Below are positions 1 to 64,000 of a stretch of DNA of 64,000 bases, one piece after another. How positions within the stretch are numbered: position 1 is the stretch's first letter; every line of letters starts with the position of its first letter. Origin of the DNA: Oceanobacillus oncorhynchi (lineage in GTDB: Bacteria > Bacillota > Bacilli > Bacillales > Amphibacillaceae). The DNA lies in NCBI RefSeq assembly GCF_000821065.1, contig NZ_CDGG01000001.1, forward strand, positions 3,410,001-3,474,000, read 5' to 3'. The position numbers and the translations under genes were made by a program. The notes under the pieces are model-generated. The model was given only the letters and a program-made list of their open reading frames with translations, did no database searches and was not told the DNA's origin.

Positions 1-654
1 CTTATGTATCATATATAAAGAAATGATACTGACTATCCAATAGGTAATACTCGTTGCAATTCCAGCGCCGATGCCGCCAAATGCCGGTATTCCCAGTTTG
101 CCAAAAATAAAGATATAGTTCAAAAAGGCATTGATTGGCAGAGAAATTAAAATAATAATCATAGAAGCTCTCGTCTGTCCAAGCCCATCCATAAAGCTTC
201 GGACTGTGTGAAAAATAAATAATGGCATAATACCCGCAGCAAGAAAAATTAAATAATATTTCGCCACATGATGTACATCCGGTTCCAGGCTCATCAGCTG
301 TAATACAGGTTCTAAAACAAAAAAACCGGCAATGAGAATAATGAAGGATAAACCGACAGATAAATAAATACCCTGCTGAATAACCTGCGGAATATCTTTT
401 TTCTCTTTGGCGCCAATAAGTTGAGAGATAATTGGAGTTATTGCGAGAACAATCCCATTTACAGCTGTTAAAATTGGTATCCAAAGGCTGGATCCGATTG
501 CAACCCCTGCTAAATCAACGGCGCTGGCTTGGCCGGACATGACCGTATCAAAAAAATTCATCAGATTCATACTGACTTGGGTCACAAGGATTGGCAGCAT
601 AATGATAATAAAAAGTTTGATTTTTTGTCTTCGATTCGTTGTTTCGTACATCAT
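1..654 (-). CDS. MATE family multidrug/Na+ efflux transporter (3' truncated by window edge)
   Basis: The first ~217 residues of an inner-membrane polyspecific exporter of the MATE (NorM/DinF) superfamily are visible. Reading the minus strand gives MMYETTNRRQKIK, then a hydrophobic helix with PILVTQ, NFFDTVMSGQ, an ITPIISQLIGAKEK loop and FHTVRSFMDGLGQTR, the typical MATE succession of helices and loops. The reading frame is open to the window edge, so the C-terminal half lies outside. An AGGAAG ribosome site sits 4 nt before the first ATG at 654 and 7 nt before the second at 651; either may be used. It is transcribed divergently from the MurG-like gene. The substrate cannot be deduced. Confidence 0.92.
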   Translation of the reverse strand, partial: MMYETTNRRQKIKLFIIIMLPILVTQVSMNLMNFFDTVMSGQASAVDLAGVAIGSSLWIPILTAVNGIVLAITPIISQLIGAKEKKDIPQVIQQGIYLSVGLSFIILIAGFFVLEPVLQLMSLEPDVHHVAKYYLIFLAAGIMPLFIFHTVRSFMDGLGQTRASMIIILISLPINAFLNYIFIFGKLGIPAFGGIGAGIATSITYWIVSIISLYMIHK

Positions 655-721
655 TCATCTTCCTGACATTTCGTAATTCGGTTTTTCATTACATTTAATA
701 GGTGCATTGCCCATTATACGC

Positions 722-730
722 TGATATAAT
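722..730 (+). promoter_or_regulatory. Extended -10 promoter element for the murG-like gene
   Basis: TGATATAAT is a perfect extended -10 (TGN-TATAAT) ending 25 nt before the ATG at 756. No good -35 is seen, which extended -10 promoters tolerate. The leader would be very short, with the ribosome site GGGAAAGGA starting near the predicted transcript start. Confidence 0.4.
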
Positions 731-755
731 AATCTGGGAAAGGATGAATTGATCC

Positions 756-1838
756 ATGGAAAAAAGAAATAAAAAACGTATTTTATTTACTGGCGGCGGA
801 ACTGCCGGCCATGTCATTGTTAATTTAGCACTTATACCATATTATCAGGAGCAGGGTTATGAAGTAGATTATATCGGTTCTTATGAAGGAATCGAACGGA
901 ACTTGATTGAAAAATTAGAAGGCGTGACCTATCATCCGGTATCTACCGGGAAACTGCGCCGCTATATGTCCAAAGAAAACTTTAAAGATCCGTTTAAGGT
1001 ATTAAAGGGAACGATGCAGGCTTTCCGTATTTTAGGAAAAAGAAAGCCATCTGTTGTTTTTTCAAAAGGCGGATTTGTCTCTGTCCCGGTAGTTGCAGCA
1101 GCAAAATTAAGAGGCATCCCCTCAGTGATTCACGAATCTGATTTCACACCGGGACTTGCAAATAAGCTTTCTATTCCATTTACCAAAAAAGTATTGGCGA
1201 CATTCCCGGAGACCATGCAATATCTTCCGGAGAAGAAGGCTGCTTATGTTGGAGCGGTGATTCGGGATGAATTATTTACAGGTGATAAAAAGGCAGGGTT
1301 AGCATTTGCCCAGCTTTCAGGAGAAAAACCCGTGCTTTTGGTTATGGGGGGAAGCGGCGGATCGGAAAAAATTAATTCAACGATCCGTGAGGCGTTGGAT
1401 GATTTACTGACGCATTTTGAAATTATTCATATTTGCGGAAGCGGAAAAGTAGATTCAGCTCTTCATGTTCCAGGATATGCGCAATTTGAATACGTACATG
1501 AGGAACTAAAAGATATTTTCGCGGCTACGGATTTTGTTGTATCCCGTGCCGGCTCCAATGCGATTTTTGAATTTTTAGCTTTGCGAAAGCCGATGCTGTT
1601 AATCCCGCTTTCTCGCGGGGCAAGCAGGGGAGATCAGATTATTAATGCAAATTCTTTTAAAGAAAAGAAATATGCGAAGGTTGTTGAAGAGGAGACGTTA
1701 ACAACAGAAAAGCTGATTCAAGAAGCGGCTGCACTAAAAAAAGCTGCGCCAGTCATGCTGGATGAAATGAAAAAATATAAGAGTGAAGAATCAAGAGATA
1801 AAGTTATTGAAATTATTCAATCGATTCAAAAGAAATAA
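756..1838 (+). CDS. murG: MurG-type UDP-GlcNAc: undecaprenyl-PP-MurNAc-pentapeptide GlcNAc transferase (stand-alone paralogue)
   Basis: Predicted membrane-associated GT-B glycosyltransferase adding GlcNAc to lipid I to make lipid II. The 360-residue length fits MurG. Seen are the N-terminal glycine loop GGTAGH (residues 14-19), [10 protein letters not shown], a [12 protein letters not shown] segment where canonical MurG has HEQN-x-x-PG, a second glycine loop VMGGSGGS near 197 and the UDP-GlcNAc site [17 protein letters not shown]. It is monocistronic and not in a dcw cluster. Several Bacillaceae carry such a second MurG outside dcw; whether it is the essential enzyme or an accessory copy cannot be told. 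The diverged HESD segment favours a paralogue. Confidence 0.88.
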
Positions 1839-1862
1839 GCTAATAGCATTTTTAATGTTTAA

Positions 1863-1900
1863 AAAGGGCCTGCTTCATAAAATGAGCGGGCCCTTTCTTT
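1863..1900. terminator. Bidirectional rho-independent terminator between murG-like gene and carbonic anhydrase
   Basis: AAAGGGCCTGCT pairs with AGCGGGCCCTTT (12 bp, one G-U), loop of 10 nt, T-rich tract downstream and A-rich tract upstream, so it can serve both converging genes. Confidence 0.85.
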
Positions 1901-1908
1901 GTATTATT

Positions 1909-2463
1909 TTAGTCTTCTCTGGAAACGACGTCTAATTTTCCAGTTTCCGGGTCAATAACAAGCCCGTGAACCTTCACTTCCTTAGGAAGAAGCGGGTGAT
2001 TGCGAATAATTCCTACACTTTGAGTCACAGAGTCCTCAATTTTCTCGAAACCATGGAATTCTTTATGAAGGTTAATACCAGAATGCTCCAGGGTATGTAA
2101 CGTGTCTTCCGATATACCGCGGTCAAGCATAGTTTGTTGTAGCGCTTCTGTATCTACATTGGACATTCCGCAGCCATGATGACCGATAACAACAACTTCC
2201 TCTGCTTTTAAGCTGTAAATAGCCACTAATAAGCTTTTCATAATACTGTCAAATGGCTTCCGGATAATAGCTCCGGCATTTTTCACCATTTTCACATCAC
2301 CGTTCCGGATATTCAGTGCTCTGGGAAGCAGTTCCACTAAACGTGTGTCCATGCAAGTAAAAATAACCATGCGTTTATTCGGGAACTTGTCCGTTGTATA
2401 AGCTTCGTAATCTTTGCTGTCTACAAATTTTTCGTTGAAATCTAAAAGTTGATCTAAATTCAT
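1909..2463 (-). CDS. Beta-class carbonic anhydrase (YtiB-like)
   Basis: Cytoplasmic zinc enzyme interconverting CO2 and bicarbonate. Zinc ligand motifs are visible: CMDTR (Cys 37 and the Asp/Arg dyad) and HHGC (His 95, Cys 98), numbered from the chosen start. Its 184 residues match the short beta enzymes of Bacilli such as B. subtilis YtiB. An upstream in-frame ATG at 2472 abuts the GGGAG ribosome site without spacing, so the ATG at 2463 (9-nt spacing) is preferred. It is monocistronic and divergent from the bmr leader region. Confidence 0.9.
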   Translation of the reverse strand: MNLDQLLDFNEKFVDSKDYEAYTTDKFPNKRMVIFTCMDTRLVELLPRALNIRNGDVKMVKNAGAIIRKPFDSIMKSLLVAIYSLKAEEVVVIGHHGCGMSNVDTEALQQTMLDRGISEDTLHTLEHSGINLHKEFHGFEKIEDSVTQSVGIIRNHPLLPKEVKVHGLVIDPETGKLDVVSRED

Positions 2464-2597
2464 ATCTCTCATCTCCCTTAAATAAAAATAATAGCACGGA
2501 ATTTATTATATGAAAATAAATAGGGTGAAAAAAATCGTGAGAAACATATAAAAAAATGCTTTCAAATAATATAATTTTATTAAAATTAAAAAAACAA

Positions 2598-2626
2598 TTG
2601 ACTTGGGAATTGTAGGAATATATAAT
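2598..2626 (+). promoter_or_regulatory. Strong SigA promoter of the bmr leader
   Basis: TTGACT (2598-2603), exactly 17 nt, then TATAAT (2621-2626). The predicted start near 2633 gives a leader of about 440 nt before bmrC, an arrangement typical of attenuation-controlled genes. Confidence 0.85.
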
Positions 2627-2674
2627 AAAAAGGTATTCAATTTTCAAATAAATAAAAAAGGAGGGAATCACAAA

Positions 2675-2767
2675 ATGATGAATTTACAGTATCAAATCAA
2701 CCAATCAAATCAAATACAACAGAATACAATTTTGTGGCCTCCAGTAAACGGGTTTGCTTTCTCTTAA
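2675..2767 (+). CDS. 30-residue leader peptide (BmrB-like) upstream of the BmrCD exporter
   Basis: Short ORF starting MMNLQYQINQSNQ and ending ILWPPVNGFAFS-stop, with a very strong AAAAAGGAGGG ribosome site 8-11 nt upstream. It lies between a consensus promoter and a terminator, directly upstream of a BmrC/BmrD pair. In B. subtilis bmrCD is known to be controlled by ribosome-mediated transcription attenuation through the leader peptide BmrB. The same layout here supports a leader role (inference); I cannot confirm sequence homology to BmrB. The Trp-Pro-Pro triplet is a plausible ribosome-stalling site. The peptide is Gln/Asn-rich and has no signal sequence. Confidence 0.7.
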   Translation: MMNLQYQINQSNQIQQNTILWPPVNGFAFS

Positions 2768-2848
2768 TTTTTTTAGGGAGAAGTGTTTGTATGGTCGCAG
2801 GTTTCCGTGTGGCCGGCTGATAATGGAATAAGCAGGATGATTATTATA

Positions 2849-2881
2849 AGCGTATGCCGACAGATGGCGTGCGCTTTTTTT
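2849..2881 (+). terminator. Attenuator terminator between leader peptide and bmrC
   Basis: AGCGTATGCC pairs with GGCGTGCGCT (10 bp with two G-U pairs), 7-nt loop, followed by a run of seven T. It lies 81 nt after the leader stop and 190 nt before bmrC, in the position of a regulated terminator. Confidence 0.8.
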
Positions 2882-2924
2882 GATGCATTTTTCAACCAGA
2901 AAATGGGGTGTGAATAAGGAGAGG

Positions 2925-3004
2925 CGACCTGGCTGCCGTTTACTATGTGGAATTGACGTGTTTTCTTAATAATTGAAGCAGGGAGGAAACTTCCAGGTCG
3001 TTTT
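2925..3004 (+). other. Second long-range stem in the bmr leader
   Basis: CGACCTGG (2925-2932) and CCAGGTCG (2993-3000) are perfect complements separated by 60 nt and followed by TTTT. It may be a second regulatory fold; the long loop makes a simple terminator unlikely. Confidence 0.35.
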
Positions 3005-3070
3005 ACGGGGAGGATTTCAACAGAAAATGAATTTAGAATGCAAAACTTGGTATAGAAAGCAGGTGAAAGG

Positions 3071-4804
3071 ATGTTTGCCGTATTTAAGAAATTAAGCTGG
3101 TTTTTTGCGCATTACTGGAAACGATATACGTTCGCTATTATCGCTTTAATTTTGGCAAGTGCAGTTGGATTGATTCCTCCAAAATTAGTCGGATATATTA
3201 TCGACCATATCCAATTTGAAACATTGACGGTACAAATTCTGACGGCAGTTATTACAGGTTACATTGTACTGCTGATTGTCCATTATATTATTTCATTTTT
3301 ATGGGATTATACGCTTTTTGGCGGAGCGGTTATTTTAGAACGATGGATGCGAAGCAAGCTGATGGATCATTTTTTATCGATGTCTCCAACGTTTTTTGGG
3401 AAATACCGTACAGGAGATTTAATGGCAAGATCGACCAATGATTTAAAAGCAATCAGTCTGACAGCTGGTTTTGGTGTCCTGACATTGGTTGATTCCAGTA
3501 TATTTATGCTGATGATTATTGCGGTAATGGGGCTGACCATCAGCTGGCCGCTGACTTTTGCAGCTTTGCTTCCATTACCCATTATGGCTGTTATGATGAA
3601 TTTTTACGGAAGCGCGATACATCGTCGTTTTACCAAGGCACAGGATGCTTTTGGGGAAATGAATAACAGTGTTTTAGAATCCATTCGCGGTGTTCGTGCA
3701 ATTCGTGCTTTTGTCCAGGAAGAACAGGAAAAAACACGGTTTGAGAATATGACAAAAGATGTGTATGACAAAAATATGGAAGTTGCCCAAATCGATGCGT
3801 TATTTGAACCGACAATGAAAATTCTGGTCGGCTTGTCTTATACAATCGGAATTGGCTACGGAGCAATGCTTGTCTTTGAAAACAGGTTAACTTTAGGAGA
3901 TTTAGTGACTTTTAATGTTTACTTGGGGATGCTGATTTGGCCAATGTTCGCAGTTGGTGAGCTAATCAATATTCTCCAGCGGGGAAATGCCTCCTTAGAC
4001 CGGGTGAACCAGACATTGTCCTACCCGCCTGATGTGCGGGATGTCAGGGAGCTGAAGCAAGTTGAAGCGGTGAAAGAGCTTCAATTTCATAACGTATCCT
4101 TTGCCTATCCAAATACGGCAGAGAAGGCTTTAAAAGCAGTTTCTTTTAAGGTGCGGGTTGGAGATACGATTGGAGCTGTCGGGAAAACAGGAGCAGGGAA
4201 AACAACGCTGTTTAAATTATTGCTGAGACAGTATCCGGATGTACAAGGAAAGATAGTGATTTCTGGAGAGGAAATAGAAAGTCTCCCGTTAAAGCAGCTA
4301 CGTGAATGGATAGGGTATGTTCCTCAGGATCAAATGATGTTCTCCAAATCCATTCGGGAAAATATTCAATTTGGCAAAGAAGCTGCGACCGATGAAGAAA
4401 TATTCCGGGCACTTGAGCTGGCGTATTTCGCAAGTGACATTCTGCAGCTGCCTGAAGGGTTAGACACCCAGGTCGGTGAAAGCGGAATTACATTATCCGG
4501 GGGTCAAAAGCAGCGTGTGGCTTTGGCACGTGCCTTTATTAAAAATCCGGAGATTCTTATTTTAGATGATTCGCTATCAGCAGTTGACGGTAAAACAGAG
4601 GCAGCTATTATTGCTCATCTGAAAGAGGAACGAAAAAATAAAACAACATTTATAGCTGCGCATCGCCTCTCTGCAGTAACGCATGCAGACCATATTATCG
4701 TTTTGGAGGATGGCGAAATAGCGGAAGAGGGCACCCATGAGCAATTGATGGGGGAAAAAGGATGGTATTACAAACAATATGTTCAGCAGCAGATGGGAGA
4801 CTAG
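3071..4804 (+). CDS. bmrC: Heterodimeric multidrug ABC exporter subunit BmrC/YheI
   Basis: Membrane-bound half transporter: six N-terminal helices (about residues 15-300) fused to an ABC domain. Walker A GKTGAGKT is near 371-378, a canonical signature LSGGQKQR near 475, and Walker B ends ILDDSLSAVD. The residue after the Walker B Asp is Asp, not the catalytic Glu, which marks the degenerate partner of an asymmetric heterodimer, as known for BmrC. At 577 residues it is close to B. subtilis YheI (585). An AGGTG ribosome site lies 6 nt before the ATG. A 22-codon ORF (3027-3095) overlaps the start in another frame. The bmrD homologue begins 12 nt after the stop. Confidence 0.93.
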   Translation: MFAVFKKLSWFFAHYWKRYTFAIIALILASAVGLIPPKLVGYIIDHIQFETLTVQILTAVITGYIVLLIVHYIISFLWDYTLFGGAVILERWMRSKLMDHFLSMSPTFFGKYRTGDLMARSTNDLKAISLTAGFGVLTLVDSSIFMLMIIAVMGLTISWPLTFAALLPLPIMAVMMNFYGSAIHRRFTKAQDAFGEMNNSVLESIRGVRAIRAFVQEEQEKTRFENMTKDVYDKNMEVAQIDALFEPTMKILVGLSYTIGIGYGAMLVFENRLTLGDLVTFNVYLGMLIWPMFAVGELINILQRGNASLDRVNQTLSYPPDVRDVRELKQVEAVKELQFHNVSFAYPNTAEKALKAVSFKVRVGDTIGAVGKTGAGKTTLFKLLLRQYPDVQGKIVISGEEIESLPLKQLREWIGYVPQDQMMFSKSIRENIQFGKEAATDEEIFRALELAYFASDILQLPEGLDTQVGESGITLSGGQKQRVALARAFIKNPEILILDDSLSAVDGKTEAAIIAHLKEERKNKTTFIAAHRLSAVTHADHIIVLEDGEIAEEGTHEQLMGEKGWYYKQYVQQQMGD

Positions 4805-4816
4805 GGAGGTGGAAAG

Positions 4817-6841
4817 ATGAAGAGTACGGAAAGGCGGTTATTTCAATACGCCTTAAAATATAAAAAAGGGATTATTTTAGGTCTTGTCTGTTTAATGATA
4901 GCAGTTGCTTTGGAATTAGCTGGACCATTGATTGCTAAACGGGTCATCGATAATCATATTCTCGGTGTCGAAGGATATTGGGAAGCTGTAGAAACAGCAG
5001 ATGATACAACAGCTCCTTATAACGAACAGCTGTTAAAACGATCGGACCGCGTGGAAAACGAAGATACCCCCACAGGGGCTACCTACACCTTATTACAAAT
5101 CGGAATTTCTTATTATGTTTTTGAAGGTGAGCTTCCTCTGACAGGAGAACGGGAGATGAATAATGGAGAGCTGACGATTACCTTGAATAATGATATTGTT
5201 CGAGCGGAAGGGGAACAGTTATCTGTTCAAGAAGCATATCCGTTCTTCGAGCCGGAGAAGACACCAATCATCGGTTTGCTGGTATTATATATGGTTTTAT
5301 TGATTATTGCAGGTGTTTTTCAATTTTATCAAACCTTTTTATTACAAAAGTCTGCAAATCAGATTGTCAAGCGGATGCGGACAGATTTATTTGCGCATAC
5401 GGAGCGGCTGCCGATTAATTATTATATCGACCAGCCGGCGGGAACCATTGTTGCAAGAATCACCAATGATACAGAAGCGATTCGCGATTTATATGAACGC
5501 GTCCTGTCGATTGTAGTCGCCAGCCTGGTTTATATGGCAGGAATCTTTGTTGCCTTATTTATTTTGGATCCGCAGCTCGCAGCACTTTGCCTGCTTGTGA
5601 TTCCATTATTATATGGCTGGATGCGTTGTTATAAGTATTTTGGCGGTAAATATAATCAGGTGATCCGGAAAACGATTAGTCAAATTAACGGTAACATCAA
5701 CGAAGCGATTCAAGGTATGCCGATTATTCAAGCTTTTAACAGAGAAAAAGCAATGAAAGCGGATTTTGAAGAATTAAATCATCGCAATTATACATTCCAA
5801 AAGAAATTAATCCGCTTAAGCGCGCTAACCTCTTATAATTTAGTGACTGTATTTCGTAACATCACCTTTGTCGGGTTTATCTGGTATTTTGGAGCTTCTT
5901 CTTTTGATATGGCAAGTATGATATCAATTGGTGTTCTGTATGCTTTTGTCGATTATATTAACCGCTTGTTTGAGCCAGTAACAGATATCGTGAATCAGCT
6001 TCCATTAATTGAACAGGCAAGAGTAGCAGGCAGCCGTGTATTTGAGCTGTTAGACCAGCCTGCGGAAGAAACGGATAACCGGGCAATCGATAAATACAGA
6101 GGAACGATTTCTTTTGACCATGTATCCTTTGCTTATCAAAAGGACGATTATATCTTGAAAGATATTTCCTTTCATGTAGGCGCGGGGCAAACCGCTGCTT
6201 TTGTAGGGCATACAGGCTCTGGCAAAAGCTCGATTATGAATTTATTATTTCGTTTTTATGATCCGCAAAAAGGAAGGATTACCATCGATGGGATGGATAC
6301 ATTCTCCTTGTCCAGACAGCAGATTCGCAGTCATATGGGGATTGTGCTTCAAGATCCATTTCTATTTTCGGGTACGATTTTGAGCAATGTCACGATGCAG
6401 GATGAAAAAATAACGAGAGAAACAGCGATTGCTGCCTTGAAAGCGGTCGGGGCAGACCGATTCATTGAAAAGCTTCCAAACGGTTATGATGAAGAAGTGA
6501 CGGAAAACGGATCTACCTATTCATTAGGAGAACGGCAATTAATTTCCTTTGCACGGGCGCTTGCCTTTGACCCATCGATTCTTATCTTAGATGAAGCTAC
6601 AGCAAATATTGATACGGAAACAGAGCTGCTGATTCAGCATGCACTGGAGGTACTGAAGCAAGGAAGAACGACACTTGTTATCGCTCACCGCTTGTCTACT
6701 ATCCAGCAGGCTGATCAAATTATTGTTCTGGATAAAGGAAGACTTATCGAACAGGGGAATCATGATACTCTGATTGCAGAACGTGGAACGTATTATCAAA
6801 TGTATCAAATGCAGCAAGGTTCTTTGAAGGTAAGTGTTTAA
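4817..6841 (+). CDS. bmrD: Heterodimeric multidrug ABC exporter subunit BmrD/YheH
   Basis: Second half of the exporter, 674 residues, the same size as B. subtilis YheH. It has the extended extracytoplasmic insertion after helix 1 (about residues 50-150) typical of this subunit, transmembrane helices to ~370, Walker A GHTGSGKS near 463, a divergent signature SLGERQ in place of LSGGQ, and an intact Walker B with catalytic Glu (ILDEATANID). Together with BmrC's Asp and canonical signature this yields one competent and one degenerate ATP site. The GGGAGGTGGAAAG ribosome site immediately follows the bmrC stop, indicating co-transcription. Confidence 0.94.
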   Translation: MKSTERRLFQYALKYKKGIILGLVCLMIAVALELAGPLIAKRVIDNHILGVEGYWEAVETADDTTAPYNEQLLKRSDRVENEDTPTGATYTLLQIGISYYVFEGELPLTGEREMNNGELTITLNNDIVRAEGEQLSVQEAYPFFEPEKTPIIGLLVLYMVLLIIAGVFQFYQTFLLQKSANQIVKRMRTDLFAHTERLPINYYIDQPAGTIVARITNDTEAIRDLYERVLSIVVASLVYMAGIFVALFILDPQLAALCLLVIPLLYGWMRCYKYFGGKYNQVIRKTISQINGNINEAIQGMPIIQAFNREKAMKADFEELNHRNYTFQKKLIRLSALTSYNLVTVFRNITFVGFIWYFGASSFDMASMISIGVLYAFVDYINRLFEPVTDIVNQLPLIEQARVAGSRVFELLDQPAEETDNRAIDKYRGTISFDHVSFAYQKDDYILKDISFHVGAGQTAAFVGHTGSGKSSIMNLLFRFYDPQKGRITIDGMDTFSLSRQQIRSHMGIVLQDPFLFSGTILSNVTMQDEKITRETAIAALKAVGADRFIEKLPNGYDEEVTENGSTYSLGERQLISFARALAFDPSILILDEATANIDTETELLIQHALEVLKQGRTTLVIAHRLSTIQQADQIIVLDKGRLIEQGNHDTLIAERGTYYQMYQMQQGSLKVSV

Positions 6842-6867
6842 GTATAATAATTAGTTAATATAAGTAA

Positions 6868-7313
6868 CTCAACTTTCGCACCTAAGAATAAGCAAATATA
6901 TCTTGCTATTCCAGGGTGAACATGTTCTTCATTACCATACAGCATGAAAAACATGTTCTCTCGGTTCAAACTTCTGTTTGGTAAGTTGTTTTTCACGTAT
7001 AGAATACCTACTAGCGGAGGCGGACCGTTTTGACTCCTGAGGGATCAGCACCATCTGAAGATCCACTTTTGCCAAGTGCTCTTCTTGGCAAAAGTTAGCT
7101 GAAGAGCGTGCCCCTAGGCAGACTAATGTCGCAACGTTCTGGGGTTGCGATTACTCACCCCATCGAAAACATTTGTACGTCGGAAAGCAAAATGGTCCGC
7201 CGCAGTGGTGCTTTACACTTCACCTTTTATTTTTTGTCAAGGGAGTTATCGAAGGCACGATCAACCCCTGTTTCTATAGAAATGAAGTTACTTTTTAATG
7301 TGCGAAAGTTGAG
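6868..7313. mobile_element. MITE-like non-autonomous element, copy A (446 bp)
   Basis: Perfect 14-bp terminal inverted repeats CTCAACTTTCGCAC (6868-6881) and GTGCGAAAGTTGAG (7300-7313), flanked by near-identical 7-bp target duplications TAAGTAA (6861-6867) and TAAGGAA (7314-7320). No transposase is encoded. Its ends match copy B (25273-25606) in inverted orientation. It is longer than copy B because of an extra segment holding a 12-bp perfect hairpin (7065-7095). It lies between the bmrD stop and the operon terminator. Confidence 0.85.
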
Positions 7314-7326
7314 TAAGGAAGAAGAA

Positions 7327-7368
7327 AGCGTATCTCCGCCTAAACTGCAGGGGAGATACGCTGTTTTA
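7327..7368 (+). terminator. Terminator of bmrCD, now displaced downstream by the MITE
   Basis: AGCGTATCTCC (7327-7337) and GGAGATACGCT (7352-7362) form a perfect 11-bp stem followed by GTTTT. Position suggests it served bmrD before the element inserted. Confidence 0.8.
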
Positions 7369-7440
7369 ATAGAAAAGCAGGGCTCCTTCTATTAAAATAA
7401 AATGAAAGTGATCCACTAAGCAGAGAAAGGAGGCCGGACG

Positions 7441-8256
7441 TTGAACGAAGAAGAGGAAAATGACAAGTTCAAAAAATCAATGGACGAAGATTTAATAGAA
7501 GATATTGATGAGGAAGAAATGCAGGAGCTGGTTACGCAAGCAAAAGCAGAAGCGTGGGAAAGAGCCCGCGCAGAAGAAGAGCCTAAACCGAAGCGCCGTT
7601 TTCCGAAAGTATTAGCCATCCTGATAGCCTTTGCGATGACGTTATATGTACTTTCCTTATTCCCGAAAGTAATTTCGGTTCCTGCTGTAGATTTCCTTCA
7701 AGCGTCCAGCCGGTTATCGCAGGAGGAACAGATAGCAGCATCCAAGGAAGCTGTCGTGGTTATTGAAACAAATGATGGAAGAGGCACCGGTTTTGCTGTC
7801 TCCGATGATGGCACAATTTTAACAAATTATCATGTGATTGAGGATGAGCAGACGATAACGGTTGCTTTTCCGGAAGAAGGCCTATTTCAAGGAGAAGTAG
7901 TGGAAGAAATGCCGGAGATAGATTTAGCAGTTGTGGAAGTTGAGGGGAATGGCCTTCCTTATTTAACATTAGATGAAACAGCACCCGTCGAATATGAAGA
8001 CGATATCCGTTTTATAGGCAACCCTTTATTTTTTAACGGAATTGCCAATGAGGGCACGATATTAGGTCCGCTGCAGCTTTCCGGCTGGGAAAAGGAAGTC
8101 ATGATGATCCAGGCCCCCGTTTACCGGGGGAATAGCGGCAGTCCTGTTATAAATCAGGAAGGCAATGTTATTGGAGTTATTTTCGCAACGTTAAATCATG
8201 AAGAGCATGGACGTGTCGGTCTTTATGTGCCAATAAGTTATTTTACAAATAATTAA
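7441..8256 (+). CDS. Membrane-anchored trypsin-like serine protease (HtrA/DegP S1C-like, no PDZ)
   Basis: 271 residues: an acidic cytoplasmic N-terminus (1-53), one membrane helix (about 55-77) and an extracytoplasmic S1C protease domain. Catalytic residues are visible as His in TNYHVIED (~131), Asp in EIDLAVVE (~161) and Ser in YRGNSGSPV (~233). No PDZ domain follows, unlike HtrA proper; the protein ends shortly after the beta-barrel. It starts with TTG preceded by AAAGGAGG at 7-nt spacing. A role in envelope protein quality control is inferred; the substrate is unknown. Confidence 0.88.
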   Translation: MNEEEENDKFKKSMDEDLIEDIDEEEMQELVTQAKAEAWERARAEEEPKPKRRFPKVLAILIAFAMTLYVLSLFPKVISVPAVDFLQASSRLSQEEQIAASKEAVVVIETNDGRGTGFAVSDDGTILTNYHVIEDEQTITVAFPEEGLFQGEVVEEMPEIDLAVVEVEGNGLPYLTLDETAPVEYEDDIRFIGNPLFFNGIANEGTILGPLQLSGWEKEVMMIQAPVYRGNSGSPVINQEGNVIGVIFATLNHEEHGRVGLYVPISYFTNN

Positions 8257-8272
8257 CAATTATAATAGATTT

Positions 8273-8297
8273 GTTTAACACCTTGCTGAAAGGGTAT
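8273..8297 (+). promoter_or_regulatory. SigB-type general stress promoter for the PRC-barrel gene
   Basis: GTTTAA (8273-8278), 13 nt, GGGTAT (8292-8297) matches the B. subtilis SigB consensus (GTTTaa N12-15 GGGwAw) exactly. It lies 136 nt before the PRC-barrel start and after the protease stop. Confidence 0.75.
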
Positions 8298-8433
8298 TAG
8301 ATAATAAAATGATTCAGGAATTCAGCCCGCTTGATCTTCCGTCTGTATTATGCATTTTCATTCTTTATAATAGAGGCGTTAGAGCGGAGTTTAAGGGCGA
8401 TTTCCAGGATAAACCCTTTTTGGAGGTGTTGTC

Positions 8434-9153
8434 ATGTTTCTAGGTTCAACATTAACGAATTTAACTATTCATGCAACAGATGGAGAAATAGGAAAGGTAA
8501 AAGATTTATATTTCAATGATGATTGGGAGCTGCGATTTATTGTTGTCGATACAAGAAAGTGGCTTCCGGGTAAGAAAGTAATGCTTCCTTTCCATGTACA
8601 GGAAGAAATTAATCTGGAGGAAGGTTATCTTAAGGTAGACAGGGATAAGGAAACGATTCGAGAGAGTCCTGAGGTGCCTGAAGATAAAGATTTCGTTTCT
8701 TCCTATCAAGAAGTGGTATTGGATTATTTCGGGTGGAACAGCTATAAGGAAAACGCGGTGTTAGATTCTGATCACGGTCCGGTAGCAACTGGAAACGGAC
8801 AGCTGGAGGATGCCAGTGTACCGCCGGAACCGGATTTAGCTGCACCTGAAAATGCAACTGATAACCTGAGAAGCATAGAAGAGTTTATGGAATTTAAAGC
8901 ACATGCAACAGACGGTAAAATTGGACTCGTCGATAATATTATTTTAACAGAAGTAGGAAAGATACAATATCTTGTAGTAAACAGCAACGAAAGCTATGTA
9001 GAAAATAACCTATATTTATATCGGACAGATCAGGTGACATCGGTAGATTGGTTTGAAAAAGATTTGTATCTGGATGATTCTGTGGAAGGTTTAGAGCAGG
9101 TAACACCATTTAAAGATAAAGAAGAAGTATTTCATCACTTAAATCATTCCTAA
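8434..9153 (+). CDS. PRC-barrel domain protein, two PRC repeats
   Basis: 239-residue soluble protein with two PRC-barrel-like halves: the first starts at LTIHATDGEIGKVKDLYF (~8-25) and the second at FKAHATDGKIGLVDNI (~150), each with the HATDG-x-IG signature. An acidic Pro-rich linker separates them. PRC barrels occur in RimM and photosynthetic H subunits and bind RNA or protein; in Bacilli such stand-alone proteins are of unknown function. A TGGAGGTG ribosome site precedes the ATG. The upstream SigB-type promoter suggests general-stress induction. Confidence 0.85.
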   Translation: MFLGSTLTNLTIHATDGEIGKVKDLYFNDDWELRFIVVDTRKWLPGKKVMLPFHVQEEINLEEGYLKVDRDKETIRESPEVPEDKDFVSSYQEVVLDYFGWNSYKENAVLDSDHGPVATGNGQLEDASVPPEPDLAAPENATDNLRSIEEFMEFKAHATDGKIGLVDNIILTEVGKIQYLVVNSNESYVENNLYLYRTDQVTSVDWFEKDLYLDDSVEGLEQVTPFKDKEEVFHHLNHS

Positions 9154-9205
9154 GTGGATTCATGCAATGCAAGATGCTGATTCATAAGATAGGGGAGTGG
9201 CCCCA

Positions 9206-9373
9206 GTGAATTTTAAATTAAAACAGATTATCCTTTCTTTGACTTTTATAGTGATAGCAGTAACTTTAAGATGGACTGTGGGCTTCTCTGTCTTAACAGA
9301 TAGCTTCGTTTTGCTTTTCTTTGTTCTTTTGGGATGCTGCTTTACTTACGAAAATGGTAAAAGGAAGATATGA
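9206..9373 (+). CDS. Small membrane protein, 55 residues, unknown
   Basis: GTG-start ORF (MNFKLKQIILSLTF...) with AGGGGAG 8 nt upstream, two hydrophobic helices (about 6-22 and 28-46) and a basic tail ending GKRKI. I do not recognise the family. It is 52 nt downstream of the PRC-barrel gene and could share its transcript. Confidence 0.5.
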   Translation: MNFKLKQIILSLTFIVIAVTLRWTVGFSVLTDSFVLLFFVLLGCCFTYENGKRKI

Positions 9374-9603
9374 AGATTAAATTCCCCGAAATAAAATAGT
9401 ACAAATGTGATGTTTATACAAATTGAAATTAATAATTACCGCTGCAGGAAAACACTACGCTCTCCCGCAGGAGTCTCCGTATTTTTTTTTCGCTAGTTAC
9501 TGTTTTTAATCATTATTTCGTCATGGCATACGCATAAGCAGCACCGAGTATAGCAAAAGCCAAATGCAGTGACTACGGCATACCAATCTCCTGATAATTT
9601 TCT

Positions 9604-9801
9604 TTAATCTTGCATTTCTTCAAACGGAGTATTTGTAATATAACCCATTTTAGCAATAGGCTTATCTGCATCACAGCTTACAGCTTGAGGTTGAACATTT
9701 TCTTGCTTTCCTTCACCATTATCTTTAGAACAAGCAAAGCATTCGTAACAAGTACTGCAGACCAGATTGACATGATAATCTTTCTTTTCGCAATTAGTCT
9801 C
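9604..9801 (-). pseudogene. Fragment of a Cys-rich protein, 5' end missing
   Basis: A 65-codon minus-strand frame open from a stop at 9802-9804 to TAA at 9604, with no ATG/GTG start and ribosome site at its 5' edge. It reads NCEKKDYHVNLVCSTCYECF then ACSKDNGEGKQENVQPQ and ends PFEEMQD. Codon use looks coding and the C-terminus is natural, but the N-terminus is absent, so it is best read as a decayed C-terminal fragment. The overlapping plus-strand frames look like shadows. Confidence 0.3.
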
Positions 9802-9884
9802 TTAGTATTAGTTATTTTGACCTTTTATGTAAACGGAAACATAAAAGGGTGAAGAAGTCTGAAAGTTTGAGAGGGTGAAAAATC

Positions 9885-10133
9885 ATGAAGCCTTCGATAA
9901 AATCATTAAAAAGATATTTAATTGGAAATATAATAGTTGCTACTTTGATAACAATCGTATCCTATCTTAGTTATCAAAGTAATGATTTCCCGTTATTCTC
10001 TGTAGTAAATTTTCTTCTTGTAATCGCAGTTACTATGTTAATTATTTCAATAATTGCGTATGTTTCAATAAAAATATATGAGAAAAGGGAAAAAAAATCG
10101 AATAATGCCGATTATTTTATCCTGTTTTGCTAA
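9885..10133 (+). CDS. Small two-helix membrane protein, 82 residues, unknown
   Basis: Starts MKPSIKSLKRYLIGN with a GAGAGGGTG ribosome site 7 nt upstream. Two hydrophobic helices (about 13-28 and 38-62) are followed by a basic segment (KIYEKREKK). I do not recognise the family. A short plus frame just upstream (9772-9852) also encodes one helix but lacks a clear ribosome site. Confidence 0.5.
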   Translation: MKPSIKSLKRYLIGNIIVATLITIVSYLSYQSNDFPLFSVVNFLLVIAVTMLIISIIAYVSIKIYEKREKKSNNADYFILFC

Positions 10134-10806
10134 AGGCAGAAAAATTCACTTGATTTTCCTCCGCATTTTCGATAAAGAATTTAATTCAAAATCCCAGCAG
10201 CGAATGCTGGATTAGCAATCCTTTTTAAAATTCATTAAATCCCAAACCCCAGCATTTCTCCTTTTTTCATCATAGACAAAGGATAATGCTTTTTCATTTT
10301 TACATATTTATTTCTTATTTAAACATTTCATTACAAATTCCAACATTTTTCGAGGATGTTTTACAAAAATATGGATTTTCGTCATATTAATTTAAATGAA
10401 ATGTTATTCATTTGTGATAGTAACCATTTTGGATATAGGGTAGTATTATATGTACAGGCTAGAATGGCCTGTATATATTTAACCAATAAACTAGATTTTA
10501 TTGCTACGAAAAATAAAACGGATTAGACAAATAAATTTTGATACGTGTGGAGAATATCCTCACCTACGAGAAGCGGTTCAGGAAATGATTGTCCATCCTC
10601 TCTCCTCATATCAGATTTGCTTTCCTTTTGAATTTTGAGGAGAAAGGGTATGGGCGATGATACCGCAATAACTAATAAGAATGATAAAAATGGAGATTAT
10701 TTGATATGAAAATAATAAATAAAAATAAATATTTGATGAATATAAATTTAAAACCCGGAAAAATAAAAATAAAAACGAATGATATAGTGTTAGGGGGAGC
10801 TGACAA
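10134..10806. other. AT-rich intergenic region upstream of sigI
   Basis: No convincing gene in 673 bp. It holds a weak hairpin near 10190-10213 followed by CTTTTT (possible terminator for the preceding gene), a TACAGGC/GCCTGTA hairpin near 10452-10473 without a T run, and a GC-richer stretch at 10542-10610 that may be structured but matches no riboswitch class I know. The sigI promoter lies at the 3' end. Confidence 0.5.
10753..10779 (+). promoter_or_regulatory. Candidate SigI-dependent autoregulatory promoter
   Basis: ACCCGG (10753-10758), 17 nt of A-rich sequence, then CGAA (10776-10779). SigI promoters of Bacillus/Clostridium carry a C-rich -35 (ACCCCC type) and a CGAA/CGTA-type -10, and sigI is known to be autoregulated. 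The -35 here is imperfect. Confidence 0.4.
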
Positions 10807-11562
10807 ATGATGATGACCAATCAATTAACAGACACCCCTATTGAAGAAAAAATTGAAGCAATCCAAAAAGGAGATATTGTACTGCAAAATGAACTGCTTC
10901 ATACGTATAAGCCATTTATCGCTAAATGTGTATCAGAAGTTTGCAAACGATATATTGATCCTAAAAAAGATGATGAATTTAGTGTCGGATTAATGGCTTT
11001 TAATGATGCTATATTTTCTTATGAACCAGATAAAGGCAGTTCATTTCTATCCTTTGCAAAGCTTGTTGTGAAAAGAAAAGTGATTGATTATATCCGCTAT
11101 CATCAAAAACGCCCGAATCTGCTGTCTTTAGATGAAATAAATGAAGAGGAGCAAATGGAAAATCCGCTTGTTATTGCTGCCGCAAAAGAAAAACACCAAA
11201 TGGAAGCAGAGAACAGCAAAAGACGGGAAGAAATTATTTTATTCAAGGAGAAGCTAAAATCATACCGGCTTACACTGGAGGAGTTGACAAATGCTTCCCC
11301 CAAGCATCGGGACGCCAGGGAATCTGCAGTACAGGTAGCTTATATTTTATATCAGGATAACCAGTTAAGTGAGTATGTTTATCGTAAAAAAAAGCTGCCA
11401 ATTAAAAAGTTATTAATGAAAGTTGAAGTAAGTAAAAAAACATTAGAACGGAATCGCAAGTTTATTTTAGCTATTTTTATTGTGCTAGGCAGTGAATATG
11501 CTTATCTTAAGGACTACCTTAAGGATTACCTCAAGGATTACCTCAAGGATGTGGAAAAATGA
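10807..11562 (+). CDS. sigI: RNA polymerase sigma factor SigI
   Basis: Alternative sigma factor of the SigI group (heat-shock and cell-envelope related in B. subtilis). Its 251 residues equal the B. subtilis length. Conserved region 2 is visible as FSVGLMAFNDAIFSYEPDKG with SFLSFAKLVVKRKVIDYIR (about 57-98). The C-terminal domain carries KKLPIKKLLMKVEVSKKTLERNRKFI, the SigI helix-turn-helix. The extreme C-terminus is an unusual run of four YLKD units (11503-11550). It overlaps rsgI by 4 nt (ATGA), indicating translational coupling. AGGGGGAG precedes the start by 8 nt. Confidence 0.95.
   Translation: MMMTNQLTDTPIEEKIEAIQKGDIVLQNELLHTYKPFIAKCVSEVCKRYIDPKKDDEFSVGLMAFNDAIFSYEPDKGSSFLSFAKLVVKRKVIDYIRYHQKRPNLLSLDEINEEEQMENPLVIAAAKEKHQMEAENSKRREEIILFKEKLKSYRLTLEELTNASPKHRDARESAVQVAYILYQDNQLSEYVYRKKKLPIKKLLMKVEVSKKTLERNRKFILAIFIVLGSEYAYLKDYLKDYLKDYLKDVEK
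11503..11550 (+). repeat. 12-bp coding tandem repeat (4 copies) at the sigI 3' end
   Basis: Four units of the form TAYCTYAAGGAY encode (Tyr-Leu-Lys-Asp)x4. Units 3 and 4 are identical; units 1 and 2 differ only at synonymous third positions. Confidence 0.9.
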
Positions 11563-12413
11563 ATAAAGGAATTGTGATGGAAATCCATCGCAAATACGCC
11601 ATTTTGCTTACCAAGGATGGCAGTTTTGAGAAGGGAATTATATTAACAGAGCATGCGGAACGAGGGGATGAAGTTATTTTTCAACCTGTATCTGGAAAGC
11701 CCAGATGGAGAAGGTATTGGGATAAGACGCCTATCGCAGTAAGATTATCAGCTATTGTACTTTTGATGCTGTTGATTTTCGGATATCCGCTTTTTCACGG
11801 AATGGGTGATACAGAAACGCATGCTTATGTTGCCATTGATATCAATCCCAGTATTGAATTAGAATTGAATGATGAATTAATGGTTACAGACGTCAATGCA
11901 TTGAATGGTTCTGCAGATAAGCTGCTGGAGGAAATCAACAGTGTTCAAGACAAGCCCATCCACTCTGTATTAACGCATATTGTTGATGAGAGTGAAAACA
12001 GAGGACTGGCAGAGCAAAGAAGAATGATTGTAGGAGTGAGCTGTGAAAATCAAAACGGAAACCCGAGAGAGCTCATTTCGCAAATTAATCCTTACATAGA
12101 AACCTTGCCTGATTGGGATGTTGCAACGTTGATTATTCCAGAAGAGGTGAGGGAATTAGCAAAAAATGAAAATAAATCAATGAACGAAGTAATGGCTACA
12201 GAATTGGCAAATCATAATGTAGATGTAGAACAGGCACATTTTGATATGACAGACGCAAATAATCGTGCAATTATTAATTTTTTTTATGGTGAACAAGAGT
12301 CTGATATTAACCGTTCTATAAAACAAGAAAAAACGCCAATAAAACCAAAAAATAATGAGTTAACAGATGATGTTTCTGATGATGAAGACAGCGGCCAGGA
12401 TGAATCATTATAG
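11559..12413 (+). CDS. rsgI: Anti-sigma-I factor RsgI
   Basis: Single-pass membrane anti-sigma factor that holds SigI. The N-terminal cytoplasmic RsgI domain (MEIHRKYAILLTKDGSFEKG, about 7-50) is followed by a membrane helix near 64-80 and an extracytoplasmic domain beginning AYVAIDINPSIELELN (~92-107). That Asn-Pro pair is where RsgI proteins of B. subtilis and C. thermocellum are known to self-cleave. The 284-residue protein ends in a hydrophilic Asp/Glu-rich tail without a carbohydrate-binding module, as in the Bacillus form. It is translated from the ATGA overlap with sigI. Confidence 0.92.
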   Translation: MNKGIVMEIHRKYAILLTKDGSFEKGIILTEHAERGDEVIFQPVSGKPRWRRYWDKTPIAVRLSAIVLLMLLIFGYPLFHGMGDTETHAYVAIDINPSIELELNDELMVTDVNALNGSADKLLEEINSVQDKPIHSVLTHIVDESENRGLAEQRRMIVGVSCENQNGNPRELISQINPYIETLPDWDVATLIIPEEVRELAKNENKSMNEVMATELANHNVDVEQAHFDMTDANNRAIINFFYGEQESDINRSIKQEKTPIKPKNNELTDDVSDDEDSGQDESL

Positions 12414-12503
12414 AACAATGAAGTACAAACGTGATTAAAATTTCACCAGGTTCGTTAACAGCCGTCTACAAACAGACATTTGAATACCAGTTAAAGCTGT
12501 AAA

Positions 12504-12541
12504 AAGCAGATGGAATTCCAGTTTTGACCGGCATCTGCTTC
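12504..12541 (+). terminator. Hairpin downstream of rsgI
   Basis: AAGCAGATG (12504-12512) pairs perfectly with CATCTGCTT (12532-12540); the following tract CTTC is poor in T, so it is a moderate terminator at best. Confidence 0.5.
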
Positions 12542-12586
12542 TTCAGCACGGTAAAGTGAAACTACAGCTGGTTACATTGCGGTAAA

Positions 12587-12832
12587 TTATTCAAATTCAT
12601 ACATCCATGGACTGCTGAATTGAAGGGCATGCTCTAAATAATAAAGCAGAGTATCGTGTGATTGATCAACATATTTTTGACTGGAAGAATGATGGTAGGC
12701 ATACAGAAAATGCTCAATTTTTTTAGCGAGTAAATCATCATTAGTCCGTGACATTAATATGAATAAATTGTCCCACTGTCCCCATATGGTGTAATATAAA
12801 GCTTTATCATAATCAGGTATCAACATTTTCAC
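12587..12832 (-). CDS. yhdB: YhdB-like protein
   Basis: 81-residue soluble protein, aromatic and His-rich, with the string YDKALYYTIWGQWDNL followed by LMSRTNDDLLAKKIEHFLYAYH typical of the small YhdB family of Bacilli, whose function is unknown. A strong AAAGGAG site lies 4-6 nt before the ATG. It is convergent with rsgI. Confidence 0.8.
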   Translation of the reverse strand: MKMLIPDYDKALYYTIWGQWDNLFILMSRTNDDLLAKKIEHFLYAYHHSSSQKYVDQSHDTLLYYLEHALQFSSPWMYEFE

Positions 12833-13020
12833 TCCTTTATCAAGAAGGAATTCCGGTAAACAATCTTATTGGTGAAAGGCTTCTTCCATAGCTTCTCCAT
12901 TATTTCTTAAATATCACCGCTACTTTCATGGTCAGCTTTCCATAAATTAACGTTTTTCATATGCATAATTCCTTATCTGTCTAACCATAATAAGAGGCAA
13001 ATAGGTAAGGAGGAATGAAA

Positions 13021-13599
13021 ATGAAATTACGCTTATTTGCGGTATTAACCGTTCTTATGATGGTCTTAGTTGCTTGTCAAAATACGAATAACGACGATAC
13101 CAATCCGAATAACTCGGATGGAAATGTGGAGCCGACTCGATATCAAGGTCAGCATATCGATGATAATGCAAGAGACCGTAATCGTGACCATACGATAGAC
13201 AGAGTTTCTGACCGTAATACAGACGCAGAATATAATGTGTCCAAAGAGGCAGCTGAGAAAATAACGGATGAAATGGACGAAATTGATCATGCTTATGTAT
13301 TAACAACTAGAAACAACGCTTATGTAGGAGCCAACTTGGATATAGATAATGAAGGAAACAGGAATAACCAAGAAAATAATGAAGGCAGTATGGAGATTAC
13401 AGATGATGTAAAAGAACGAATTGCAGATATTGTACGTTCTGTTGACTCATCCATTGATAACGTATATGTAACATCCAATCCGGATTTCTTGGATTTAGCT
13501 GACAGATATGTCAACGATATGGACAATGGAAATCCAGTTGAAGGCTTCTTTGATCAAATTGGCGGCATGATTGACCGCGTTTTCCCAGACGCAAAATAA
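13021..13599 (+). CDS. YhcN/YlaJ family sporulation lipoprotein
   Basis: Predicted lipoprotein with signal peptide and lipobox LVAC (Cys about residue 19), then an Asn/Asp-rich linker and the YhcN/YlaJ domain (from VSKEAAEKITDEMDEIDHAYV to the end) known from spore-coat/cortex lipoproteins of Bacillus. An in-frame ATG at 13015 sits 1 nt after the AAGGAGG site, so the ATG at 13021 (7-nt spacing) is the likely start. A SigG or SigE type promoter was not identified. Confidence 0.85.
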   Translation: MKLRLFAVLTVLMMVLVACQNTNNDDTNPNNSDGNVEPTRYQGQHIDDNARDRNRDHTIDRVSDRNTDAEYNVSKEAAEKITDEMDEIDHAYVLTTRNNAYVGANLDIDNEGNRNNQENNEGSMEITDDVKERIADIVRSVDSSIDNVYVTSNPDFLDLADRYVNDMDNGNPVEGFFDQIGGMIDRVFPDAK

Positions 13600-13648
13600 T
13601 ATCAAGCATTTTATGATTCGCGTTTTTTCAATCGTATAACATGGTACA

Positions 13649-13694
13649 AATCCAATTCCGTTAGCTATATAAAACTGCGGGATTGGATTTTTTT
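13649..13694 (+). terminator. Terminator after the YhcN-type gene
   Basis: AATCCAATTCC pairs with GGGATTGGATT (11 bp, one G-U), followed by seven T. Confidence 0.85.
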
Positions 13695-13833
13695 AATCGG
13701 AATCTGACATAGAAGGATATATCAGCTGGTATACATCAGCGCTCTCCACTTTTCTTACACGTTTTTTTCATGTATGATGGAAAAAGATACAGTTCCTGCT
13801 AAAGGATAGAATAGAGAAGGGATGAAGGACAAT

Positions 13834-14295
13834 ATGACCCAAAAAATGAATGTGGAGAGTTTTAATTTAGATCATACAAAAGTAAAAGCTCCTTATGTAC
13901 GGCTTGTAGGTATAACAGAAGGAGCACACGGAGACAAAGTCCATAAATATGATATCCGTTTTACCCAGCCGAACAAAGCACATATGGAAATGGACGGATT
14001 ACATTCCATAGAGCATTTAATGGCTGAAAATATTCGTAATCATTCAGATGCCGTATTAGATATCGGTCCGATGGGATGCCAGACCGGTTTTTATCTTTCT
14101 TTAATAAATCATGATAATTACGATGAAGTTCTTGATATGCTGGAAAAAACACTAAAGGATGTTTTAGAAGCAACAGAAGTTCCGGCATGTAATGAAGTAC
14201 AGTGCGGCTGGGCAGCTAACCACAGCTTAGAAGGTGCAAAGGAAATAGCAGAAGAAATGCTGAAGCATAAAGATGCTTGGCATGAAGTATTTTAA
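13834..14295 (+). CDS. luxS: S-ribosylhomocysteine lyase LuxS
   Basis: Iron-dependent cytoplasmic enzyme cleaving S-ribosylhomocysteine to homocysteine and the AI-2 precursor DPD. Metal-binding HSIEH (His 57, Glu 60, His 61) and the C-terminal ACNEVQCGW with the metal Cys are present. The alternative ATG at 13822 abuts the AAGGG sequence, so the ATG at 13834 after GAAGG is preferred, giving 153 residues. Monocistronic, part of the activated methyl cycle. Confidence 0.96.
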
Positions 14296-14440
14296 GAAAA
14301 AAATGGCAGTTGCCTAACAGGTGATATTTGTTATGCGACTGCTGAATTTTGCGTGCTTGGAATAGATATCGTGTTTAGTGGAAAGCTTTTTGACACAGTG
14401 AAAAGGCTAATATTTAAATGCTGAAGGAGGAATAAAAGTA

Positions 14441-15802
14441 ATGAGTGAACAAGCAATTGCTTATCTGAAAGAAAATCAGGAAGCTTTATTACAAAAGCTG
14501 TATGATTTTTTAGCAATTCCAAGTGTCAGCACGGACCCGGCGCATAAAGAAGATGTACAGCGTGCGGCTGACTTTTTAACAGGATACTTAAATGAGTTGG
14601 GATTTGAAAATGTAGAGAAAATGGAAACAAAAGGTCATCCGCTCGTTTTTGCAGAATATACAGAAGCAGGACCAGAAGCACCGACTGTTTTGCTTTATGG
14701 TCATTATGATGTACAGCCGGTGGATCCGATTGATTTATGGGACAGTGAACCCTTCCAGGCAGAAGTACGCGATGGAAGAATCTACGCCCGTGGATCAAGT
14801 GATGATAAAGGACAAACTTTTATGCATCTTGCTGTTTTTGAAGCTTTCTTAAAAACAGAAGGAAAATTGCCGATGAATGTAAAAGTTTGTATTGAAGGAG
14901 AAGAAGAGATAGGCAGTGAAAATCTTTACGAGCTCCTTCAGGATAAAAAAGAACAATTCCAAGCTGACTTTGCCGTAATTTCGGATTCCGGGATGGCAGA
15001 GAAAAACCAGCCGACGATTTTATATGGATTGAAAGGATTTACAGGAATTGAAATTACATTAACCGGTCCAGATCATGATCTTCACTCTGGAATGTACGGT
15101 GGTGCAGTCCGAAATCCATTAATGGCAATGAGTCATTTGCTGGCATCGATGAAGGACGAGAAGGAAGTTATTACAATAGACGGATTTTATGATGACGTCG
15201 AGGACTTAACATCAGCAGAGAGAGAACTGATGGAAAAAGCGCCAGGAGAAGATTTTGTAAAAGCAACAAATATTCCGGAAACTGTATCGGAAAAAGGATA
15301 TACAGCAAAAGAACATACGATGGGCAGGCCGACATTGGAAGTGAATGGATTATTTGGCGGTTACCAGGGAGATGGGACAAAAACAATTATTCCATCTACA
15401 GCAACTGCTAAAATTACGTGCCGTTTGGTTCCCGGCCAGGACCCGCAGGATATTCAAGAAAAATTAGTGAATCATGTTCAAAAGTTTGCACCGTCGGGTG
15501 TACATGTTCATGTTGAAAAAGAAAAGCTCTCTGCGAAAGCTTATAAAGTAGAGCCAGATCACCCTTTGATAAAAAAGGCTGCCAAAAGTTACAGCAAGGC
15601 TTTTGGAAAAGAAACGGTTTTCCTGAGGATGGGAGGATCCATTCCGGTTGTTGAATGGTTGGAGGCAGCTTATCAATATCCAATTGTTCTGTTAGGTTTT
15701 GGTACGCCAGAAGACAGATTACATTCTCCAAATGAAAGCTTTCCGGTAGACAGCTTTCAAAAAGGGATGGAAACATTAGCTTATTATTGGAATGAACTTT
15801 AA
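14441..15802 (+). CDS. M20 family dipeptidase / metallohydrolase
   Basis: 453-residue zinc peptidase of the M20 (CNDP-like dipeptidase) family. Metal and catalytic residues are visible: GHYDVQP (~84), the ARGSSDDKG bridging Asp, EGEEEIGS (general base Glu pair), ISDSGM and the late RLHSPNE His. The lid/dimerisation domain starts with GLKGFTGIEITLTGPDHDLHSG. GAAGGAGG precedes the ATG. Likely cytoplasmic peptide turnover; exact substrate unknown. Confidence 0.93.
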   Translation: MSEQAIAYLKENQEALLQKLYDFLAIPSVSTDPAHKEDVQRAADFLTGYLNELGFENVEKMETKGHPLVFAEYTEAGPEAPTVLLYGHYDVQPVDPIDLWDSEPFQAEVRDGRIYARGSSDDKGQTFMHLAVFEAFLKTEGKLPMNVKVCIEGEEEIGSENLYELLQDKKEQFQADFAVISDSGMAEKNQPTILYGLKGFTGIEITLTGPDHDLHSGMYGGAVRNPLMAMSHLLASMKDEKEVITIDGFYDDVEDLTSAERELMEKAPGEDFVKATNIPETVSEKGYTAKEHTMGRPTLEVNGLFGGYQGDGTKTIIPSTATAKITCRLVPGQDPQDIQEKLVNHVQKFAPSGVHVHVEKEKLSAKAYKVEPDHPLIKKAAKSYSKAFGKETVFLRMGGSIPVVEWLEAAYQYPIVLLGFGTPEDRLHSPNESFPVDSFQKGMETLAYYWNEL

Positions 15803-15833
15803 CTTGAAAATGAAATAATTAATAGAAGGATGT

Positions 15834-15885
15834 AAAAAAGATCTGCTTTCAATGCGTAAGACCTTGTTGAGAGGGATCTTTTTTA
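15834..15885 (+). terminator. Terminator after the M20 dipeptidase gene
   Basis: AAAAAAGATC pairs with GATCTTTTTT across a long loop; T run follows. Confidence 0.65.
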
Positions 15886-16001
15886 TTTTAGAGAGGATTT
15901 CTGCTTCTAATTTTATAAGGCAAAACAACAAAAATTTCATGTGCAAAATATAGAAAAATGGGGAATAGAATAATAATTAGAAATAGAGAGGAGCAGAATT
16001 T

Positions 16002-16754
16002 ATGGAGACTGCAATCATTACAGGTGCTTCCAAAGGGCTGGGAGCATCCGTTGCTAAGCTATTCTTGGAGTCTGGAATAAATGTGATAGGAATTTCGAGG
16101 ACGGATAATACCAAGTTATATGACTATGCGAAACAAAATAATGCGACTTATCATTTCATAGCATGTGATTTATCTGAGCAGGCCTCTCTACAAAAAGCAT
16201 GCAAAAGCGTGGATGAAATGCTGTTTCACGAAACGTTATCTAAAGTATACTTAATTAATAATGCGGGCTTAGTTGATCCAATTGACCGTGCCGAAAATAT
16301 CGAGATGGATGATTTGATGAAACAGGTTCAAATCAATACAGTTGCACCAATGGCTTTAACGAATCATTTCTTAAAAAAAGCTTCGGAACATCATGTCCAG
16401 CTTCTGGCAGCGATGATAACTTCAGGAGCAGCAGAAAAACCGAAGTATGGATGGAGCGTATATTGCTCTACAAAAGCCAGTATAAATATGTATACGCAAG
16501 TGGCAGCAATAGAACAGGAAGGAACAGAGCATGCTGTTATTGCATTTAGCCCGGGTGTAATGGATACAGAAATGCAAGAGACAATCCGTTCCAGTTCACA
16601 GGAAGCGTTTAAGGACGTAGACAGCTTCCGCGCTCTAAAAGAGAATAATCTGTTAAGGGGAGCAGACATCATTGGAGGCATTTTAATCGACATCTTAATG
16701 GATGACGAAAATGTTAAAAACGGAAAAATTTATGATGTACGAGAGTATATTTAA
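16002..16754 (+). CDS. Short-chain dehydrogenase, benzil/sepiapterin reductase-like (YueD)
   Basis: 250-residue Rossmann reductase. N-terminal TGASKGLG cofactor loop (8-15), NNAG at ~91, and catalytic Tyr/Lys in YCSTK preceded by the ITSGAAE Ser region. PGVMDTEMQ matches the C-terminal region of the YueD-type benzil reductases / sepiapterin reductase branch. Preference for NADPH is suggested by the basic SRTD after beta-2. GAGAGGAG lies upstream of the ATG. Physiological substrate unknown. Confidence 0.88.
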   Translation: METAIITGASKGLGASVAKLFLESGINVIGISRTDNTKLYDYAKQNNATYHFIACDLSEQASLQKACKSVDEMLFHETLSKVYLINNAGLVDPIDRAENIEMDDLMKQVQINTVAPMALTNHFLKKASEHHVQLLAAMITSGAAEKPKYGWSVYCSTKASINMYTQVAAIEQEGTEHAVIAFSPGVMDTEMQETIRSSSQEAFKDVDSFRALKENNLLRGADIIGGILIDILMDDENVKNGKIYDVREYI

Positions 16755-16773
16755 TCCATTCAGTTTATTTTTA

Positions 16774-16985
16774 CTCAGCTTTTGCACATTGAAAAGGAAC
16801 TTTATTTCCATAGAAAATGGGGTTGATTATTCCTTCGATAACGTTCCTGACAAAGAGTAGAAGGTGAAGTGTAAAGCGATGGACCGTTTTGCTTTCCGAC
16901 GTCCTGGGCCAGCGATTACTCGTCCCATCGAAAACATTTGTACGTCGGAAAGCGGAGTGGTTGTCCGGAGTAGAGCTACGCACAA
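16774..16985 (+). mobile_element. Degenerate MITE, copy C (left part only)
   Basis: Starts CTCAGCTTTTGCAC, two mismatches from the intact terminus, and stays alignable to copy B through the central palindrome GCTTTCCGACGT (16891-16902) / ACGTCGGAAAGC (16942-16953) up to about 16985. The right terminus is lost. Confidence 0.75.
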
Positions 16986-17357
16986 TCTGGATGCTTATAA
17001 AGGGATTCCGGCTTTATGATGGACAGCGCTTACCGATGTTGTCAGGTTCATGCATTTTCTCAATTTATCTCAGATAGCAATAAAACTATCTAGTGTAGTG
17101 TTTTTCCAGGGGACGGTTACGCGCCTCACCATAACCCGTCGTAGCGGTCGTACTAACCTGACAGCATTGCTGCAATTACTCGTCACGAAGGAATTCACCA
17201 GAATGCTGAAGCCGGTGTTCCTTGATTGAAGCGAGGAGAAATATCTGCATTATTTGAAAGCCCCTTTCATAAAAATGTATAGATATTGTCATAAATTTGA
17301 CTTTTATTTTTTAATTTCTCTGTTAGAATAGAAATGATTGAGTAAGGGGGGCTTCAT
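16986..17357. other. Repeat debris upstream of ccdA, no gene
   Basis: No coding frame stands out. The region includes a 6-bp hairpin AGATAG/CTATCT near 17073-17092, and at 17172-17191 a word (GCAATTACTCGTCACGAAGG) related to the MITE loop, suggesting another decayed copy. A TTGACT lies near 17299 and TAGAAT near 17327 before ccdA, but the 21-nt spacing is too wide for a convincing promoter. Confidence 0.5.
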
Positions 17358-18062
17358 ATGGAAGAAATTAATGTTTTCTTGGCTTTTGCAGCTGGGTTTC
17401 TTTCATTTATTTCGCCTTGTGTTCTTCCGCTGTATCCGGTGTTTCTTTCTTATATTACCGGGATGAGCATGGATGAAATAAATCAGGATAATAAACGGCT
17501 TGATCGAAAAGCAATATTACATACGGTCTGTTTTTTAATTGGTTTTTCAAGTATTTTTGTAATGATTGGATTTACGACGACATATGTATCCGAGTTTTTA
17601 ATGACCTATCAAGATACCATCAGACAGGTTGGCGCAATTTTAATTATCTTTTTTGGCTTGGTTATTGTGGGTGTATTGAATTTCGAGTTTCTTATGAAGG
17701 ATCGTAAAATTCATTTTAAAAATCGTCCAGCAGGGTTTTTTGGTTCTTTCCTTATTGGAATGGCGTTTTCTTTAGGCTGGACACCATGTACCGGACCAAT
17801 TTTAATGGTGGTATTCTCATTAGCTGCAACTAATCCTAATCTTGGACTTGTTATGATGATTAGCTATATTTTAGGTTTTTCCATTCCTTTCTTATTACTT
17901 GCTTTCTTTATTGGTAAATTGAAATGGTTTCGGAAACACAGTAAAAAAATGGTGAAAATTGGCGGCTGGGTAATGGTTTTAATGGGAATCGCATTATTCT
18001 TTGACTGGATGACGAAGGTTACTGCATTTTTAGCTAATCTATTTGGATTTACCGGATTTTAA
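17358..18062 (+). CDS. ccdA: Cytochrome c biogenesis thiol transporter CcdA
   Basis: Polytopic membrane protein passing reducing equivalents from cytoplasmic thioredoxin to extracytoplasmic thiol-disulfide proteins, needed for cytochrome c maturation and, in Bacillus, spore formation. 234 residues, six helices, with the paired redox cysteines in SPCVLPLYP (~20) and TPCTGPI (~147). AAGGGGGG lies upstream of the ATG. The usual response-regulator-like ccdB does not follow; a terminator does. Confidence 0.95.
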   Translation: MEEINVFLAFAAGFLSFISPCVLPLYPVFLSYITGMSMDEINQDNKRLDRKAILHTVCFLIGFSSIFVMIGFTTTYVSEFLMTYQDTIRQVGAILIIFFGLVIVGVLNFEFLMKDRKIHFKNRPAGFFGSFLIGMAFSLGWTPCTGPILMVVFSLAATNPNLGLVMMISYILGFSIPFLLLAFFIGKLKWFRKHSKKMVKIGGWVMVLMGIALFFDWMTKVTAFLANLFGFTGF

Positions 18063-18121
18063 AATGAAATAATATGATTTAAGATCAGGGTTAAGACATT
18101 ATTTTTATGGAACGATGAAAA

Positions 18122-18155
18122 GTATCGGCCTAAATCGTTTTTGCCGATATTTTTT
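18122..18155 (+). terminator. Terminator after ccdA
   Basis: GTATCGGC pairs with GCCGATAT (8 bp, one G-U) followed by TTTTT; it separates ccdA from ccdC. Confidence 0.75.
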
Positions 18156-18183
18156 CAGCGTATAAAGAAAAGAGTTGTTATGT

Positions 18184-18651
18184 ATGTATTTAGCAATTGC
18201 AACTACTGCTGTCTTTGCATTTATGGCGATTGTGATGATATTTGTACGTATGCGCGCTTCTAGAAAGCCGGCATCTGTAAAAAAGATTATATTACCGCCA
18301 TTTTTTATGAGTACGGGAGCACTGATGTTCTTGTTCCCCATGTTTCAGATAAGCTGGCTTCAAGTCGCAGAAGCACTGACTGTCGGAATAATATTTTCTA
18401 TCTTTTTAATTAAAACATCAAAATTAGAATTCTCGGACGGAGAAATATATGTTAAGCCGTCAAAAATATTTCCGGTTATTTTAATTGGATTATTAGTTAT
18501 CCGAATTATAATAAAACTGATTATTGGTACAAGCATCTCAGTTGGCGAAACTTCAGGAATGTTCTTTTTGCTGGCGTTTGGGATGATTGGTACCTGGAGA
18601 ATAGCAATGCTTTATCAATATGTACAATTAACAAAGAAGCAAAGTGCGTAA
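18184..18651 (+). CDS. ccdC: CcdC family membrane protein (YneJ)
   Basis: Polytopic protein with about five helices, related to B. subtilis CcdC of the ccdABC cluster, where its role is accessory. It begins MYLAIATTAVFAFMAIVM and has the loop RMRASRKPASVKKIILPPFF. An in-frame TTG at 18175 extends it by three residues; the ribosome site (AAAGAAAAGAG) is weak and fits the ATG at 18184. The last codons overlap the 5' arm of the terminator. Confidence 0.85.
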   Translation: MYLAIATTAVFAFMAIVMIFVRMRASRKPASVKKIILPPFFMSTGALMFLFPMFQISWLQVAEALTVGIIFSIFLIKTSKLEFSDGEIYVKPSKIFPVILIGLLVIRIIIKLIIGTSISVGETSGMFFLLAFGMIGTWRIAMLYQYVQLTKKQSA

Positions 18652-18675
18652 ATTTCTGCACTTTGCTTCTTTTTC
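18634..18675. terminator. Bidirectional terminator between ccdC and yneK
   Basis: AAGAAGCAAAGTGC pairs with GCACTTTGCTTCTT, a 14-bp perfect stem overlapping the ccdC stop, with T run downstream. Confidence 0.9.
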
Positions 18676-18681
18676 GCTAAA

Positions 18682-19155
18682 CTAAGATTTTTTCTGCTTG
18701 TATTTTTCTTCCCAATTTTCCTGATAATCCTCTTTGGATTGTTGGAAGAAAGGCTCGTAGGGTGCGATATCGATATTTTTTTCTTTTAGCTTTTTTCGCA
18801 GAAATTTATGGTCTCTTTTGGGGGTTGCTAAAATATACCCTTCAATCAATGTAGAGCGTGTAATGCTTTCCTCGTCCTTTTGAATAGAAAGCTCTCCAAT
18901 TTTACTGGCGATTCTTTGTCTGGCGACATCTCTGAATAGTTCGGGAACAGGAGAAACCAGCTCTTCCAGGAAATCTTTTTCTGCTTGAGACCATTTATGT
19001 AATGTTTTTTCGAAATAATATTCCTCCCAATCCATAATGGAACGCCCATCCTCTTTAGGGAGCCGCTTTAAAAACTTTCGAAACATAAAATACCCACCGA
19101 TTGCCATCAGACCAATTAATAAACATCCCCACAGGATAATAAACAGTGATATCAT
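18682..19155 (-). CDS. yneK: DUF2621 family membrane-anchored protein (YneK)
   Basis: One N-terminal helix (MISLFIILWGCLLIGLMAIGG) followed by a charged domain with PKEDGRSIMDWEEYYFEKT, typical of DUF2621/YneK proteins of spore formers; function unknown. The frame runs 22 codons further upstream, but the AAGGTGAGG site fits the ATG at 19155. Its place next to ccdC matches the B. subtilis order. Confidence 0.85.
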   Translation of the reverse strand: MISLFIILWGCLLIGLMAIGGYFMFRKFLKRLPKEDGRSIMDWEEYYFEKTLHKWSQAEKDFLEELVSPVPELFRDVARQRIASKIGELSIQKDEESITRSTLIEGYILATPKRDHKFLRKKLKEKNIDIAPYEPFFQQSKEDYQENWEEKYKQKKS

Positions 19156-19567
19156 CGTACACCTCACCTTAATTTTACATAAAAAAATTACGAATATTGC
19201 TAATTTATTATCAACTATCAATTTATTTTTTTAGAAAATTGTAGTAACATTAATTTAACCTTTGTTATTATTCCTCACTTGTACATTATAAAGTTATTAA
19301 GAAATATACACAAGTAATCATAATTGTTTCGTCATAATCATACATATTATTTATCGCAGTTAAACTGGCAGTAAACCACTCACTTCAAAAAACGAAAAAA
19401 TATGTAGAAAGGGTAATTAGGGACTAATTGCCGGTATAAACTCGATTGGTTCAATGAAAATCGTTTTTTATGAGTGAGTAATCTAGCGTTTTATTCCCTT
19501 GGGAACGCAGCAAAATCCCAATGGAATGAAATTATACTTTTTAATAACTTCTGAAAGGAGCATGGGT
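19156..19567. other. Intergenic region between yneK and the histidine kinase
   Basis: 412 bp, AT-rich, no gene. B. subtilis has cotM, sspP and sspO in this neighbourhood; I find no trace of them. A spaced ACTTGT/ACAAGT inverted repeat lies at about 19277-19315. A TTG-start extension of the kinase frame from 19499 lacks a ribosome site. Confidence 0.45.
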
Positions 19568-20674
19568 ATGGATAAAAACCACAAAAATAAGAACCCCAAT
19601 GACTTGCAAAGTTCTGAAAGTCGTCATAATTTACACCCCGATGCAACGCTTTCAGCGGCCATTATTTCTTGGCTGAGTAAAAAAACAGAAGGAATAGTGA
19701 TCGTGATTAATACAGATAGTGAAATAGAATATATAAGTGATTCCGTATATGAGATTCTTGGCTATGAGCCAAAAGAAGCAGTCGGGAAAAAGCTGGGCGA
19801 TATCCCGGTTAAAATAGATTCAAAAATCATTTCACAAGCACTTGTTGGCAACGAAATAAAGCATAAAAAGCTTTTAATAGATATTCCGACCAAAGAAGGG
19901 GAGAATTTATCTTTCTCATGTGAGTTAAATGATGTTTTTCAGGATATTGATGTCGAAAAAAAGTTTTTACTTTATTTAGAAAGAAAAACAAAAGATATGA
20001 GGCTGGATGATATCATGATACGTTCAGAGAAGATGAATGTAGCTGGACAGCTTGCAGCAAGTTTAGTTCATGAAATACGCAACCCGCTGACATCATTAAA
20101 AGGATTCCTGCAATTGCTTCAGGCTGGTGCACAGCATAAAGAAGAATACTTTCATGTGATGATTGAAGAAGTGGAGAAAATTGAGTCAATCACATCGGAA
20201 TTGTTATTTATTTCAAAGCCCTTAACAGATAACCGTTCTAAAGAAAGTGTTACAAAAATGATGCAGGACGTGGAATTATTATTACAGTCCCAGGCAAATC
20301 AAAAGGATATTCAAATTAAGCTGCAAAGCAGTACAAATGCATCCGTTCTTTGTGATCGTTCCCAGATTAAACAAGTTTTAATTAACCTGATTAAAAATGC
20401 AATTGAAGCTATGGAGCAGCCTGGAAAAATAATTGTAGAAGCAAAAGAAGCAGATCAAAAAATAATTATATCTGTTATTGACGAAGGCTGCGGATTATCT
20501 GAGGATATTTTACATCGGCTTGGAGAGCCATTTTTTACGACAAAGACATCGGGTACAGGGCTAGGGTTGCTGATTACCAAGAAAATCCTCCATAATCATG
20601 ATGCAGATTTTCATATGTATAATAATGAACATAAAGGAAGCACATTTGAAATTATTTTTTCAAAAGCTGATTAA
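19568..20674 (+). CDS. Soluble PAS-domain sensor histidine kinase (sporulation kinase-like)
   Basis: 369 residues without membrane helices. A PAS domain (about 35-135: IVIVINTDSEIEYISDSVYEILGYE) precedes a HisKA domain with phosphoacceptor His in LVHEIRNPLTSLKGF and an HATPase domain with N box NLIKNAIEAM, G1 DEGCGLS, F box EPFFTTK and G2 GTGLGL. Soluble PAS kinases of this build include B. subtilis KinA/KinE, which feed the Spo0 phosphorelay; that role is inferred. ATG at 19562 is too close to AAAGGAG, so 19568 (7-nt spacing) is preferred. No response regulator is adjacent, as in phosphorelay kinases. Confidence 0.9.
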   Translation: MDKNHKNKNPNDLQSSESRHNLHPDATLSAAIISWLSKKTEGIVIVINTDSEIEYISDSVYEILGYEPKEAVGKKLGDIPVKIDSKIISQALVGNEIKHKKLLIDIPTKEGENLSFSCELNDVFQDIDVEKKFLLYLERKTKDMRLDDIMIRSEKMNVAGQLAASLVHEIRNPLTSLKGFLQLLQAGAQHKEEYFHVMIEEVEKIESITSELLFISKPLTDNRSKESVTKMMQDVELLLQSQANQKDIQIKLQSSTNASVLCDRSQIKQVLINLIKNAIEAMEQPGKIIVEAKEADQKIIISVIDEGCGLSEDILHRLGEPFFTTKTSGTGLGLLITKKILHNHDADFHMYNNEHKGSTFEIIFSKAD

Positions 20675-20768
20675 TGCGTTTTATCAGAAAGAATAATTGT
20701 AATTTCGCAGAATTTCTATCTTTTTTGCAGGCAGCTATTATTTTCACTATTAATAATTCAGTAATTAT

Positions 20769-20783
20769 ATAAGTAATATTTAT
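20769..20783 (+). promoter_or_regulatory. Candidate CcpC operator upstream of aconitase
   Basis: ATAAGTAATATTTAT fits the ATAA-N7-TTAT box reported for the citrate-responsive LysR regulator CcpC, which controls citB in B. subtilis. It sits about 60 nt upstream of the candidate -35. The region is AT-rich, so chance matches are possible. Confidence 0.4.
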
Positions 20784-20827
20784 CTCTTGGCATAACTTTT
20801 TACTATCTACTATTTAACAATAATTAT

Positions 20828-20856
20828 TTGTTTTATTTGCTAGATTCCTATATTAT
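20828..20856 (+). promoter_or_regulatory. Candidate SigA promoter of aconitase
   Basis: TTGTTT (20828-20833), 17 nt, TATTAT (20851-20856), about 105 nt before the start codon. Confidence 0.5.
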
Positions 20857-20960
20857 ATATATTGAAGGCTCTATTTAGTTGAATAGCAGTATGGATTAAA
20901 AAAAGTAATACCTTCTCATTTATTTGCGAGAAGGAGAGGAAATGAAAGGGGTAACACAAT

Positions 20961-23672
20961 ATGTCGAACACAAATGCGTACAATGCAAAAAAGCAGTTCG
21001 AATTAAACGGTAAGACGTACAATTATTATCGTTTAAAGACGCTGGAAGAAGCGGGGCTAGGTAAAGTAGATCGTTTGCCTTTTTCTGTCCGTGTTCTTTT
21101 AGAATCATTATTAAGGCAACAAGACGGCCATCAAATCAAAAATGAACATGTTGAATCATTAGCACATTGGGGAACGGATAAAGCAACTGGAGCAGATGTT
21201 CCATTCAAGCCTTCCCGTGTTATTCTTCAAGATTTTACAGGGGTACCTGCAGTCGTTGACCTTGCGTCCCTCCGTAAAGCAACGGTTGATCTTGGAGGAG
21301 AGCCGGATAAAATCAATCCGGAAGTTCCAGTAGATCTGGTTATTGACCACTCTGTACAGGTTGACCAATATGGTACTCCAGATGCGCTGCGTGCAAATAT
21401 GGAATTGGAATTCGAACGTAATGCAGAGCGTTATCAGTTCTTGAACTGGGCACAAAAAGCGTTTAATAACTACCGTGCAGTTCCACCGGCAACTGGTATC
21501 GTTCACCAGGTTAACCTGGAGTATCTGGCTGACGTTGTACATGCGCGAGAAAATGAAGATGGAACTTATGAAACGTTCCCTGATACACTTGTAGGTACTG
21601 ATTCTCATACAACAATGATTAACGGTCTGGGTATCCTTGGCTGGGGTGTTGGCGGAATCGAAGCAGAAGCAGGCATGTTAGGACAGCCTTCTTATTTCCC
21701 TGCACCGGAAGTCATCGGGGTCAAATTTACTGGTTCCTTCCCGAACGGAACAACAGCGACAGACCTGGCGTTAAAGGTAACGCAGGTGCTGCGTGAACAA
21801 AGTGTAGTTGGCAAATTTGTAGAGTACTTTGGTCCAGGACTAAAGGATATGCCATTGGCTGACCGTGCTACAATTTCAAATATGGCTCCAGAATATGGTG
21901 CTACTTGCGGATTCTTCCCGGTTGATCAGGAAACACTTGATTACATGAAGCTGACTGGACGCAGTGATGAATTAATCAGCGTTGTTGAAAAATACTGTAA
22001 AGAAAATGATTTATGGTATGACGCAGATGGTACTGATCCGGAATATACAAAAGTAATTGAAATCAATTTGTCCGAATTAGAGCCGAACCTTTCCGGACCA
22101 AAACGTCCGCAAGATTTAATCGCGCTTTCTGACATGAAGAAAGAATTTAATAAAGCAATTACTGCAAAAGAAGGTAACCAAGGATTCGGATTAGATAAAT
22201 CTGAATTTGATAAAGAAGTTGAAATCAACCATCCAAATGGAAAAACTTCTGTTATGAAGACAGGAAGCCTTGCTATTGCAGCAATTACATCTTGTACAAA
22301 CACATCTAACCCATATGTTATGTTAGGTGCAGGTCTGGTTGCTAAAAAAGCTGTCGAAAAAGGCCTGGAAGTTCCTGAATACGTAAAAACTTCCTTAGCA
22401 CCAGGATCAAAAGTGGTAACTCGCTACTTAGAGGACGCCGGTTTACAAACATATTTAGATAAACTGGGCTTTAACCTTGTAGGTTATGGATGTACAACAT
22501 GTATCGGTAATTCCGGTCCTTTACGTGAAGAGATTGAAGAAGCGATTGCAGCAAATGATTTAATTGCATCTTCCGTATTATCTGGTAACCGTAACTTTGA
22601 AGGTCGTATCCATCCGCTGGTAAAAGCAAACTACCTTGCATCTCCACCGCTTGTTGTAGCATATGCGCTTGCTGGAACAACAGATATCGACCTTGTAAAA
22701 GAAGCGATTGGTAAAGATAAAGATGGTAACGATGTTTACATGAATGATATCTGGCCATCACTTACTGAAATTAAAGAAGAAGTGGAAAAAGTAGTTACAC
22801 CTGAAATTTTCCGCAAAGAGTATGAAAATGTATTCCAATCTAACGAAAAGTGGAATGAAATCGACACGACAGATGAGCCTTTATTTGAATGGGATGAGGA
22901 TTCTACTTACATCCAAAACCCTCCATTCTTTGAAGGATTGACTCCGGAAGCTGGAACAGTTGAACCGCTAAGCGGATTACGTGCTATCGGATTGTTTGGC
23001 GATTCTGTAACAACAGACCATATTTCACCAGCAGGTGCTATCGCAAAAGATATGCCGGCAGGTAAATTCTTGCAAGAGAAAGGAGTTTCACCAAGAAACT
23101 TTAACTCTTACGGTTCTCGCCGCGGTAACCATGAAATCATGATGCGCGGTACATTTGCTAACATTCGTATCCGTAACCTGCTGGCTCCTGGTACAGAGGG
23201 CGGTTATACAACTTACTGGCCAACTGGCGAAGTCATGGCAATCTATGATGCTGCAATGAAATATCAGCAGGATGGAACAGGTCTTGTCGTTATCGGCGGA
23301 AAAGATTACGGAATGGGATCATCCCGTGACTGGGCTGCCAAAGGTACCAACCTTTTAGGAATTAAAACAGTAATTGCTGAAAGCTTCGAGCGTATTCACC
23401 GTTCTAACCTTGTTATGATGGGCGTATTGCCGCTTCAATTTGAAAAAGGTGACAGCGCGGAAAGCTTAGGATTAACTGGTAAAGAAACATTTGCTGTAGA
23501 AGTAGATGAGTCTGTTAAACCAGGCGATTTAGTGAATGTAACTGCAACAGATGAAGACGGAAAAGTAACTTCATTTAAAGCAGTTGCCCGTTTCGACAGT
23601 GATGTAGAAATTGATTACTATCGTCATGGCGGTATCCTTCGTATGGTATTGCGTGAAAAAGTAAAAGCATAA
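20961..23672 (+). CDS. acnA: Aconitate hydratase AcnA (CitB)
   Basis: TCA-cycle [4Fe-4S] enzyme isomerising citrate to isocitrate; in Bacilli the apo form is an IRE-type RNA-binding regulator. 903 residues as for bacterial AcnA/IRP1. Cluster cysteines are visible in [10 protein letters not shown] (~437) and [12 protein letters not shown] (~503-506), and the active-site regions [27 protein letters not shown] and [15 protein letters not shown] are intact. AGGGG lies 9-13 nt upstream. Monocistronic with its own terminator. Confidence 0.97.
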
Positions 23673-23692
23673 GCAGTCAGCTGCTTTGTAAG

Positions 23693-23735
23693 AGAAAAAG
23701 GGTCTTTGCTTTTTATAGAGCAAGGCTCTTTTTCT
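23693..23735 (+). terminator. Terminator after acnA
   Basis: AGAAAAAGGGTCTTTGCT pairs with AGCAAGGCTCTTTTTCT (long stem with G-U pairs and a bulge). Confidence 0.85.
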
Positions 23736-23828
23736 ATGCATTCCTATTGAGGTCTGTATTCTTTACAAAAGTGAAGTTTCTCTTTACGATAGAAGTAGGA
23801 AAACAATGTGGATGGTGGGAGATACAAA

Positions 23829-24428
23829 TTGTATAAACGGATATTTTCGCTTGTTTTATTATTAGTGCTCGTTGGAATTGTTATCGCGAATGTGCTTCAG
23901 AACAGAGCTGCGGACAATGCTGCTGAAGAAGAGGAAGCAGTGCTTGTAGACGATGGATCTTCCAGTCAGGGAGCTGCGATTGCACCTGCGGAAAGTGCCG
24001 GAGTAGAGCCTGGTGAGCCAGCTCCAGATTTTGAACTGGAGACATTAGAAGGAGAGACTTTCAAACTTTCTGATTTGCAAGGAAAGAAAGTGATTTTAAA
24101 CTTCTGGTATTCCTGGTGCCCGCCTTGTATTGAAGAAATGCCTGAGATACAGGAATTTTATGAGGATTATCAGGATGAAGTTGAAGTTGTTGCTGTCAAT
24201 ATGACGAAGCATGAGAATCAGCTTTCGGATGTTGGCGATTTTATCGATGAGCATGAGCATACCTTTACGGTTCCTTTAGATAGAGAGGATACGTTATCGG
24301 AGCCGTATGTTGTCTATGCCGCACCGACGACATATTTTATAGGCACGGACGGAAACATACAACAGCCTAGAAGAATCGGACCGATGGACTATGAATTTAT
24401 GGAAGAAATGGTTCAAGGAATGGATTGA
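23829..24428 (+). CDS. Membrane-anchored TlpA/ResA-like thiol-disulfide oxidoreductase (YneN-like)
   Basis: One N-terminal membrane anchor, an acidic Ser/Ala linker, then an extracytoplasmic thioredoxin domain (APDFELETLEG onward) with active site WYSWCPPC, a CPPC rather than the ResA CEPC. The cis-Pro region is YAAPTTYFI. A natural reductant source is CcdA, encoded 6 kb upstream. A TTG at 23829 has GGTGGGAG 7 nt before it; an in-frame GTG at 23808 is an alternative with a weaker site. Close to the thioesterase gene. Confidence 0.88.
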   Translation: MYKRIFSLVLLLVLVGIVIANVLQNRAADNAAEEEEAVLVDDGSSSQGAAIAPAESAGVEPGEPAPDFELETLEGETFKLSDLQGKKVILNFWYSWCPPCIEEMPEIQEFYEDYQDEVEVVAVNMTKHENQLSDVGDFIDEHEHTFTVPLDREDTLSEPYVVYAAPTTYFIGTDGNIQQPRRIGPMDYEFMEEMVQGMD

Positions 24429-24456
24429 TTGAGAGAGAAGCAAGGAGGAAGAAAGT

Positions 24457-24879
24457 TTGTTAGTTACAGAAACACCAATAGAAGTAAGATACCAAGAAAC
24501 CGATCAGATGGGTGTCGTCTACCATGCAAACTATCTTGTTTGGTTTGAAATCGGGCGTACAAAGTTTGTAGAAGCCTTGGGGCTTAATTACCATCAAGGA
24601 ATGGAACAGCAAAATGTGGTTTCTCCAGTGATTGATGCTCAGATTTCATATAAAAACGCAATTCGTTATAGTGAAAAACCTGTTGTAAGAACGTGGCTTG
24701 ATGCTTATGACGGCTTGCGTACGGTTTACCGTTATGAAATTTTGAATGGATCTGGAGATTTAGCTGTCACTGGTACGACGACCCATACGATTGTTGATAA
24801 AGATACGTTTCGGCCGCTGTCTATTCGAAGAAAATTTCCTGATTGGCATGCAGCATATCAAAACCAGCTTGGCAGTTAA
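24457..24879 (+). CDS. 4HBT-family acyl-CoA thioesterase (YneP)
   Basis: 140-residue hotdog-fold thioesterase. RYQETDQMGVVYHANYLVWFE holds the catalytic Asp in the D-x-M-G-V-V-Y-H-x-x-Y-x-x-x-F pattern of the YbgC/4HBT group. TTG start preceded by AAGGAGG. The neighbour order yneN-yneP-yneQ matches B. subtilis, but the intervening sspN and tlp are absent. Confidence 0.9.
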   Translation: MLVTETPIEVRYQETDQMGVVYHANYLVWFEIGRTKFVEALGLNYHQGMEQQNVVSPVIDAQISYKNAIRYSEKPVVRTWLDAYDGLRTVYRYEILNGSGDLAVTGTTTHTIVDKDTFRPLSIRRKFPDWHAAYQNQLGS

Positions 24880-24972
24880 GAAAGTATAAACTTTCTTACT
24901 GCATAAGTGTAACTAAGGTTGTCACCTAAAGGCTTGGTGACTACCAAGTTTTCTAAAGAAAGAGGAATAGGA

Positions 24973-25269
24973 ATGGCTTTTGGATTAAAAAGAGAAGAGT
25001 TAAACGAGTGGAAGCGGAATGTCCGTGCCGGAAAGATTGATTTTATTACTCATTATTGGCTGGATGACCGTTTTCCAGGCTGTAATACAGTAACCAAAGT
25101 GGGTTGCAGTGATTTGGAAAAGTTGAAAGAATGGGGTAGAAAATATCAATTGGATGAATCCTGGATTGATTTAAAGCCCAAATATCCCCATTTTGATTTA
25201 TTCGGGGAATACCAGTGGAAAATTTTAAAATCAGAAAACCGGCTGGAACAATTAGAGCGGTTTAAATAA
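24973..25269 (+). CDS. yneQ: YneQ-like conserved protein
   Basis: 98-residue soluble protein beginning MAFGLKREELNEWKRNV with HYWLDDRFPGCNTVTKVGCSDL and YPHFDLFGE, recognisable as YneQ of Bacilli; function unknown. An 18-codon upstream extension (from 24919) lacks a ribosome site, whereas AGAGGAATAGGA precedes the ATG at 24973. Its stop is 4 bp before the target duplication of MITE copy B. Confidence 0.85.
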   Translation: MAFGLKREELNEWKRNVRAGKIDFITHYWLDDRFPGCNTVTKVGCSDLEKLKEWGRKYQLDESWIDLKPKYPHFDLFGEYQWKILKSENRLEQLERFK

Positions 25270-25272
25270 TTA

Positions 25273-25606
25273 TTCAACTTTCGCACATTAAATAATAACT
25301 TCATTTCCATAGAAACAGAAGTTGATTGTTCCTTCGCTAACACTCTTGATAAAGAATAGAAGGTGAAGTGTATATCACCGCTGCGGCGGACCGTTTTGCT
25401 TTCCGACGTCCTGGGCCGGCGATTACTCGTCCCATCGAAAACATTTGTACGTCGGAAAGCGGAGTGGTTGGCCGGAGCGGAGCTATGCACCATCACCAAT
25501 TCCAAAAAAGCCGGATATTTAACCAAAATGCAAGTATGGTAATGGAGAACATGCTTACCCTGGAATAGCAAGATATATTTGCTTATTCTTAGGTGCGAAA
25601 GTTGAG
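25273..25606. mobile_element. MITE-like non-autonomous element, copy B (334 bp, intact)
   Basis: Terminal inverted repeats TTCAACTTTCGCAC and GTGCGAAAGTTGAG (13 of 14 complementary), flanked by a perfect 7-bp target duplication ATAATTA (25266-25272 and 25607-25613). The centre is a 12-bp perfect palindrome GCTTTCCGACGT (25398-25409) / ACGTCGGAAAGC (25449-25460). No transposase is encoded. The ORFs inside it are palindrome artefacts. Confidence 0.9.
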
Positions 25607-25614
25607 ATAATTAA

Positions 25615-25652
25615 AAAACGCAGGCGGACATATGTCTTCGCCTGCGTTTTTA
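25615..25652. terminator. Bidirectional terminator between yneQ/MITE and yneR
   Basis: AAAACGCAGGCG (25615-25626) pairs with CGCCTGCGTTTT (25639-25650), a perfect 12-bp stem flanked by A and T runs. Confidence 0.9.
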
Positions 25653-25669
25653 GCATATCATTTTTACAA

Positions 25670-25966
25670 TCAGTTGTTCTCAGGATATTCAATTTTTGGT
25701 TCTTTTTGTGTCTCGTCATAAGAAACAGATAAGTCTGCACCTTCAAAATACCAATCATCTGATTCTTCGATAAAGAAATGAATGCCTTCTACCAATGTAG
25801 AAGCAGATTCATTTTCGGGTGCTTCTGCTTTAATACCGAGGGAAAAACCGGCAATTCTGCCGCCGACTCCGCCATATCTTGGGAAGAATCGTATATTCTT
25901 TTCGTTTTGTAAATCTAATTCTTCTTTATACCATTTTGCTGCTTGTTCTGATACGGTGATTTCCAT
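25670..25966 (-). CDS. yneR: Internal translation start giving free HesB-like YneR
   Basis: Within the YidD-YneR frame an ATG at 25966 is preceded by AAAGGGAGAGATATA, a good ribosome site with 6-nt spacing, so a 98-residue free YneR is probably also made. It lacks the three-cysteine pattern of A-type Fe-S carriers, as usual for the YneR branch (HesB-like fold only). Confidence 0.7.
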
Positions 25967-26218
25967 TATATCTCTCCCTTTTCCTGCTGTTTTGTCTTCT
26001 TCCTTTTTTTCCGGAACGTAATCTACGCCGCCTGGGTGAAATGGATGACATTTACTTATTCGCTTTATAGTTAATATTCCACCTTTAAAAAATCCAAAAC
26101 GCTGAAATGCTTCTAATGCATAAGCTGAACAGGTTGGATAGAAACGGCAGGTTGCTGGTGTAAAAGGACTGATGGCAAGCTGGTAAAAGCGAATCAATCC
26201 AATAAAAATATATTTCAT
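25670..26218 (-). CDS. In-frame fusion of YidD (membrane insertion factor) and HesB-like YneR
   Basis: One uninterrupted 182-codon frame joins two proteins that are normally separate. Residues 1-~70 are YidD: amphipathic N-terminus, [17 protein letters not shown] and [14 protein letters not shown], with its conserved cysteines. Residues 85-182 are a complete HesB/YneR domain ([31 protein letters not shown]). A 14-residue charged linker replaces the YidD stop codon. YidD assists membrane-protein insertion at the membrane face; YneR function is unknown. The start lies 6 bp after the folE2 stop, suggesting co-transcription. Confidence 0.85.
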
Positions 26219-26224
26219 TTGTCG

Positions 26225-27157
26225 TTACCCTTGTCTGTTGCGTTTATCATAGGTAACAGAAGCAATTGCATCATGCATATGGATCGATTCTTCATTACGG
26301 CATGCTACATGGAACTTCATCACTGCCGGCAGCTCGTAAAGATCGGCAGCAATTAAACGAACCATATCCTCTACAAATCGGGGATTTTCATAAGCTGCTT
26401 CTGTCACCATTTTTTCATCCGGTCTTTTCAGGATAGGGTGAAGTCTGGCGCTTGCATTACTTTCTGCAGCTTCTAATAAAATGCCTTTCCAATCCCCGTC
26501 TGTATTAGAAAAACTTGGCTCCAGCTCAGTTTCCACGGTTACATTACCACGTTGGTTATGAGCGCTGTATTCACTGATTTCTTTGGAGCATGGGCATAAT
26601 GTTGTTATTTGTACGTTTAGAGAAACAGTGATTTGATAATCCTCGTATTTGGAGTAACGTACGGAAACAGATGCTTCTGCATGGTTTAAACCAGCAGCAT
26701 AGGTTTGAGGTGCTTTCCGCTCATAGAACCACGGGAAGCTGACAGAAACCGTTGCATCTGTTTGTTCCAATTTCACGGCCAGATCCTTTGCGAACTGTTT
26801 TAATTCATCAATAGAAACGGTAAATCCGCCTTGATGATATTGCTCTAACAGCTCCATAAAACGGCTCATATTCGTCCCTTTGCTATTCGCAGGGATGCTG
26901 GATGAAAAGGTGAACGTGCCGACGGTGGTTTGTTCAAATGGAGCTTGTCCGCTTAGGACACGGACAGGGTATTTTACATTAGAAACACCGACAACATCCA
27001 AATCAAAAAGAAAATCACGTTTTACATTTTGCAGGTCAGCCATTTCGTTTTTTTCAGTCGGTTTTTTCTTCTCACCAGGAGGAACAGAACCGAATAATTT
27101 ATGTCTTTCTTCCTTTGAAGGAAGTTTTTTTAATGGAATCGTGTTTAATTGATGCAT
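26225..27157 (-). CDS. folE2: GTP cyclohydrolase FolE2 (type IB)
   Basis: First enzyme of tetrahydrofolate synthesis, GTP to dihydroneopterin triphosphate, of the metal-promiscuous COG1469 type. 310 residues; the invariant Cys region LCPCSKEIS, KGTNMSRFM near the first third and a late HDAIA are present. In B. subtilis the homologue is induced by zinc limitation through Zur; I see no clear Zur box in the 120 bp upstream, and FolE1 could lie elsewhere. First gene of a likely folE2-yidD-yneR transcript. Confidence 0.94.
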   Translation of the reverse strand: MHQLNTIPLKKLPSKEERHKLFGSVPPGEKKKPTEKNEMADLQNVKRDFLFDLDVVGVSNVKYPVRVLSGQAPFEQTTVGTFTFSSSIPANSKGTNMSRFMELLEQYHQGGFTVSIDELKQFAKDLAVKLEQTDATVSVSFPWFYERKAPQTYAAGLNHAEASVSVRYSKYEDYQITVSLNVQITTLCPCSKEISEYSAHNQRGNVTVETELEPSFSNTDGDWKGILLEAAESNASARLHPILKRPDEKMVTEAAYENPRFVEDMVRLIAADLYELPAVMKFHVACRNEESIHMHDAIASVTYDKRNRQG

Positions 27158-27280
27158 AAAAACGTCCTTTCCTGATAAACATCTGAAAGCTTAGACTAGA
27201 AGCTCAAGGATGTTCAAACAATCTTTAATTATAGCCACTAGTATACTGAATTCGGCTTAAATATTCAATTTATCGGCTTT

Positions 27281-27862
27281 CTACATCCAGGTTATTTTAG
27301 GTTCTGTTCCGTTTATTATCCGTTTAATATTGGCCCAATGCCGATACGCTACAAAAGCAGTTAATATCAGGATAACGACAGTCAACCCGGTATTTTGGAA
27401 AAACAGCGACGCGAAAAAGGCCACAACTCCCGTAATCATAGAGGAAAGGGAAACATATTTAGATAAATATAATGACAGTAAAAATGTTGCAATCATAATA
27501 ATAAATAGGATAGGATTAATCCCTAGTATCATCCCTCCTGATGTTGCAACAGCCTTTCCGCCTTTAAATTTAGCAAAAATCGGATAAGTATGACCTAATA
27601 CAGCGATAATACCTATAATCAACGGATAGGCATCCGCATGAAATAATTGAGGTAATACAGCAGCAGCCGTTCCTTTTAAAATGTCGCCTAAGATAACGAT
27701 GCTTCCAGCTTTTATTCCAAGTACACGGAAGGCATTGGTGGCTCCAAGGTTGCCGCTTCCATGCTCACGAATATCTATTTTATAACCAAGCTTGCCGATA
27801 ATTAAGGCAAATGGAATAGATCCTAAGAGATATGCGATAATCCCGAAAATAATATAATCCAT
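27281..27862 (-). CDS. plsY: Glycerol-3-phosphate acyltransferase PlsY
   Basis: Membrane acyltransferase transferring acyl from acyl-phosphate to glycerol-3-phosphate, first step of phospholipid synthesis. 193 residues, five or more helices, with loop motifs [32 protein letters not shown] and the late [17 protein letters not shown]. Its position and minus orientation upstream of yneT-parE match B. subtilis yneS. No neighbour shares its strand closely upstream. Confidence 0.96.
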
Positions 27863-28084
27863 ACGTTCCCAACTCTCTTTTTCAAATTCTTATTCTATGT
27901 TCCTATGGCTATTTTAGCATGAACCAATCTGTTTAAGTACAAAAATTTTTAAGAAAAACACAGCAAAGCTTTCCATTTACTAATTTATTGTTTTCCTTAT
28001 CCTTGATTTAAAGTGAAAAATAATACAGCAGCAGGTTTTTAAATAGTCACAAGCGGGAATCTTTTTATGAAGGAGGTTATTCTT

Positions 28085-29059
28085 ATGATTACATTTAAAG
28101 ATATTACAAAAACATACCCTGATGGGACAACCGCTGTCGACCAGTTTAATCTGACGGTCGAAAAAGGGGAATTTATGACACTTATCGGTCCCAGCGGCTG
28201 CGGTAAGACAACAACAATGAAAATGATCAACCGTCTGATTGATCCCTCTGCAGGAACAATATACATAAACGAGAAACCGGTAAGTGATTATTCCATTGAC
28301 GCATTACGATGGAATATTGGATATGTTCTGCAGCAGATTGCTTTATTTCCTCATATGACTGTTCAGGAGAATATACAAGTTGTTCCAGAACTCCTGAAAT
28401 GGAAAAAAGGAGAAAAAGAGAAACGAACAGATGAATTACTGGATATGGTGGGGCTCGATCCATCAATTTTTAAAAAAAGATATCCAAGCGAGCTTTCGGG
28501 AGGACAGCAGCAGCGTATCGGTGTTATCCGGGCATTAGCTGCAGACCCTGATATCGTATTGATGGATGAACCATTCAGCGCACTCGATCCAATCAGCCGG
28601 GAGCAATTACAAATGGATATCGATAAATTACAAAAAGACATCAAGAAAACGATTGTATTTGTTACCCATGATATGGACGAGGCATTGAAAATGAGCGACC
28701 GGATCTGTTTAATGAAAGAAGGGAGTGTGGTTCAATGCGGTTCGCCTGAACAATTAATGAAACACCCTAAAAATGATTTTGTGGAGGAATTCATTGGAAA
28801 TCGAAAATCAGCCTGGCTGACATCTGTTCAGAAAGTTATGAAAAATGATGTACCAGCTGCTCATGACCGGGAGCCGGAAAATGTCATGACAATTCCTGCA
28901 ACGAGTACAATAGAGGATGCATACGCAATAATTCAATCAGTAAATCAGATTGATTTTCCGGTAGTCGATGACAATCAGAAAACCATCGGAATTGTTACAA
29001 GAGATGAATTGCTTCAATACTTCTATCAACAGGAGAAGGAAGGGGCGAGCGTTTTATGA
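28085..29059 (+). CDS. opuFA: OpuF-type osmolyte ABC importer, ATPase subunit
   Basis: ATPase of a quaternary-amine/compatible-solute importer (OpuCA/OpuFA group). Walker A GPSGCGKTT (~38), signature LSGGQQQR, Walker B VLMDEPFSALDP, then a C-terminal CBS-like segment (MTIPATSTIEDAYAIIQ ... FPVVDDNQKTIGIVTRDEL). AAGGAGG with 8-nt spacing supports the ATG at 28085 over an upstream ATG at 28067. Overlaps the next gene by 4 nt (ATGA). With only one partner carrying both permease and binding protein, the two-component OpuF arrangement fits best. Confidence 0.88.
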   Translation: MITFKDITKTYPDGTTAVDQFNLTVEKGEFMTLIGPSGCGKTTTMKMINRLIDPSAGTIYINEKPVSDYSIDALRWNIGYVLQQIALFPHMTVQENIQVVPELLKWKKGEKEKRTDELLDMVGLDPSIFKKRYPSELSGGQQQRIGVIRALAADPDIVLMDEPFSALDPISREQLQMDIDKLQKDIKKTIVFVTHDMDEALKMSDRICLMKEGSVVQCGSPEQLMKHPKNDFVEEFIGNRKSAWLTSVQKVMKNDVPAAHDREPENVMTIPATSTIEDAYAIIQSVNQIDFPVVDDNQKTIGIVTRDELLQYFYQQEKEGASVL

Positions 29060-30579
29060 AGGAATTTATAAACGTGTTCCAGAATCGGCAGGATATGCTT
29101 CTTCAGGCGATTTGGGAGCATTTGCAAATTTCTTTGATATCACTTGGAATTGCGATTTTAATCGCTGTGCCAATCGGCATTATACTGACCAGATATCCAC
29201 GCATTGCCGAGCCTATCATTGGCACATCCGCAGTTCTACAGACAATTCCGAGTCTTGCTGTATTGGCTTTTTTGATCCCGTTTTTAGGAATCGGTATCCA
29301 GCCGGCTATCGTTGCCCTAGTCCTTTATGGGCTGTTGCCAATCCTAAGAAATACATACACAGGGATAGACGGTGTAGATCCTGCCTTACGGGAAGCTGCC
29401 AGAGGCATGGGGATGAATACAAAAAAGCAATTAATGCGAGTAGATCTGCCAATTGCGATGCCGGTTATTATGGCTGGTATTCGCACCTCCATGGTTCTTA
29501 TCGTTGGTACTACAACTATCGCAGCTTTAATCGGTGCTGGCGGACTCGGAGATATCATTTTACTCGGTCTGGACCGGGGCGGCGATATTCCGCTTGTATT
29601 ATTAGGTGCGATACCGGCCGCTTTATTAGCTGTTATGCTTGATTTTATTCTGCGTTTATTTGAAAAGCTGTCTAAAAAATATGGTATTCAGGCATTTATT
29701 GCGATGCTTGTTATTGTTGTACTTGTCATCGCCATTCCCTTGATGATTCCAAGCAGCCAAAAGGGAGAAATTGTGATAGCCGGGAAATTAGGAGCTGAAC
29801 CAGAAATTATTATGAATCTCTATAAAATTTTAATTGAGGAAGAAAGTGATATCACTGTTGATATAGAACCGAATCTTGGAAAAACAGATATGGTATTTAA
29901 CGCACTCCAGCAGGGCAGCATTGACATTTATCCGGAATTCACAGGGACGGTTATCGTTTCGCTGCTTGATGAACAGGCGGAATCCAATGAAGCAGAGGAA
30001 GTATATGCACAAGCCAGAGACGGTATAAAAGAAGCATATAATTTGGAGCTTTTAGAGCCAATGTTGTTTAATAATACGTATACAGTAGCAGTTACAGAAG
30101 AATTTGCGGAAGAAAACAATCTGGAGGATATCTCTGATTTGAAGTCGATTGAAAACCAGGTAACAGCCGGATTTACATCCGAGTTTAATGACCGCTATGA
30201 TGGCTATGTCGGGATGCAGGAAGTATATAACCTGGACTTCAACGAGGTAAACACAATGGATCCAGGCCTTCGTCAGGGAGCCATTTCGGGCGGTGAGGTA
30301 GATGTGATTGATGCCTATGGAACAGACAGCTATATGGTAGAATTAGGGCTGGTATCCTTGGGAGATTCTGAAAATCTATTTCCGCCGTATCAGGGTGCAC
30401 CGTTAATGCGAGCAGATACGTTAGAGGAATATCCAGAGATTGAGGACATATTAAATCAGCTGAGCGGACAAATTACGGATGAAGAAATGCAGGAAATGAA
30501 TTATCAAGTGGATTATGAGGATGCAGCTGCAGAAGATGTTGCCAGGGATTACCTGATGGAAAATGGTTTTATTGAATAA
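29056..30579 (+). CDS. opuFB: OpuF-type osmolyte importer, permease fused to substrate-binding protein
   Basis: 507-residue hybrid. Residues ~1-215 are a binding-protein-dependent permease with the EAA loop (ALREAARGMGMNTKKQLMRVDLP). After another helix (~217-235) comes an extracytoplasmic OpuAC/ProX-type binding domain (GEIVIAGKLGAEPEI to the end), tethered to the membrane. Fused TMD-SBP partners are known for OpuFB and BusAB. Substrate is probably glycine betaine, choline or another quaternary amine, as in osmoprotectant uptake of moderately halophilic Bacillaceae; not provable from sequence. Confidence 0.88.
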   Translation: MKEFINVFQNRQDMLLQAIWEHLQISLISLGIAILIAVPIGIILTRYPRIAEPIIGTSAVLQTIPSLAVLAFLIPFLGIGIQPAIVALVLYGLLPILRNTYTGIDGVDPALREAARGMGMNTKKQLMRVDLPIAMPVIMAGIRTSMVLIVGTTTIAALIGAGGLGDIILLGLDRGGDIPLVLLGAIPAALLAVMLDFILRLFEKLSKKYGIQAFIAMLVIVVLVIAIPLMIPSSQKGEIVIAGKLGAEPEIIMNLYKILIEEESDITVDIEPNLGKTDMVFNALQQGSIDIYPEFTGTVIVSLLDEQAESNEAEEVYAQARDGIKEAYNLELLEPMLFNNTYTVAVTEEFAEENNLEDISDLKSIENQVTAGFTSEFNDRYDGYVGMQEVYNLDFNEVNTMDPGLRQGAISGGEVDVIDAYGTDSYMVELGLVSLGDSENLFPPYQGAPLMRADTLEEYPEIEDILNQLSGQITDEEMQEMNYQVDYEDAAAEDVARDYLMENGFIE

Positions 30580-30622
30580 GTGGAAAAAGAGATTCTAAAC
30601 ACAAACTAAAGGAGGAATTACC

Positions 30623-31039
30623 ATGTCCATTGAAAACCCAAGTAAAGAAAGAATAAAAGAAATCCTGGAGAATGCGAAGACGATTGCGGTTGTAGGCTTA
30701 TCTGCTAATCCAGAGAGAACCTCGTATCAAATAGCTCATAGAATGCAGGAGGAAGGATATAAAATTATTCCTGTCAATCCAACCATTGATGAGGTTCTTG
30801 GAGAAAAAGCCTACAGCTCCCTGGCAGAGGTAGACGAACCAATCGATATTATCAATGTTTTCCGCCGTCCGGAGCATCTGCCTGATGTCGCGAAAGATGC
30901 TGTACAGACGAATTGTAAGATGTTCTGGGCGCAGCAGGGAATTGTGAACGAAGAAGCTTATAATTATTTAAAAGAGCATGATTTTGAAGTCGTTATGGAC
31001 CTTTGCATTAAGGTGTTACACGCAGTTTTATTAAAATAG
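30623..31039 (+). CDS. yneT: CoA-binding domain protein (YneT)
   Basis: 138-residue single-domain Rossmann CoA-binding protein (YccU/YneT). Glycine motif VVGLSANPERTSYQIA (~27) and the late DLCIKVLHA are characteristic. AAAGGAGG precedes the ATG. Directly upstream of parE on the same strand, as in B. subtilis, but closed by its own terminator. Function unknown. Confidence 0.93.
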   Translation: MSIENPSKERIKEILENAKTIAVVGLSANPERTSYQIAHRMQEEGYKIIPVNPTIDEVLGEKAYSSLAEVDEPIDIINVFRRPEHLPDVAKDAVQTNCKMFWAQQGIVNEEAYNYLKEHDFEVVMDLCIKVLHAVLLK

Positions 31040-31052
31040 TGTATAAACAATT

Positions 31053-31095
31053 AAAGACTGAGCCAGGCATGATAAGCCTGGCTCGGTCTTTTTGT
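31053..31095 (+). terminator. Terminator after yneT
   Basis: AAAGACTGAGCCAGGC pairs with GCCTGGCTCGGTCTTT (16 bp, one G-U), 6-nt loop, T run. Confidence 0.92.
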
Positions 31096-31810
31096 TTCAG
31101 CGGATGCAGCCGGCAGCTTGCCCGGGTGAAAAGCATCTTCTGCTGACTATGCGCTTATCACAGAGATCATGCAACGGTTATTGCAGCAAAAAACGGCATT
31201 AAATTGCCCCGCATTGGTGCAGTTACTTGTCCTGCCGGAGAACTTTTACATATATTCTCATTGCTAAAAAACGGGTTCAACAATTGGCTGTGGTTCTATG
31301 CAAATAAATGATTATCTTGCTTTTCTGCGATTTTTCCCATAAGATATTAATGATGTAAATATGGATATAGTGCGTTTGCCCTTTATGTGGAATAAGCATG
31401 TTTAGACTAGACGGAGAAACAAATTTTGCTCTATAGTGTATAAACAAGGTTTTATTTATCACCGATAAGCGTTTATAAACTTTCCTCGAAAGGATGCTTC
31501 ATGTTATATAGATAGAACAAGGGTTGAAAGAAGCGTAATATAAGTATAGCTGCCTCTAATTCTAACCTGCAGATTTTTATCAACAAAAATTGTTTTTCTG
31601 TTAGAAGATTGTAATGAAGTTTCACTTTATTAGAAAGCATGGCATTTTTTAAAAGGGCCTCTTGAAAGTGCAAGCTGCTTTTCCGAAGCTCCTTATACTT
31701 TTAATCATGTAAGTCCTGATTGAATCGCTGACTCGTATCGAGGATAAACATTTATGAGGAACGCTAATACAGGAACATCGTGTTCGTGTTACAAGCAGGA
31801 TAATTTTCTG
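31096..31810. other. Non-coding repeat debris upstream of parE
   Basis: No gene found in ~700 bp. Contains a decayed word related to the MITE loop (AGTTACTTGTCC, 31221-31232), a word AAGTTTCACTTTAT (31617-31630) also seen near 42.4 and 46.4 kb, and TAGTGTATAAACAA at 31434-31447, which duplicates the sequence over the yneT stop (31037-31050). Confidence 0.45.
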
Positions 31811-31811
31811 T

Positions 31812-31840
31812 TTGCTTAATAAGAACGAATGTTCTATGAT
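31812..31840 (+). promoter_or_regulatory. SigA promoter of parE-parC
   Basis: TTGCTT (31812-31817), 17 nt, TATGAT (31835-31840), 37 nt upstream of the parE start. Confidence 0.7.
31822..31835 (+). promoter_or_regulatory. LexA/SOS box overlapping the parE promoter
   Basis: AGAACGAATGTTCT contains GAAC-N4-GTTC, the core of the Bacillus LexA box (CGAAC-N4-GTTCG), differing only in the outermost pair. It sits between -35 and -10 and touches the -10, the right place to block polymerase. B. subtilis parEC is reported in the LexA regulon. Confidence 0.65.
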
Positions 31841-31876
31841 GTATATAGAGGTAGTATTGAAAGGAGAAGATGATTC

Positions 31877-33832
31877 GTGGAGAAAGAATATCAATACTCT
31901 GATAGCTCCATTCAGGTGCTGGAAGGACTGGATGCTGTACGAAAACGCCCAGGGATGTATATTGGAAGTACAGACATTCGCGGGCTGCATCATCTTGTTT
32001 ATGAAATTGTTGATAATGCTGTTGACGAAGCGCTGGCTGGTCATGGCAATCAAATTACGGTAACCATACATAAAGATGACAGTATTTCTGTGGAAGATAG
32101 CGGCCGCGGTATGCCGATCGGAATGCATGCAACCGGAAAACCAACTACTGAGGTTATATTTACGGTGCTACATGCAGGCGGAAAGTTTGGGCAAGGAAGC
32201 TATAAAACAAGCGGAGGATTGCACGGGGTAGGTGCTTCTGTTGTTAATGCCTTATCGGAATGGCTGACAGTAACCACTTACCGCGACGGTCATAAATATG
32301 AGCAGCGTTTTGAAAATGGAGGACATCCGGCAACGACCTTAGAGGATAAAGGACCTTCCAGAAAGAAAGGTTCCTGCATTCATTTTAAGCCGGATCCATC
32401 TATCTTCTCGACAACGGTATTTAATTTTGAAACAATTTCCGAGCGTTTACGGGAGTCTGCCTTCTTATTAAAAGGGCTAAAAATTGAACTGAAGGATGAA
32501 CACAATGGAGAGCAGCAGGTTTATGAATATCCTGAAGGCCTAAAATCTTTCGTAGAGTGGCTTAATGAGGAGAAGGACGTGCTTCAGCCAGTTGTTTCAT
32601 TTGAAGGGGAGCAATCGGAAATTGAAGTTGAATTTGCTTTTCAGTTCAATGACGGCTTTGCTGAAAATATGCTTTCCTTTGTAAACCATGTGCGGACCAG
32701 GGACGGCGGTACACATGAATTTGGAGCCAGAACAGCAATTACCCGTACCATAAATGATTATGCAAGAAGAGCAGGGTTATTAAAAGAAAAAGATAAGAAC
32801 TTGGAAGGGACAGATATCCGGGAAGGATTAACTGCGATTGTGTCCGTCCGTGTTCCGGAGAATAAGCTGCAATTTGAAGGGCAGACAAAAGGCAAGCTGG
32901 GAACAACAGAAGCCCGTTCGGCCGTTGATGGCGTAGTATCTGAACATCTGACATACTTTTTAGAGGAAAATGCAGAGATTTCTTCTTTGCTGATTAAAAA
33001 ATCTATCCGTGCAAAAGAAGCACGGGAAGCTGCCAGAAAAGCACGTGAGGAAGCACGTACCGGAAAGAAACGAAAACGAAAAGATACGTTGCTTAGCGGA
33101 AAGCTGACCCCGGCACAATCAAAGAACCCAAAAAAGAATGAACTTTATCTTGTAGAGGGAGACTCTGCCGGCGGTTCAGCAAAGCAAGGGCGCGACCGTA
33201 AATTCCAAGCTGTGCTTCCGCTCCGGGGAAAGGTTATCAATACGGAGAAAGCTAAGCTGGAGGATGTCTTTAAAAATGAAGAAATTTCAACGATTATCCA
33301 TACGATAGGTGCCGGAGTCGGCGGAGATTTTAATTTGGAAGACGTCCAATATGATAAAATTATTATTATGACCGATGCAGATACCGATGGAGCGCACATT
33401 CAAGTGCTGTTGTTAACCTTTTTCTATCGATATATGCGTTCTTTAGTGGAGTCGGGAAAAGTGTTTATTGCTCTCCCGCCGCTGTTTAAAGTATCAAAAG
33501 GAAAGGGAAAACAAGAAAAAACACGTTATGCCTGGGATGAAAATGAACTCCAAAAAGCAGTGAAGGAATTAAAAAATGGCTATGATATTCAGCGTTATAA
33601 AGGTCTCGGGGAGATGAATGCGGATCAATTGTGGGAAACAACGATGAACCCGGAATCACGTACCCTTATTCGTGTATCCATTGATGATATAGCGCGTGCA
33701 GAACGGAGAGTAACAACGTTAATGGGGGATAAAGTAGAACCCCGCCGTAAATGGATTGAAGGTCATGTTAAATTTGGTTTGGAAGAAGATGCAACCATTT
33801 TAGAAAATGAAAATATTCATAAGGAAGATTAG
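31877..33832 (+). CDS. parE: DNA topoisomerase IV subunit B (ParE)
   Basis: ATPase/TOPRIM subunit of the chromosome-decatenating type II topoisomerase. 651 residues. GHKL ATPase motifs VRKRPGMYIGS, EIVDNAVDEAL and GGLHGVGASVVNALS, then transducer, then TOPRIM with EGDSAGGSAKQGRDR and TDADTDGAHI. The motif YKGLGEMN is present as usual. GTG start with AAGGAG about 10 nt upstream. Forms an operon with parC (25-nt gap). Confidence 0.97.
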   Translation: MEKEYQYSDSSIQVLEGLDAVRKRPGMYIGSTDIRGLHHLVYEIVDNAVDEALAGHGNQITVTIHKDDSISVEDSGRGMPIGMHATGKPTTEVIFTVLHAGGKFGQGSYKTSGGLHGVGASVVNALSEWLTVTTYRDGHKYEQRFENGGHPATTLEDKGPSRKKGSCIHFKPDPSIFSTTVFNFETISERLRESAFLLKGLKIELKDEHNGEQQVYEYPEGLKSFVEWLNEEKDVLQPVVSFEGEQSEIEVEFAFQFNDGFAENMLSFVNHVRTRDGGTHEFGARTAITRTINDYARRAGLLKEKDKNLEGTDIREGLTAIVSVRVPENKLQFEGQTKGKLGTTEARSAVDGVVSEHLTYFLEENAEISSLLIKKSIRAKEAREAARKAREEARTGKKRKRKDTLLSGKLTPAQSKNPKKNELYLVEGDSAGGSAKQGRDRKFQAVLPLRGKVINTEKAKLEDVFKNEEISTIIHTIGAGVGGDFNLEDVQYDKIIIMTDADTDGAHIQVLLLTFFYRYMRSLVESGKVFIALPPLFKVSKGKGKQEKTRYAWDENELQKAVKELKNGYDIQRYKGLGEMNADQLWETTMNPESRTLIRVSIDDIARAERRVTTLMGDKVEPRRKWIEGHVKFGLEEDATILENENIHKED

Positions 33833-33857
33833 TTCGGATTGTAAGGAGTGATTCCAT

Positions 33858-36317
33858 TTGGATCAAACAGAGAAATATTTAGATCTCCCCTTAGAAGAAG
33901 TTATCGGAGATCGCTTCGGAAGATACAGTAAATATATCATTCAAGATCGTGCGCTGCCTGATGCCAGAGACGGCTTGAAGCCTGTACAGCGGCGTATTCT
34001 TTATGCCATGCATGTAGAGAGAAATACGCATGACAAGAATTTTAGAAAAGCTGCTAAAACGGTTGGAACCGTAATCGGTAATTACCATCCACATGGAGAT
34101 TCTTCTGTATACGAAGCAATGGTCCGCTTAAGCCAAAACTGGAAGGTACGTAACAGACTGATAGAAATGCACGGGAATAACGGCAGTATTGATGGAGATC
34201 CCCCTGCAGCAATGCGTTATACAGAAGCAAGATTATCTCCGATTGCGTCAGAGCTTCTTCGGGATATTGACAAAGAGACAGTTGAATACATTCCTAACTT
34301 TGATGAAACAACCGATGAGCCGGTTGTTTTACCGGCGAAATTTCCGAATCTCTTAGTAAATGGTTCTACAGGAATCTCCGCAGGCTATGCAACCGACATT
34401 CCTCCTCATAATTTAGGAGAAGTAATCGATGCAGTGATTATGCGAATCGATAAACCGGGATCAAGTGTAGATGATTTAATGCGTGTGCTGAAAGGACCTG
34501 ATTTTCCGACCGGCGGCATTATTCAAGGGGTCGAAGGAATCAAAAAAGCATATGAAACCGGCAAAGGAAAGGTTGTCGTTCGCGGAAAGGCAGCCATTGA
34601 AACGTTAAAAGGGAACCGTGAACAAATCGTTGTGACAGAGGTACCTTTTGAGGTGAACAAAGCAGCAATGGTGAAGAAAATGGACGAGCTCCGTATTGAC
34701 AGGAAGGTCGAGGGCATTGCGGAAGTACGCGATGAAACAGACCGGACAGGCCTCCGTATTGTTGTTGAGTTAAAGAAGGATGCAAATAGTGAGGGTATTT
34801 TAAACTTTTTATATAAAAACACAGACCTGCAGATCACATACCATTTCAATATGGTTGCTATCAAAGATAAAACGCCGACACTCTTATCCCTGCCGCAGCT
34901 TCTAGATGCGTATGTCAGTCATCAGCGCGAGGTTGTAACGAATCAAACCCGATTTGATTTAAATAAGGCGAAAAAGAGAGCACATATTGTCGAAGGCTTA
35001 ATCAAAGCAATTTCGATTTTAGATGAGTTGATTGCCACCATCCGCGCATCAAAAGATAAGGCGGATGCAAAAAACCAAATTATGGCTAAATACGGTTTTA
35101 CCGAACCACAGGCGGAAGCAATTGTTACTTTGCAGCTTTATCGGCTGACAAATACGGATATTGTTCAGCTTGAGGAAGAAGCTAGCGAATTAAGAAAACA
35201 AATGGAGAAGCTGTCTGCTATTTTGGAAAGCGAAAAGAAATTATTGCAAACCATTAAAAATGATTTAAGACAAATCAAGAAAAAATTTGCAGATGACCGC
35301 CGCACCCATATCGAGGAAAAAGTGGAAGAACTGAAAATTAATATTGAGGTGACCGTGGCAAGTGAGGATGTGTTAGTTTCCGTAACCAGAGACGGTTATG
35401 TCAAACGAACCAGCCTAAGGTCCTATGCAGCTTCCAATAGTGAGGATTTACCGCTGAAGGACGATGATCATCCGATAAGTCTCCTGGAAATCAATACAAC
35501 GGATAATATCATGTTATTTACGAACAAAGGAAGATATATTATTTGTTCTGTTCACGAGCTTCCGGATATACGCTGGAAAGATATGGGACAGCATATTTCG
35601 CATATTGTTCCGCTGGAAAAAGAAGAACATTTTATTAAGGTCATACCTGTACGTGATTTTAAAGAAGAAGACGGCTTTCTAATGTTCTTTACTCGAAATG
35701 GCATGGTCAAACGCAGCGAATTTCAGCTTTATGAAGCGCAGCGACGTGGTAAGGCGTTAATTGCGTTAAATCTGAAAAATGATGATGAACTGGTTCATGT
35801 AAGCCGTACAGATGGCGGGAAAGATATATTTATCGCAACCAACAAAGGCTATGGTCTATGGTATGAAGAAGCAGAAGTGTCCATTGTCGGGCAGAGAGCA
35901 GCCGGAGTAAAATCGATCTCTTTAAAAGAGGATGATTTTGTTGTCAATGGACAAGTATTTGATCTGGAAGCACCAAAAGATTTATTTATCATTACGCAGC
36001 GCGGAGCCAGCAAACGCATGAAGCTAAAATCCTTTGAAAAAGCAAGCCGGGCGAAGCGCGGATTGCTTATGCTGAAGGAATTAAAGAAAAAACCGCATCG
36101 GATCCAAGGATTCTTTATGGTAAATAATCAGGAAATGATTTGCTATAAAACGAAAAATGGCGATACACAGAAGGTATATCCGCTGGAGTTATCCGCCTCC
36201 GATCGTTATGGCAACGGATCGTTTATGATTGATGCCGATCAGACCGGTGAAGTGATGGAAGTATATAAAGAAACAGTGTATGAAAAACCATTTGAAAATA
36301 ATGATGAAGAATCGTAA
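33858..36317 (+). CDS. parC: DNA topoisomerase IV subunit A (ParC)
   Basis: Breakage-reunion subunit. 819 residues: winged-helix/tower domain with the catalytic Tyr in AAMRYTEARLS (~119), the quinolone-determining HPHGDSSVYEAMV with wild-type Ser/Glu, PPHNLGEV loop, coiled coil around 430-480 and a C-terminal beta-pinwheel with a degenerate GyrA-box. TTG start preceded by TAAGGAGTG. Same transcript as parE, ended by a strong terminator. Confidence 0.97.
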   Translation: MDQTEKYLDLPLEEVIGDRFGRYSKYIIQDRALPDARDGLKPVQRRILYAMHVERNTHDKNFRKAAKTVGTVIGNYHPHGDSSVYEAMVRLSQNWKVRNRLIEMHGNNGSIDGDPPAAMRYTEARLSPIASELLRDIDKETVEYIPNFDETTDEPVVLPAKFPNLLVNGSTGISAGYATDIPPHNLGEVIDAVIMRIDKPGSSVDDLMRVLKGPDFPTGGIIQGVEGIKKAYETGKGKVVVRGKAAIETLKGNREQIVVTEVPFEVNKAAMVKKMDELRIDRKVEGIAEVRDETDRTGLRIVVELKKDANSEGILNFLYKNTDLQITYHFNMVAIKDKTPTLLSLPQLLDAYVSHQREVVTNQTRFDLNKAKKRAHIVEGLIKAISILDELIATIRASKDKADAKNQIMAKYGFTEPQAEAIVTLQLYRLTNTDIVQLEEEASELRKQMEKLSAILESEKKLLQTIKNDLRQIKKKFADDRRTHIEEKVEELKINIEVTVASEDVLVSVTRDGYVKRTSLRSYAASNSEDLPLKDDDHPISLLEINTTDNIMLFTNKGRYIICSVHELPDIRWKDMGQHISHIVPLEKEEHFIKVIPVRDFKEEDGFLMFFTRNGMVKRSEFQLYEAQRRGKALIALNLKNDDELVHVSRTDGGKDIFIATNKGYGLWYEEAEVSIVGQRAAGVKSISLKEDDFVVNGQVFDLEAPKDLFIITQRGASKRMKLKSFEKASRAKRGLLMLKELKKKPHRIQGFFMVNNQEMICYKTKNGDTQKVYPLELSASDRYGNGSFMIDADQTGEVMEVYKETVYEKPFENNDEES

Positions 36318-36331
36318 AAAAATGATATTAA

Positions 36332-36369
36332 CTCCCTGACAATGCCAAAACATTGTTAGGGAGATTTTT
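36332..36369 (+). terminator. Terminator of parE-parC
   Basis: CTCCCTGACAATG pairs with CATTGTTAGGGAG (13 bp, one G-U), 6-nt loop, T run. Confidence 0.92.
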
Positions 36370-36501
36370 GTATTTTAGTTGAATAAAGAAGTCAGAGCAG
36401 CTGCTCAAGAAAAAGATTTTTATCTTTTCCTTTGCCTAATTCCCAGCTTTTGATAAAATGATAATGTAAGCGTGTTCAATTCGTCAAAAGGGGGTACGAG
36501 A

Positions 36502-37644
36502 ATGGATTTTGATTTAACCAAGGAACAAAAGATGATTCAGCGGATGGTTTCTGACTTTGCTGAAAAAAACATCCGTCCAAGAGCAATCGATATTGATGTT
36601 AATGCAGCTTTCCCGGAAGATATTTTTCATGACATGGGAGAGCTTGGTTTATTAGGGATTCCATTTCCTGAAAGCTATGGAGGCTCGGGCGGTGACACCG
36701 TTTCCTATGCCATCGCTGTAGAGGAAATCGGCCGCCGATGCGGAAGTACGGGCTTAAGTTATGCCGCTGCAGTTTCTTTAGGTGCCAGCCCGATTTATTA
36801 TTTTGGAACAGAAGAACAAAAGCAGCGGTTTTTAAAACCAATTGCTGAAGGCCGTTCTCTTGGAGCTTTTGGTTTAACAGAACCGAATGCAGGGTCTGAT
36901 TCCGGGGGGACAAAAACTACTGCTAAATTAGACGGAGACGAATATATTATTCAAGGAGAAAAATGTTTTATTACCAATGCCAGTTTTGCAGATTTTATTA
37001 TTGTAACGGCAGTCACGAAAAAGGATGCAAATAACAAGAATAAAATATCTGCCATCATTGTGCCGACAGATGCTGAAGGGCTGACTGTCCGCAGTGATTA
37101 TGACAAAATGGGCGTGCGCGGGTCAGATACCGCAGAAGTCATCTTGGATAATGTCCGTGTTCCCAAAGAAAATTTACTTGGTACAGAACATCAAGGCCAT
37201 CAGCAATTTTTAAAAACATTAGATGGAGGAAGGATTTCTATTGCGTCATTAGCTGTCGGTATTGGTCAGGCGGCTTTAGACCGTTCCTTGCAGTACGCGA
37301 AGGATCGTAAACAATTTGGCAAATCCATTTCCAGTTTTCAGGCGATCCAATTTAAATTAGCAGATATGGCGATGGAAATTGAGCTTGCTCGTAATATGGT
37401 TTATAAAGCAGCCTGGTTAAAGGATCAGAATAGAAGCTTTTCCAAAGAGGCAGCATACGCAAAATTGTACGCAACGGAAATGGCATTTCGTGCGGCAAAT
37501 CAGGCGATTCAAATTCATGGCGGTTATGGTTATATGCGTGAATATGAAGTAGAAAGGCTGCTCAGGGATGCTAAGTTATTGGAAATTGGAGAGGGGACAT
37601 CTGAAATCCAACGCTTGGTTATTGCAAGACAGCTAGGCTGCTAG
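36502..37644 (+). CDS. Acyl-CoA dehydrogenase, probably isovaleryl-CoA/branched short-chain
   Basis: 380-residue FAD acyl-CoA dehydrogenase, first enzyme of the operon (YngJ-like). FAD and substrate motifs [40 protein letters not shown] and the C-terminal [23 protein letters not shown] are intact; catalytic Glu appears in GEGTSEIQ. The frame opens 10 codons earlier at a GTG, but AAAGGGGGT fits the ATG at 36502. Company of a biotin carboxylase/carboxyltransferase pair points to leucine/isovalerate breakdown. Confidence 0.92.
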
Positions 37645-37660
37645 AGAAGGAGAGAAGATC

Positions 37661-39016
37661 ATGATACAAAAAGTATTGATTGCTAATCGCGGTGAGATAG
37701 CCAGAAGAATTCTTCGCAGCTGCAAAGAATCAGGTATCAGGACGGTAGCTGTCTATTCCGAAGCAGATGAGAATGCTTTATTTAAACAAGAAGCTGACGA
37801 AGCTTATCCTATCGGTCCTTCACAAGTGCAGCAAAGCTATCTTCAATTAGATAAAATTATAGAAGTGGCCAAAAAAACAAATGCCGATGCAATTCATCCA
37901 GGCTACGGTTTCTTGAGTGAAAGCCCTTCATTCGCTGAACGCTGTAAAGAAGAAGGAATTATTTTTATTGGACCGGAAGCGGCTATTTTAAGTCTGATGG
38001 GAAGTAAAATTGAAGCTCGAAAAGCGATGATAGCAGCGGGGGTGCCTGTAATTCCCGGTACTGATCGTGCGGTGGAATCGCTGGAAGAAGCGGTCACTTT
38101 TGCTGAGCAAATTGGCTACCCTGTGATGTTAAAAGCATCTGCAGGCGGTGGAGGTATCGGAATGGAGGTTGTTCACACTTCGGATGAACTGCGAAAAGCT
38201 TTTGAAAATAACTCCAAGCGGGCCTTGTCTTTCTTTGGGGATGGAGCAATGTTTTTAGAGAAACACATAACAAACAGCAGGCATATTGAAGTACAGGTTT
38301 TAGCAGATTGTCATCAGCATACGGTTCATTTATTTGAAAGAGAATGCTCTATTCAGCGCCGGAATCAAAAGGTCTTAGAAGAAGCCCCATCGCCATCTAT
38401 TTCTGAAGCACTTCGCATGAAATTAGGAGAAACAGCTGTTATCGCTGCGGAGGCAATTGATTATACCAATGCCGGAACAATTGAATTTTTAGTTGATGAA
38501 TCGGAGCAATTTTATTTTTTGGAAATGAATACACGTATTCAGGTAGAGCACCCCGTCACAGAAGAAATAACAGGGATTGATATTGTCAAAGAACAGATTC
38601 GTATTGCCAATCAGCAGGCACTGTCTTTTACACAGGAAGAAATCACCCGAAACGGGCATGCGATAGAAATAAGAGTTTATGCAGAAGATCCCATTCGATT
38701 CTTTCCATCGCCCGGAAAAATCACAGCACTGGAACTGCCTGAAGGAGAAGGTGTCCGTAATGAATGTGCTGTTGCATCCGGAGATATGGTAACTCCTTTT
38801 TATGATCCAATGATTGCAAAACTGATCGTTTTTGGGGAAAACCGGGCAGAAGCGAGGAATAAGCTGGAAAAAGCGCTTGGTCGATTCAAAATAGAAGGGA
38901 TAAAAACCAATATACCGATGCTTCAGGAAATTATCACCTATGAGGCATTTAAAAAAGGAAATACACCAACAAACTTTTTAGATAAATATTATCAACCAAC
39001 TACAGGAGGGAATTAA
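37661..39016 (+). CDS. Biotin carboxylase subunit of an acyl-CoA carboxylase (YngH-like)
   Basis: 451-residue ATP-grasp enzyme carboxylating biotin. N-terminal IANRGEIARRI, ATP-grasp glycine loop KASAGGGGIGM (~160), HIEVQVLADCH, and the EMNTRIQVEHPVTEEITGIDIV catalytic stretch are present. Its position between dehydrogenase and a separate biotin carrier matches B. subtilis yngJ-yngH-yngHB. Probably the methylcrotonyl-CoA carboxylase alpha function rather than the housekeeping AccC. Confidence 0.93.
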   Translation: MIQKVLIANRGEIARRILRSCKESGIRTVAVYSEADENALFKQEADEAYPIGPSQVQQSYLQLDKIIEVAKKTNADAIHPGYGFLSESPSFAERCKEEGIIFIGPEAAILSLMGSKIEARKAMIAAGVPVIPGTDRAVESLEEAVTFAEQIGYPVMLKASAGGGGIGMEVVHTSDELRKAFENNSKRALSFFGDGAMFLEKHITNSRHIEVQVLADCHQHTVHLFERECSIQRRNQKVLEEAPSPSISEALRMKLGETAVIAAEAIDYTNAGTIEFLVDESEQFYFLEMNTRIQVEHPVTEEITGIDIVKEQIRIANQQALSFTQEEITRNGHAIEIRVYAEDPIRFFPSPGKITALELPEGEGVRNECAVASGDMVTPFYDPMIAKLIVFGENRAEARNKLEKALGRFKIEGIKTNIPMLQEIITYEAFKKGNTPTNFLDKYYQPTTGGN

Positions 39017-39017
39017 G

Positions 39018-39227
39018 ATGGAGATTAAAGCATCGATGGCAGGAAATGTGTGGAAGATTACAGTGCAACAGGGAGAGGCTGTGGAAGAAGGGCAGGATGT
39101 CGTTATTCTAGAGTCAATGAAAATGGAAATTCCGATTGCTTCAGAGGGAAAAGGGATTTTGAAGGAATGGAAGGTGCAAGAAGGAGATTTTGTTAATGAA
39201 GGAGATACGATTGCAATCGTTGACTAA
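39018..39227 (+). CDS. Stand-alone biotin/lipoyl carrier protein (YngHB/BLAP-like)
   Basis: 69-residue single biotinyl domain with the biotinylation motif ESMKMEIP (Lys ~35). The paired glycines and EGD-x-V-N-E-G-D segment match BLAP-type carriers. Starts 1 nt after the biotin carboxylase stop; its TACAGGAGGG ribosome site lies inside that gene's end, so translation is probably coupled. It is the mobile carrier between carboxylase and carboxyltransferase. Confidence 0.92.
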   Translation: MEIKASMAGNVWKITVQQGEAVEEGQDVVILESMKMEIPIASEGKGILKEWKVQEGDFVNEGDTIAIVD

Positions 39228-39248
39228 ATCAGTTTGGAGTGAACGCCT

Positions 39249-40028
39249 ATGCAACTTGTAAACGTAGAAACAGTGGATAATCATATCGCTGTTATCACAT
39301 TAAATCGGCCGGAAGCAGCCAATGCATTATCTTTCGCGTTACTAACAGAGTTAGAGAATTGTATTCAAAAAATCAGTACGGATCGTGCTATACGCTGTGT
39401 GATTATTACAGCCAGCGGAGAAAAAGCTTTCTGTGCCGGAGCAGATTTAAAAGAACGAAAGGCAATGAATGAGGAGGAAGTTGTTGCTGCTGTACAGAAA
39501 ATTAGCAGACTTGCCGATTCCATAGAAAAAATAGAGGTTCCTGTAATTGCTGCTATTAATGGCGTCGCCTTTGGAGGCGGACTGGAAATCGCTTTAGCCT
39601 GTGACCTGCGCATTGCGGCCAATCATGTAAAGCTGGGGTTGACGGAAACCTCTCTGGCGATTATACCCGGAGCCGGCGGGACACAGCGTTTGCCAAGATT
39701 AATTGGAATCGGCCAGGCGAAACTGCTTATTTATACTGCCAAAACAATTTCAGCAGAGGATGCATTAGCCATTGGACTGATTGAGCGGTCAGTCGCCACT
39801 TCTTTTTTACAAGACGAAGCAATAAGTATTGCCCGGAAAATAAGCCAAAATGGACCGATTGCTATGAAGCAGGCTAAACAAGCGATTAATCAAGGAATGG
39901 ATCTTTCGATAGATGAAGCGGTTCAATTGGAACATGCAGCTTATGTAAAACTAATACCGACAAAGGACAGAAAAGAAGGATTGCTTGCATTTCAAGAGAA
40001 AAGAAAGCCTGATTACCATGGAAGTTAA
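39249..40028 (+). CDS. Enoyl-CoA hydratase, likely methylglutaconyl-CoA hydratase (YngF-like)
   Basis: 259-residue crotonase. Oxyanion-hole segments CAGADLKERKAM and GVAFGGGLEIALACDLRIA plus the ETSLAIIPGAGGTQRLPRLIG stretch with Glu are typical of methylglutaconyl-CoA/short enoyl-CoA hydratases. In the leucine route it would act after carboxylation of methylcrotonyl-CoA. The HMG-CoA lyase normally neighbouring it (YngG) is absent here. Confidence 0.9.
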   Translation: MQLVNVETVDNHIAVITLNRPEAANALSFALLTELENCIQKISTDRAIRCVIITASGEKAFCAGADLKERKAMNEEEVVAAVQKISRLADSIEKIEVPVIAAINGVAFGGGLEIALACDLRIAANHVKLGLTETSLAIIPGAGGTQRLPRLIGIGQAKLLIYTAKTISAEDALAIGLIERSVATSFLQDEAISIARKISQNGPIAMKQAKQAINQGMDLSIDEAVQLEHAAYVKLIPTKDRKEGLLAFQEKRKPDYHGS

Positions 40029-40050
40029 AGCCGGAAAGGAGAATGCTTAT

Positions 40051-41580
40051 ATGCCTGTGAATCAAGAACTTAAGGAGCGTATAGAAAAAATAAAAAAGGG
40101 AGGAAAACAAAAGTATCACGACAGCAATGCTGAAAAGGGCAAGCTTTTTGCTAGAGAAAGAATCCAGCTTCTTTTTGATTCTCATGAGACACTTGAGGAT
40201 GGTTTATTTGCCAATGCGATGGATGAAGACCTGCCGGCAGACGGCGTGGTTACAGTAACAGGAAAAATAAACGGTCAGACAGTTTGTGCGATGGCAAATG
40301 ATTCGACCGTCAAAGCAGGAAGCTGGGGACAGCGGACGGTGGAGAAAATTTTACGTATTCAAGAGACGGCTGAGAGGCTGGAGGTGCCCATGGTTTATCT
40401 GGTAGACTCTGCCGGTGCCCGAATTACAGATCAAATAGATATGTTCCCGGGAAGAAGAGGAGCGGGACGTATTTTCTATAATCAAATTAAGCTGTCAGGA
40501 AGAGTGCCGCAAATCTGCTTATTGTTTGGTCCATCCGCTGCCGGCGGTGCCTATATTCCGGCCTTTTGTGATATTGTTGTCATGGTTGATGGGAACGCAT
40601 CGATGTATTTAGGTTCACCGCGAATGGCTGAAAAGGTCATTGGCGAAAAGGTTTCTTTAGAGGAAATGGGCGGAGCAAAGATGCACTGTACAACCTCAGG
40701 AGTAGGCGATGTTTTAGTAGATACCGAAGAAGAAGCGATTCAATTTGCACAGAAGTACTTAACGTATTTTCCTGCTAATTTTCGTGAGAAGCCAAAAAAA
40801 GCAGCATCTGTAGAACCAAAAAGCTTTGATAAGCCAATCAGCGAAATTATTCCAGAAAATCAAAATGCTGCTTTTGATATGTATGAACTGATTGACCGTA
40901 CAATTGATGAAGGCAGTTTTTGTGAAATAAAAAAGCGGTTTGCTCCAGAATTAATTACTGGGCTGGCCCGTATCAACGGTCAAAGTATAGGAATCATTGC
41001 TAATCAGCCACGTGTAAAAGGAGGCGTTCTTTTTACGGATTCAGCAGATAAAGCAACAAAATTTATCCAATTATGTGATGCGTTTGAAATTCCGCTGCTG
41101 TTCTTAACGGATGTACCAGGATTTATGATTGGAACAAGAGTGGAGAAGCAGGGAATTATTCGCCATGGAGCCAAAATGCTGTTTGCAATGAGTGAGGTAA
41201 CGGTACCTAAAATTTCTGTTATTGTCCGAAAGGCTTATGGAGCTGGTCTATACGCGATGTCAGGGCCGGCTTTCGATCCGGATTGCTGTTTAGCCTTTCC
41301 AAATGCACAGATTGCTGTTATGGGACCGGAAGCAGCAGTGAATGCAGTAGAAGCAAATAAAATCGCTCAGCTTCCAGAAGAAGAAAGGGAGGCATATATC
41401 GCAGAAAAGCAGGCCGCCTATAAAGAGAACATTGATATTTACCGCTTAGCTTCCGAAATGATTATTGATGATATCATTGATCCAGATCATCTTCGGAACG
41501 AGCTGACAAGACGTTTCACCATTTATCAGAATAAGAAAAAGCAATTTACCGAGAGAAAACATGGGGTTTACCCAGTGTAA
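40051..41580 (+). CDS. Acyl-CoA carboxylase carboxyltransferase subunit (YngE/MccB/PccB-like)
   Basis: Fused alpha/beta carboxyltransferase of 509 residues transferring CO2 from carboxybiotin to an acyl-CoA. VDSAGARITDQIDMFPGRRGAGRI, FGPSAAGGAYIPAF and late TDVPGFMIGTRVEKQGIIRHGAKM with GPEAAVNAV are conserved. In-frame starts exist at 39985 and 40018, but AAAGGAG with 9-nt spacing favours the ATG at 40051. Methylcrotonyl-CoA is the likeliest substrate by context; propionyl-CoA cannot be excluded. Confidence 0.92.
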   Translation: MPVNQELKERIEKIKKGGKQKYHDSNAEKGKLFARERIQLLFDSHETLEDGLFANAMDEDLPADGVVTVTGKINGQTVCAMANDSTVKAGSWGQRTVEKILRIQETAERLEVPMVYLVDSAGARITDQIDMFPGRRGAGRIFYNQIKLSGRVPQICLLFGPSAAGGAYIPAFCDIVVMVDGNASMYLGSPRMAEKVIGEKVSLEEMGGAKMHCTTSGVGDVLVDTEEEAIQFAQKYLTYFPANFREKPKKAASVEPKSFDKPISEIIPENQNAAFDMYELIDRTIDEGSFCEIKKRFAPELITGLARINGQSIGIIANQPRVKGGVLFTDSADKATKFIQLCDAFEIPLLFLTDVPGFMIGTRVEKQGIIRHGAKMLFAMSEVTVPKISVIVRKAYGAGLYAMSGPAFDPDCCLAFPNAQIAVMGPEAAVNAVEANKIAQLPEEEREAYIAEKQAAYKENIDIYRLASEMIIDDIIDPDHLRNELTRRFTIYQNKKKQFTERKHGVYPV

Positions 41581-41591
41581 ACAAATAATGG

Positions 41592-41626
41592 AAACGCTTA
41601 GGCTAGAATGTGGTCTAAGCGTTTTT
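41592..41626 (+). terminator. Terminator of the acyl-CoA degradation operon
   Basis: AAACGCTTAG pairs with CTAAGCGTTT (10 bp) followed by TTTTT. Confidence 0.9.
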
Positions 41627-41651
41627 ACTGAAAACAAAAAAACATTAATTC

Positions 41652-41676
41652 ACCATAATTTTATTATGTAAACTAA
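41652..41676 (+). repeat. dif-like repeat, copy 1
   Basis: 25 bp shared with 62245-62269 with a single mismatch. The right 11 bp TTATGTAAACT equals the XerD-side arm of the B. subtilis dif site; the left arm is a poor match. Confidence 0.55.
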
Positions 41677-41857
41677 ATGATGAATTTTAAGGACACGATG
41701 AAAAAAGCTGCTCAATCGATTTAGCATCGTACTCTATAGCAGGAAAATATAATTACATGTGATAAAACAACCAGTCGCCGCTTACAGCAAAAAGATATCT
41801 GCTAATATTATCAATAGATTTTGATCAAGAAACGCTTCATTAAATTAAAATTTCCAC

Positions 41858-41886
41858 TTGACATATTTTTTAGAATTCGATAACAT
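41858..41886 (+). promoter_or_regulatory. SigA promoter of the SAM riboswitch transcript
   Basis: Perfect -35 TTGACA (41858-41863), 17 nt, -10 TAACAT (41881-41886). About 35 nt upstream of the aptamer. Confidence 0.75.
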
Positions 41887-41920
41887 ATGAAGAAATCTTA
41901 AAAAACTAAATAATGTAATT

Positions 41921-42029
41921 CCTTATCAAGAGCCGGGGGAGGAACTGGTCCTATAATCCCGCAGCAACCATTACTGGAAACGCAGTAAAATGGTGCTAAT
42001 TCCAGCAAGTTTTCACTTGAGAGATGAGG
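41921..42029 (+). promoter_or_regulatory. SAM-I riboswitch (S-box) aptamer
   Basis: Conserved S-box landmarks in order: TTATCAAGAG, GGAGGAACTGGTCC, CAGCAACC, ATGGTGCTAATTCCAGCAA and GAGATGAGG. P1 forms from CCTTATC (41921-41927) and GATGAGG (42023-42029). A terminator follows at 42042. S-box RNAs turn off sulfur-metabolism genes when SAM binds. The first gene downstream is the AhpD-like gene at 42424, after a repeat-laden gap. Confidence 0.95.
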
Positions 42030-42041
42030 CAGTGTGTAAAG

Positions 42042-42073
42042 AAACCCTCTTCTCCTGGAAAAGGGGTTTTTTC
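42042..42073 (+). terminator. SAM riboswitch expression-platform terminator
   Basis: AAACCCTCTT pairs with AAAGGGGTTT (one mismatch, one G-U) then a run of T, 13 nt after the aptamer's P1. Confidence 0.85.
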
Positions 42074-42288
42074 ATTTTTAAACAAGGGTAGGGAGGGAAT
42101 AATTTCAAAGGGGCAAGCATGGCTTAAAACCGAGTAATTAGATAGGTAAAGTTTAATTATTATGGTGGCTGTAAGAAAATTAACGAGATGGATTTACAAT
42201 TTGTATGATTTTATCGCAGCACAAATCAGTGGGCAAAGGAAACAGACCAGGTTCACGATGTCCTAGGACTGAAACTGGGACTGGGACT

Positions 42289-42385
42289 GCGATTACTCGT
42301 CCCATCGAAGAGCTTTTGCGATTAACCGTCCTATTATAAAGAGTTGTGCGTCGAAAAACCTTCACTAATTGAAGTTTCACTGTAT
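42289..42385 (+). repeat. Degenerate repeat bracketing the sulfur cluster, left copy
   Basis: Contains ATTACTCGTCCCATCGAA (42292-42309), identical to the loop of MITE copies B and C, and AAGTTTCACTGTAT (42372-42385). The same two words occur in the same order at 46368-46439. A local CTGGGA tandem (42275-42288) precedes it. Confidence 0.55.
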
Positions 42386-42423
42386 GACAAACCAAAATTT
42401 TAAATGTATGAGGAGAGATTTCA

Positions 42424-43086
42424 TTGACTAAAACAGATAGTTTATATCAAAAATCTTATTTTAACCGGATAACAGAATTAAAAGAATATGCACCGGAAGC
42501 GTTTCAAACTTTTTTTGCTTTTAACGATAAAGCATTAGCTGAGGGTGAATTATCAGTTAAATTAAAGGAATTAATTGCGGTAGCCGTAGCGCACATTACG
42601 GGGTGCCCGTACTGCATTGATTTACATGTGGGGAATGCTAAAAAAAATAACGCTGATAAAGAGGAAGTAACAGAGGCCATTTTTGTTGCAACAGCTCTAA
42701 AGGCTGGTTCAGCGGTTGCTCATGGTGTGAATGCGCTAAATGCGTTTGATGAAGAGGAAAAAGACGAGCTGTACAAAGCATCCTATTTTAATAGATTAAC
42801 CGAATTTGGTGACATTGATGCGGATACATTCAAGGCATTTGCTGCTTTTGATCATAAATCTATCAAAGCAGGCAAATTGACCGAAAAGGAGAAAGAGCTT
42901 ATCGCGGTGGCATCAGCACATACCACAGGCTGCCCGTATTGCATTGATCTGCATACGAAAAACGCCAAAAAAACAGGATCCAGCCTAGAGGAAATATCAG
43001 AAGCGATTTTTGTGGCAGCAGCTTTAAAAGCCGGGTCCGCAGTGGCACATAGTGTGAATGCCTTAAATGCTTTCGATGAATCTTAA
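42424..43086 (+). CDS. Tandem carboxymuconolactone decarboxylase/AhpD-like protein
   Basis: 220 residues made of two near-identical CMD/AhpD domains (~1-110 and ~118-220). Each has a GCPYCIDLH redox/acid-base motif (Cys 61, Cys 64, His 68 and Cys 170, Cys 173, His 177) and ends KAGSAVAH-x-VNALNAFDE. CXXC plus His is the AhpD peroxidase-reductant signature, so a thiol-redox role is more likely than decarboxylation (inference). TTG start with GAGGAGAG upstream. First gene after the SAM riboswitch. Confidence 0.88.
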   Translation: MTKTDSLYQKSYFNRITELKEYAPEAFQTFFAFNDKALAEGELSVKLKELIAVAVAHITGCPYCIDLHVGNAKKNNADKEEVTEAIFVATALKAGSAVAHGVNALNAFDEEEKDELYKASYFNRLTEFGDIDADTFKAFAAFDHKSIKAGKLTEKEKELIAVASAHTTGCPYCIDLHTKNAKKTGSSLEEISEAIFVAAALKAGSAVAHSVNALNAFDES

Positions 43087-43219
43087 GTAATCAGCAATTC
43101 AGAAGTAAGGGCCGATACCAAAATCAATGGCTGACTGCATCAAATGAGAGATAGTCAATTATAGATTTTGGTGAAGCGGTCAAGATGAAAATTTATGAGA
43201 AAAGGAGCTTATCGAAACG

Positions 43220-44593
43220 ATGACAAAACAAATTCACCTGAATGGATTTATTCAAAATTCACCTTCCCCTCACTCGACAGGATTATGGAAGCATGAAAAG
43301 GACGAGGGGACAAAACATAATGACCTGTCATATTGGATAGAAACAGCAAAAATCCTGGAACGCGGTAAATTTGATGCCATGTTTATTGCTGATGTGCTTG
43401 GAACCTACAGTGTATATGAAAATAGTCATGAAGCAGCTGTCCGGCATGCTGTACAGCTTCCGGCTCATGATCCATTGATTCCGATTTCTGCTATGGCGGC
43501 TGTCACTGAAAATCTCGGCTTTGCGCCAACAATTTCTGCTACATATGCACAACCATACGCACTCGCAAGGCAGCTATCTACACTGGATCATTTAACGAAT
43601 GGAAGAGTTGCCTGGAATGTGGTGACTTCTTATTTAGAAAGCGAGGCAGTCAATCTTGGCCTTTCCAGCCGTCTTCCTAAGGAACAGCGCTATGACCGTG
43701 CAGATGAATTTCTCGAAGTCGTTTATAAACTTTGGGAACACAGCTGGGATGACAATGCTGTTGTTCATGATGGCGCAAAGGATACATTTGCACAGCCGGA
43801 TAAGGTTCGTTTGATTAATCATGAAGGTGAATTTTTCAATGTACCTGGTCCGCATTTGGTTGAACCTTCTCCGCAGCGTACGCCTGTTTTATTCCAAGCA
43901 GGAGCTTCACCAAAAGGAAGAGATTTTGCAGCGAAACATGCAGAGGCGGTTTTTACTAAAAATCATTCCTTGGATGCGTTAAAGGCCTATGTTGCAGATA
44001 TTCGGAAACGAACAGAGGAACAGGGCAGAAATCGGCAAGATATATTTGTTTTTCCTATGATTTTGCCAATCATTGGGTCAACGGAAGAAGAAGCGCTGGC
44101 AAAGTATGAAGATTTAACAGACCACGTCAGCTACGAAGGAACTGCGTCTCTCCTTTCCGGACATACAGGAATCGATTTTTCAAAATATAATCCGGATCAG
44201 TATATTGAAGATATACAGACAGAAGCAGTACAGGGAAATCTGGATATGTATACAAAAGATCCTAATAAGAAATGGACACTGCGGGAAGCTGTTAAAAATC
44301 ATGGACTCGGCAATGGTACGGTGAAATTTATCGGAACACCTGAACAAATTGCAGATCGAATGGAAGAATGGGCATTTGAAGGTGACGTGGATGGTTTCAA
44401 TATCGCGCAGACCTATTCTCCGGATACATTTCGGGAATTTGTGGATTTAGTTGTTCCTGAATTGCAAAAACGCGGCATTTACCGGACTGAATATGAAGGG
44501 AAGACGCTTAGAGAAAATATGTTTGGAAATGGAACACCCCATTTACCCGATAATCATCCTGCGCGAAAGCTTGGCAGCTTTCAGCCGAGATAA
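43220..44593 (+). CDS. LLM-class flavin-dependent monooxygenase, NtaA/SnaA/DszA/DmoA family
   Basis: 457-residue FMNH2-dependent monooxygenase. The N-terminal barrel strand IHLNGFIQNSPSPHSTGLW, KFDAMFIADVLG, DHLTNGRVAWNVVTSYL and PVLFQAGASPKGRDFAAKHAEAVF are typical of the NtaA/DszA branch, which includes dimethyl-sulfide monooxygenase DmoA, dibenzothiophene-sulfone and N-acetyl-thiol-ether monooxygenases. It lacks an encoded flavin reductase nearby. Under a SAM riboswitch with a transporter, C-S bond cleavage of an imported organosulfur compound is the best inference. Confidence 0.9.
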   Translation: MTKQIHLNGFIQNSPSPHSTGLWKHEKDEGTKHNDLSYWIETAKILERGKFDAMFIADVLGTYSVYENSHEAAVRHAVQLPAHDPLIPISAMAAVTENLGFAPTISATYAQPYALARQLSTLDHLTNGRVAWNVVTSYLESEAVNLGLSSRLPKEQRYDRADEFLEVVYKLWEHSWDDNAVVHDGAKDTFAQPDKVRLINHEGEFFNVPGPHLVEPSPQRTPVLFQAGASPKGRDFAAKHAEAVFTKNHSLDALKAYVADIRKRTEEQGRNRQDIFVFPMILPIIGSTEEEALAKYEDLTDHVSYEGTASLLSGHTGIDFSKYNPDQYIEDIQTEAVQGNLDMYTKDPNKKWTLREAVKNHGLGNGTVKFIGTPEQIADRMEEWAFEGDVDGFNIAQTYSPDTFREFVDLVVPELQKRGIYRTEYEGKTLRENMFGNGTPHLPDNHPARKLGSFQPR

Positions 44594-44641
44594 CGGAGAA
44601 GTACATTTCCTGTTTTACTCGTATGTGCAAGGAGGTCAGAG

Positions 44642-46153
44642 ATGAGTACAATTATGCTTTATACATGGATCGGTTTTGCAATATTTCTAGCTGTCATGCT
44701 GATCCTTGGTTACATAAGTGCTAAAAAAACGAAAAACATCAGTGATTTCGCTACAGGCGGCGGAAGTCTGGGACCCTATGTACTGGGCCTGTCCTTTGCT
44801 GCTACTTATCTAAGTGCAGCAACTTTTCTGGGTTACCCGGGATGGACTCATGACTGGGGATTGTCTAACCTCTGGCTGTTTTTGGCGATGATCGGCGGCG
44901 GGCCAATAGGAGTGCTGATGGTAGCTAAAAAAGTAAGAAAGCTGAATACAAAACAAAAGTCCCTTTCCCTGCCGGATTGGCTTGGTGACTTCTATAATAG
45001 TGATATTTTAAGAGTGGGAACTGGGCTGATTTTACTTTTTAACATTTTTTATATAGCAGCTCAGTTTGTAGCAGGAGCAAGAATTTTTGAATACCTTTTG
45101 GGGATGTCTTATACAAGCGGATTGATATTTATCGCAGTCATTGTTGTTCTGTATGTTTATGCCGGAGGAGCATTTGCTGATATTTATACAGATGCTGTCC
45201 AAGCGGTTATGATGGCAATTGCAGGCTTAGCTATATTTATTTCCGGAATTATTATTTTCTGGGAAGGAAGTGTTACAGCAACCTTCACTGGCATTACAGA
45301 TAATCTCAGCGTGCAGAATGGGAATTTAGTAAGCGTATTTAACCCTGATTCGCTCCATTTCTATTCGTTTGGAGCAATATCTGGCGCGATTATTATTCAG
45401 TGGGCCTTTGCTTCTGCACCGCATTTATTCAATAAAGTGCTTGGCTTAAAGCATGAAAGAGACCTGGGAAAAATGATTCTAACCTATGTTATTACCGCAG
45501 CCTTTTGTTTGCTTGTTCTTTTTGGAGGATTATACAGCAGAACAGCGCTTGGGGACAATGTTGCAGCCGCTGATTTAGCATTGATGGAGTACGTAGTTTG
45601 GGCCTTTCCGGCAATCTTTGTAGCTCTTTTTGGAATCGTTATTCTTGCTGCAGCCATGTCCACGACGGACGGGATATTCGTCTCCATTTCTACGGTGTTC
45701 GCGAACGACATTTTCCTGAAATTCCTCGTGAAAAAGAAAATTATCAAGCTAAGCAGTGAGAAGGCGCAGAAAATTGCGCTGAAAATCAGCCGTCTAGCTG
45801 TTCCACTGGTAGGGTTGATCGCCTTTTTAATTGTATTGCGGCCGCCCGCATATATGGGCGATGTCATGTGGATTGGGATTTCTGGTATTGCTGCAGGAAC
45901 GATGGGACCGATATTACATGCTATCTATAGTAAGAAAAAAGCTCCAGCAAGAGCGGCAGAAATCTCGATGGCAGCAGGTCTGTTTTCCTACCTTCTTATT
46001 TACTTTACTGGTATTATCCCAAGTACCATGTCTGCAGGCGCAGCGGCTACTTTTATCGGTATAGCAACGATTACGATTCTAGCAAAAATATTGAAAAATC
46101 CTTCTTTACCACAAGAGAAGGAAACAGAAAAAAATCAGGCCCGGGCAAATTAA
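44642..46153 (+). CDS. Sodium:solute symporter (SSS family)
   Basis: 503-residue polytopic carrier of about 13 helices. SDFATGGGSLGPYVLGLSF and AATYLSAATFLGYPG carry the SSS sodium-site signature on helix 1-2, and AAAMSTTDGIFVSISTVFANDI matches the conserved helix 8 segment with sodium-ligating Ser/Thr. Most similar in build to the pantothenate/monocarboxylate branch. AAGGAGG lies upstream. It probably imports the monooxygenase substrate; identity unknown. Confidence 0.92.
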   Translation: MSTIMLYTWIGFAIFLAVMLILGYISAKKTKNISDFATGGGSLGPYVLGLSFAATYLSAATFLGYPGWTHDWGLSNLWLFLAMIGGGPIGVLMVAKKVRKLNTKQKSLSLPDWLGDFYNSDILRVGTGLILLFNIFYIAAQFVAGARIFEYLLGMSYTSGLIFIAVIVVLYVYAGGAFADIYTDAVQAVMMAIAGLAIFISGIIIFWEGSVTATFTGITDNLSVQNGNLVSVFNPDSLHFYSFGAISGAIIIQWAFASAPHLFNKVLGLKHERDLGKMILTYVITAAFCLLVLFGGLYSRTALGDNVAAADLALMEYVVWAFPAIFVALFGIVILAAAMSTTDGIFVSISTVFANDIFLKFLVKKKIIKLSSEKAQKIALKISRLAVPLVGLIAFLIVLRPPAYMGDVMWIGISGIAAGTMGPILHAIYSKKKAPARAAEISMAAGLFSYLLIYFTGIIPSTMSAGAAATFIGIATITILAKILKNPSLPQEKETEKNQARAN

Positions 46154-46170
46154 AGAGGGGGTGAGTATGG

Positions 46171-46269
46171 ATGTTTGTTAATCCGATGCTTTCCGTATGG
46201 CTTTACGGATTTATTTTTTGTCTTATTATCATCGGAATCTCCCTTTGGAAAGGCTATTTTAGAAAATAA
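46171..46269 (+). CDS. 32-residue symporter small accessory protein
   Basis: MFVNPMLSVWLYGFIFCL then IIIGISLWKGYFRK, one membrane helix with a basic C-terminus, starting 17 nt after the symporter stop with GAGGGGGTGAG 7 nt upstream. Tiny single-helix proteins downstream of SSS carriers are known in Bacilli as symporter small accessory proteins. Too short for standard gene calling. Confidence 0.75.
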   Translation: MFVNPMLSVWLYGFIFCLIIIGISLWKGYFRK

Positions 46270-46310
46270 AATAATCATAACATGCTGTTAAATGATAAAG
46301 TAATAGATTG

Positions 46311-46338
46311 ATAACCTCCTGCTTGCAGGGGGTTATTT
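46311..46338 (+). terminator. Hairpin after the symporter cluster
   Basis: ATAACCTCCT (46311-46320) pairs with AGGGGGTTAT (46327-46336), with a weak T tract (TTATTTATAT). Confidence 0.6.
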
Positions 46339-46367
46339 ATATGTTGTTGTGTTTGCATACTGTGTTT

Positions 46368-46439
46368 GCTCGTCCTATCGAAGGGCTTTTGTAAGACACC
46401 CGTTTTAAAAACAAAGAAGGCTTGTCAGTTTCACTTTAT
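46368..46439 (+). repeat. Degenerate repeat bracketing the sulfur cluster, right copy
   Basis: GCTCGTCCTATCGAAGGGCTTTTG and, ~45 nt later, CAGTTTCACTTTAT match the left copy (42289-42385) in order and orientation. The rest of 46270-46590 holds no gene. Confidence 0.5.
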
Positions 46440-46590
46440 CAGAATCTGATTAGCACCTAGAAATCAAAACAAATATTGCGTATAATGAAGGTGTTATATA
46501 AAGTACTTAAACCACACCTCGTAAAGACAGAAAGACACGTCATAGACGTTAAAAGTAGATATGAATAAGTTGAAAAAGGGGTAAAGGCTT

Positions 46591-49500
46591 GTGATCACGT
46601 ATATGGAAAAAAGAGTAACAGAACAACAAATTGCGTTTCTCTATAATGAAATGAAAAACAAGGGAGATCAGGTAAATGCAGATAAGATGCTTGATATCTT
46701 GGAAAAATACGTTAACCAAGAGTTTATTATCACCTTAACAGGTCATTTTTCTGCCGGGAAGTCTTCTTTGATCAATCATTTATTAGGAGAAGAGATTTTA
46801 GCGAACAGCCCGATTCCTACCAGTGCGAATGTTGTTAAAATCTCATCTGGAGAAGGTGCTGTCAATGTGTTTTATCACAATGGAGACGTGGTGGAATATC
46901 ACGAACCGTATAACCTGGAGCAAATCAAGCAGTTTGCGACCAATAAAAATGATATAAAAAAAATGCATATCAGCACAGGGGATAACATTTTGCCGCCGGA
47001 TACGGCTATTTTAGATACGCCGGGAATTGATGCTGCAGATGACGTAGACCGGATGCTGACAGAAGCTTCACTTCATTTATCGGATTATCTTATTTATGTA
47101 ACGGATTATAACCATGTGCAATCCGAAGTGAATCTATTATTTTTACAGGCAATGCAGGAAAATGAACTGCCATTTATGATTGTTATCAACCAGATAGACA
47201 AGCATAATGAAGCAGAATTGCCTTTTGTCGAATTTGATAAAAAAATTAAACAAACGTTTGATCAATGGAATCTGCACCCTTCTTCCATTTTCTACACATC
47301 TCTTAAAAATTCGGAAGCACCGCACAATGAGTGGTCAGAGCTGAAAGATAAAGTGTTTCATATGCTGCAATCGAAGCATGAGTATATGACGATGGAGGCA
47401 AGCATTCGACAAATTGTGCGTGACCATAAAGAAAAGGTGCATCGGGAAATGTCGAATCAGAAAGCATCCCTGGATGACGTTGATGAAGCATTATTGGCTC
47501 AGAAAATAGAAAGCTTAACAAACGAAATTGAAAATCTGGAGCAGCAGCCGGAAAAGATAGCAGCCGGTTTTTTAACGGAGGTGGATCAGACTGCGAAAAA
47601 TGCTTATCTGATGCCAGCTGATTTAAGAGAGCTTGCGAAGGAATATTTAGAATCTGTACAGTCTGATTTTAAGGTCGGCGGGTTATTCACTAGCAGTAAA
47701 AAAACAAAAGAAGCTAAATTAGAACGAAAACAAAATTTCATGGAAGCTTTAGAAAAGAATGTCGAGACAACATTAAAATGGAAGCTTCGTGATAAGTGGT
47801 ATGAGTATATTGAAAGCAACCAGCTCGACTCTTCCTATCAGGAGAAAGGAGTTTCTTTCCTGGAATGGACATTAAGTGATGAGCTGCTGGAAAATAATTT
47901 GCGTAAAGGTGCTACGATAAACGGCGACTATGTTTTAAATTATACAAATGAAATTGCAGCCAGTTTAAAATCATATTTTAAGAAACAGATGAGACAGCTG
48001 GCTAATGAAGTGAAAAAAGAACTTGAAAATAAAAATGAGAGTAAATTAAATGAGTTAAAACAAGCATTGGAGGAATGGCAGAAGAAAGCATCAGAACGAA
48101 AGGCTAATCAGGCGCTTGATAAGGAAGAGTCAGCTTATTTCAACTATTTAGATGAGGCGGAAGAACACCCGGAAGTGCCGGCAGAAATTATTACGGAAAT
48201 GAACGAGGAGCTGCAAGCCCGCCAAGTGATTCCAGAGCAGGGCACAGCTGCTTTGGAAATATCTAATGAGGAAATACCGGCAGATGAGCCTGAGGAGGCA
48301 CAAGAAGCCTTAGAGAAGGAATGGCATGATAATACAGCTCAGGATGTCGTCCGTGATATTGATCATGTATTGCAGCTGATTCAATTGCCGGGATTCGAAA
48401 GCTACCAGCAGGATTTAAAGAAACGAAAAATATCTCTGACAGAGCGTTCCTATACGATTGCTTTATTTGGTGCCTTCAGTGCCGGAAAATCATCCTTTGC
48501 CAATGCCATTCTTGGGGAATGTGTCTTGCCGGTTTCCCCGAATCCGACAACCGCTGCGGTCAATCGGATTCGTCCGGTTACCAGTGAAAATCAGCACCGG
48601 GATGTTATAGTAACCTTTAAATCCGAGGAAATGCTGGCCGACGATATTCAAACACTGGCAAAAGAATGTGAACCGCCGGAAGCTTCTCTGGACGAGCTGA
48701 TTACATGGCTGAAAACAGAGAACGTGCTGACAGATGCGCGTTTGCCAAAAATGTATCAGGCTTATTTACGTGCGATGCTGGAAGGTTATGAAGAGGCAAA
48801 ACCGGCAATTGGCACTCCGATAAAAATAACCTTCGATGATTTTCAGTCATATGTGACAGATGAAGAAAAAGCGTGTTATATTGCATCGATGGATCTTTTT
48901 TATGATTGTGAAGTAACAAGGCAGGGAATTACGCTTGTAGATACACCGGGTGCAGATTCGATTAACGCCAGACATACCAATGTATCCTTTGAATATATTA
49001 AGCATGCAGATGCTATTTTATATGTGACCTACTATAATCATGCTTTATCCCGTGCAGATAAAGATTTTCTGATGCAGCTGGGACGTGTAAAGGATGTATT
49101 TGAGCTGGATAAAATGTTCTTCATCGTCAATGCCGCAGACCTTGCCAGCAATTTGGCAGAATTAAATCTGGTAACCACTTATGTTAAAGAACAATTAGCG
49201 CAATTGGGAATTCGTTTTCCACGTCTTTACCCAGTTTCCAGCAAGCTTTCTTTGGCAGAAAAAACAGACCAGAAGACCTTGAACGAACAGATGGAGGCTT
49301 TTGAAACACGGTTCTATGACTTTATTCACCATGATTTAACTGCCCTTGCGAAAAGAGCTGCAATCAGCGATATTGAACGTTCCGGGGAGGCATTGGACCA
49401 ATTTATCCAATCCTTAAAACTGGATCAATCTGCAAAAAAGAAACGGAAAGAAACATTAGAGAATGCGTATCAGCAACTTGTTCAACATGTAGAAAAACGG

Positions 49501-50223
49501 GATATCTCTTCGACCGAAAACCGCTGGCATCAGAAATTAGAAAAGCAAACGTACTTTTTGAATGGACGTTTTACCATCCGTTTTCATGACCTGTTTAAAG
49601 AAATTTATAACCCGACAACCATTACAGAGTCTGGAAAAACAGGACGGGAACAGCTCACAAAGCAATTTGAACAGCTGGTTCAGTACATGGAATCTGAATT
49701 GCATCAGGAATTATTAGCGATTTCTTTACGGATAGAACAGCTGTTAAAAAGCTTGTTAAAAACCAATCAGCAAGAAATGATTGAAGAAGCGAAAAAACTG
49801 GATCCGGTTTTTTCCATTTCGGAGTGGGATATGACGGCTTTTGACACACCGGATATAACGATAAAACTATCGATCAACAAGCAGAATGAGCTGCAAAAAT
49901 TATTTGCTAAGTTTAAAGATACGAAAACCTTCTTTGTTCAGAATCAAAAAGAAGAAATCAAAGAACAGCTTTATACAATTATTGAATCAGACATCCAAGC
50001 ATTTGTAGAAGAAGGCGGAAGGTTAATTCAGTCTTCTTACCAAGCGCAGTGGGATAAAGGAATAGAACAGGAAAAAACAACGCTTGTACATGAAGCGGAT
50101 GTCCTTTATCAGCAATTTATTGACCGTCTGTTTGTAGAGGTGGATATGGATGATTTAATGGAAATGAAACAACAGATGGATGTTATCCTGACTGGATACA
50201 GAGAGGAAGGAAATGAAGTATGA
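46591..50223 (+). CDS. dynA: Double dynamin-like GTPase DynA (YpbR)
   Basis: 1210 residues, the fused two-headed bacterial dynamin of Bacilli (B. subtilis DynA 1193). First GTPase head: P-loop GHFSAGKSSLIN (~52), G3 DTPGID, G4 NQIDKH. Second head: P-loop GAFSAGKSSFAN (~625), G3 DTPGAD, G4-like NAADLA. Long helical stalks follow each head. It tethers and fuses membranes and helps against pore-forming agents and phage in B. subtilis. A GTG at 46591 after AAAGGGG is the likely start; an ATG follows 4 codons later. Overlaps ypcP by 4 nt. Confidence 0.95.
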   Translation: MITYMEKRVTEQQIAFLYNEMKNKGDQVNADKMLDILEKYVNQEFIITLTGHFSAGKSSLINHLLGEEILANSPIPTSANVVKISSGEGAVNVFYHNGDVVEYHEPYNLEQIKQFATNKNDIKKMHISTGDNILPPDTAILDTPGIDAADDVDRMLTEASLHLSDYLIYVTDYNHVQSEVNLLFLQAMQENELPFMIVINQIDKHNEAELPFVEFDKKIKQTFDQWNLHPSSIFYTSLKNSEAPHNEWSELKDKVFHMLQSKHEYMTMEASIRQIVRDHKEKVHREMSNQKASLDDVDEALLAQKIESLTNEIENLEQQPEKIAAGFLTEVDQTAKNAYLMPADLRELAKEYLESVQSDFKVGGLFTSSKKTKEAKLERKQNFMEALEKNVETTLKWKLRDKWYEYIESNQLDSSYQEKGVSFLEWTLSDELLENNLRKGATINGDYVLNYTNEIAASLKSYFKKQMRQLANEVKKELENKNESKLNELKQALEEWQKKASERKANQALDKEESAYFNYLDEAEEHPEVPAEIITEMNEELQARQVIPEQGTAALEISNEEIPADEPEEAQEALEKEWHDNTAQDVVRDIDHVLQLIQLPGFESYQQDLKKRKISLTERSYTIALFGAFSAGKSSFANAILGECVLPVSPNPTTAAVNRIRPVTSENQHRDVIVTFKSEEMLADDIQTLAKECEPPEASLDELITWLKTENVLTDARLPKMYQAYLRAMLEGYEEAKPAIGTPIKITFDDFQSYVTDEEKACYIASMDLFYDCEVTRQGITLVDTPGADSINARHTNVSFEYIKHADAILYVTYYNHALSRADKDFLMQLGRVKDVFELDKMFFIVNAADLASNLAELNLVTTYVKEQLAQLGIRFPRLYPVSSKLSLAEKTDQKTLNEQMEAFETRFYDFIHHDLTALAKRAAISDIERSGEALDQFIQSLKLDQSAKKKRKETLENAYQQLVQHVEKRDISSTENRWHQKLEKQTYFLNGRFTIRFHDLFKEIYNPTTITESGKTGREQLTKQFEQLVQYMESELHQELLAISLRIEQLLKSLLKTNQQEMIEEAKKLDPVFSISEWDMTAFDTPDITIKLSINKQNELQKLFAKFKDTKTFFVQNQKEEIKEQLYTIIESDIQAFVEEGGRLIQSSYQAQWDKGIEQEKTTLVHEADVLYQQFIDRLFVEVDMDDLMEMKQQMDVILTGYREEGNEV

Positions 50224-51116
50224 CAACAAAAAAAGTTTTATTAGTAGATGGCATGGCGCTCCTGTTTAGGGGCTTCTTCGCCACTTCTTTCCGCGGAAAT
50301 TTTATGTATAATTCAAAAGGAGTTCCGACAAACGGAGTTTATCAGTTTTTACGCTATTTAACAGATGCCATTCATACATTTGAACCGTCTCATGTGGTTT
50401 GCTGCTGGGACATGGGGAGCAAAACCTTCCGCACAGAAATGTATAACGGCTATAAAGCCAATCGGGATGAACCGCCGGTGGAACTGATTCCGCAGTTTGA
50501 TTTAGTAAAAGAAGTAGTAGAATCCTTTGATATTCCTAATATCGGTTTAGAAAACTTTGAAGCAGATGATTGCATGGGAACCCTTGCCAATATGTATAAT
50601 CCGGAAAATGATGTGTTTATTTTGTCAGGAGATCAGGATTTGCTGCAATTAGTCAAGGAGAATATCCGCGTGATTATTATGCGGAAAGGTCAGGGGAACT
50701 ATGAAGTCTTTGATAAAGATAACTTCTATGAGAAAAAAGCACTTACACCAGCACAAATTATAGATTTAAAAGGGTTAATGGGAGACTCCTCGGATAATTA
50801 TCCAGGGGTAAAAGGAATCGGAGAAAAAACAGCCTTGAAATTATTACAGGAATTCGGAACCATTGATGAATTAGTAAATAATATAGAAAAGCTTCCAAAA
50901 GGGGTGCAAAATAAATTACAGACAGATATGGATATGCTCTATTTATCCCGGACGCTTGCCGAAATTAAATGTGATGTTCCGATTAGTTGTGATTTAGAGG
51001 ATTCTAAATGGAATTTTAAAGAAGAGAAAGTGACATCAGCATTAGATAAGCTGGAATGGAAGCATGTAGACCGGTTACTGGCACCTATAAAGGATCAAAC
51101 ATCTGTATCGTTTTAA
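50220..51116 (+). CDS. ypcP: 5'-3' exonuclease YpcP (PolA-like FEN domain)
   Basis: 298-residue stand-alone 5'-nuclease homologous to the N-terminal domain of DNA polymerase I. Metal-binding acidic motifs LLVDGMALLFRGFF, CWDMGSKTFRTEMYNGYKANR, ENFEADDCMGTLA and LSGDQDLLQLV, then the H3TH segment YPGVKGIGEKTALKLLQEFG. In B. subtilis it shares RNA-primer and flap removal with PolA. Translationally coupled to dynA through an ATGA overlap, as in other Bacilli. Confidence 0.95.
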   Translation: MTTKKVLLVDGMALLFRGFFATSFRGNFMYNSKGVPTNGVYQFLRYLTDAIHTFEPSHVVCCWDMGSKTFRTEMYNGYKANRDEPPVELIPQFDLVKEVVESFDIPNIGLENFEADDCMGTLANMYNPENDVFILSGDQDLLQLVKENIRVIIMRKGQGNYEVFDKDNFYEKKALTPAQIIDLKGLMGDSSDNYPGVKGIGEKTALKLLQEFGTIDELVNNIEKLPKGVQNKLQTDMDMLYLSRTLAEIKCDVPISCDLEDSKWNFKEEKVTSALDKLEWKHVDRLLAPIKDQTSVSF

Positions 51117-51154
51117 TTTATCTTTAGAATAAACTGGGGTATCCTTTGTGCCTC

Positions 51155-51183
51155 CCCTGGGTATAGAGAATACCCCTCTTTTT
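51155..51183 (+). terminator. Terminator of dynA-ypcP
   Basis: GGGTAT (51159-51164), loop AGAGA, ATACCC (51170-51175), then CTCTTTTTG. An alternative GGGGTAT at 51136 could pair with the same 3' arm. Confidence 0.75.
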
Positions 51184-51415
51184 GCTTTTGTCTGTACTCT
51201 CTGTTTCGGATGAGAATGTACATAACCTCTAGTATATCTTCCTTTCTATAAAGCCTGAAATTATTTTTGTTCTTTTTAAAGAACATATTGTGAGTCAGTA
51301 TAAGTTTTCCTTATTGTTAAAAAAATAACAGAAACGGATTGCTGAAGTTTGGTATAAAGTCATACAAAAGCTATAATAAAAGAAGGAATATTGTTCGAAT
51401 GAATGGGGGAATTGA

Positions 51416-51841
51416 ATGTATTTTAAATCAAAGAAGGATAAATGGATGGCAATCGTTCTCTGGGCTATTGTGATTAGCGGGGTGCTCATTCCCCTATTCA
51501 GGGGCCAGGTGATCAATGTAGCGATTATGCTGCTGTTATGCGGTATATTGCTCTGGTTCTGGTTCCGCACGGGGTATAAAATTGATAGAGATCGGTTAAT
51601 TGTTTATTATGGCCCTATCCGGCAAACGATTTATATAGAAAATATGGAATTGATTCTTCAATCTAAGATGCCGCTAATTGCACCGGCATTATCATTGGAC
51701 CGTATCCAGATTCGAAGCGGAAAATATGATCTGATAGCTATTTCGCCCAAGGATAAGCTTGCTTTTGTAGAAGAATTGGCGAAGTTAAATCCAAATATTT
51801 CAGTAGATAAACGTTTATTAAAGGATGAGGAAGGAGAATAA
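51416..51841 (+). CDS. PH-domain-like membrane protein (bPH_4 family)
   Basis: 141 residues: two N-terminal helices (about 11-26 and 30-48) followed by a short bacterial PH-like domain (YKIDRDRLIVYYGPIRQTIYIENM ... LSLDRIQIRSGKYDLIAISPKD). The pattern fits the bPH_4 (former DUF1200) family, function unknown. TGGGGGAA ribosome site upstream. Ends 3 nt before the cysteine synthase gene, so the two are co-transcribed. Confidence 0.8.
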   Translation: MYFKSKKDKWMAIVLWAIVISGVLIPLFRGQVINVAIMLLLCGILLWFWFRTGYKIDRDRLIVYYGPIRQTIYIENMELILQSKMPLIAPALSLDRIQIRSGKYDLIAISPKDKLAFVEELAKLNPNISVDKRLLKDEEGE

Positions 51842-51844
51842 AAA

Positions 51845-52771
51845 ATGAGAGTAGCGGATAATATTACAGAGCTCGTGGGAGATACTCCTATGATAACACT
51901 AAATAAACTGCAGCCTGAAAATGCTGCAAAGATATATGTGAAACTGGAAATGTTTAATCCAAGCGGCAGTGTGAAGGACCGGGCTGCAGTGCATATGATT
52001 CATATTGCTGAGCAGGAAGGACTGATAAAGGCCGGAGATACGATTATTGAGCCGACAAGCGGAAATACTGGAATCGGATTGGCCATGGCTGCCTCTGCAA
52101 AGGGATATCAGGCGATTCTGGTAATGCCGGATAATAGTACGCAGGAAAGACGAAATCTTTTGAAAGCATATGGAGCCAAAGTGGTTTTAACACCAAGCAG
52201 TGAAAAAATGCCGGGCGCTATTCAAAAAGCATTAGAATTGCAACAAGAAATACCAAACAGTTTTATTCCACAGCAATTTAAAAATATAGCAAATCCAGAT
52301 GCGCATCGTAATACAACAGCACTGGAGATTTTAAATGATTTGAATCATCAATTGGATGCGTTTGTTTGTACTGCGGGTACAGGAGGAACTGTAACAGGTA
52401 CAGGAGAATCGCTAAGATCTTATATTCCGGATTTGCATATTGCTGTGGTGGAGCCTAAAGGTTCTCCCGTACTATCCGGCGGAGAGCCTGGTTCGCATAA
52501 ATTAGTGGGAACCAGCCCGGGTTTTGTTCCTGAAATCTTAAACACATCGGTTTATGATGAAATCATTCAAATCAATGATGAGCAGGCATTAAGTTTATTA
52601 AAAGAGCTTGCCCAAAAGGAAGGCCTGTTTGTCGGACCATCAGGAGCGGCTGCTATTTATGCAGCTACAGAAGTTGCCAAGCGCATGGAACCTGAGCAAA
52701 AGGTGGTTTGTATCGCACCTGATACCGGAGAAAGATACCTGTCTATGGATTTTCTGCAAGAGGAAGAATAG
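51845..52771 (+). CDS. cysK: Cysteine synthase (O-acetylserine sulfhydrylase)
   Basis: 308-residue PLP enzyme forming cysteine from O-acetylserine and sulfide. PLP Lys in NPSGSVKDRAA (~43), substrate loop TSGNTGIG, phosphate-binding GTGGTVTGTG and the late VGPSGAAA Ser are present. GAAGGAGAATAAAA precedes the ATG. No S-box or T-box is seen directly upstream; it follows the PH-domain gene. Could be a second CysK paralogue. Confidence 0.93.
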   Translation: MRVADNITELVGDTPMITLNKLQPENAAKIYVKLEMFNPSGSVKDRAAVHMIHIAEQEGLIKAGDTIIEPTSGNTGIGLAMAASAKGYQAILVMPDNSTQERRNLLKAYGAKVVLTPSSEKMPGAIQKALELQQEIPNSFIPQQFKNIANPDAHRNTTALEILNDLNHQLDAFVCTAGTGGTVTGTGESLRSYIPDLHIAVVEPKGSPVLSGGEPGSHKLVGTSPGFVPEILNTSVYDEIIQINDEQALSLLKELAQKEGLFVGPSGAAAIYAATEVAKRMEPEQKVVCIAPDTGERYLSMDFLQEEE

Positions 52772-52909
52772 AGGGGCGGGGGAATCACCTATTTTTTTAT
52801 TTTGCATAGTTTACCAGTAAAGAAACTTCATCATGTTTTTTTAACACCATGGAGGATGCGCACGCTGTAAAGCTTTTTTGGCTCTTTTGAAAAAACCTCT
52901 ATTTTTCAA

Positions 52910-52938
52910 TTGTGTTTCTCTGTTATTCTTGCTATAAT
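52910..52938 (+). promoter_or_regulatory. SigA promoter (extended -10) of the lysine riboswitch-dapA transcript
   Basis: TTGTGT (52910-52915), 17 nt, TATAAT (52933-52938) preceded by TGC, giving an extended -10. Confidence 0.8.
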
Positions 52939-52965
52939 ACAGACAAATTCATTATTCATAGGTGA

Positions 52966-53137
52966 ACGGTAGAGGTGCAAAAACCATTAGTAAATATGCT
53001 GAGACAGAATAGGCTGACGATGAAGCATATGGAAAGGGGAATTTGCCGAAGTATAATAAGCCTTATTCTTATTATACTGGTACTGGTATTGAATAAATCC
53101 AGTGCTGTCATATAGGAAACTATGTGGAGGGCTATCA
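52966..53137 (+). promoter_or_regulatory. Lysine riboswitch (L-box) aptamer
   Basis: Landmarks in order: GGTAGAGGTGC, AGTAA, GGAAAGGGGAATTTGCCGAAG, CTGGTACTGGTATTGAATAAA, CAGTGCTGTCA, and GGAGGGCTATC closing P1. These fit the lysine aptamer core. It sits upstream of dapA, committed step of lysine/diaminopimelate synthesis, with a terminator between. Confidence 0.93.
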
Positions 53138-53160
53138 GCTGAGAGGACATTAAGTGTTTA

Positions 53161-53191
53161 AGCAGCAGCGGTCTCCGTTGGTGCTTTTTAT
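53161..53191 (+). terminator. Lysine riboswitch terminator
   Basis: AGCAGCAGCGG (53161-53171) pairs with CCGTTGGTGCT (53175-53185) with one mismatch and one G-U, then TTTTTATTTT. Confidence 0.85.
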
Positions 53192-53381
53192 TTTGTGGAA
53201 ATAATTGAAGTAATGCATGATGATAAGAGAAAAGGACCCTGAAAAAGTTGGAACAAACAATAATACGGATTCTGCTTATCTTTATTACTTTCCACCCTCT
53301 AGTTTTTAAGGCACTTTACTTCGGTGCTATCCGTCTATTTTTCATCAAAGAATGTTGATATTATATAAAGGGTGTGTTGTT

Positions 53382-54263
53382 ATGAATTTTGGAAAAGTGG
53401 TTACGGCGATGGTAACGCCATTTAACGAACAGCAGGAAATTGATTACGGGGCATTAGATCAGTTAATCGAGCATCTTATCGAAAATGGTTCAGACGGATT
53501 GGTGGTAGCTGGAACAACTGGAGAGTCACCGACTTTATCAGATGAAGAAAAACTGGCATTATTTTCACATACGGTACAAAAAGTAAATGGAAGAATTTCA
53601 GTAATTGCGGGCACCGGTTCTAATCAGACGAAAGGGTCTATTGCGTTATCACAAGCAGCTGAAAAAACTGGTGTGGATGCGATTATGCTTGTAACGCCTT
53701 ATTATAATAAACCTTCTCAGGACGGTTTATATGAGCATTTTAAAACAGTGGCTGATTCCGTTCAGCTGCCGGTCATGCTATATAATGTGCCTGGCAGAAC
53801 TTCTGTTGATCTGGCGGCAGATACCGTTATTCGTTTGGCTGCGGTTGATAATATTGTGGCGATCAAAGATGCAAGCGGCAATATGGATAAGATAACTGAA
53901 ATGGCGGCCCAAACAGATGCAAGCTTTTCTGTATACAGCGGAGAAGACGCTTTGACCCTTCCGTCTCTTGCAGTTGGAGCTATAGGCATTGTTTCGGTTT
54001 CCGGGCATGTTATCGGCAATGAAATGCAGGAAATGATTGCTGCATATGAGCAGGGAGCCGTGAAAAAAGCTGCTTCCATACATCAGCGGATTCTGCCGGT
54101 CATGCAGGAAATGTTTGCAGCACCGAGTCCAGCTCCTGTAAAAGCAGCATTAAATCGCAATGGTGTCCATGTCGGCGGTGTTCGCTTGCCGCTGCTTCCA
54201 TTAAATGATGAGCAGCTGCAAGCGTTAAACCATAAATTAGCGTTATTAGAGCAAGTGAAATAA
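53382..54263 (+). CDS. dapA: 4-hydroxy-tetrahydrodipicolinate synthase DapA
   Basis: Aldolase-type TIM barrel condensing pyruvate and aspartate semialdehyde. Schiff-base Lys in IVAIKDASGNM (~163), catalytic Tyr in YNVPGRTSVDL, and GTTGESPTLS plus YYNKPSQDG are intact. From the chosen ATG it has 293 residues, the usual length; the ORF extends 10 codons upstream, but GGGTGTG fits 53382. Diaminopimelate from this step also feeds the cortex and dipicolinate of spores. Controlled by the upstream L-box. Confidence 0.96.
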   Translation: MNFGKVVTAMVTPFNEQQEIDYGALDQLIEHLIENGSDGLVVAGTTGESPTLSDEEKLALFSHTVQKVNGRISVIAGTGSNQTKGSIALSQAAEKTGVDAIMLVTPYYNKPSQDGLYEHFKTVADSVQLPVMLYNVPGRTSVDLAADTVIRLAAVDNIVAIKDASGNMDKITEMAAQTDASFSVYSGEDALTLPSLAVGAIGIVSVSGHVIGNEMQEMIAAYEQGAVKKAASIHQRILPVMQEMFAAPSPAPVKAALNRNGVHVGGVRLPLLPLNDEQLQALNHKLALLEQVK

Positions 54264-54273
54264 TCCTGTTGAA

Positions 54274-54306
54274 AACCTCTCTGACAATGGTTAGAGAGGT
54301 TTTTTT
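54274..54306 (+). terminator. Terminator after dapA
   Basis: AACCTCTCTGAC/GGTTAGAGAGGTT stem with short loop, followed by seven T. Confidence 0.9.
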
Positions 54307-54434
54307 GATGGGGATTTTTCTGCATCATGATAGGTTAATTTCAAAAAAACACTCCACAATACCTAACAAATATTTAAAATGAAGTGGTAAAATATGATAC
54401 ATACAACCGAAAATAGAGAAGGGGTGGGGAGTGG

Positions 54435-55658
54435 ATGAAAGAAACATTGATTCAAGCAGATGATAGCATTACGCTTTGGGGGATTATCATTATTTGGGCG
54501 TCTGTCAGTATTTTTTTAGAACAACGCTACAGCTGGGCTTCCAAGGTGACTGGGGCCATTATTGCATTAGTCGGGGCGATGGCTTTATCCAACTTTGGAA
54601 TTATTCCCACAGAATCGCCGGTATATGATGCAGTATGGTCTGTTATTGTACCGTTAGCAATACCGCTTTTGTTATTTCACGTTAATCTTAAAAAAATATG
54701 GAAGGAAAGCAGCAGATTGTTGCTCATTTTCCTATTGAGCTCCATTGGCACAGTTGCAGGAACGATTATTGCATTTTTTACTTTACGGAATCACATACCT
54801 TTTTTAGACCAATTGAGTGGGATTTTCGGTGCTTCCTATATTGGAGGAGGCGTGAACTTTGCTGTTATGGCAGCTAAATTCGAAACCCCGGGGGAAATTA
54901 TTTCTGCCGCTGTTGTTGCGGATAATTTAATGATGGCACTGCTGTTTATTATTCTAATGATGATTCCTGCACTTCATTTTATCCGTAAACGTTACCCGAC
55001 GCCGCATGTGGAAGAGGTAGAAAAGAATCAATCGGATGATGATAAAACGTTGGCAGAAAGCTTCTGGAAAAGGAAAGAAGTTTCTTTGAAGGACATGGCA
55101 CTTTCGATTGGAACAGCTTTTTTTTTAGTTATAGTTTCCTTAAAAATTGCCGAATTTTTTGCCGGGATTATTCCAAGTGGAGAAGAGGCTTCTTTCTTCA
55201 ATAATCTGTTGAATGGAATTATCGGAGATCAGTATTTAGTATTAACGACGCTTACCTTTGTCGCTTTAGCAGTATTTCCAAATTATTTTTCCGGATTAAA
55301 TGGCAGTCAGGAAATAGGAACGTATCTGATTCACATCTTTTTTGTCGTAATCGGAATACCTGCTTCTATCACGTTAATTGTTCAAACGGCACCATTATTG
55401 CTTGTTTTTGCATTTATTATTGTAGCAATCAATTTAACGCTGTCTCTTATTTTTGGAAAACTATTCCGGATGAGTTTAGAAGAAATCCTGCTGGCAAGCA
55501 ATGCAAATATCGGCGGACCAACTACTGCAGCCGCGTTTGCGATTGCGAAAGGATGGAGGCAATTAGTCGGTCCGATATTAATTGTTGGGACACTGGGTTA
55601 TATTATTGGAAACTACATTGGAACTTTCCTTGCAGTGTGGTTTGGGACCTTGATGTAG
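54435..55658 (+). CDS. yjcL: DUF819 family membrane protein (YjcL-like)
   Basis: 407-residue polytopic protein, about 11 helices. YIGGGVNFAVMAAKF and ASNANIGGPTTAAAFAIAKGW are the paired re-entrant signatures of DUF819/YjcL proteins, which belong to the CPA-like transporter superfamily; substrate unknown. A charged cytoplasmic loop (about 190-220) separates the halves. GAAGGGGTGGGGAG upstream of the ATG; own terminator. Confidence 0.9.
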   Translation: MKETLIQADDSITLWGIIIIWASVSIFLEQRYSWASKVTGAIIALVGAMALSNFGIIPTESPVYDAVWSVIVPLAIPLLLFHVNLKKIWKESSRLLLIFLLSSIGTVAGTIIAFFTLRNHIPFLDQLSGIFGASYIGGGVNFAVMAAKFETPGEIISAAVVADNLMMALLFIILMMIPALHFIRKRYPTPHVEEVEKNQSDDDKTLAESFWKRKEVSLKDMALSIGTAFFLVIVSLKIAEFFAGIIPSGEEASFFNNLLNGIIGDQYLVLTTLTFVALAVFPNYFSGLNGSQEIGTYLIHIFFVVIGIPASITLIVQTAPLLLVFAFIIVAINLTLSLIFGKLFRMSLEEILLASNANIGGPTTAAAFAIAKGWRQLVGPILIVGTLGYIIGNYIGTFLAVWFGTLM

Positions 55659-55667
55659 GAAGAATAG

Positions 55668-55706
55668 AAAATCCGTTTCTGTTATAAATACAGAAGCGGA
55701 TTTTTT
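55668..55706 (+). terminator. Terminator after yjcL-like gene
   Basis: AAATCCGTTTCTGT pairs with ACAGAAGCGGATTT (one G-U), then T run. Confidence 0.92.
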
Positions 55707-55917
55707 CATTTACGTTGACGTTTTCCTGAATAAAAAAGGTTTAGATTTGTTGAAAGTAATTTGGAGATAGTATAATTTATATAAGTCAGCGGGCTGACTA
55801 TTTTTTAAGGGTTAGCCAAGGTTGATTTCGTAAAGAATAGAATAGCAGCGGTAATCCTTCTGCTGCATTAAAGTATTTAAAAAGGTTGGGATAGCTATTT
55901 TCAAGCGATTATTATTA

Positions 55918-57021
55918 TTGCTGTTTATGATACTGTTAGCCATTTGGACAAGGCCTTTATGGGAAGACCCGGTCCGCGATGTCATCCCCGATGCTGTCAG
56001 TGATACGTTTTCCTCTGCAAGCGATTTTGTTTCAGAAGCGATAGATAATGACTTTTACTTCCGTCAAGTAGCAGATGAAGCAACTTCTTTTTTTCAATCC
56101 TTTACTGATTCTGAAACAGGCACCTCGTATGAACAAGTAGAAACACCGGAGCTCACTACTCCGGAGGAACAATCATTCTCCGTTGGCAATGTAGAGATAG
56201 GTGACACAAGAGGACAGGTGGAAGAAATGTATGGTGAAGCTAAGCGGCAAAGTGAGAATGAGTATGGAGTGGAATGGTTCACCTATCATGAAAACTATCA
56301 AAACTTTATGATGGTTGCTTATGATGAACAAGACATGGTGCGTGGACTCTTTACCAATCAGGATTTACTATCCTCTCAGCAGGGTATTGCCTTGGGAGAT
56401 TCCAAGTCGTTTGTAAACGAGACATTAGGGGAGCCGGAAGAAATGATCCGCAATGGCTGGTTTAATTATAAAATTGAAAGCGAAGGCGAATATGATGTAT
56501 ATCATATGGATGGAACCTACGCAACCATTTTTTATGACCTGCATGAATCAGAAGAAGTAACAGCAATTCAGTTAATAGATGAGGATATGGAATCTGCCAA
56601 AAGCACCCTTTATACACCTGGCAGTGAGGCTCTAAAAGAAGGCTTGGAGTATCAATTATTTGATTTGACCAATGCAACTCGCGTAAAGCATGAGCTGTCT
56701 ATTTTAGAATGGGATGAAGCAGTAAGAGAAACAGCGAGAAAGCATAGTACAGATATGGCCGCAAATCAATTTTTCAGCCATACTAATTTAGAAGGACAAT
56801 CTCCTTTTGACCGGATGAAGGAAGATGATATTTCATTCTTAAGTGCAGGGGAGAACCTTGCATATGGGCAATTCAGCAGTGTTTTTGCGCATCAGGGATT
56901 ATTGAATTCGGAGGGGCATCGAGAAAATATTTTACATCGGGATTTCAGCCATCTAGGGATTGGCGTGGACTTTAATGAAAGTGATCAGCCGTTTTATACT
57001 GAGAATTTTTTCAATAACTAA
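55918..57021 (+). CDS. CAP/SCP-domain secreted protein (YlbC-like)
   Basis: Exported protein: N-terminal signal/anchor, an N-terminal CAP-associated domain (about 90-230: SVGNVEIGDTRGQVEEMYG, IALGDSKSFVNETLGEPEE) and a C-terminal SCP/CAP domain (LFDLTNATRVKHELSILEWDE, HSTDMAANQFFSHTN, GENLAYG, GHRENILHRDF). The architecture equals B. subtilis YlbC. The annotated TTG has no ribosome site; the frame continues upstream as FKRLLLL behind AAAGGTTGGGATAGCT, so the true start may be an ATT at 55897. Role in cell wall or spores unknown. Confidence 0.88.
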   Translation: MLFMILLAIWTRPLWEDPVRDVIPDAVSDTFSSASDFVSEAIDNDFYFRQVADEATSFFQSFTDSETGTSYEQVETPELTTPEEQSFSVGNVEIGDTRGQVEEMYGEAKRQSENEYGVEWFTYHENYQNFMMVAYDEQDMVRGLFTNQDLLSSQQGIALGDSKSFVNETLGEPEEMIRNGWFNYKIESEGEYDVYHMDGTYATIFYDLHESEEVTAIQLIDEDMESAKSTLYTPGSEALKEGLEYQLFDLTNATRVKHELSILEWDEAVRETARKHSTDMAANQFFSHTNLEGQSPFDRMKEDDISFLSAGENLAYGQFSSVFAHQGLLNSEGHRENILHRDFSHLGIGVDFNESDQPFYTENFFNN

Positions 57022-57431
57022 TGGGGATGATTAAGTAAGTGCTTGTATCCATATGTATCTTTAAAAATCAATTGCGTAATCAAAAAGAAGGAATGCTTTC
57101 ATTAAGAAAAACCAAGAACACCACTTAATCTTTTAAACACCGGTGTTATATGGAATTTGAATTATACGAAATCTTAAGCAAATCAATACATTTATTTAAT
57201 GGGGTGAATGGTTATACGTTCATCCTCTTTTTATATGACCAGAGAATAAGCCATTTTGTTTTTCGAATGTTTGTTTAGGTATGTAATATGTATTCTTTTT
57301 TGGATTTAGATAATAATAAAGCTTGATTATCCATAACAGGAAAGTATTTCAAAACGGAGAGAACAAAATTAGAAAAGCAAGCATGAAGATTTCAATTGAT
57401 TACGTGGTATTTCGGAAAGGAGAGAAGTAAT
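57022..57431. other. Intergenic region between the CAP gene and DUF3189 gene
   Basis: 410 bp with no gene seen apart from short AT-rich frames. Contains the terminator at 57201-57233. A promoter for the downstream gene was not resolved. Confidence 0.45.
57201..57233 (+). terminator. Terminator downstream of the CAP-domain gene
   Basis: GGGGTGAATG pairs with CGTTCATCCTC (one bulge and G-U pairs), followed by TTTTTAT. Confidence 0.65.
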
Positions 57432-57938
57432 TTGATTTATATATACAATGATTATGGAGGCACGCACACCACTTCACTTGCAGCAGCCTATCATTTAAAA
57501 AAACTACCTTCAAATCGAAAGCTGACCAAGGATGAGATACAAAGCGTCAGGTATTTTAATAAATTAACGAAGCATGACCTCGGTAAGCTTATTTTTCATG
57601 GTATCGATGAAGACAATAATCCGGTATACACTATTGGAAGAAGAAATAGTAAATATGTTGTGCCGGCAATACAAGAGTTTGCTGCTTTGTTACAAGAAAG
57701 AAATCAGCTAAGTGAAAAGGTTATTATTTCTAATACCTCTCCTACTGTACCATTTGTAATGTCTGTTGGTGGCTTCTTAGCAAGAGGGTTAAATATTAAT
57801 TTCTTAGGCGAACCTTTACTGGTTGCCGGCGCGAAGCAATGTTGTGAAAAAATTGACCGATTAGTAGAGGAAACCAAAAAAATGAGCCATTCCATGACTG
57901 CCAAAGTGATTGTACTGGAAAACAAAAAATTTCATTGA
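57432..57938 (+). CDS. DUF3189 family protein
   Basis: 168-residue soluble protein beginning IYIYNDYGGTHTTSLAAAYHL, which resembles a degenerate nucleotide-binding start, with a later GGFLARGLNINFLGEPLLVAG. It fits DUF3189 of spore formers; function unknown. The ORF extends 12 codons upstream, but AAAGGAGAG with 7-9 nt spacing favours a TTG start at 57432. Confidence 0.8.
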   Translation: MIYIYNDYGGTHTTSLAAAYHLKKLPSNRKLTKDEIQSVRYFNKLTKHDLGKLIFHGIDEDNNPVYTIGRRNSKYVVPAIQEFAALLQERNQLSEKVIISNTSPTVPFVMSVGGFLARGLNINFLGEPLLVAGAKQCCEKIDRLVEETKKMSHSMTAKVIVLENKKFH

Positions 57939-58049
57939 TTTATTCCGTAAGCAGCTGTCCAAGCTCCCTGACAGCATGAAAAAAGAAAGATAAGTAAAGT
58001 ATTAGGGATAAGCTGCGTTTTCCAAAATAAAAAAGAACCATTTTCTAAC

Positions 58050-58102
58050 GAACAGCCCAAGCTATCAGATTTCTACCTCTGATAGCTTGGGCTGTTTTTA
58101 AA
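58050..58102. terminator. Strong bidirectional terminator between DUF3189 gene and His/Cys-rich gene
   Basis: AACAGCCCAAGCTATCAGA pairs perfectly with its complement ending GGGCTGTT (19 bp), 9-nt loop, T run on one side and A-rich sequence on the other. Confidence 0.95.
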
Positions 58103-58132
58103 AAGTGAGGGTTATCTGTCCGCAAGCTCTAA

Positions 58133-58468
58133 TTAGTAGAAATGGTTACAGCAAAAACAGAACTTCCTTTTATTTCTGTTATTATCGCAATGGTTCGATT
58201 CACGACATCGGTGATGATCGTTTCTGTGACCGTCCCGGTTACAACAACCATTTTCATGCTTGTTTCCGCATCTGTGATGCTGCTCGTTTCCTTGATGTTT
58301 CCGGCAGTGACAATAATTTTCATGCCTGCTTCCACATCTGTGATGATTTTGATGTCTGTTGTCACAATGATTGGATTTATGATCTTTTTGACGATAGTCG
58401 CCCCCTCGACGACTTGTGTTGCGACAAGGATCTTCGCATTTTTTTCTGGATGAGTGATGACCGCACAT
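58133..58468 (-). CDS. His/Cys/Asn-rich repeat protein, possible spore coat or metal-binding protein
   Basis: 111 codons starting MCGHHSSRKKCEDPC with a strong AAGGAGGGATAAGCT ribosome site. It contains about 15 Cys and 18 His, many Asn/Arg, and a repeated motif HHRCG-x-(R/K)HEN. Ends in FCFCCNHFY. Hydrophilic, no signal peptide. Other frames of the same repeat are open (a Thr/Ile-rich minus frame and plus frames), but only this one has a start with ribosome site. Composition recalls spore-coat proteins; no family recognised. Confidence 0.65.
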   Translation of the reverse strand: MCGHHSSRKKCEDPCRNTSRRGGDYRQKDHKSNHCDNRHQNHHRCGSRHENYCHCRKHQGNEQHHRCGNKHENGCCNRDGHRNDHHRCRESNHCDNNRNKRKFCFCCNHFY

Positions 58469-58716
58469 AGCTTATCCCTCCTTTCTCATTCAATATACGC
58501 AAGGAAGAAAAAAGAGATTAGACAAACTTAATAGGAGCTAACACATTTTCACGTGGAAAATGTAGATTCATAAAATAAAACTTCATTCCATAAGATTTTT
58601 TCGAACGATTGTCCTTAATAAACGAAGTATTTAAAAATATTGGTGAATTTGAAACTTTTATTCCATTCTTTCGTATAACCTGATTAAGAAGAAAGATTGG
58701 AAGAGGAGGACTAGAA

Positions 58717-59652
58717 TTGACAGAAATTGCAATGGAATTAAAAAATGTGAGTAAGCGCATCAAGAATAAAGAAATTATTAAAGATGTCAGCTTTCAAATA
58801 AAACAAGGGGAGGTGTTTGGCTTTGTCGGGCCGAATGGAGCCGGTAAAACGACAACAATCCGGATGATGGTCGGTTTGATGAAATTGACAGAAGGGGATA
58901 TCCACATTGTCGGTAAAAGCATCCAAACGGATTATAGTGAAGCCATCAGAGAGGTTGGCGCGATCGTGGAAAATCCGGAGATGTATCCCTTTTTAACAGG
59001 AAGAAAGAATTTAGAACAGTTCGCCCGGATGATTCCAGGTACGACAAAAGAGCGGATAGAAGAAGTTGTTCGATTAGTTGGACTTGAAAAAGTGGTCAAT
59101 GACCGGGTTGGCGGGTATTCTCTCGGAATGCGGCAGCGGCTGGGGATTGCCCAGGCCTTGTTACATAAACCATCGATTCTCATTTTAGATGAGCCTACAA
59201 ATGGACTGGACCCCTCTGGAATGAAGGAAATCCGCCAATATATTCGTACTTTGGCAGAGACAGAAAAAGTCAGTGTGATTGTATCCAGTCATTTATTGTC
59301 TGAGATTGAACTGATGTGTGATCGTATCAGTGTTATAAAAAATGGTGCTTTAATCGCTGTAGAGGATGTAGAGAAGAACCGAAAGGCAGAGGACAGTGAT
59401 ATTTCAGAGTACGCCATTTCTGTAAGTAATGCGCAGACTGCAAAAGCGCATTTAGATCGTTTGGAGGAGGATGCTTTATTTGTAGAGGCAGTGGATGAAA
59501 CTACCTTAAAAACGGCGGTCAAACGGGAACAAATCCCAGTGATTCTTAAAGAATTATTAATCCATGATATCAATGTATATGAGGTTCAAGCTGCCAAAGG
59601 CACGTTAGAAGATAAATTTTTCGATTTGATTGGAGAGAATGTCATTGAGTAA
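58717..59652 (+). CDS. ABC transporter ATPase, BcrA/YtrB-like
   Basis: 311-residue ATPase of an ABC-2 exporter, the BcrA group of bacitracin/lantibiotic-type resistance. Walker A GPNGAGKTT (~39), signature YSLGMRQRLGIAQALL, Walker B LILDEPTNGLDPSG and the switch His in IVSSHLLSEIE. A C-terminal accessory domain (~215-311) follows. TTG start after AGAGGAGG. Overlaps the permease gene. Confidence 0.92.
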   Translation: MTEIAMELKNVSKRIKNKEIIKDVSFQIKQGEVFGFVGPNGAGKTTTIRMMVGLMKLTEGDIHIVGKSIQTDYSEAIREVGAIVENPEMYPFLTGRKNLEQFARMIPGTTKERIEEVVRLVGLEKVVNDRVGGYSLGMRQRLGIAQALLHKPSILILDEPTNGLDPSGMKEIRQYIRTLAETEKVSVIVSSHLLSEIELMCDRISVIKNGALIAVEDVEKNRKAEDSDISEYAISVSNAQTAKAHLDRLEEDALFVEAVDETTLKTAVKREQIPVILKELLIHDINVYEVQAAKGTLEDKFFDLIGENVIE

Positions 59653-60511
59653 TTTAAGCCAGCTTATAAAAAATGAATTTATCAAACTGCATCATTATAA
59701 ATCTACCTGGGCAATGTATATTATCCTGGCGATTCTCCTTATTGGCAGTGCACTTATTACAAACTTTGTAGTGGATCAAAGCATGATGATAAATCAAACC
59801 TTCCAAGGGGAACTCATGCAGGCATATCAGTCGATGGGGTTAGAGGTTCCGGCTTATGATATGTGGGCTTTCGTGGCGGAAAATATCTCCTATATCAGTT
59901 TTATCACGATTTTTATTATTGTTGTTGCCGCTAAAATTATTTCAAATGAGTATAAATGGGGCACGATTAAATTATTACTTATCCGACCAGCGGGAAGAGG
60001 GACTGTGTTAGCGTCAAAATATATTACGGTGTTACTTTTTGCAGTTGTGTTAATCCTCTACACAATCGTTTTATCATTACTTATTGGACTTATTTTTTTC
60101 GGTGTGGATGCTTGGAATCCAACCATTGTAGATAATATGGGTTCCGGCTATACGGAAGTCTCTATCATTGCTTCCATTGGTAAGGATATCCTCTTTCAGC
60201 TTGTACCGTTAATTATAGTGGCAACCTTATCCTTTATGATTGCAATTTTATTCAAAGGAAGTGCCATGGCTATTGCGGCAAGTATTGTTATTTATATTGC
60301 TGCGCCGATCATTACGATGATGGTAAGCCAATACGAAATTGCGAAATATCTGTTGACCGCACATCTAAACCTTCAAGAAATCTTTGAAGGAACACCGATA
60401 ATTGAAGGAACATCACTTGGTTTTTCCATTGCTGTTCTTCTTGTTTATTATATCGTATTTATGGCAGCAGGATGGCTCACCTTTAAAAAACGGGATGTGG
60501 CTGGAAATTAA
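59645..60511 (+). CDS. ABC-2 type permease (BcrB-like)
   Basis: About 289 residues with six helices; begins SNLSQLIKNEFIKLHHYKSTW, the typical cytoplasmic start of BcrB/LanE-type permeases, and has KIISNEYKWGTIKLLLIRP after helix 2. Several starts are possible in the overlap: TTG at 59645 has GGAGAG at 7-nt spacing and is preferred over ATG at 59639. Forms the exporter with the preceding ATPase. Confidence 0.88.
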   Translation: MSNLSQLIKNEFIKLHHYKSTWAMYIILAILLIGSALITNFVVDQSMMINQTFQGELMQAYQSMGLEVPAYDMWAFVAENISYISFITIFIIVVAAKIISNEYKWGTIKLLLIRPAGRGTVLASKYITVLLFAVVLILYTIVLSLLIGLIFFGVDAWNPTIVDNMGSGYTEVSIIASIGKDILFQLVPLIIVATLSFMIAILFKGSAMAIAASIVIYIAAPIITMMVSQYEIAKYLLTAHLNLQEIFEGTPIIEGTSLGFSIAVLLVYYIVFMAAGWLTFKKRDVAGN

Positions 60512-60530
60512 TCGGAAAGGGCGGGATTTC

Positions 60531-61685
60531 ATGAAGAAATTTTATCCTTTATTGTTTGTAGGTCTTCTGGTTTTCCTCGGAGCTTGTTCCAATGATAAGG
60601 AAGAAGAGCGGGAAGCCGGTTCAAATGATATGGAACAAGAGGAAGCTTTGGAAAAAAACAAAGAAAATCTGGATCCCGCAACTGGACTTTTGATGGAATT
60701 TATCGAGGAAAACCAAGACTCGGACCGGGTTGCTTTTCTAGCCACCTGGAATGATGAGGCCTTAGCAGAGATCAATACAGATTTAGCTATGCCGCTTGCC
60801 AGTGTTGTTAAAATAATCATTGCGATTGAATTTGTCAGCCAGGCAGAAGAAGGGGATATCGATCCTGCTGAAATGGCAGCGATGGAGGAAGTAGATAAAT
60901 ACTATTTTCCGAATACAGATGGCGGAGCACATGATGCCTGGAAAAGTACATTGGAAGACGAGGAAGGCGACGTTTCCCTGGAACAAATTGCACGAGGTAT
61001 GATGGATTTCAGTTCCAATGCCAATACCGATTATTTAATTGAAAGATTAGGGTTAGAAGAAGTAAACAATCGGATAGAAGAACTCAATTTGAACAATCAC
61101 GAGCCTATCTATCCGTTAACAGCAAGTATTATCATTCCCAAAAAAGTAATAGAGGATAAGGGGATTGAAGAAGGTCAATTAGAGGAAGCATTACGTGATT
61201 TGGATGATGATGCCTACCGGCAAATAGCGGTTGACCTTTTTGAAGAATGGCAGGAGAATCCATTAGACGAAGCGGAAAAAGAGGAAGCCGCTGCCCCGCT
61301 TAATGATATGTCGATACAAAAAGTTTGGTCCGATCGGCTGACGCATGCTACTGCGGAAGATTATCATCAAATCATGAAGATGTTAAATAATAAAGAACAT
61401 TATTCGGAAGCTTTTTATGAGGAATTGGATGCTATTTTCAGCTTAGAATTAAAGAATGACTCCATTATACGTACAGCGCAAAAAGGCGGAAGCACTGCTT
61501 TTGTTTTGAATCAGACCGTTTACGCAGAAGATGAGGACGGAAACCGGTTTGAGATGATTTTATTTACAAATGATCTCAATCTGTCAGAACTGGAGGTTGC
61601 AGCAATGCAGGTGCAGGCATTAACGGATAAATTAGTAACGGAGGAAGATTTTCGTGAGGAGGTAAGAGAAGCGTTAGCTGAATAA
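60531..61685 (+). CDS. Beta-lactamase-like serine hydrolase lipoprotein
   Basis: 384-residue lipoprotein: signal peptide with lipobox FLGAC (Cys 19), acidic linker, then a class A beta-lactamase-like/transpeptidase-fold domain. Nucleophile motif SVVK (Ser 91, Lys 94), a second SxN-like SSNANTDY, and AQKGGSTAF in place of KTG. Such proteins may be DD-peptidase or esterase-like; true beta-lactamase activity is not implied. The ORF continues upstream over the permease, but AAAGGGCGGG precedes the ATG at 60531. Third gene of the ABC operon, 19 nt after the permease. Confidence 0.88.
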   Translation: MKKFYPLLFVGLLVFLGACSNDKEEEREAGSNDMEQEEALEKNKENLDPATGLLMEFIEENQDSDRVAFLATWNDEALAEINTDLAMPLASVVKIIIAIEFVSQAEEGDIDPAEMAAMEEVDKYYFPNTDGGAHDAWKSTLEDEEGDVSLEQIARGMMDFSSNANTDYLIERLGLEEVNNRIEELNLNNHEPIYPLTASIIIPKKVIEDKGIEEGQLEEALRDLDDDAYRQIAVDLFEEWQENPLDEAEKEEAAAPLNDMSIQKVWSDRLTHATAEDYHQIMKMLNNKEHYSEAFYEELDAIFSLELKNDSIIRTAQKGGSTAFVLNQTVYAEDEDGNRFEMILFTNDLNLSELEVAAMQVQALTDKLVTEEDFREEVREALAE

Positions 61686-61698
61686 CAATAATGATACT

Positions 61699-61740
61699 AT
61701 CCCCCTGATGATGGAATTATACATCGTGTCAGGGGGATTT
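61699..61740 (+). terminator. Terminator after the ABC/serine hydrolase operon
   Basis: ATCCCCCTGA pairs with TCAGGGGGAT, then TTTC; inner GATG/CATC extends the stem. Confidence 0.8.
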
Positions 61741-61797
61741 CATATATACTGGAACTATCTTATAATAAGAATAAATAATGAAAAGCGGTGCATATGG

Positions 61798-62241
61798 ATG
61801 TCTCTTTATATCAAAAAAGTAAATAAGGAAAATTGGCGAGAAATTGCTGGGTTAGAAGCAGCTGAAAATCAAAAAGCATTCATCGAGCCTGTGTCCTTTT
61901 GTTTAGCAGAGAGTTTTATTGAACAATTGACCACATCGCTTGGGCTCTATGCTGGTGAGAAACCCGCCGGCTATGCTATGGTCGGATTTTATTCTGACGA
62001 AAAAAGAAGTATCTGGTTTGACAGGTTTATGATTGATTACCGCTATCAGGGACAGGGCTATGCCAATCAGTTCATCCCATTAATTGAAGCGTACATCCAT
62101 GAGCATTATGATGTGGAAATCATACGTTTAAGCTTTGTGCCGGGAAATAGCCAAGCAGAACGATTATATAAAAAGCACGGATTCGCCCGGACAGGAGCGT
62201 ATGATCCGAAGGGAGAAATAATCATGGAGAAGCGTCTTTAG
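61798..62241 (+). CDS. GNAT N-acetyltransferase, BltD/PaiA-like
   Basis: 147 residues. Acetyl-CoA site RYQGQGYANQFI (Q/R-x-x-G-x-G/A), preceded by WFDRFMIDY and followed by RLSFVPGNSQAERLYKKHGFARTG, closely patterned on spermine/spermidine acetyltransferase BltD. The frame opens at 61708, but homology starts at MSLYIKKVNKENW (61798). Polyamine substrate is an inference. Ribosome site weak. Confidence 0.85.
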   Translation: MSLYIKKVNKENWREIAGLEAAENQKAFIEPVSFCLAESFIEQLTTSLGLYAGEKPAGYAMVGFYSDEKRSIWFDRFMIDYRYQGQGYANQFIPLIEAYIHEHYDVEIIRLSFVPGNSQAERLYKKHGFARTGAYDPKGEIIMEKRL

Positions 62242-62244
62242 ATA

Positions 62245-62269
62245 ACCATAATTATATTATGTAAACTAA
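62245..62269 (+). repeat. dif-like repeat, copy 2
   Basis: Same 25 bp as 41652-41676 with one mismatch and in direct orientation, again just downstream of a gene end. The right arm TTATGTAAACT matches the XerD side of Bacillus dif. Confidence 0.55.
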
Positions 62270-62320
62270 TGGGTTAGAATGTTATTCTTTAAAATGTAAA
62301 ATAAGAAATGAGGAAATCAG

Positions 62321-62614
62321 ATGACTAGTCAAAAACAAAGAAAAGTATGTAAGAATGGACATGTTTTCTTTAAAAGTTCAGATTGTGAAAGCTGTCCGAC
62401 TTGTGACAAAGAAAATAAACCAAAGAGCGGCTTTCTAGCAACGCTTTCTGCTCCGGCAGGAAAAGCACTTATCCATGAAGGTATCTCAACAGAAGAACAG
62501 CTGGCAGCTCATACCAAGAAAGAAATACTAGCCCTGCATGGCATTGGTCCAGCATCGATGCCGGCTCTGACAAAGGCGCTGGAGAACAAAGGACTTACAT
62601 TTAAAACAGAATAG
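62321..62614 (+). CDS. Small zinc-ribbon plus helix-hairpin-helix protein (RNA polymerase alpha CTD-like)
   Basis: 97 residues. N-terminal Cys motif CKNGH plus CESCPTC suggests a zinc ribbon (~10-30). The C-terminal part (LIHEGISTEEQLAAHTKKEILALHGIGPASMPALTKAL) is a helix-hairpin-helix unit like the alpha-subunit CTD. Nucleic-acid binding is likely; function unknown. GAGGAAATC weak ribosome site. Monocistronic with its own terminator. Confidence 0.82.
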   Translation: MTSQKQRKVCKNGHVFFKSSDCESCPTCDKENKPKSGFLATLSAPAGKALIHEGISTEEQLAAHTKKEILALHGIGPASMPALTKALENKGLTFKTE

Positions 62615-62623
62615 GCAGAATAG

Positions 62624-62668
62624 AAATGGAATGGTATCTCAGTCAGAAGAGGTATCATTCCATTTTTG
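62624..62668 (+). terminator. Terminator after the HhH protein gene
   Basis: AATGGAATGGTATC pairs with GGTATCATTCCATT (14 bp with G-U pairs), followed by TTTTG. Confidence 0.85.
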
Positions 62669-62828
62669 CATTTTAGCAGCTGTTGCTTGTTGGCTTGTAA
62701 CTGTGCTGCTTAGGAGGTTTAGAAGGAGATAGACCTTAAGGCTTAGACAAAGATATTGCTCAGGCTCATTACGAGAAAACAAAATCCCCGGTAAGATAAA
62801 GATACAATAACAAGAGGAGGAAAACGGA

Positions 62829-63182
62829 ATGAAAAAATTCATGTTGTTTATTGGAGGGCTTGTTGCATTACTGATACTGCTCGCAAATCTTGGCCCGATG
62901 GTATTACTTGCATTAAGTGTATGGCTGCTCTATATATGCTTTAAAAAGTTTATCAGCACAGATTCCACCGCTGCTAAAGTAGGATGGGTAATCCTGGGAT
63001 TGATAGTTGTAAGCATCACATTCTCTAACATTTATGCAGTTTTAGGTGTTGCCGCAGCTTATGCACTTTACCTTATCTATAAGAATTGGAACACACCGGA
63101 AGCCTCTGTTGTCCACGAAATAAAGGAAGAGGATGACCCATTTACAAATTTTGAAAAACAGTGGGCAGAGTTAAATAAATAA
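62829..63182 (+). CDS. liaI: LiaI-like membrane protein
   Basis: 117 residues with an N-terminal pair of helices (about 4-38), a third hydrophobic stretch (50-80) and a charged tail (VHEIKEEDDPFTNFEKQWAEL). Placed 27 nt before a LiaH/PspA homologue, it fits LiaI, the membrane anchor that recruits LiaH under envelope stress. AGAGGAGG precedes the ATG. A LiaR box could not be identified in the preceding 160 bp. Confidence 0.75.
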   Translation: MKKFMLFIGGLVALLILLANLGPMVLLALSVWLLYICFKKFISTDSTAAKVGWVILGLIVVSITFSNIYAVLGVAAAYALYLIYKNWNTPEASVVHEIKEEDDPFTNFEKQWAELNK

Positions 63183-63209
63183 AATGAATAACATTCAAAG
63201 GAGAGATTG

Positions 63210-63848
63210 ATGATGTCAACAAATATTTTTACACGAATGAAGGAATCTATTTCTGCAGATTTACACACGATGATGGACAAAAAGGAACAAAAAAATCCGA
63301 TTGCAGCACTAAACCATTATTTACGCCAAAGTGAACAGGAAAAAGAAAAAGTAAGAAAGCTGATTGACCGTCAGTATAAATTGAAGGAAGAATTTGCTCG
63401 TGAATATATGAAAGCACAAGATCTTGCAGATAAGCGCTTAAAACAAGCACAAATTGCCGAACGTGCGCAGGAAGAGGAAATGCATGAATTTGCTTTAAAA
63501 GAGCATGAAGAATATCAAAATCGTGCTGATCGCATGAAAGCGTCCAGAGAAGAGGCAATCACGCAGCTGGAAAATTTGGAGCAGAAATACGAAGAAATGA
63601 AGCATCGCCTGAAGGATATGCATCTGCGCCGTATGGAGCTGATGGGCCGGGAAAATATAGCCAAAGCAAATCACCAAATCAATCGTGTCGTGGATGAGTC
63701 ACCAGAAAAGCCTTTCTCCAAGTTTGAAGAAATGGAGCAATATATCGAAAACCTGGAGTACAGAGTAAACAGTGCCTACTATCAAAGCACGTTCGATAAT
63801 AAAATTGCTGCGATTGAAAAGAGACTGGACGAAAAAGAAATAAACTAG
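63210..63848 (+). CDS. liaH: Phage-shock protein A homologue LiaH
   Basis: 212-residue PspA/IM30 protein, almost wholly coiled coil: MKESISADLHTMMDKKEQKNPIAALNHYLRQSEQEKEKV, then long heptads to a C-terminal EEMEQYIENLEYRVNSA segment. PspA family proteins form rings or scaffolds at stressed membranes. Three tandem start codons (TTG 63207, ATG 63210, ATG 63213) follow AAAGGAGAG; 63210 or 63213 is likely. Confidence 0.9.
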   Translation: MMSTNIFTRMKESISADLHTMMDKKEQKNPIAALNHYLRQSEQEKEKVRKLIDRQYKLKEEFAREYMKAQDLADKRLKQAQIAERAQEEEMHEFALKEHEEYQNRADRMKASREEAITQLENLEQKYEEMKHRLKDMHLRRMELMGRENIAKANHQINRVVDESPEKPFSKFEEMEQYIENLEYRVNSAYYQSTFDNKIAAIEKRLDEKEIN

Positions 63849-63884
63849 AATTGATAGCTGGAAAATGAAAAATCATGGTATACT

Positions 63885-63921
63885 TATACAGGTGCAGGCT
63901 GTTCTTGCGCCTGTATATTTT
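63885..63921 (+). terminator. Hairpin between liaH and liaF (partial terminator)
   Basis: TATACAGGTGCA (63885-63896) pairs with TGCGCCTGTATA (63906-63917), 12 bp with one G-U, then TTTTA. In B. subtilis a comparable structure limits read-through from liaIH into the downstream lia genes. Confidence 0.75.
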
Positions 63922-63953
63922 ACATATGAAATCAAGGAAAGGAGAATGGAAGG

Positions 63954-64000
63954 ATGTTCAAGCAGATTCCCACAAGAAACCTAAATTGGATATGGATTAC
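63954..64000 (+). CDS. Start of a further lia gene, probably LiaF (truncated by window edge)
   Basis: ATG with AAAGGAG upstream, reading MFKQIPTRNLNWIWI to the edge. Position after liaIH and the N-terminal pattern (basic stretch then LNWI hydrophobic start) suggest the LiaF regulator of LiaRS. Only 15 codons are visible. Confidence 0.5.
   Translation, partial: MFKQIPTRNLNWIWI

Follow-up and report, generated by a model that had tools for sequence, protein, structure and literature searches.

Sequence comparison points to a methionine-supply operon in Oceanobacillus oncorhynchi (NZ_CDGG01000001.1) that is probably controlled by S-adenosylmethionine (SAM) and would serve to import a polar organosulfur compound and to desulfurise it by oxidation, a reading to which we assign a probability of about three in four. 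The operon lies in a window of 64,000 nucleotides, the whole stretch of DNA that was analysed, and consists of four co-directional genes on the + strand behind a SAM-I riboswitch (S-box). They encode a tandem AhpD-like protein (AhpD), an FMN-dependent monooxygenase (MOX), a sodium:solute symporter (SSS) and a microprotein, and the features of the locus are as follows.

41858..41886, + strand: promoter-like site TTGACA-17-TAACAT, 33 nt upstream of the aptamer
41920..42030, + strand: SAM-I (S-box) aptamer, full length (RF00162, 80.5 bits, E 2.3e-17)
42021..42054, + strand: antiterminator, aptamer P1 3' strand (42021-42029) with the terminator 5' arm (42046-42054), by folding
42039..42072, + strand: intrinsic terminator of the riboswitch, by scan and folding
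about 42275..42378, + strand: copy of a dispersed genomic repeat in the leader, by genome comparison
42424..43086, + strand: tandem AhpD-like protein, 220 aa (TIGR04169, PF02627; TTG start as called)
43220..44593, + strand: NtaA/DmoA-family FMN-dependent monooxygenase (MOX), 457 aa (TIGR03860)
44642..46153, + strand: SSS-family sodium:solute symporter, 503 aa (PF00474), beside MOX in relatives
46171..46269, + strand: hydrophobic microprotein, 32 aa, one membrane span by eye, kept in relatives
46310..46337, + strand: strong operon terminator (-16.7 kcal/mol, z -4.37)

The aptamer lies above the RF00162 gathering score of 44.4 bits. The initial annotation had described an S-box unit of promoter, aptamer and terminator followed by four co-directional genes, and this layout was borne out by the Rfam score, the gene calls and the folding of the terminators. 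As lone folds, the riboswitch terminator (-11.5 kcal/mol, z -1.28 vs shuffles) and the antiterminator (-9.6 kcal/mol, z -0.46) are unexceptional. The expression platform nevertheless recurs: in 46 S-box leaders (the window, 28 loci and 17 further non-duplicate loci), counted without a shuffled control and at thresholds that we chose, a terminator of -8 kcal/mol or lower was found in 45, an antiterminator within the same limit in 44, and a promoter-like site scoring 9/12 or better likewise in 44. The leader of the window is 394 nt long and holds a second promoter-like site at 42180-42209 (9/12); this site and the repeat could permit additional transcription starts. When the + strand was scanned, promoter-like matches were not above chance overall (23 found vs 18.3 +/- 4.1 expected), and terminator-like sites exceeded it (12 found vs 5.5 +/- 2.5 expected). 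The unit is closed by the terminator at 46310-46337, as judged by its fold against shuffles, and weaker terminator-like sites, seen by the scan alone, lie within it at 43605-43628 and, inside the microprotein gene, at 46192-46209. Based on its leader, the four-gene unit is apparently turned on when SAM is low.

The association of the S-box with MOX was followed across relatives. Among 40 loci (L070-L109) obtained by a wide-flank fetch, which excluded MOX matches below 49% identity, all 26 MOX loci have an S-box before MOX, including one in which MOX is broken (L077). In the MOX tree, which left out rows shorter than 380 aa (including the broken MOX of G009, L077) and four duplicates, an S-box precedes MOX in 29 of the 30 rows of the window's clade (support 90), the exception being Staphylococcus equorum. 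A second, named set held the best 80 of 585 confirmed MOX loci, 29 from Bacillota and 51 from other phyla. An S-box was found in 21 of these 29, four of which repeat the first set, and eight are without it; among the 51 non-Bacillota loci, one in Kineococcus (L151) carries an S-box, which scores 46.9 bits in Rfam and lies some 310 nt upstream of MOX. The whole-Rfam scan of 14 of these 51 and of all eight S-box-less Bacillota loci revealed no other riboswitch. The S-box of L156 is located 2.4 kb upstream of MOX with gaps between, and four relatives with 36-39% identity (L029-L032) have no S-box within 1.5 kb of MOX. Four more loci of the genus with a 49-51% MOX (L035, L037-L039), outside the 26, contain two S-boxes each within their 1.5-kb flanks. 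The check on whether homologous clusters lack the S-box thus came out in favour of the initial annotation (26/26; 21/29 in Bacillota). The aptamers of the window's clade (13 loci) show 85% mean mutual similarity vs 58% to the genome's eight other S-boxes, and the window's own aptamer shows 76% to those of the clade vs 55% to the genome's other S-boxes. Since the clade's aptamers are closer to each other than to the other S-boxes of the genome, the riboswitch and the operon were probably inherited together.

The neighbours of MOX in relatives include the SsuE flavin reductase, SfnB-like and SfnG-like enzymes, and NlpA-type transporter parts. SsuE clusters with MOX in 9 of the 26 loci and scored above its equivalog cut-off in both loci tested (L070 and L106). 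An SfnG-like monooxygenase under a divergent S-box was found in four loci by clustering (292.8 bits in L104, the one tested, below the cut-off of 382.95), and the SfnB-like oxidoreductase of L156 reached 293.6 bits, below the cut-off of 430.9. In this genome, most of the eight other S-boxes head methionine genes: two MetN-like genes and those for a methionine-biosynthesis PLP enzyme, a methionine-synthase-like protein and MetK have their own S-box, as do the genes for an O-acetylhomoserine sulfhydrylase and a glycerol-dehydrogenase-like protein, and one more gene that matched no family at the threshold applied. The recurrence of sulfur-metabolism partners among annotated neighbours, together with the conserved S-box link, supports the earlier proposal that a symporter and a flavin monooxygenase under an S-box indicate organosulfur uptake and desulfurisation. 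The statement that no flavin reductase is encoded held for the cluster itself, but an SsuE-type reductase is present elsewhere in the genome, at G000:C1:2426631-2427131 (203 bits vs a cut-off of 164.05).

MOX passes TIGR03860 (569.2 vs 279.7 bits) and fails the equivalog cut-off of SsuD (82.8 vs 518.2 bits) and the cut-off of SfnG (90.3 vs 382.95 bits). The PDB search gave LadA (3b9n, 49% identity) as the closest solved structure and DmoA (6ak1, 45% identity over 449 residues) as the second. The similarity to DmoA raises the alternative that MOX is a dimethyl-sulfide (DMS) monooxygenase and that the operon scavenges DMS, and the release of methanethiol would suit S-box control. We consider this unlikely, because DmoA is placed outside the window's MOX clade, although the position of its long branch is unsure, and because a neutral and volatile compound would not be expected to require a Na+ symporter. 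DMS would better suit the MOX loci in which no symporter was called next to MOX (e.g. L082-L084, L104 and L106-L108). MOX might also act on an S-substituted cysteine or on an amine like NTA or EDTA, as some relatives in the superfamily do, and YtnJ and the EDTA and NTA monooxygenases are indeed among its more distant PDB matches. These enzymes score far below LadA and DmoA, however, and S-alkyl-cysteine operons carry a deacetylase, amidase or N-acetyltransferase, none of which occurs among the annotated partners in the S-box operons, a subset of the neighbours; this alternative is thus quite improbable. Finally, the top match to LadA would fit an oxygenase of alkanes or other hydrocarbons with an incidental S-box. 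This is very hard to credit, since LadA falls outside the window's clade and clusters with five rows from Paenibacillus (L179/L185; support 100), the S-box link is too regular for coincidence, and the alkane activity of LadA (the textbook 'long-chain alkane monooxygenase') could not be reproduced according to PMC12449030.

The AhpD-like protein matches PF02627, passes TIGR04169 (159.1 vs 120 bits) and TIGR00778 (110.1 vs 27.8 bits), and misses the ahpD subfamily cut-off of TIGR00777 (46.1 vs 191.95 bits). The motif EX11CX2CX3H, which we take to be that of AhpD-type peroxidases, is found in both halves, and two copies are present in 22 of 22 proteins from relatives, four of them duplicates. An arsenosugar link, as TIGR04169 would imply, was set aside because no arsenic genes occur among the annotated neighbours, a subset of all neighbours. 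AhpD adjoins MOX in only 14 of the 26 MOX loci and is thus not essential to it. Within the genus, 15 genomes have a MOX of 62% identity or more, and 12 of them carry AhpD of 76% identity or more under an S-box, against none of the 13 genomes without such a MOX (Fisher p 1.5e-5, which ignores relatedness and uses identity thresholds of our choice). In Bhargavaea cecembensis (L137), a second S-box lies directly upstream of AhpD; in two nearly identical loci (L139/L140), an OsmC-like protein occupies the AhpD position (84.6 bits, below the cut-off of 95); and in G005 and G019, AhpD is kept under an S-box beside only 26-31 remaining residues of MOX, while a MOX of 62-64% identity lies elsewhere behind an S-box of its own. 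By these three observations, AhpD as a hitch-hiker was rejected in part, and its absence from 12 of the 26 MOX loci stands against a full rejection. Judged from these loci, AhpD looks like a real partner of MOX. AhpD might handle a thiol, sulfenate or aldehyde product directly rather than act as a peroxidase; the CXXC motifs in both halves and the position of AhpD immediately behind O-acetylhomoserine sulfhydrylase in L095 speak for such a role, which we regard as possible but doubtful. The OsmC-like replacement favours a peroxide role instead, and the 12 AhpD loci without MOX, none of which adjoins an S-box, have no other protein cluster common to more than three.

The symporter matches PF00474 (144 bits vs a gathering score of 22.8) and lies below the equivalog cut-offs of PutP (146.5 vs 515.5 bits) and PanF (135.2 vs 328.05 bits). 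A symporter of this type adjoins MOX in only 9 of the 26 MOX loci and is thus not essential to MOX. The microprotein has no NCBIfam or Pfam match, its 35-, 33- and 37-aa forms (L080, L095 and L228) have no NCBIfam match, and a search of the open-access literature for a named symporter accessory protein gave no match. In L228, the 37-aa form, homologous-looking by eye, follows a 60% sister symporter near an amidase-like gene, and on this ground a part in sulfur metabolism was rejected for the microprotein. As its gene neighbourhoods indicate, the microprotein goes with the symporter.

Based on these observations, we propose how the methionine-supply operon may work. At low SAM, the antiterminator would form and the operon would be transcribed. 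The symporter, with the microprotein as a putative accessory subunit, would import a polar, probably anionic organosulfur compound with Na+, presumably a thioether carboxylate or a sulfonate. MOX would then take O2 and FMNH2, the latter supplied by the SsuE-type reductase encoded elsewhere, and oxygenate the carbon adjacent to sulfur, yielding an aldehyde and either a thiol (possibly methanethiol) or sulfite. Because S-boxes in Bacillus also govern steps upstream of methionine, S-box control does not tell thiol from sulfite release. The freed sulfur would enter homocysteine and methionine via O-acetylhomoserine sulfhydrylase, whose gene is also headed by an S-box here, and the tandem AhpD would dispose of a peroxidic by-product or of the peroxide that arises when FMNH2 is oxidised without coupling.

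A wider proposal, which we hold tentatively and at somewhat less than even odds, is that group C flavin monooxygenases of the LadA/DmoA branch in Bacillota chiefly serve methionine supply and stand under SAM riboswitches or next to methionine genes. LadA would then be a copy of an organosulfur monooxygenase that strayed onto a plasmid. The operon of the window would represent one among several S-box forms, equipped with a Na+ symporter of its own, an undescribed symporter microprotein and an AhpD/OsmC guard dedicated to peroxide. The closest relatives of LadA are located among organosulfur genes. No riboswitch was found upstream of ladA on plasmid pLW1071 at E up to 1, so that LadA under an S-box was rejected and the window's switch is not attributable to ladA. 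Oxidative organosulfur scavenging is best studied in Proteobacteria, and if our reading of the operon is true, it would join the SAM-riboswitch regulon of Bacillota. This would give a regulator-based, testable function to a large set of oxygenases of the 'LLM class', suggest what the disputed LadA may really do, name the likely flavin reductase, and point to a small, undescribed symporter subunit.

In the open-access literature found, including portions of PMC12449030, PMC13352529, PMC3766115 and PMC9259527, no SAM riboswitch before a DmoA/LadA-type monooxygenase was met with, and an earlier mention is possible. The SsuED, MsuED and SfnG systems likewise combine an FMNH2 monooxygenase with an SsuE-type reductase for sulfur scavenging, and SsuE and SfnG-like members are present in S-box loci of the window's relatives. 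MOX is, however, neither SsuD nor SfnG, control is by a riboswitch, the reductase is in trans, and SSS uptake takes the place of an ABC transporter. DmoAB shares the TIGR03860 family with MOX, whereas MOX probably belongs to another clade and is accompanied by a symporter and a SAM riboswitch, with no reductase in the cluster. LadA of Geobacillus thermodenitrificans is of the same family, but its gene is carried by a plasmid, with no annotated AhpD or symporter in the flanking stretch read. With the S-box regulon of Bacillales, the window shares the aptamer, terminator and antiterminator, while its targets are an oxygenase, an AhpD tandem and a Na+ symporter.

The window spans 3,410,001-3,474,000 of a single-contig genome of 4.6 Mb, and an Rfam scan of the window revealed a full-length S-box (SAM-I riboswitch) aptamer. 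The aptamer is preceded by a TTGACA-17-TAACAT site and followed by a terminator, the 5' arm of which can base-pair to the P1 3' strand. Four genes on the same strand follow before a strong terminator:

41920-42030, + strand: S-box aptamer
42424-43086, + strand: AhpD, tandem AhpD-like protein
43220-44593, + strand: MOX, NtaA/DmoA-family FMN-dependent monooxygenase
44642-46153, + strand: SSS symporter
46171-46269, + strand: microprotein
46310-46337: terminator

The S-box-headed unit of four co-directional genes proposed in the initial annotation was thus recovered with its aptamer, promoter-like site and terminator/antiterminator pairing, and the four genes are presumably co-transcribed. An mmdA-like carboxyltransferase gene upstream and a dynamin-like gene downstream, both scoring below equivalog or subfamily cut-offs, are taken as outside the operon. 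The leader from the aptamer to AhpD is 394 nt, and 50-490 nt in 28 relatives, where the lengths depend on our own gene calls. It contains a copy of a dispersed intergenic repeat (42275-42378) with at least 44 matches in the genome, its own copy counted (40 of 116 candidates scored), and short matches in the window at 7139, 16904, 25411 and 46359. The window also carries a lysine riboswitch (52962-53142, 124.7 bits), and another S-box of the genome (L002, G000:C1:418813-418929) heads a glycerol-dehydrogenase-like gene, an unusual target.

AhpD (220 aa) comprises two AhpD/CMD domains in tandem, each with EX11CX2CX3H, and may act on peroxide. MOX scores 569.2 bits as an NtaA/DmoA-family FMN monooxygenase, and the solved structures nearest to it are LadA (469.7 bits, 49% identity) and the dimethyl-sulfide (DMS) monooxygenase DmoA (451.7 bits, 45% identity). 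The symporter met none of the substrate-specific cut-offs, and the hydrophobic 32-aa protein had no family match in Pfam or NCBIfam.

The link between switch and genes was conserved in relatives. When 40 loci around MOX or AhpD matches were scanned with Rfam, the S-box lay ahead of the unit in all 26 MOX-bearing loci, L077 with its broken MOX included, and the quartet sought after the initial annotation was complete in 7 of these. AhpD loci without MOX had an adjacent S-box in 0 of 12 cases, one of them (L094) having an S-box about 4.5 kb off. A covariance model derived from 30 S-boxes was run on 80 further named loci (the best 80 of 585). Of the 29 Bacillota loci among them, 21 have an S-box upstream of MOX and co-directional with it; 4 of these 21 duplicate first-set loci, and some have other genes in the interval (2.4 kb in L156). 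Of the 51 non-Bacillota loci, 1 has such an S-box, with 46.9 bits, just above gathering. This last one, from the actinobacterium Kineococcus (L151:942-1041), lies some 310 nt upstream of a DmoA-like gene. Since the window's genome has only 9 S-boxes in 4.6 Mb, the chance of finding one near MOX in so many genomes is negligible. Judged from four loci, the operon seems to decay repeatedly: MOX behind the S-box is broken by an internal stop in L077 (G009:C19), AhpD is a remnant in L072, and in L085 and L087 the S-box precedes AhpD and a MOX remnant of 26-31 residues.

In a tree of 96 MOX rows, built by a quick method that left several forks open, the window's clade comprises 30 rows (support 90), 29 of them with an S-box and only S. 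equorum without one; other methionine switches operate in staphylococci. In a second cluster, of 16 rows (support 92), 14 have the S-box. The S-box label needed 5 changes on the tree, compared with a shuffled mean of 31.8. Aptamers of the window's clade (13 loci) showed 85% mean likeness to each other versus 58% to the genome's eight other S-boxes, the values for the window's own aptamer being 76% and 55%. Based on these aptamer comparisons, we suggest that switch and operon were probably inherited together. For the second-cluster aptamers, likeness to the eight other S-boxes (64.5%) exceeded likeness to the window's clade (61.2%), and this cluster may therefore have acquired its S-box separately.

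The partner genes, mostly classed by clustering alone, vary among the 26 MOX loci. AhpD adjoins MOX in 14, the window-type symporter and microprotein occur in 9, and an SsuE-cluster protein occurs in 9, both tested ones (L070, L106) scoring above the SsuE cut-off. In L080, L081 and L086 the SSS symporter is of another type and is paired with an unrelated protein of 34-35 aa, and L105 and L109 have a third type with a 92-aa protein. The undescribed hydrophobic microprotein (32-37 aa) tracks one SSS lineage (L070-L075, L078, L079, L090, L132-L134, L136-L140 and, by eye, L228:5069-5182), while other lineages bear unrelated 33-35-aa proteins (L080, L081, L086, L095). In L098 and L143 the order is S-box, AhpD, SsuE, MOX and an acyl-CoA-dehydrogenase-like protein, which scores only 90.3 of 430.9 bits as SfnB. 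In L156 MOX is preceded by an SfnB-like gene (293.6 of 430.9 bits); in L169 an acyl-CoA-dehydrogenase-like gene precedes MOX and an NlpA lipoprotein follows it. L104 and L106-L108 carry two divergent S-boxes, one before SsuE-MOX and the other before an SfnG-like monooxygenase (292.8 bits against a cut-off of 382.95 in L104, the one of the four tested); a RimK-like gene, below cut-offs, shares the latter S-box in all four, and divergent pairs also occur in L035 and L037-L039. AhpD follows the symporter in two Bhargavaea loci, with its own S-box in B. cecembensis (L137), and in the nearly identical L139 and L140 its place is taken by an OsmC-like protein, which scores 84.6 bits against a cut-off of 95. 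In L095:3392-5529 an O-acetylhomoserine sulfhydrylase lies immediately 5' of a tandem AhpD without an S-box.

As initially noted, the window's cluster encodes no flavin reductase, SsuE being absent from the operon. The genome has SsuE at 2,426,631 (202.5-203 bits, cut-off 164.05; 65% identity to that of L070), without an S-box. In Acinetobacter, according to PMC13352529, one reductase serves several oxygenases, which provides a precedent.

PMC12449030 reports that reproduction of the alkane activity of LadA, the disputed 'alkane monooxygenase' of plasmid pLW1071, failed, and that dibenzothiophene sulfone, a sulfur compound tried with it, was also negative, which argues against a simple reassignment. 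LadA clusters with five Paenibacillus rows in the MOX tree (support 100), and its nearest kin in the set (L131:9269-10591, L179, L185) lie within organosulfur/methionine gene clusters. The kin in L179 stands beside SsuD (633.8 bits against a cut-off of 518.2), homocysteine synthase (873 bits against 726) and parts of ABC transporters, some of them NlpA-type, and that in L185 beside SfnB (497.5 bits, cut-off 430.9) and similar transporter parts. S-box scans at L179, L185 and ladA found none.

From family membership and gene context, we propose that transcription would read through the leader when SAM is low, that the substrate would be taken up together with Na+, that FMNH2-dependent attack would occur beside the sulfur, and that the sulfur would go in via O-acetylhomoserine sulfhydrylase, whose gene in this genome also carries an S-box. 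The symporter in the operon argues for a polar substrate rather than DMS; our favoured guess is a thioether carboxylate, with methanethiol released, and the substrate may instead be a sulfonate. We found no description of this gene combination under riboswitch control in the open-access literature searched. The individual parts are of known kinds, and we place the operon with the two-component organosulfur monooxygenase systems, as a variant form.
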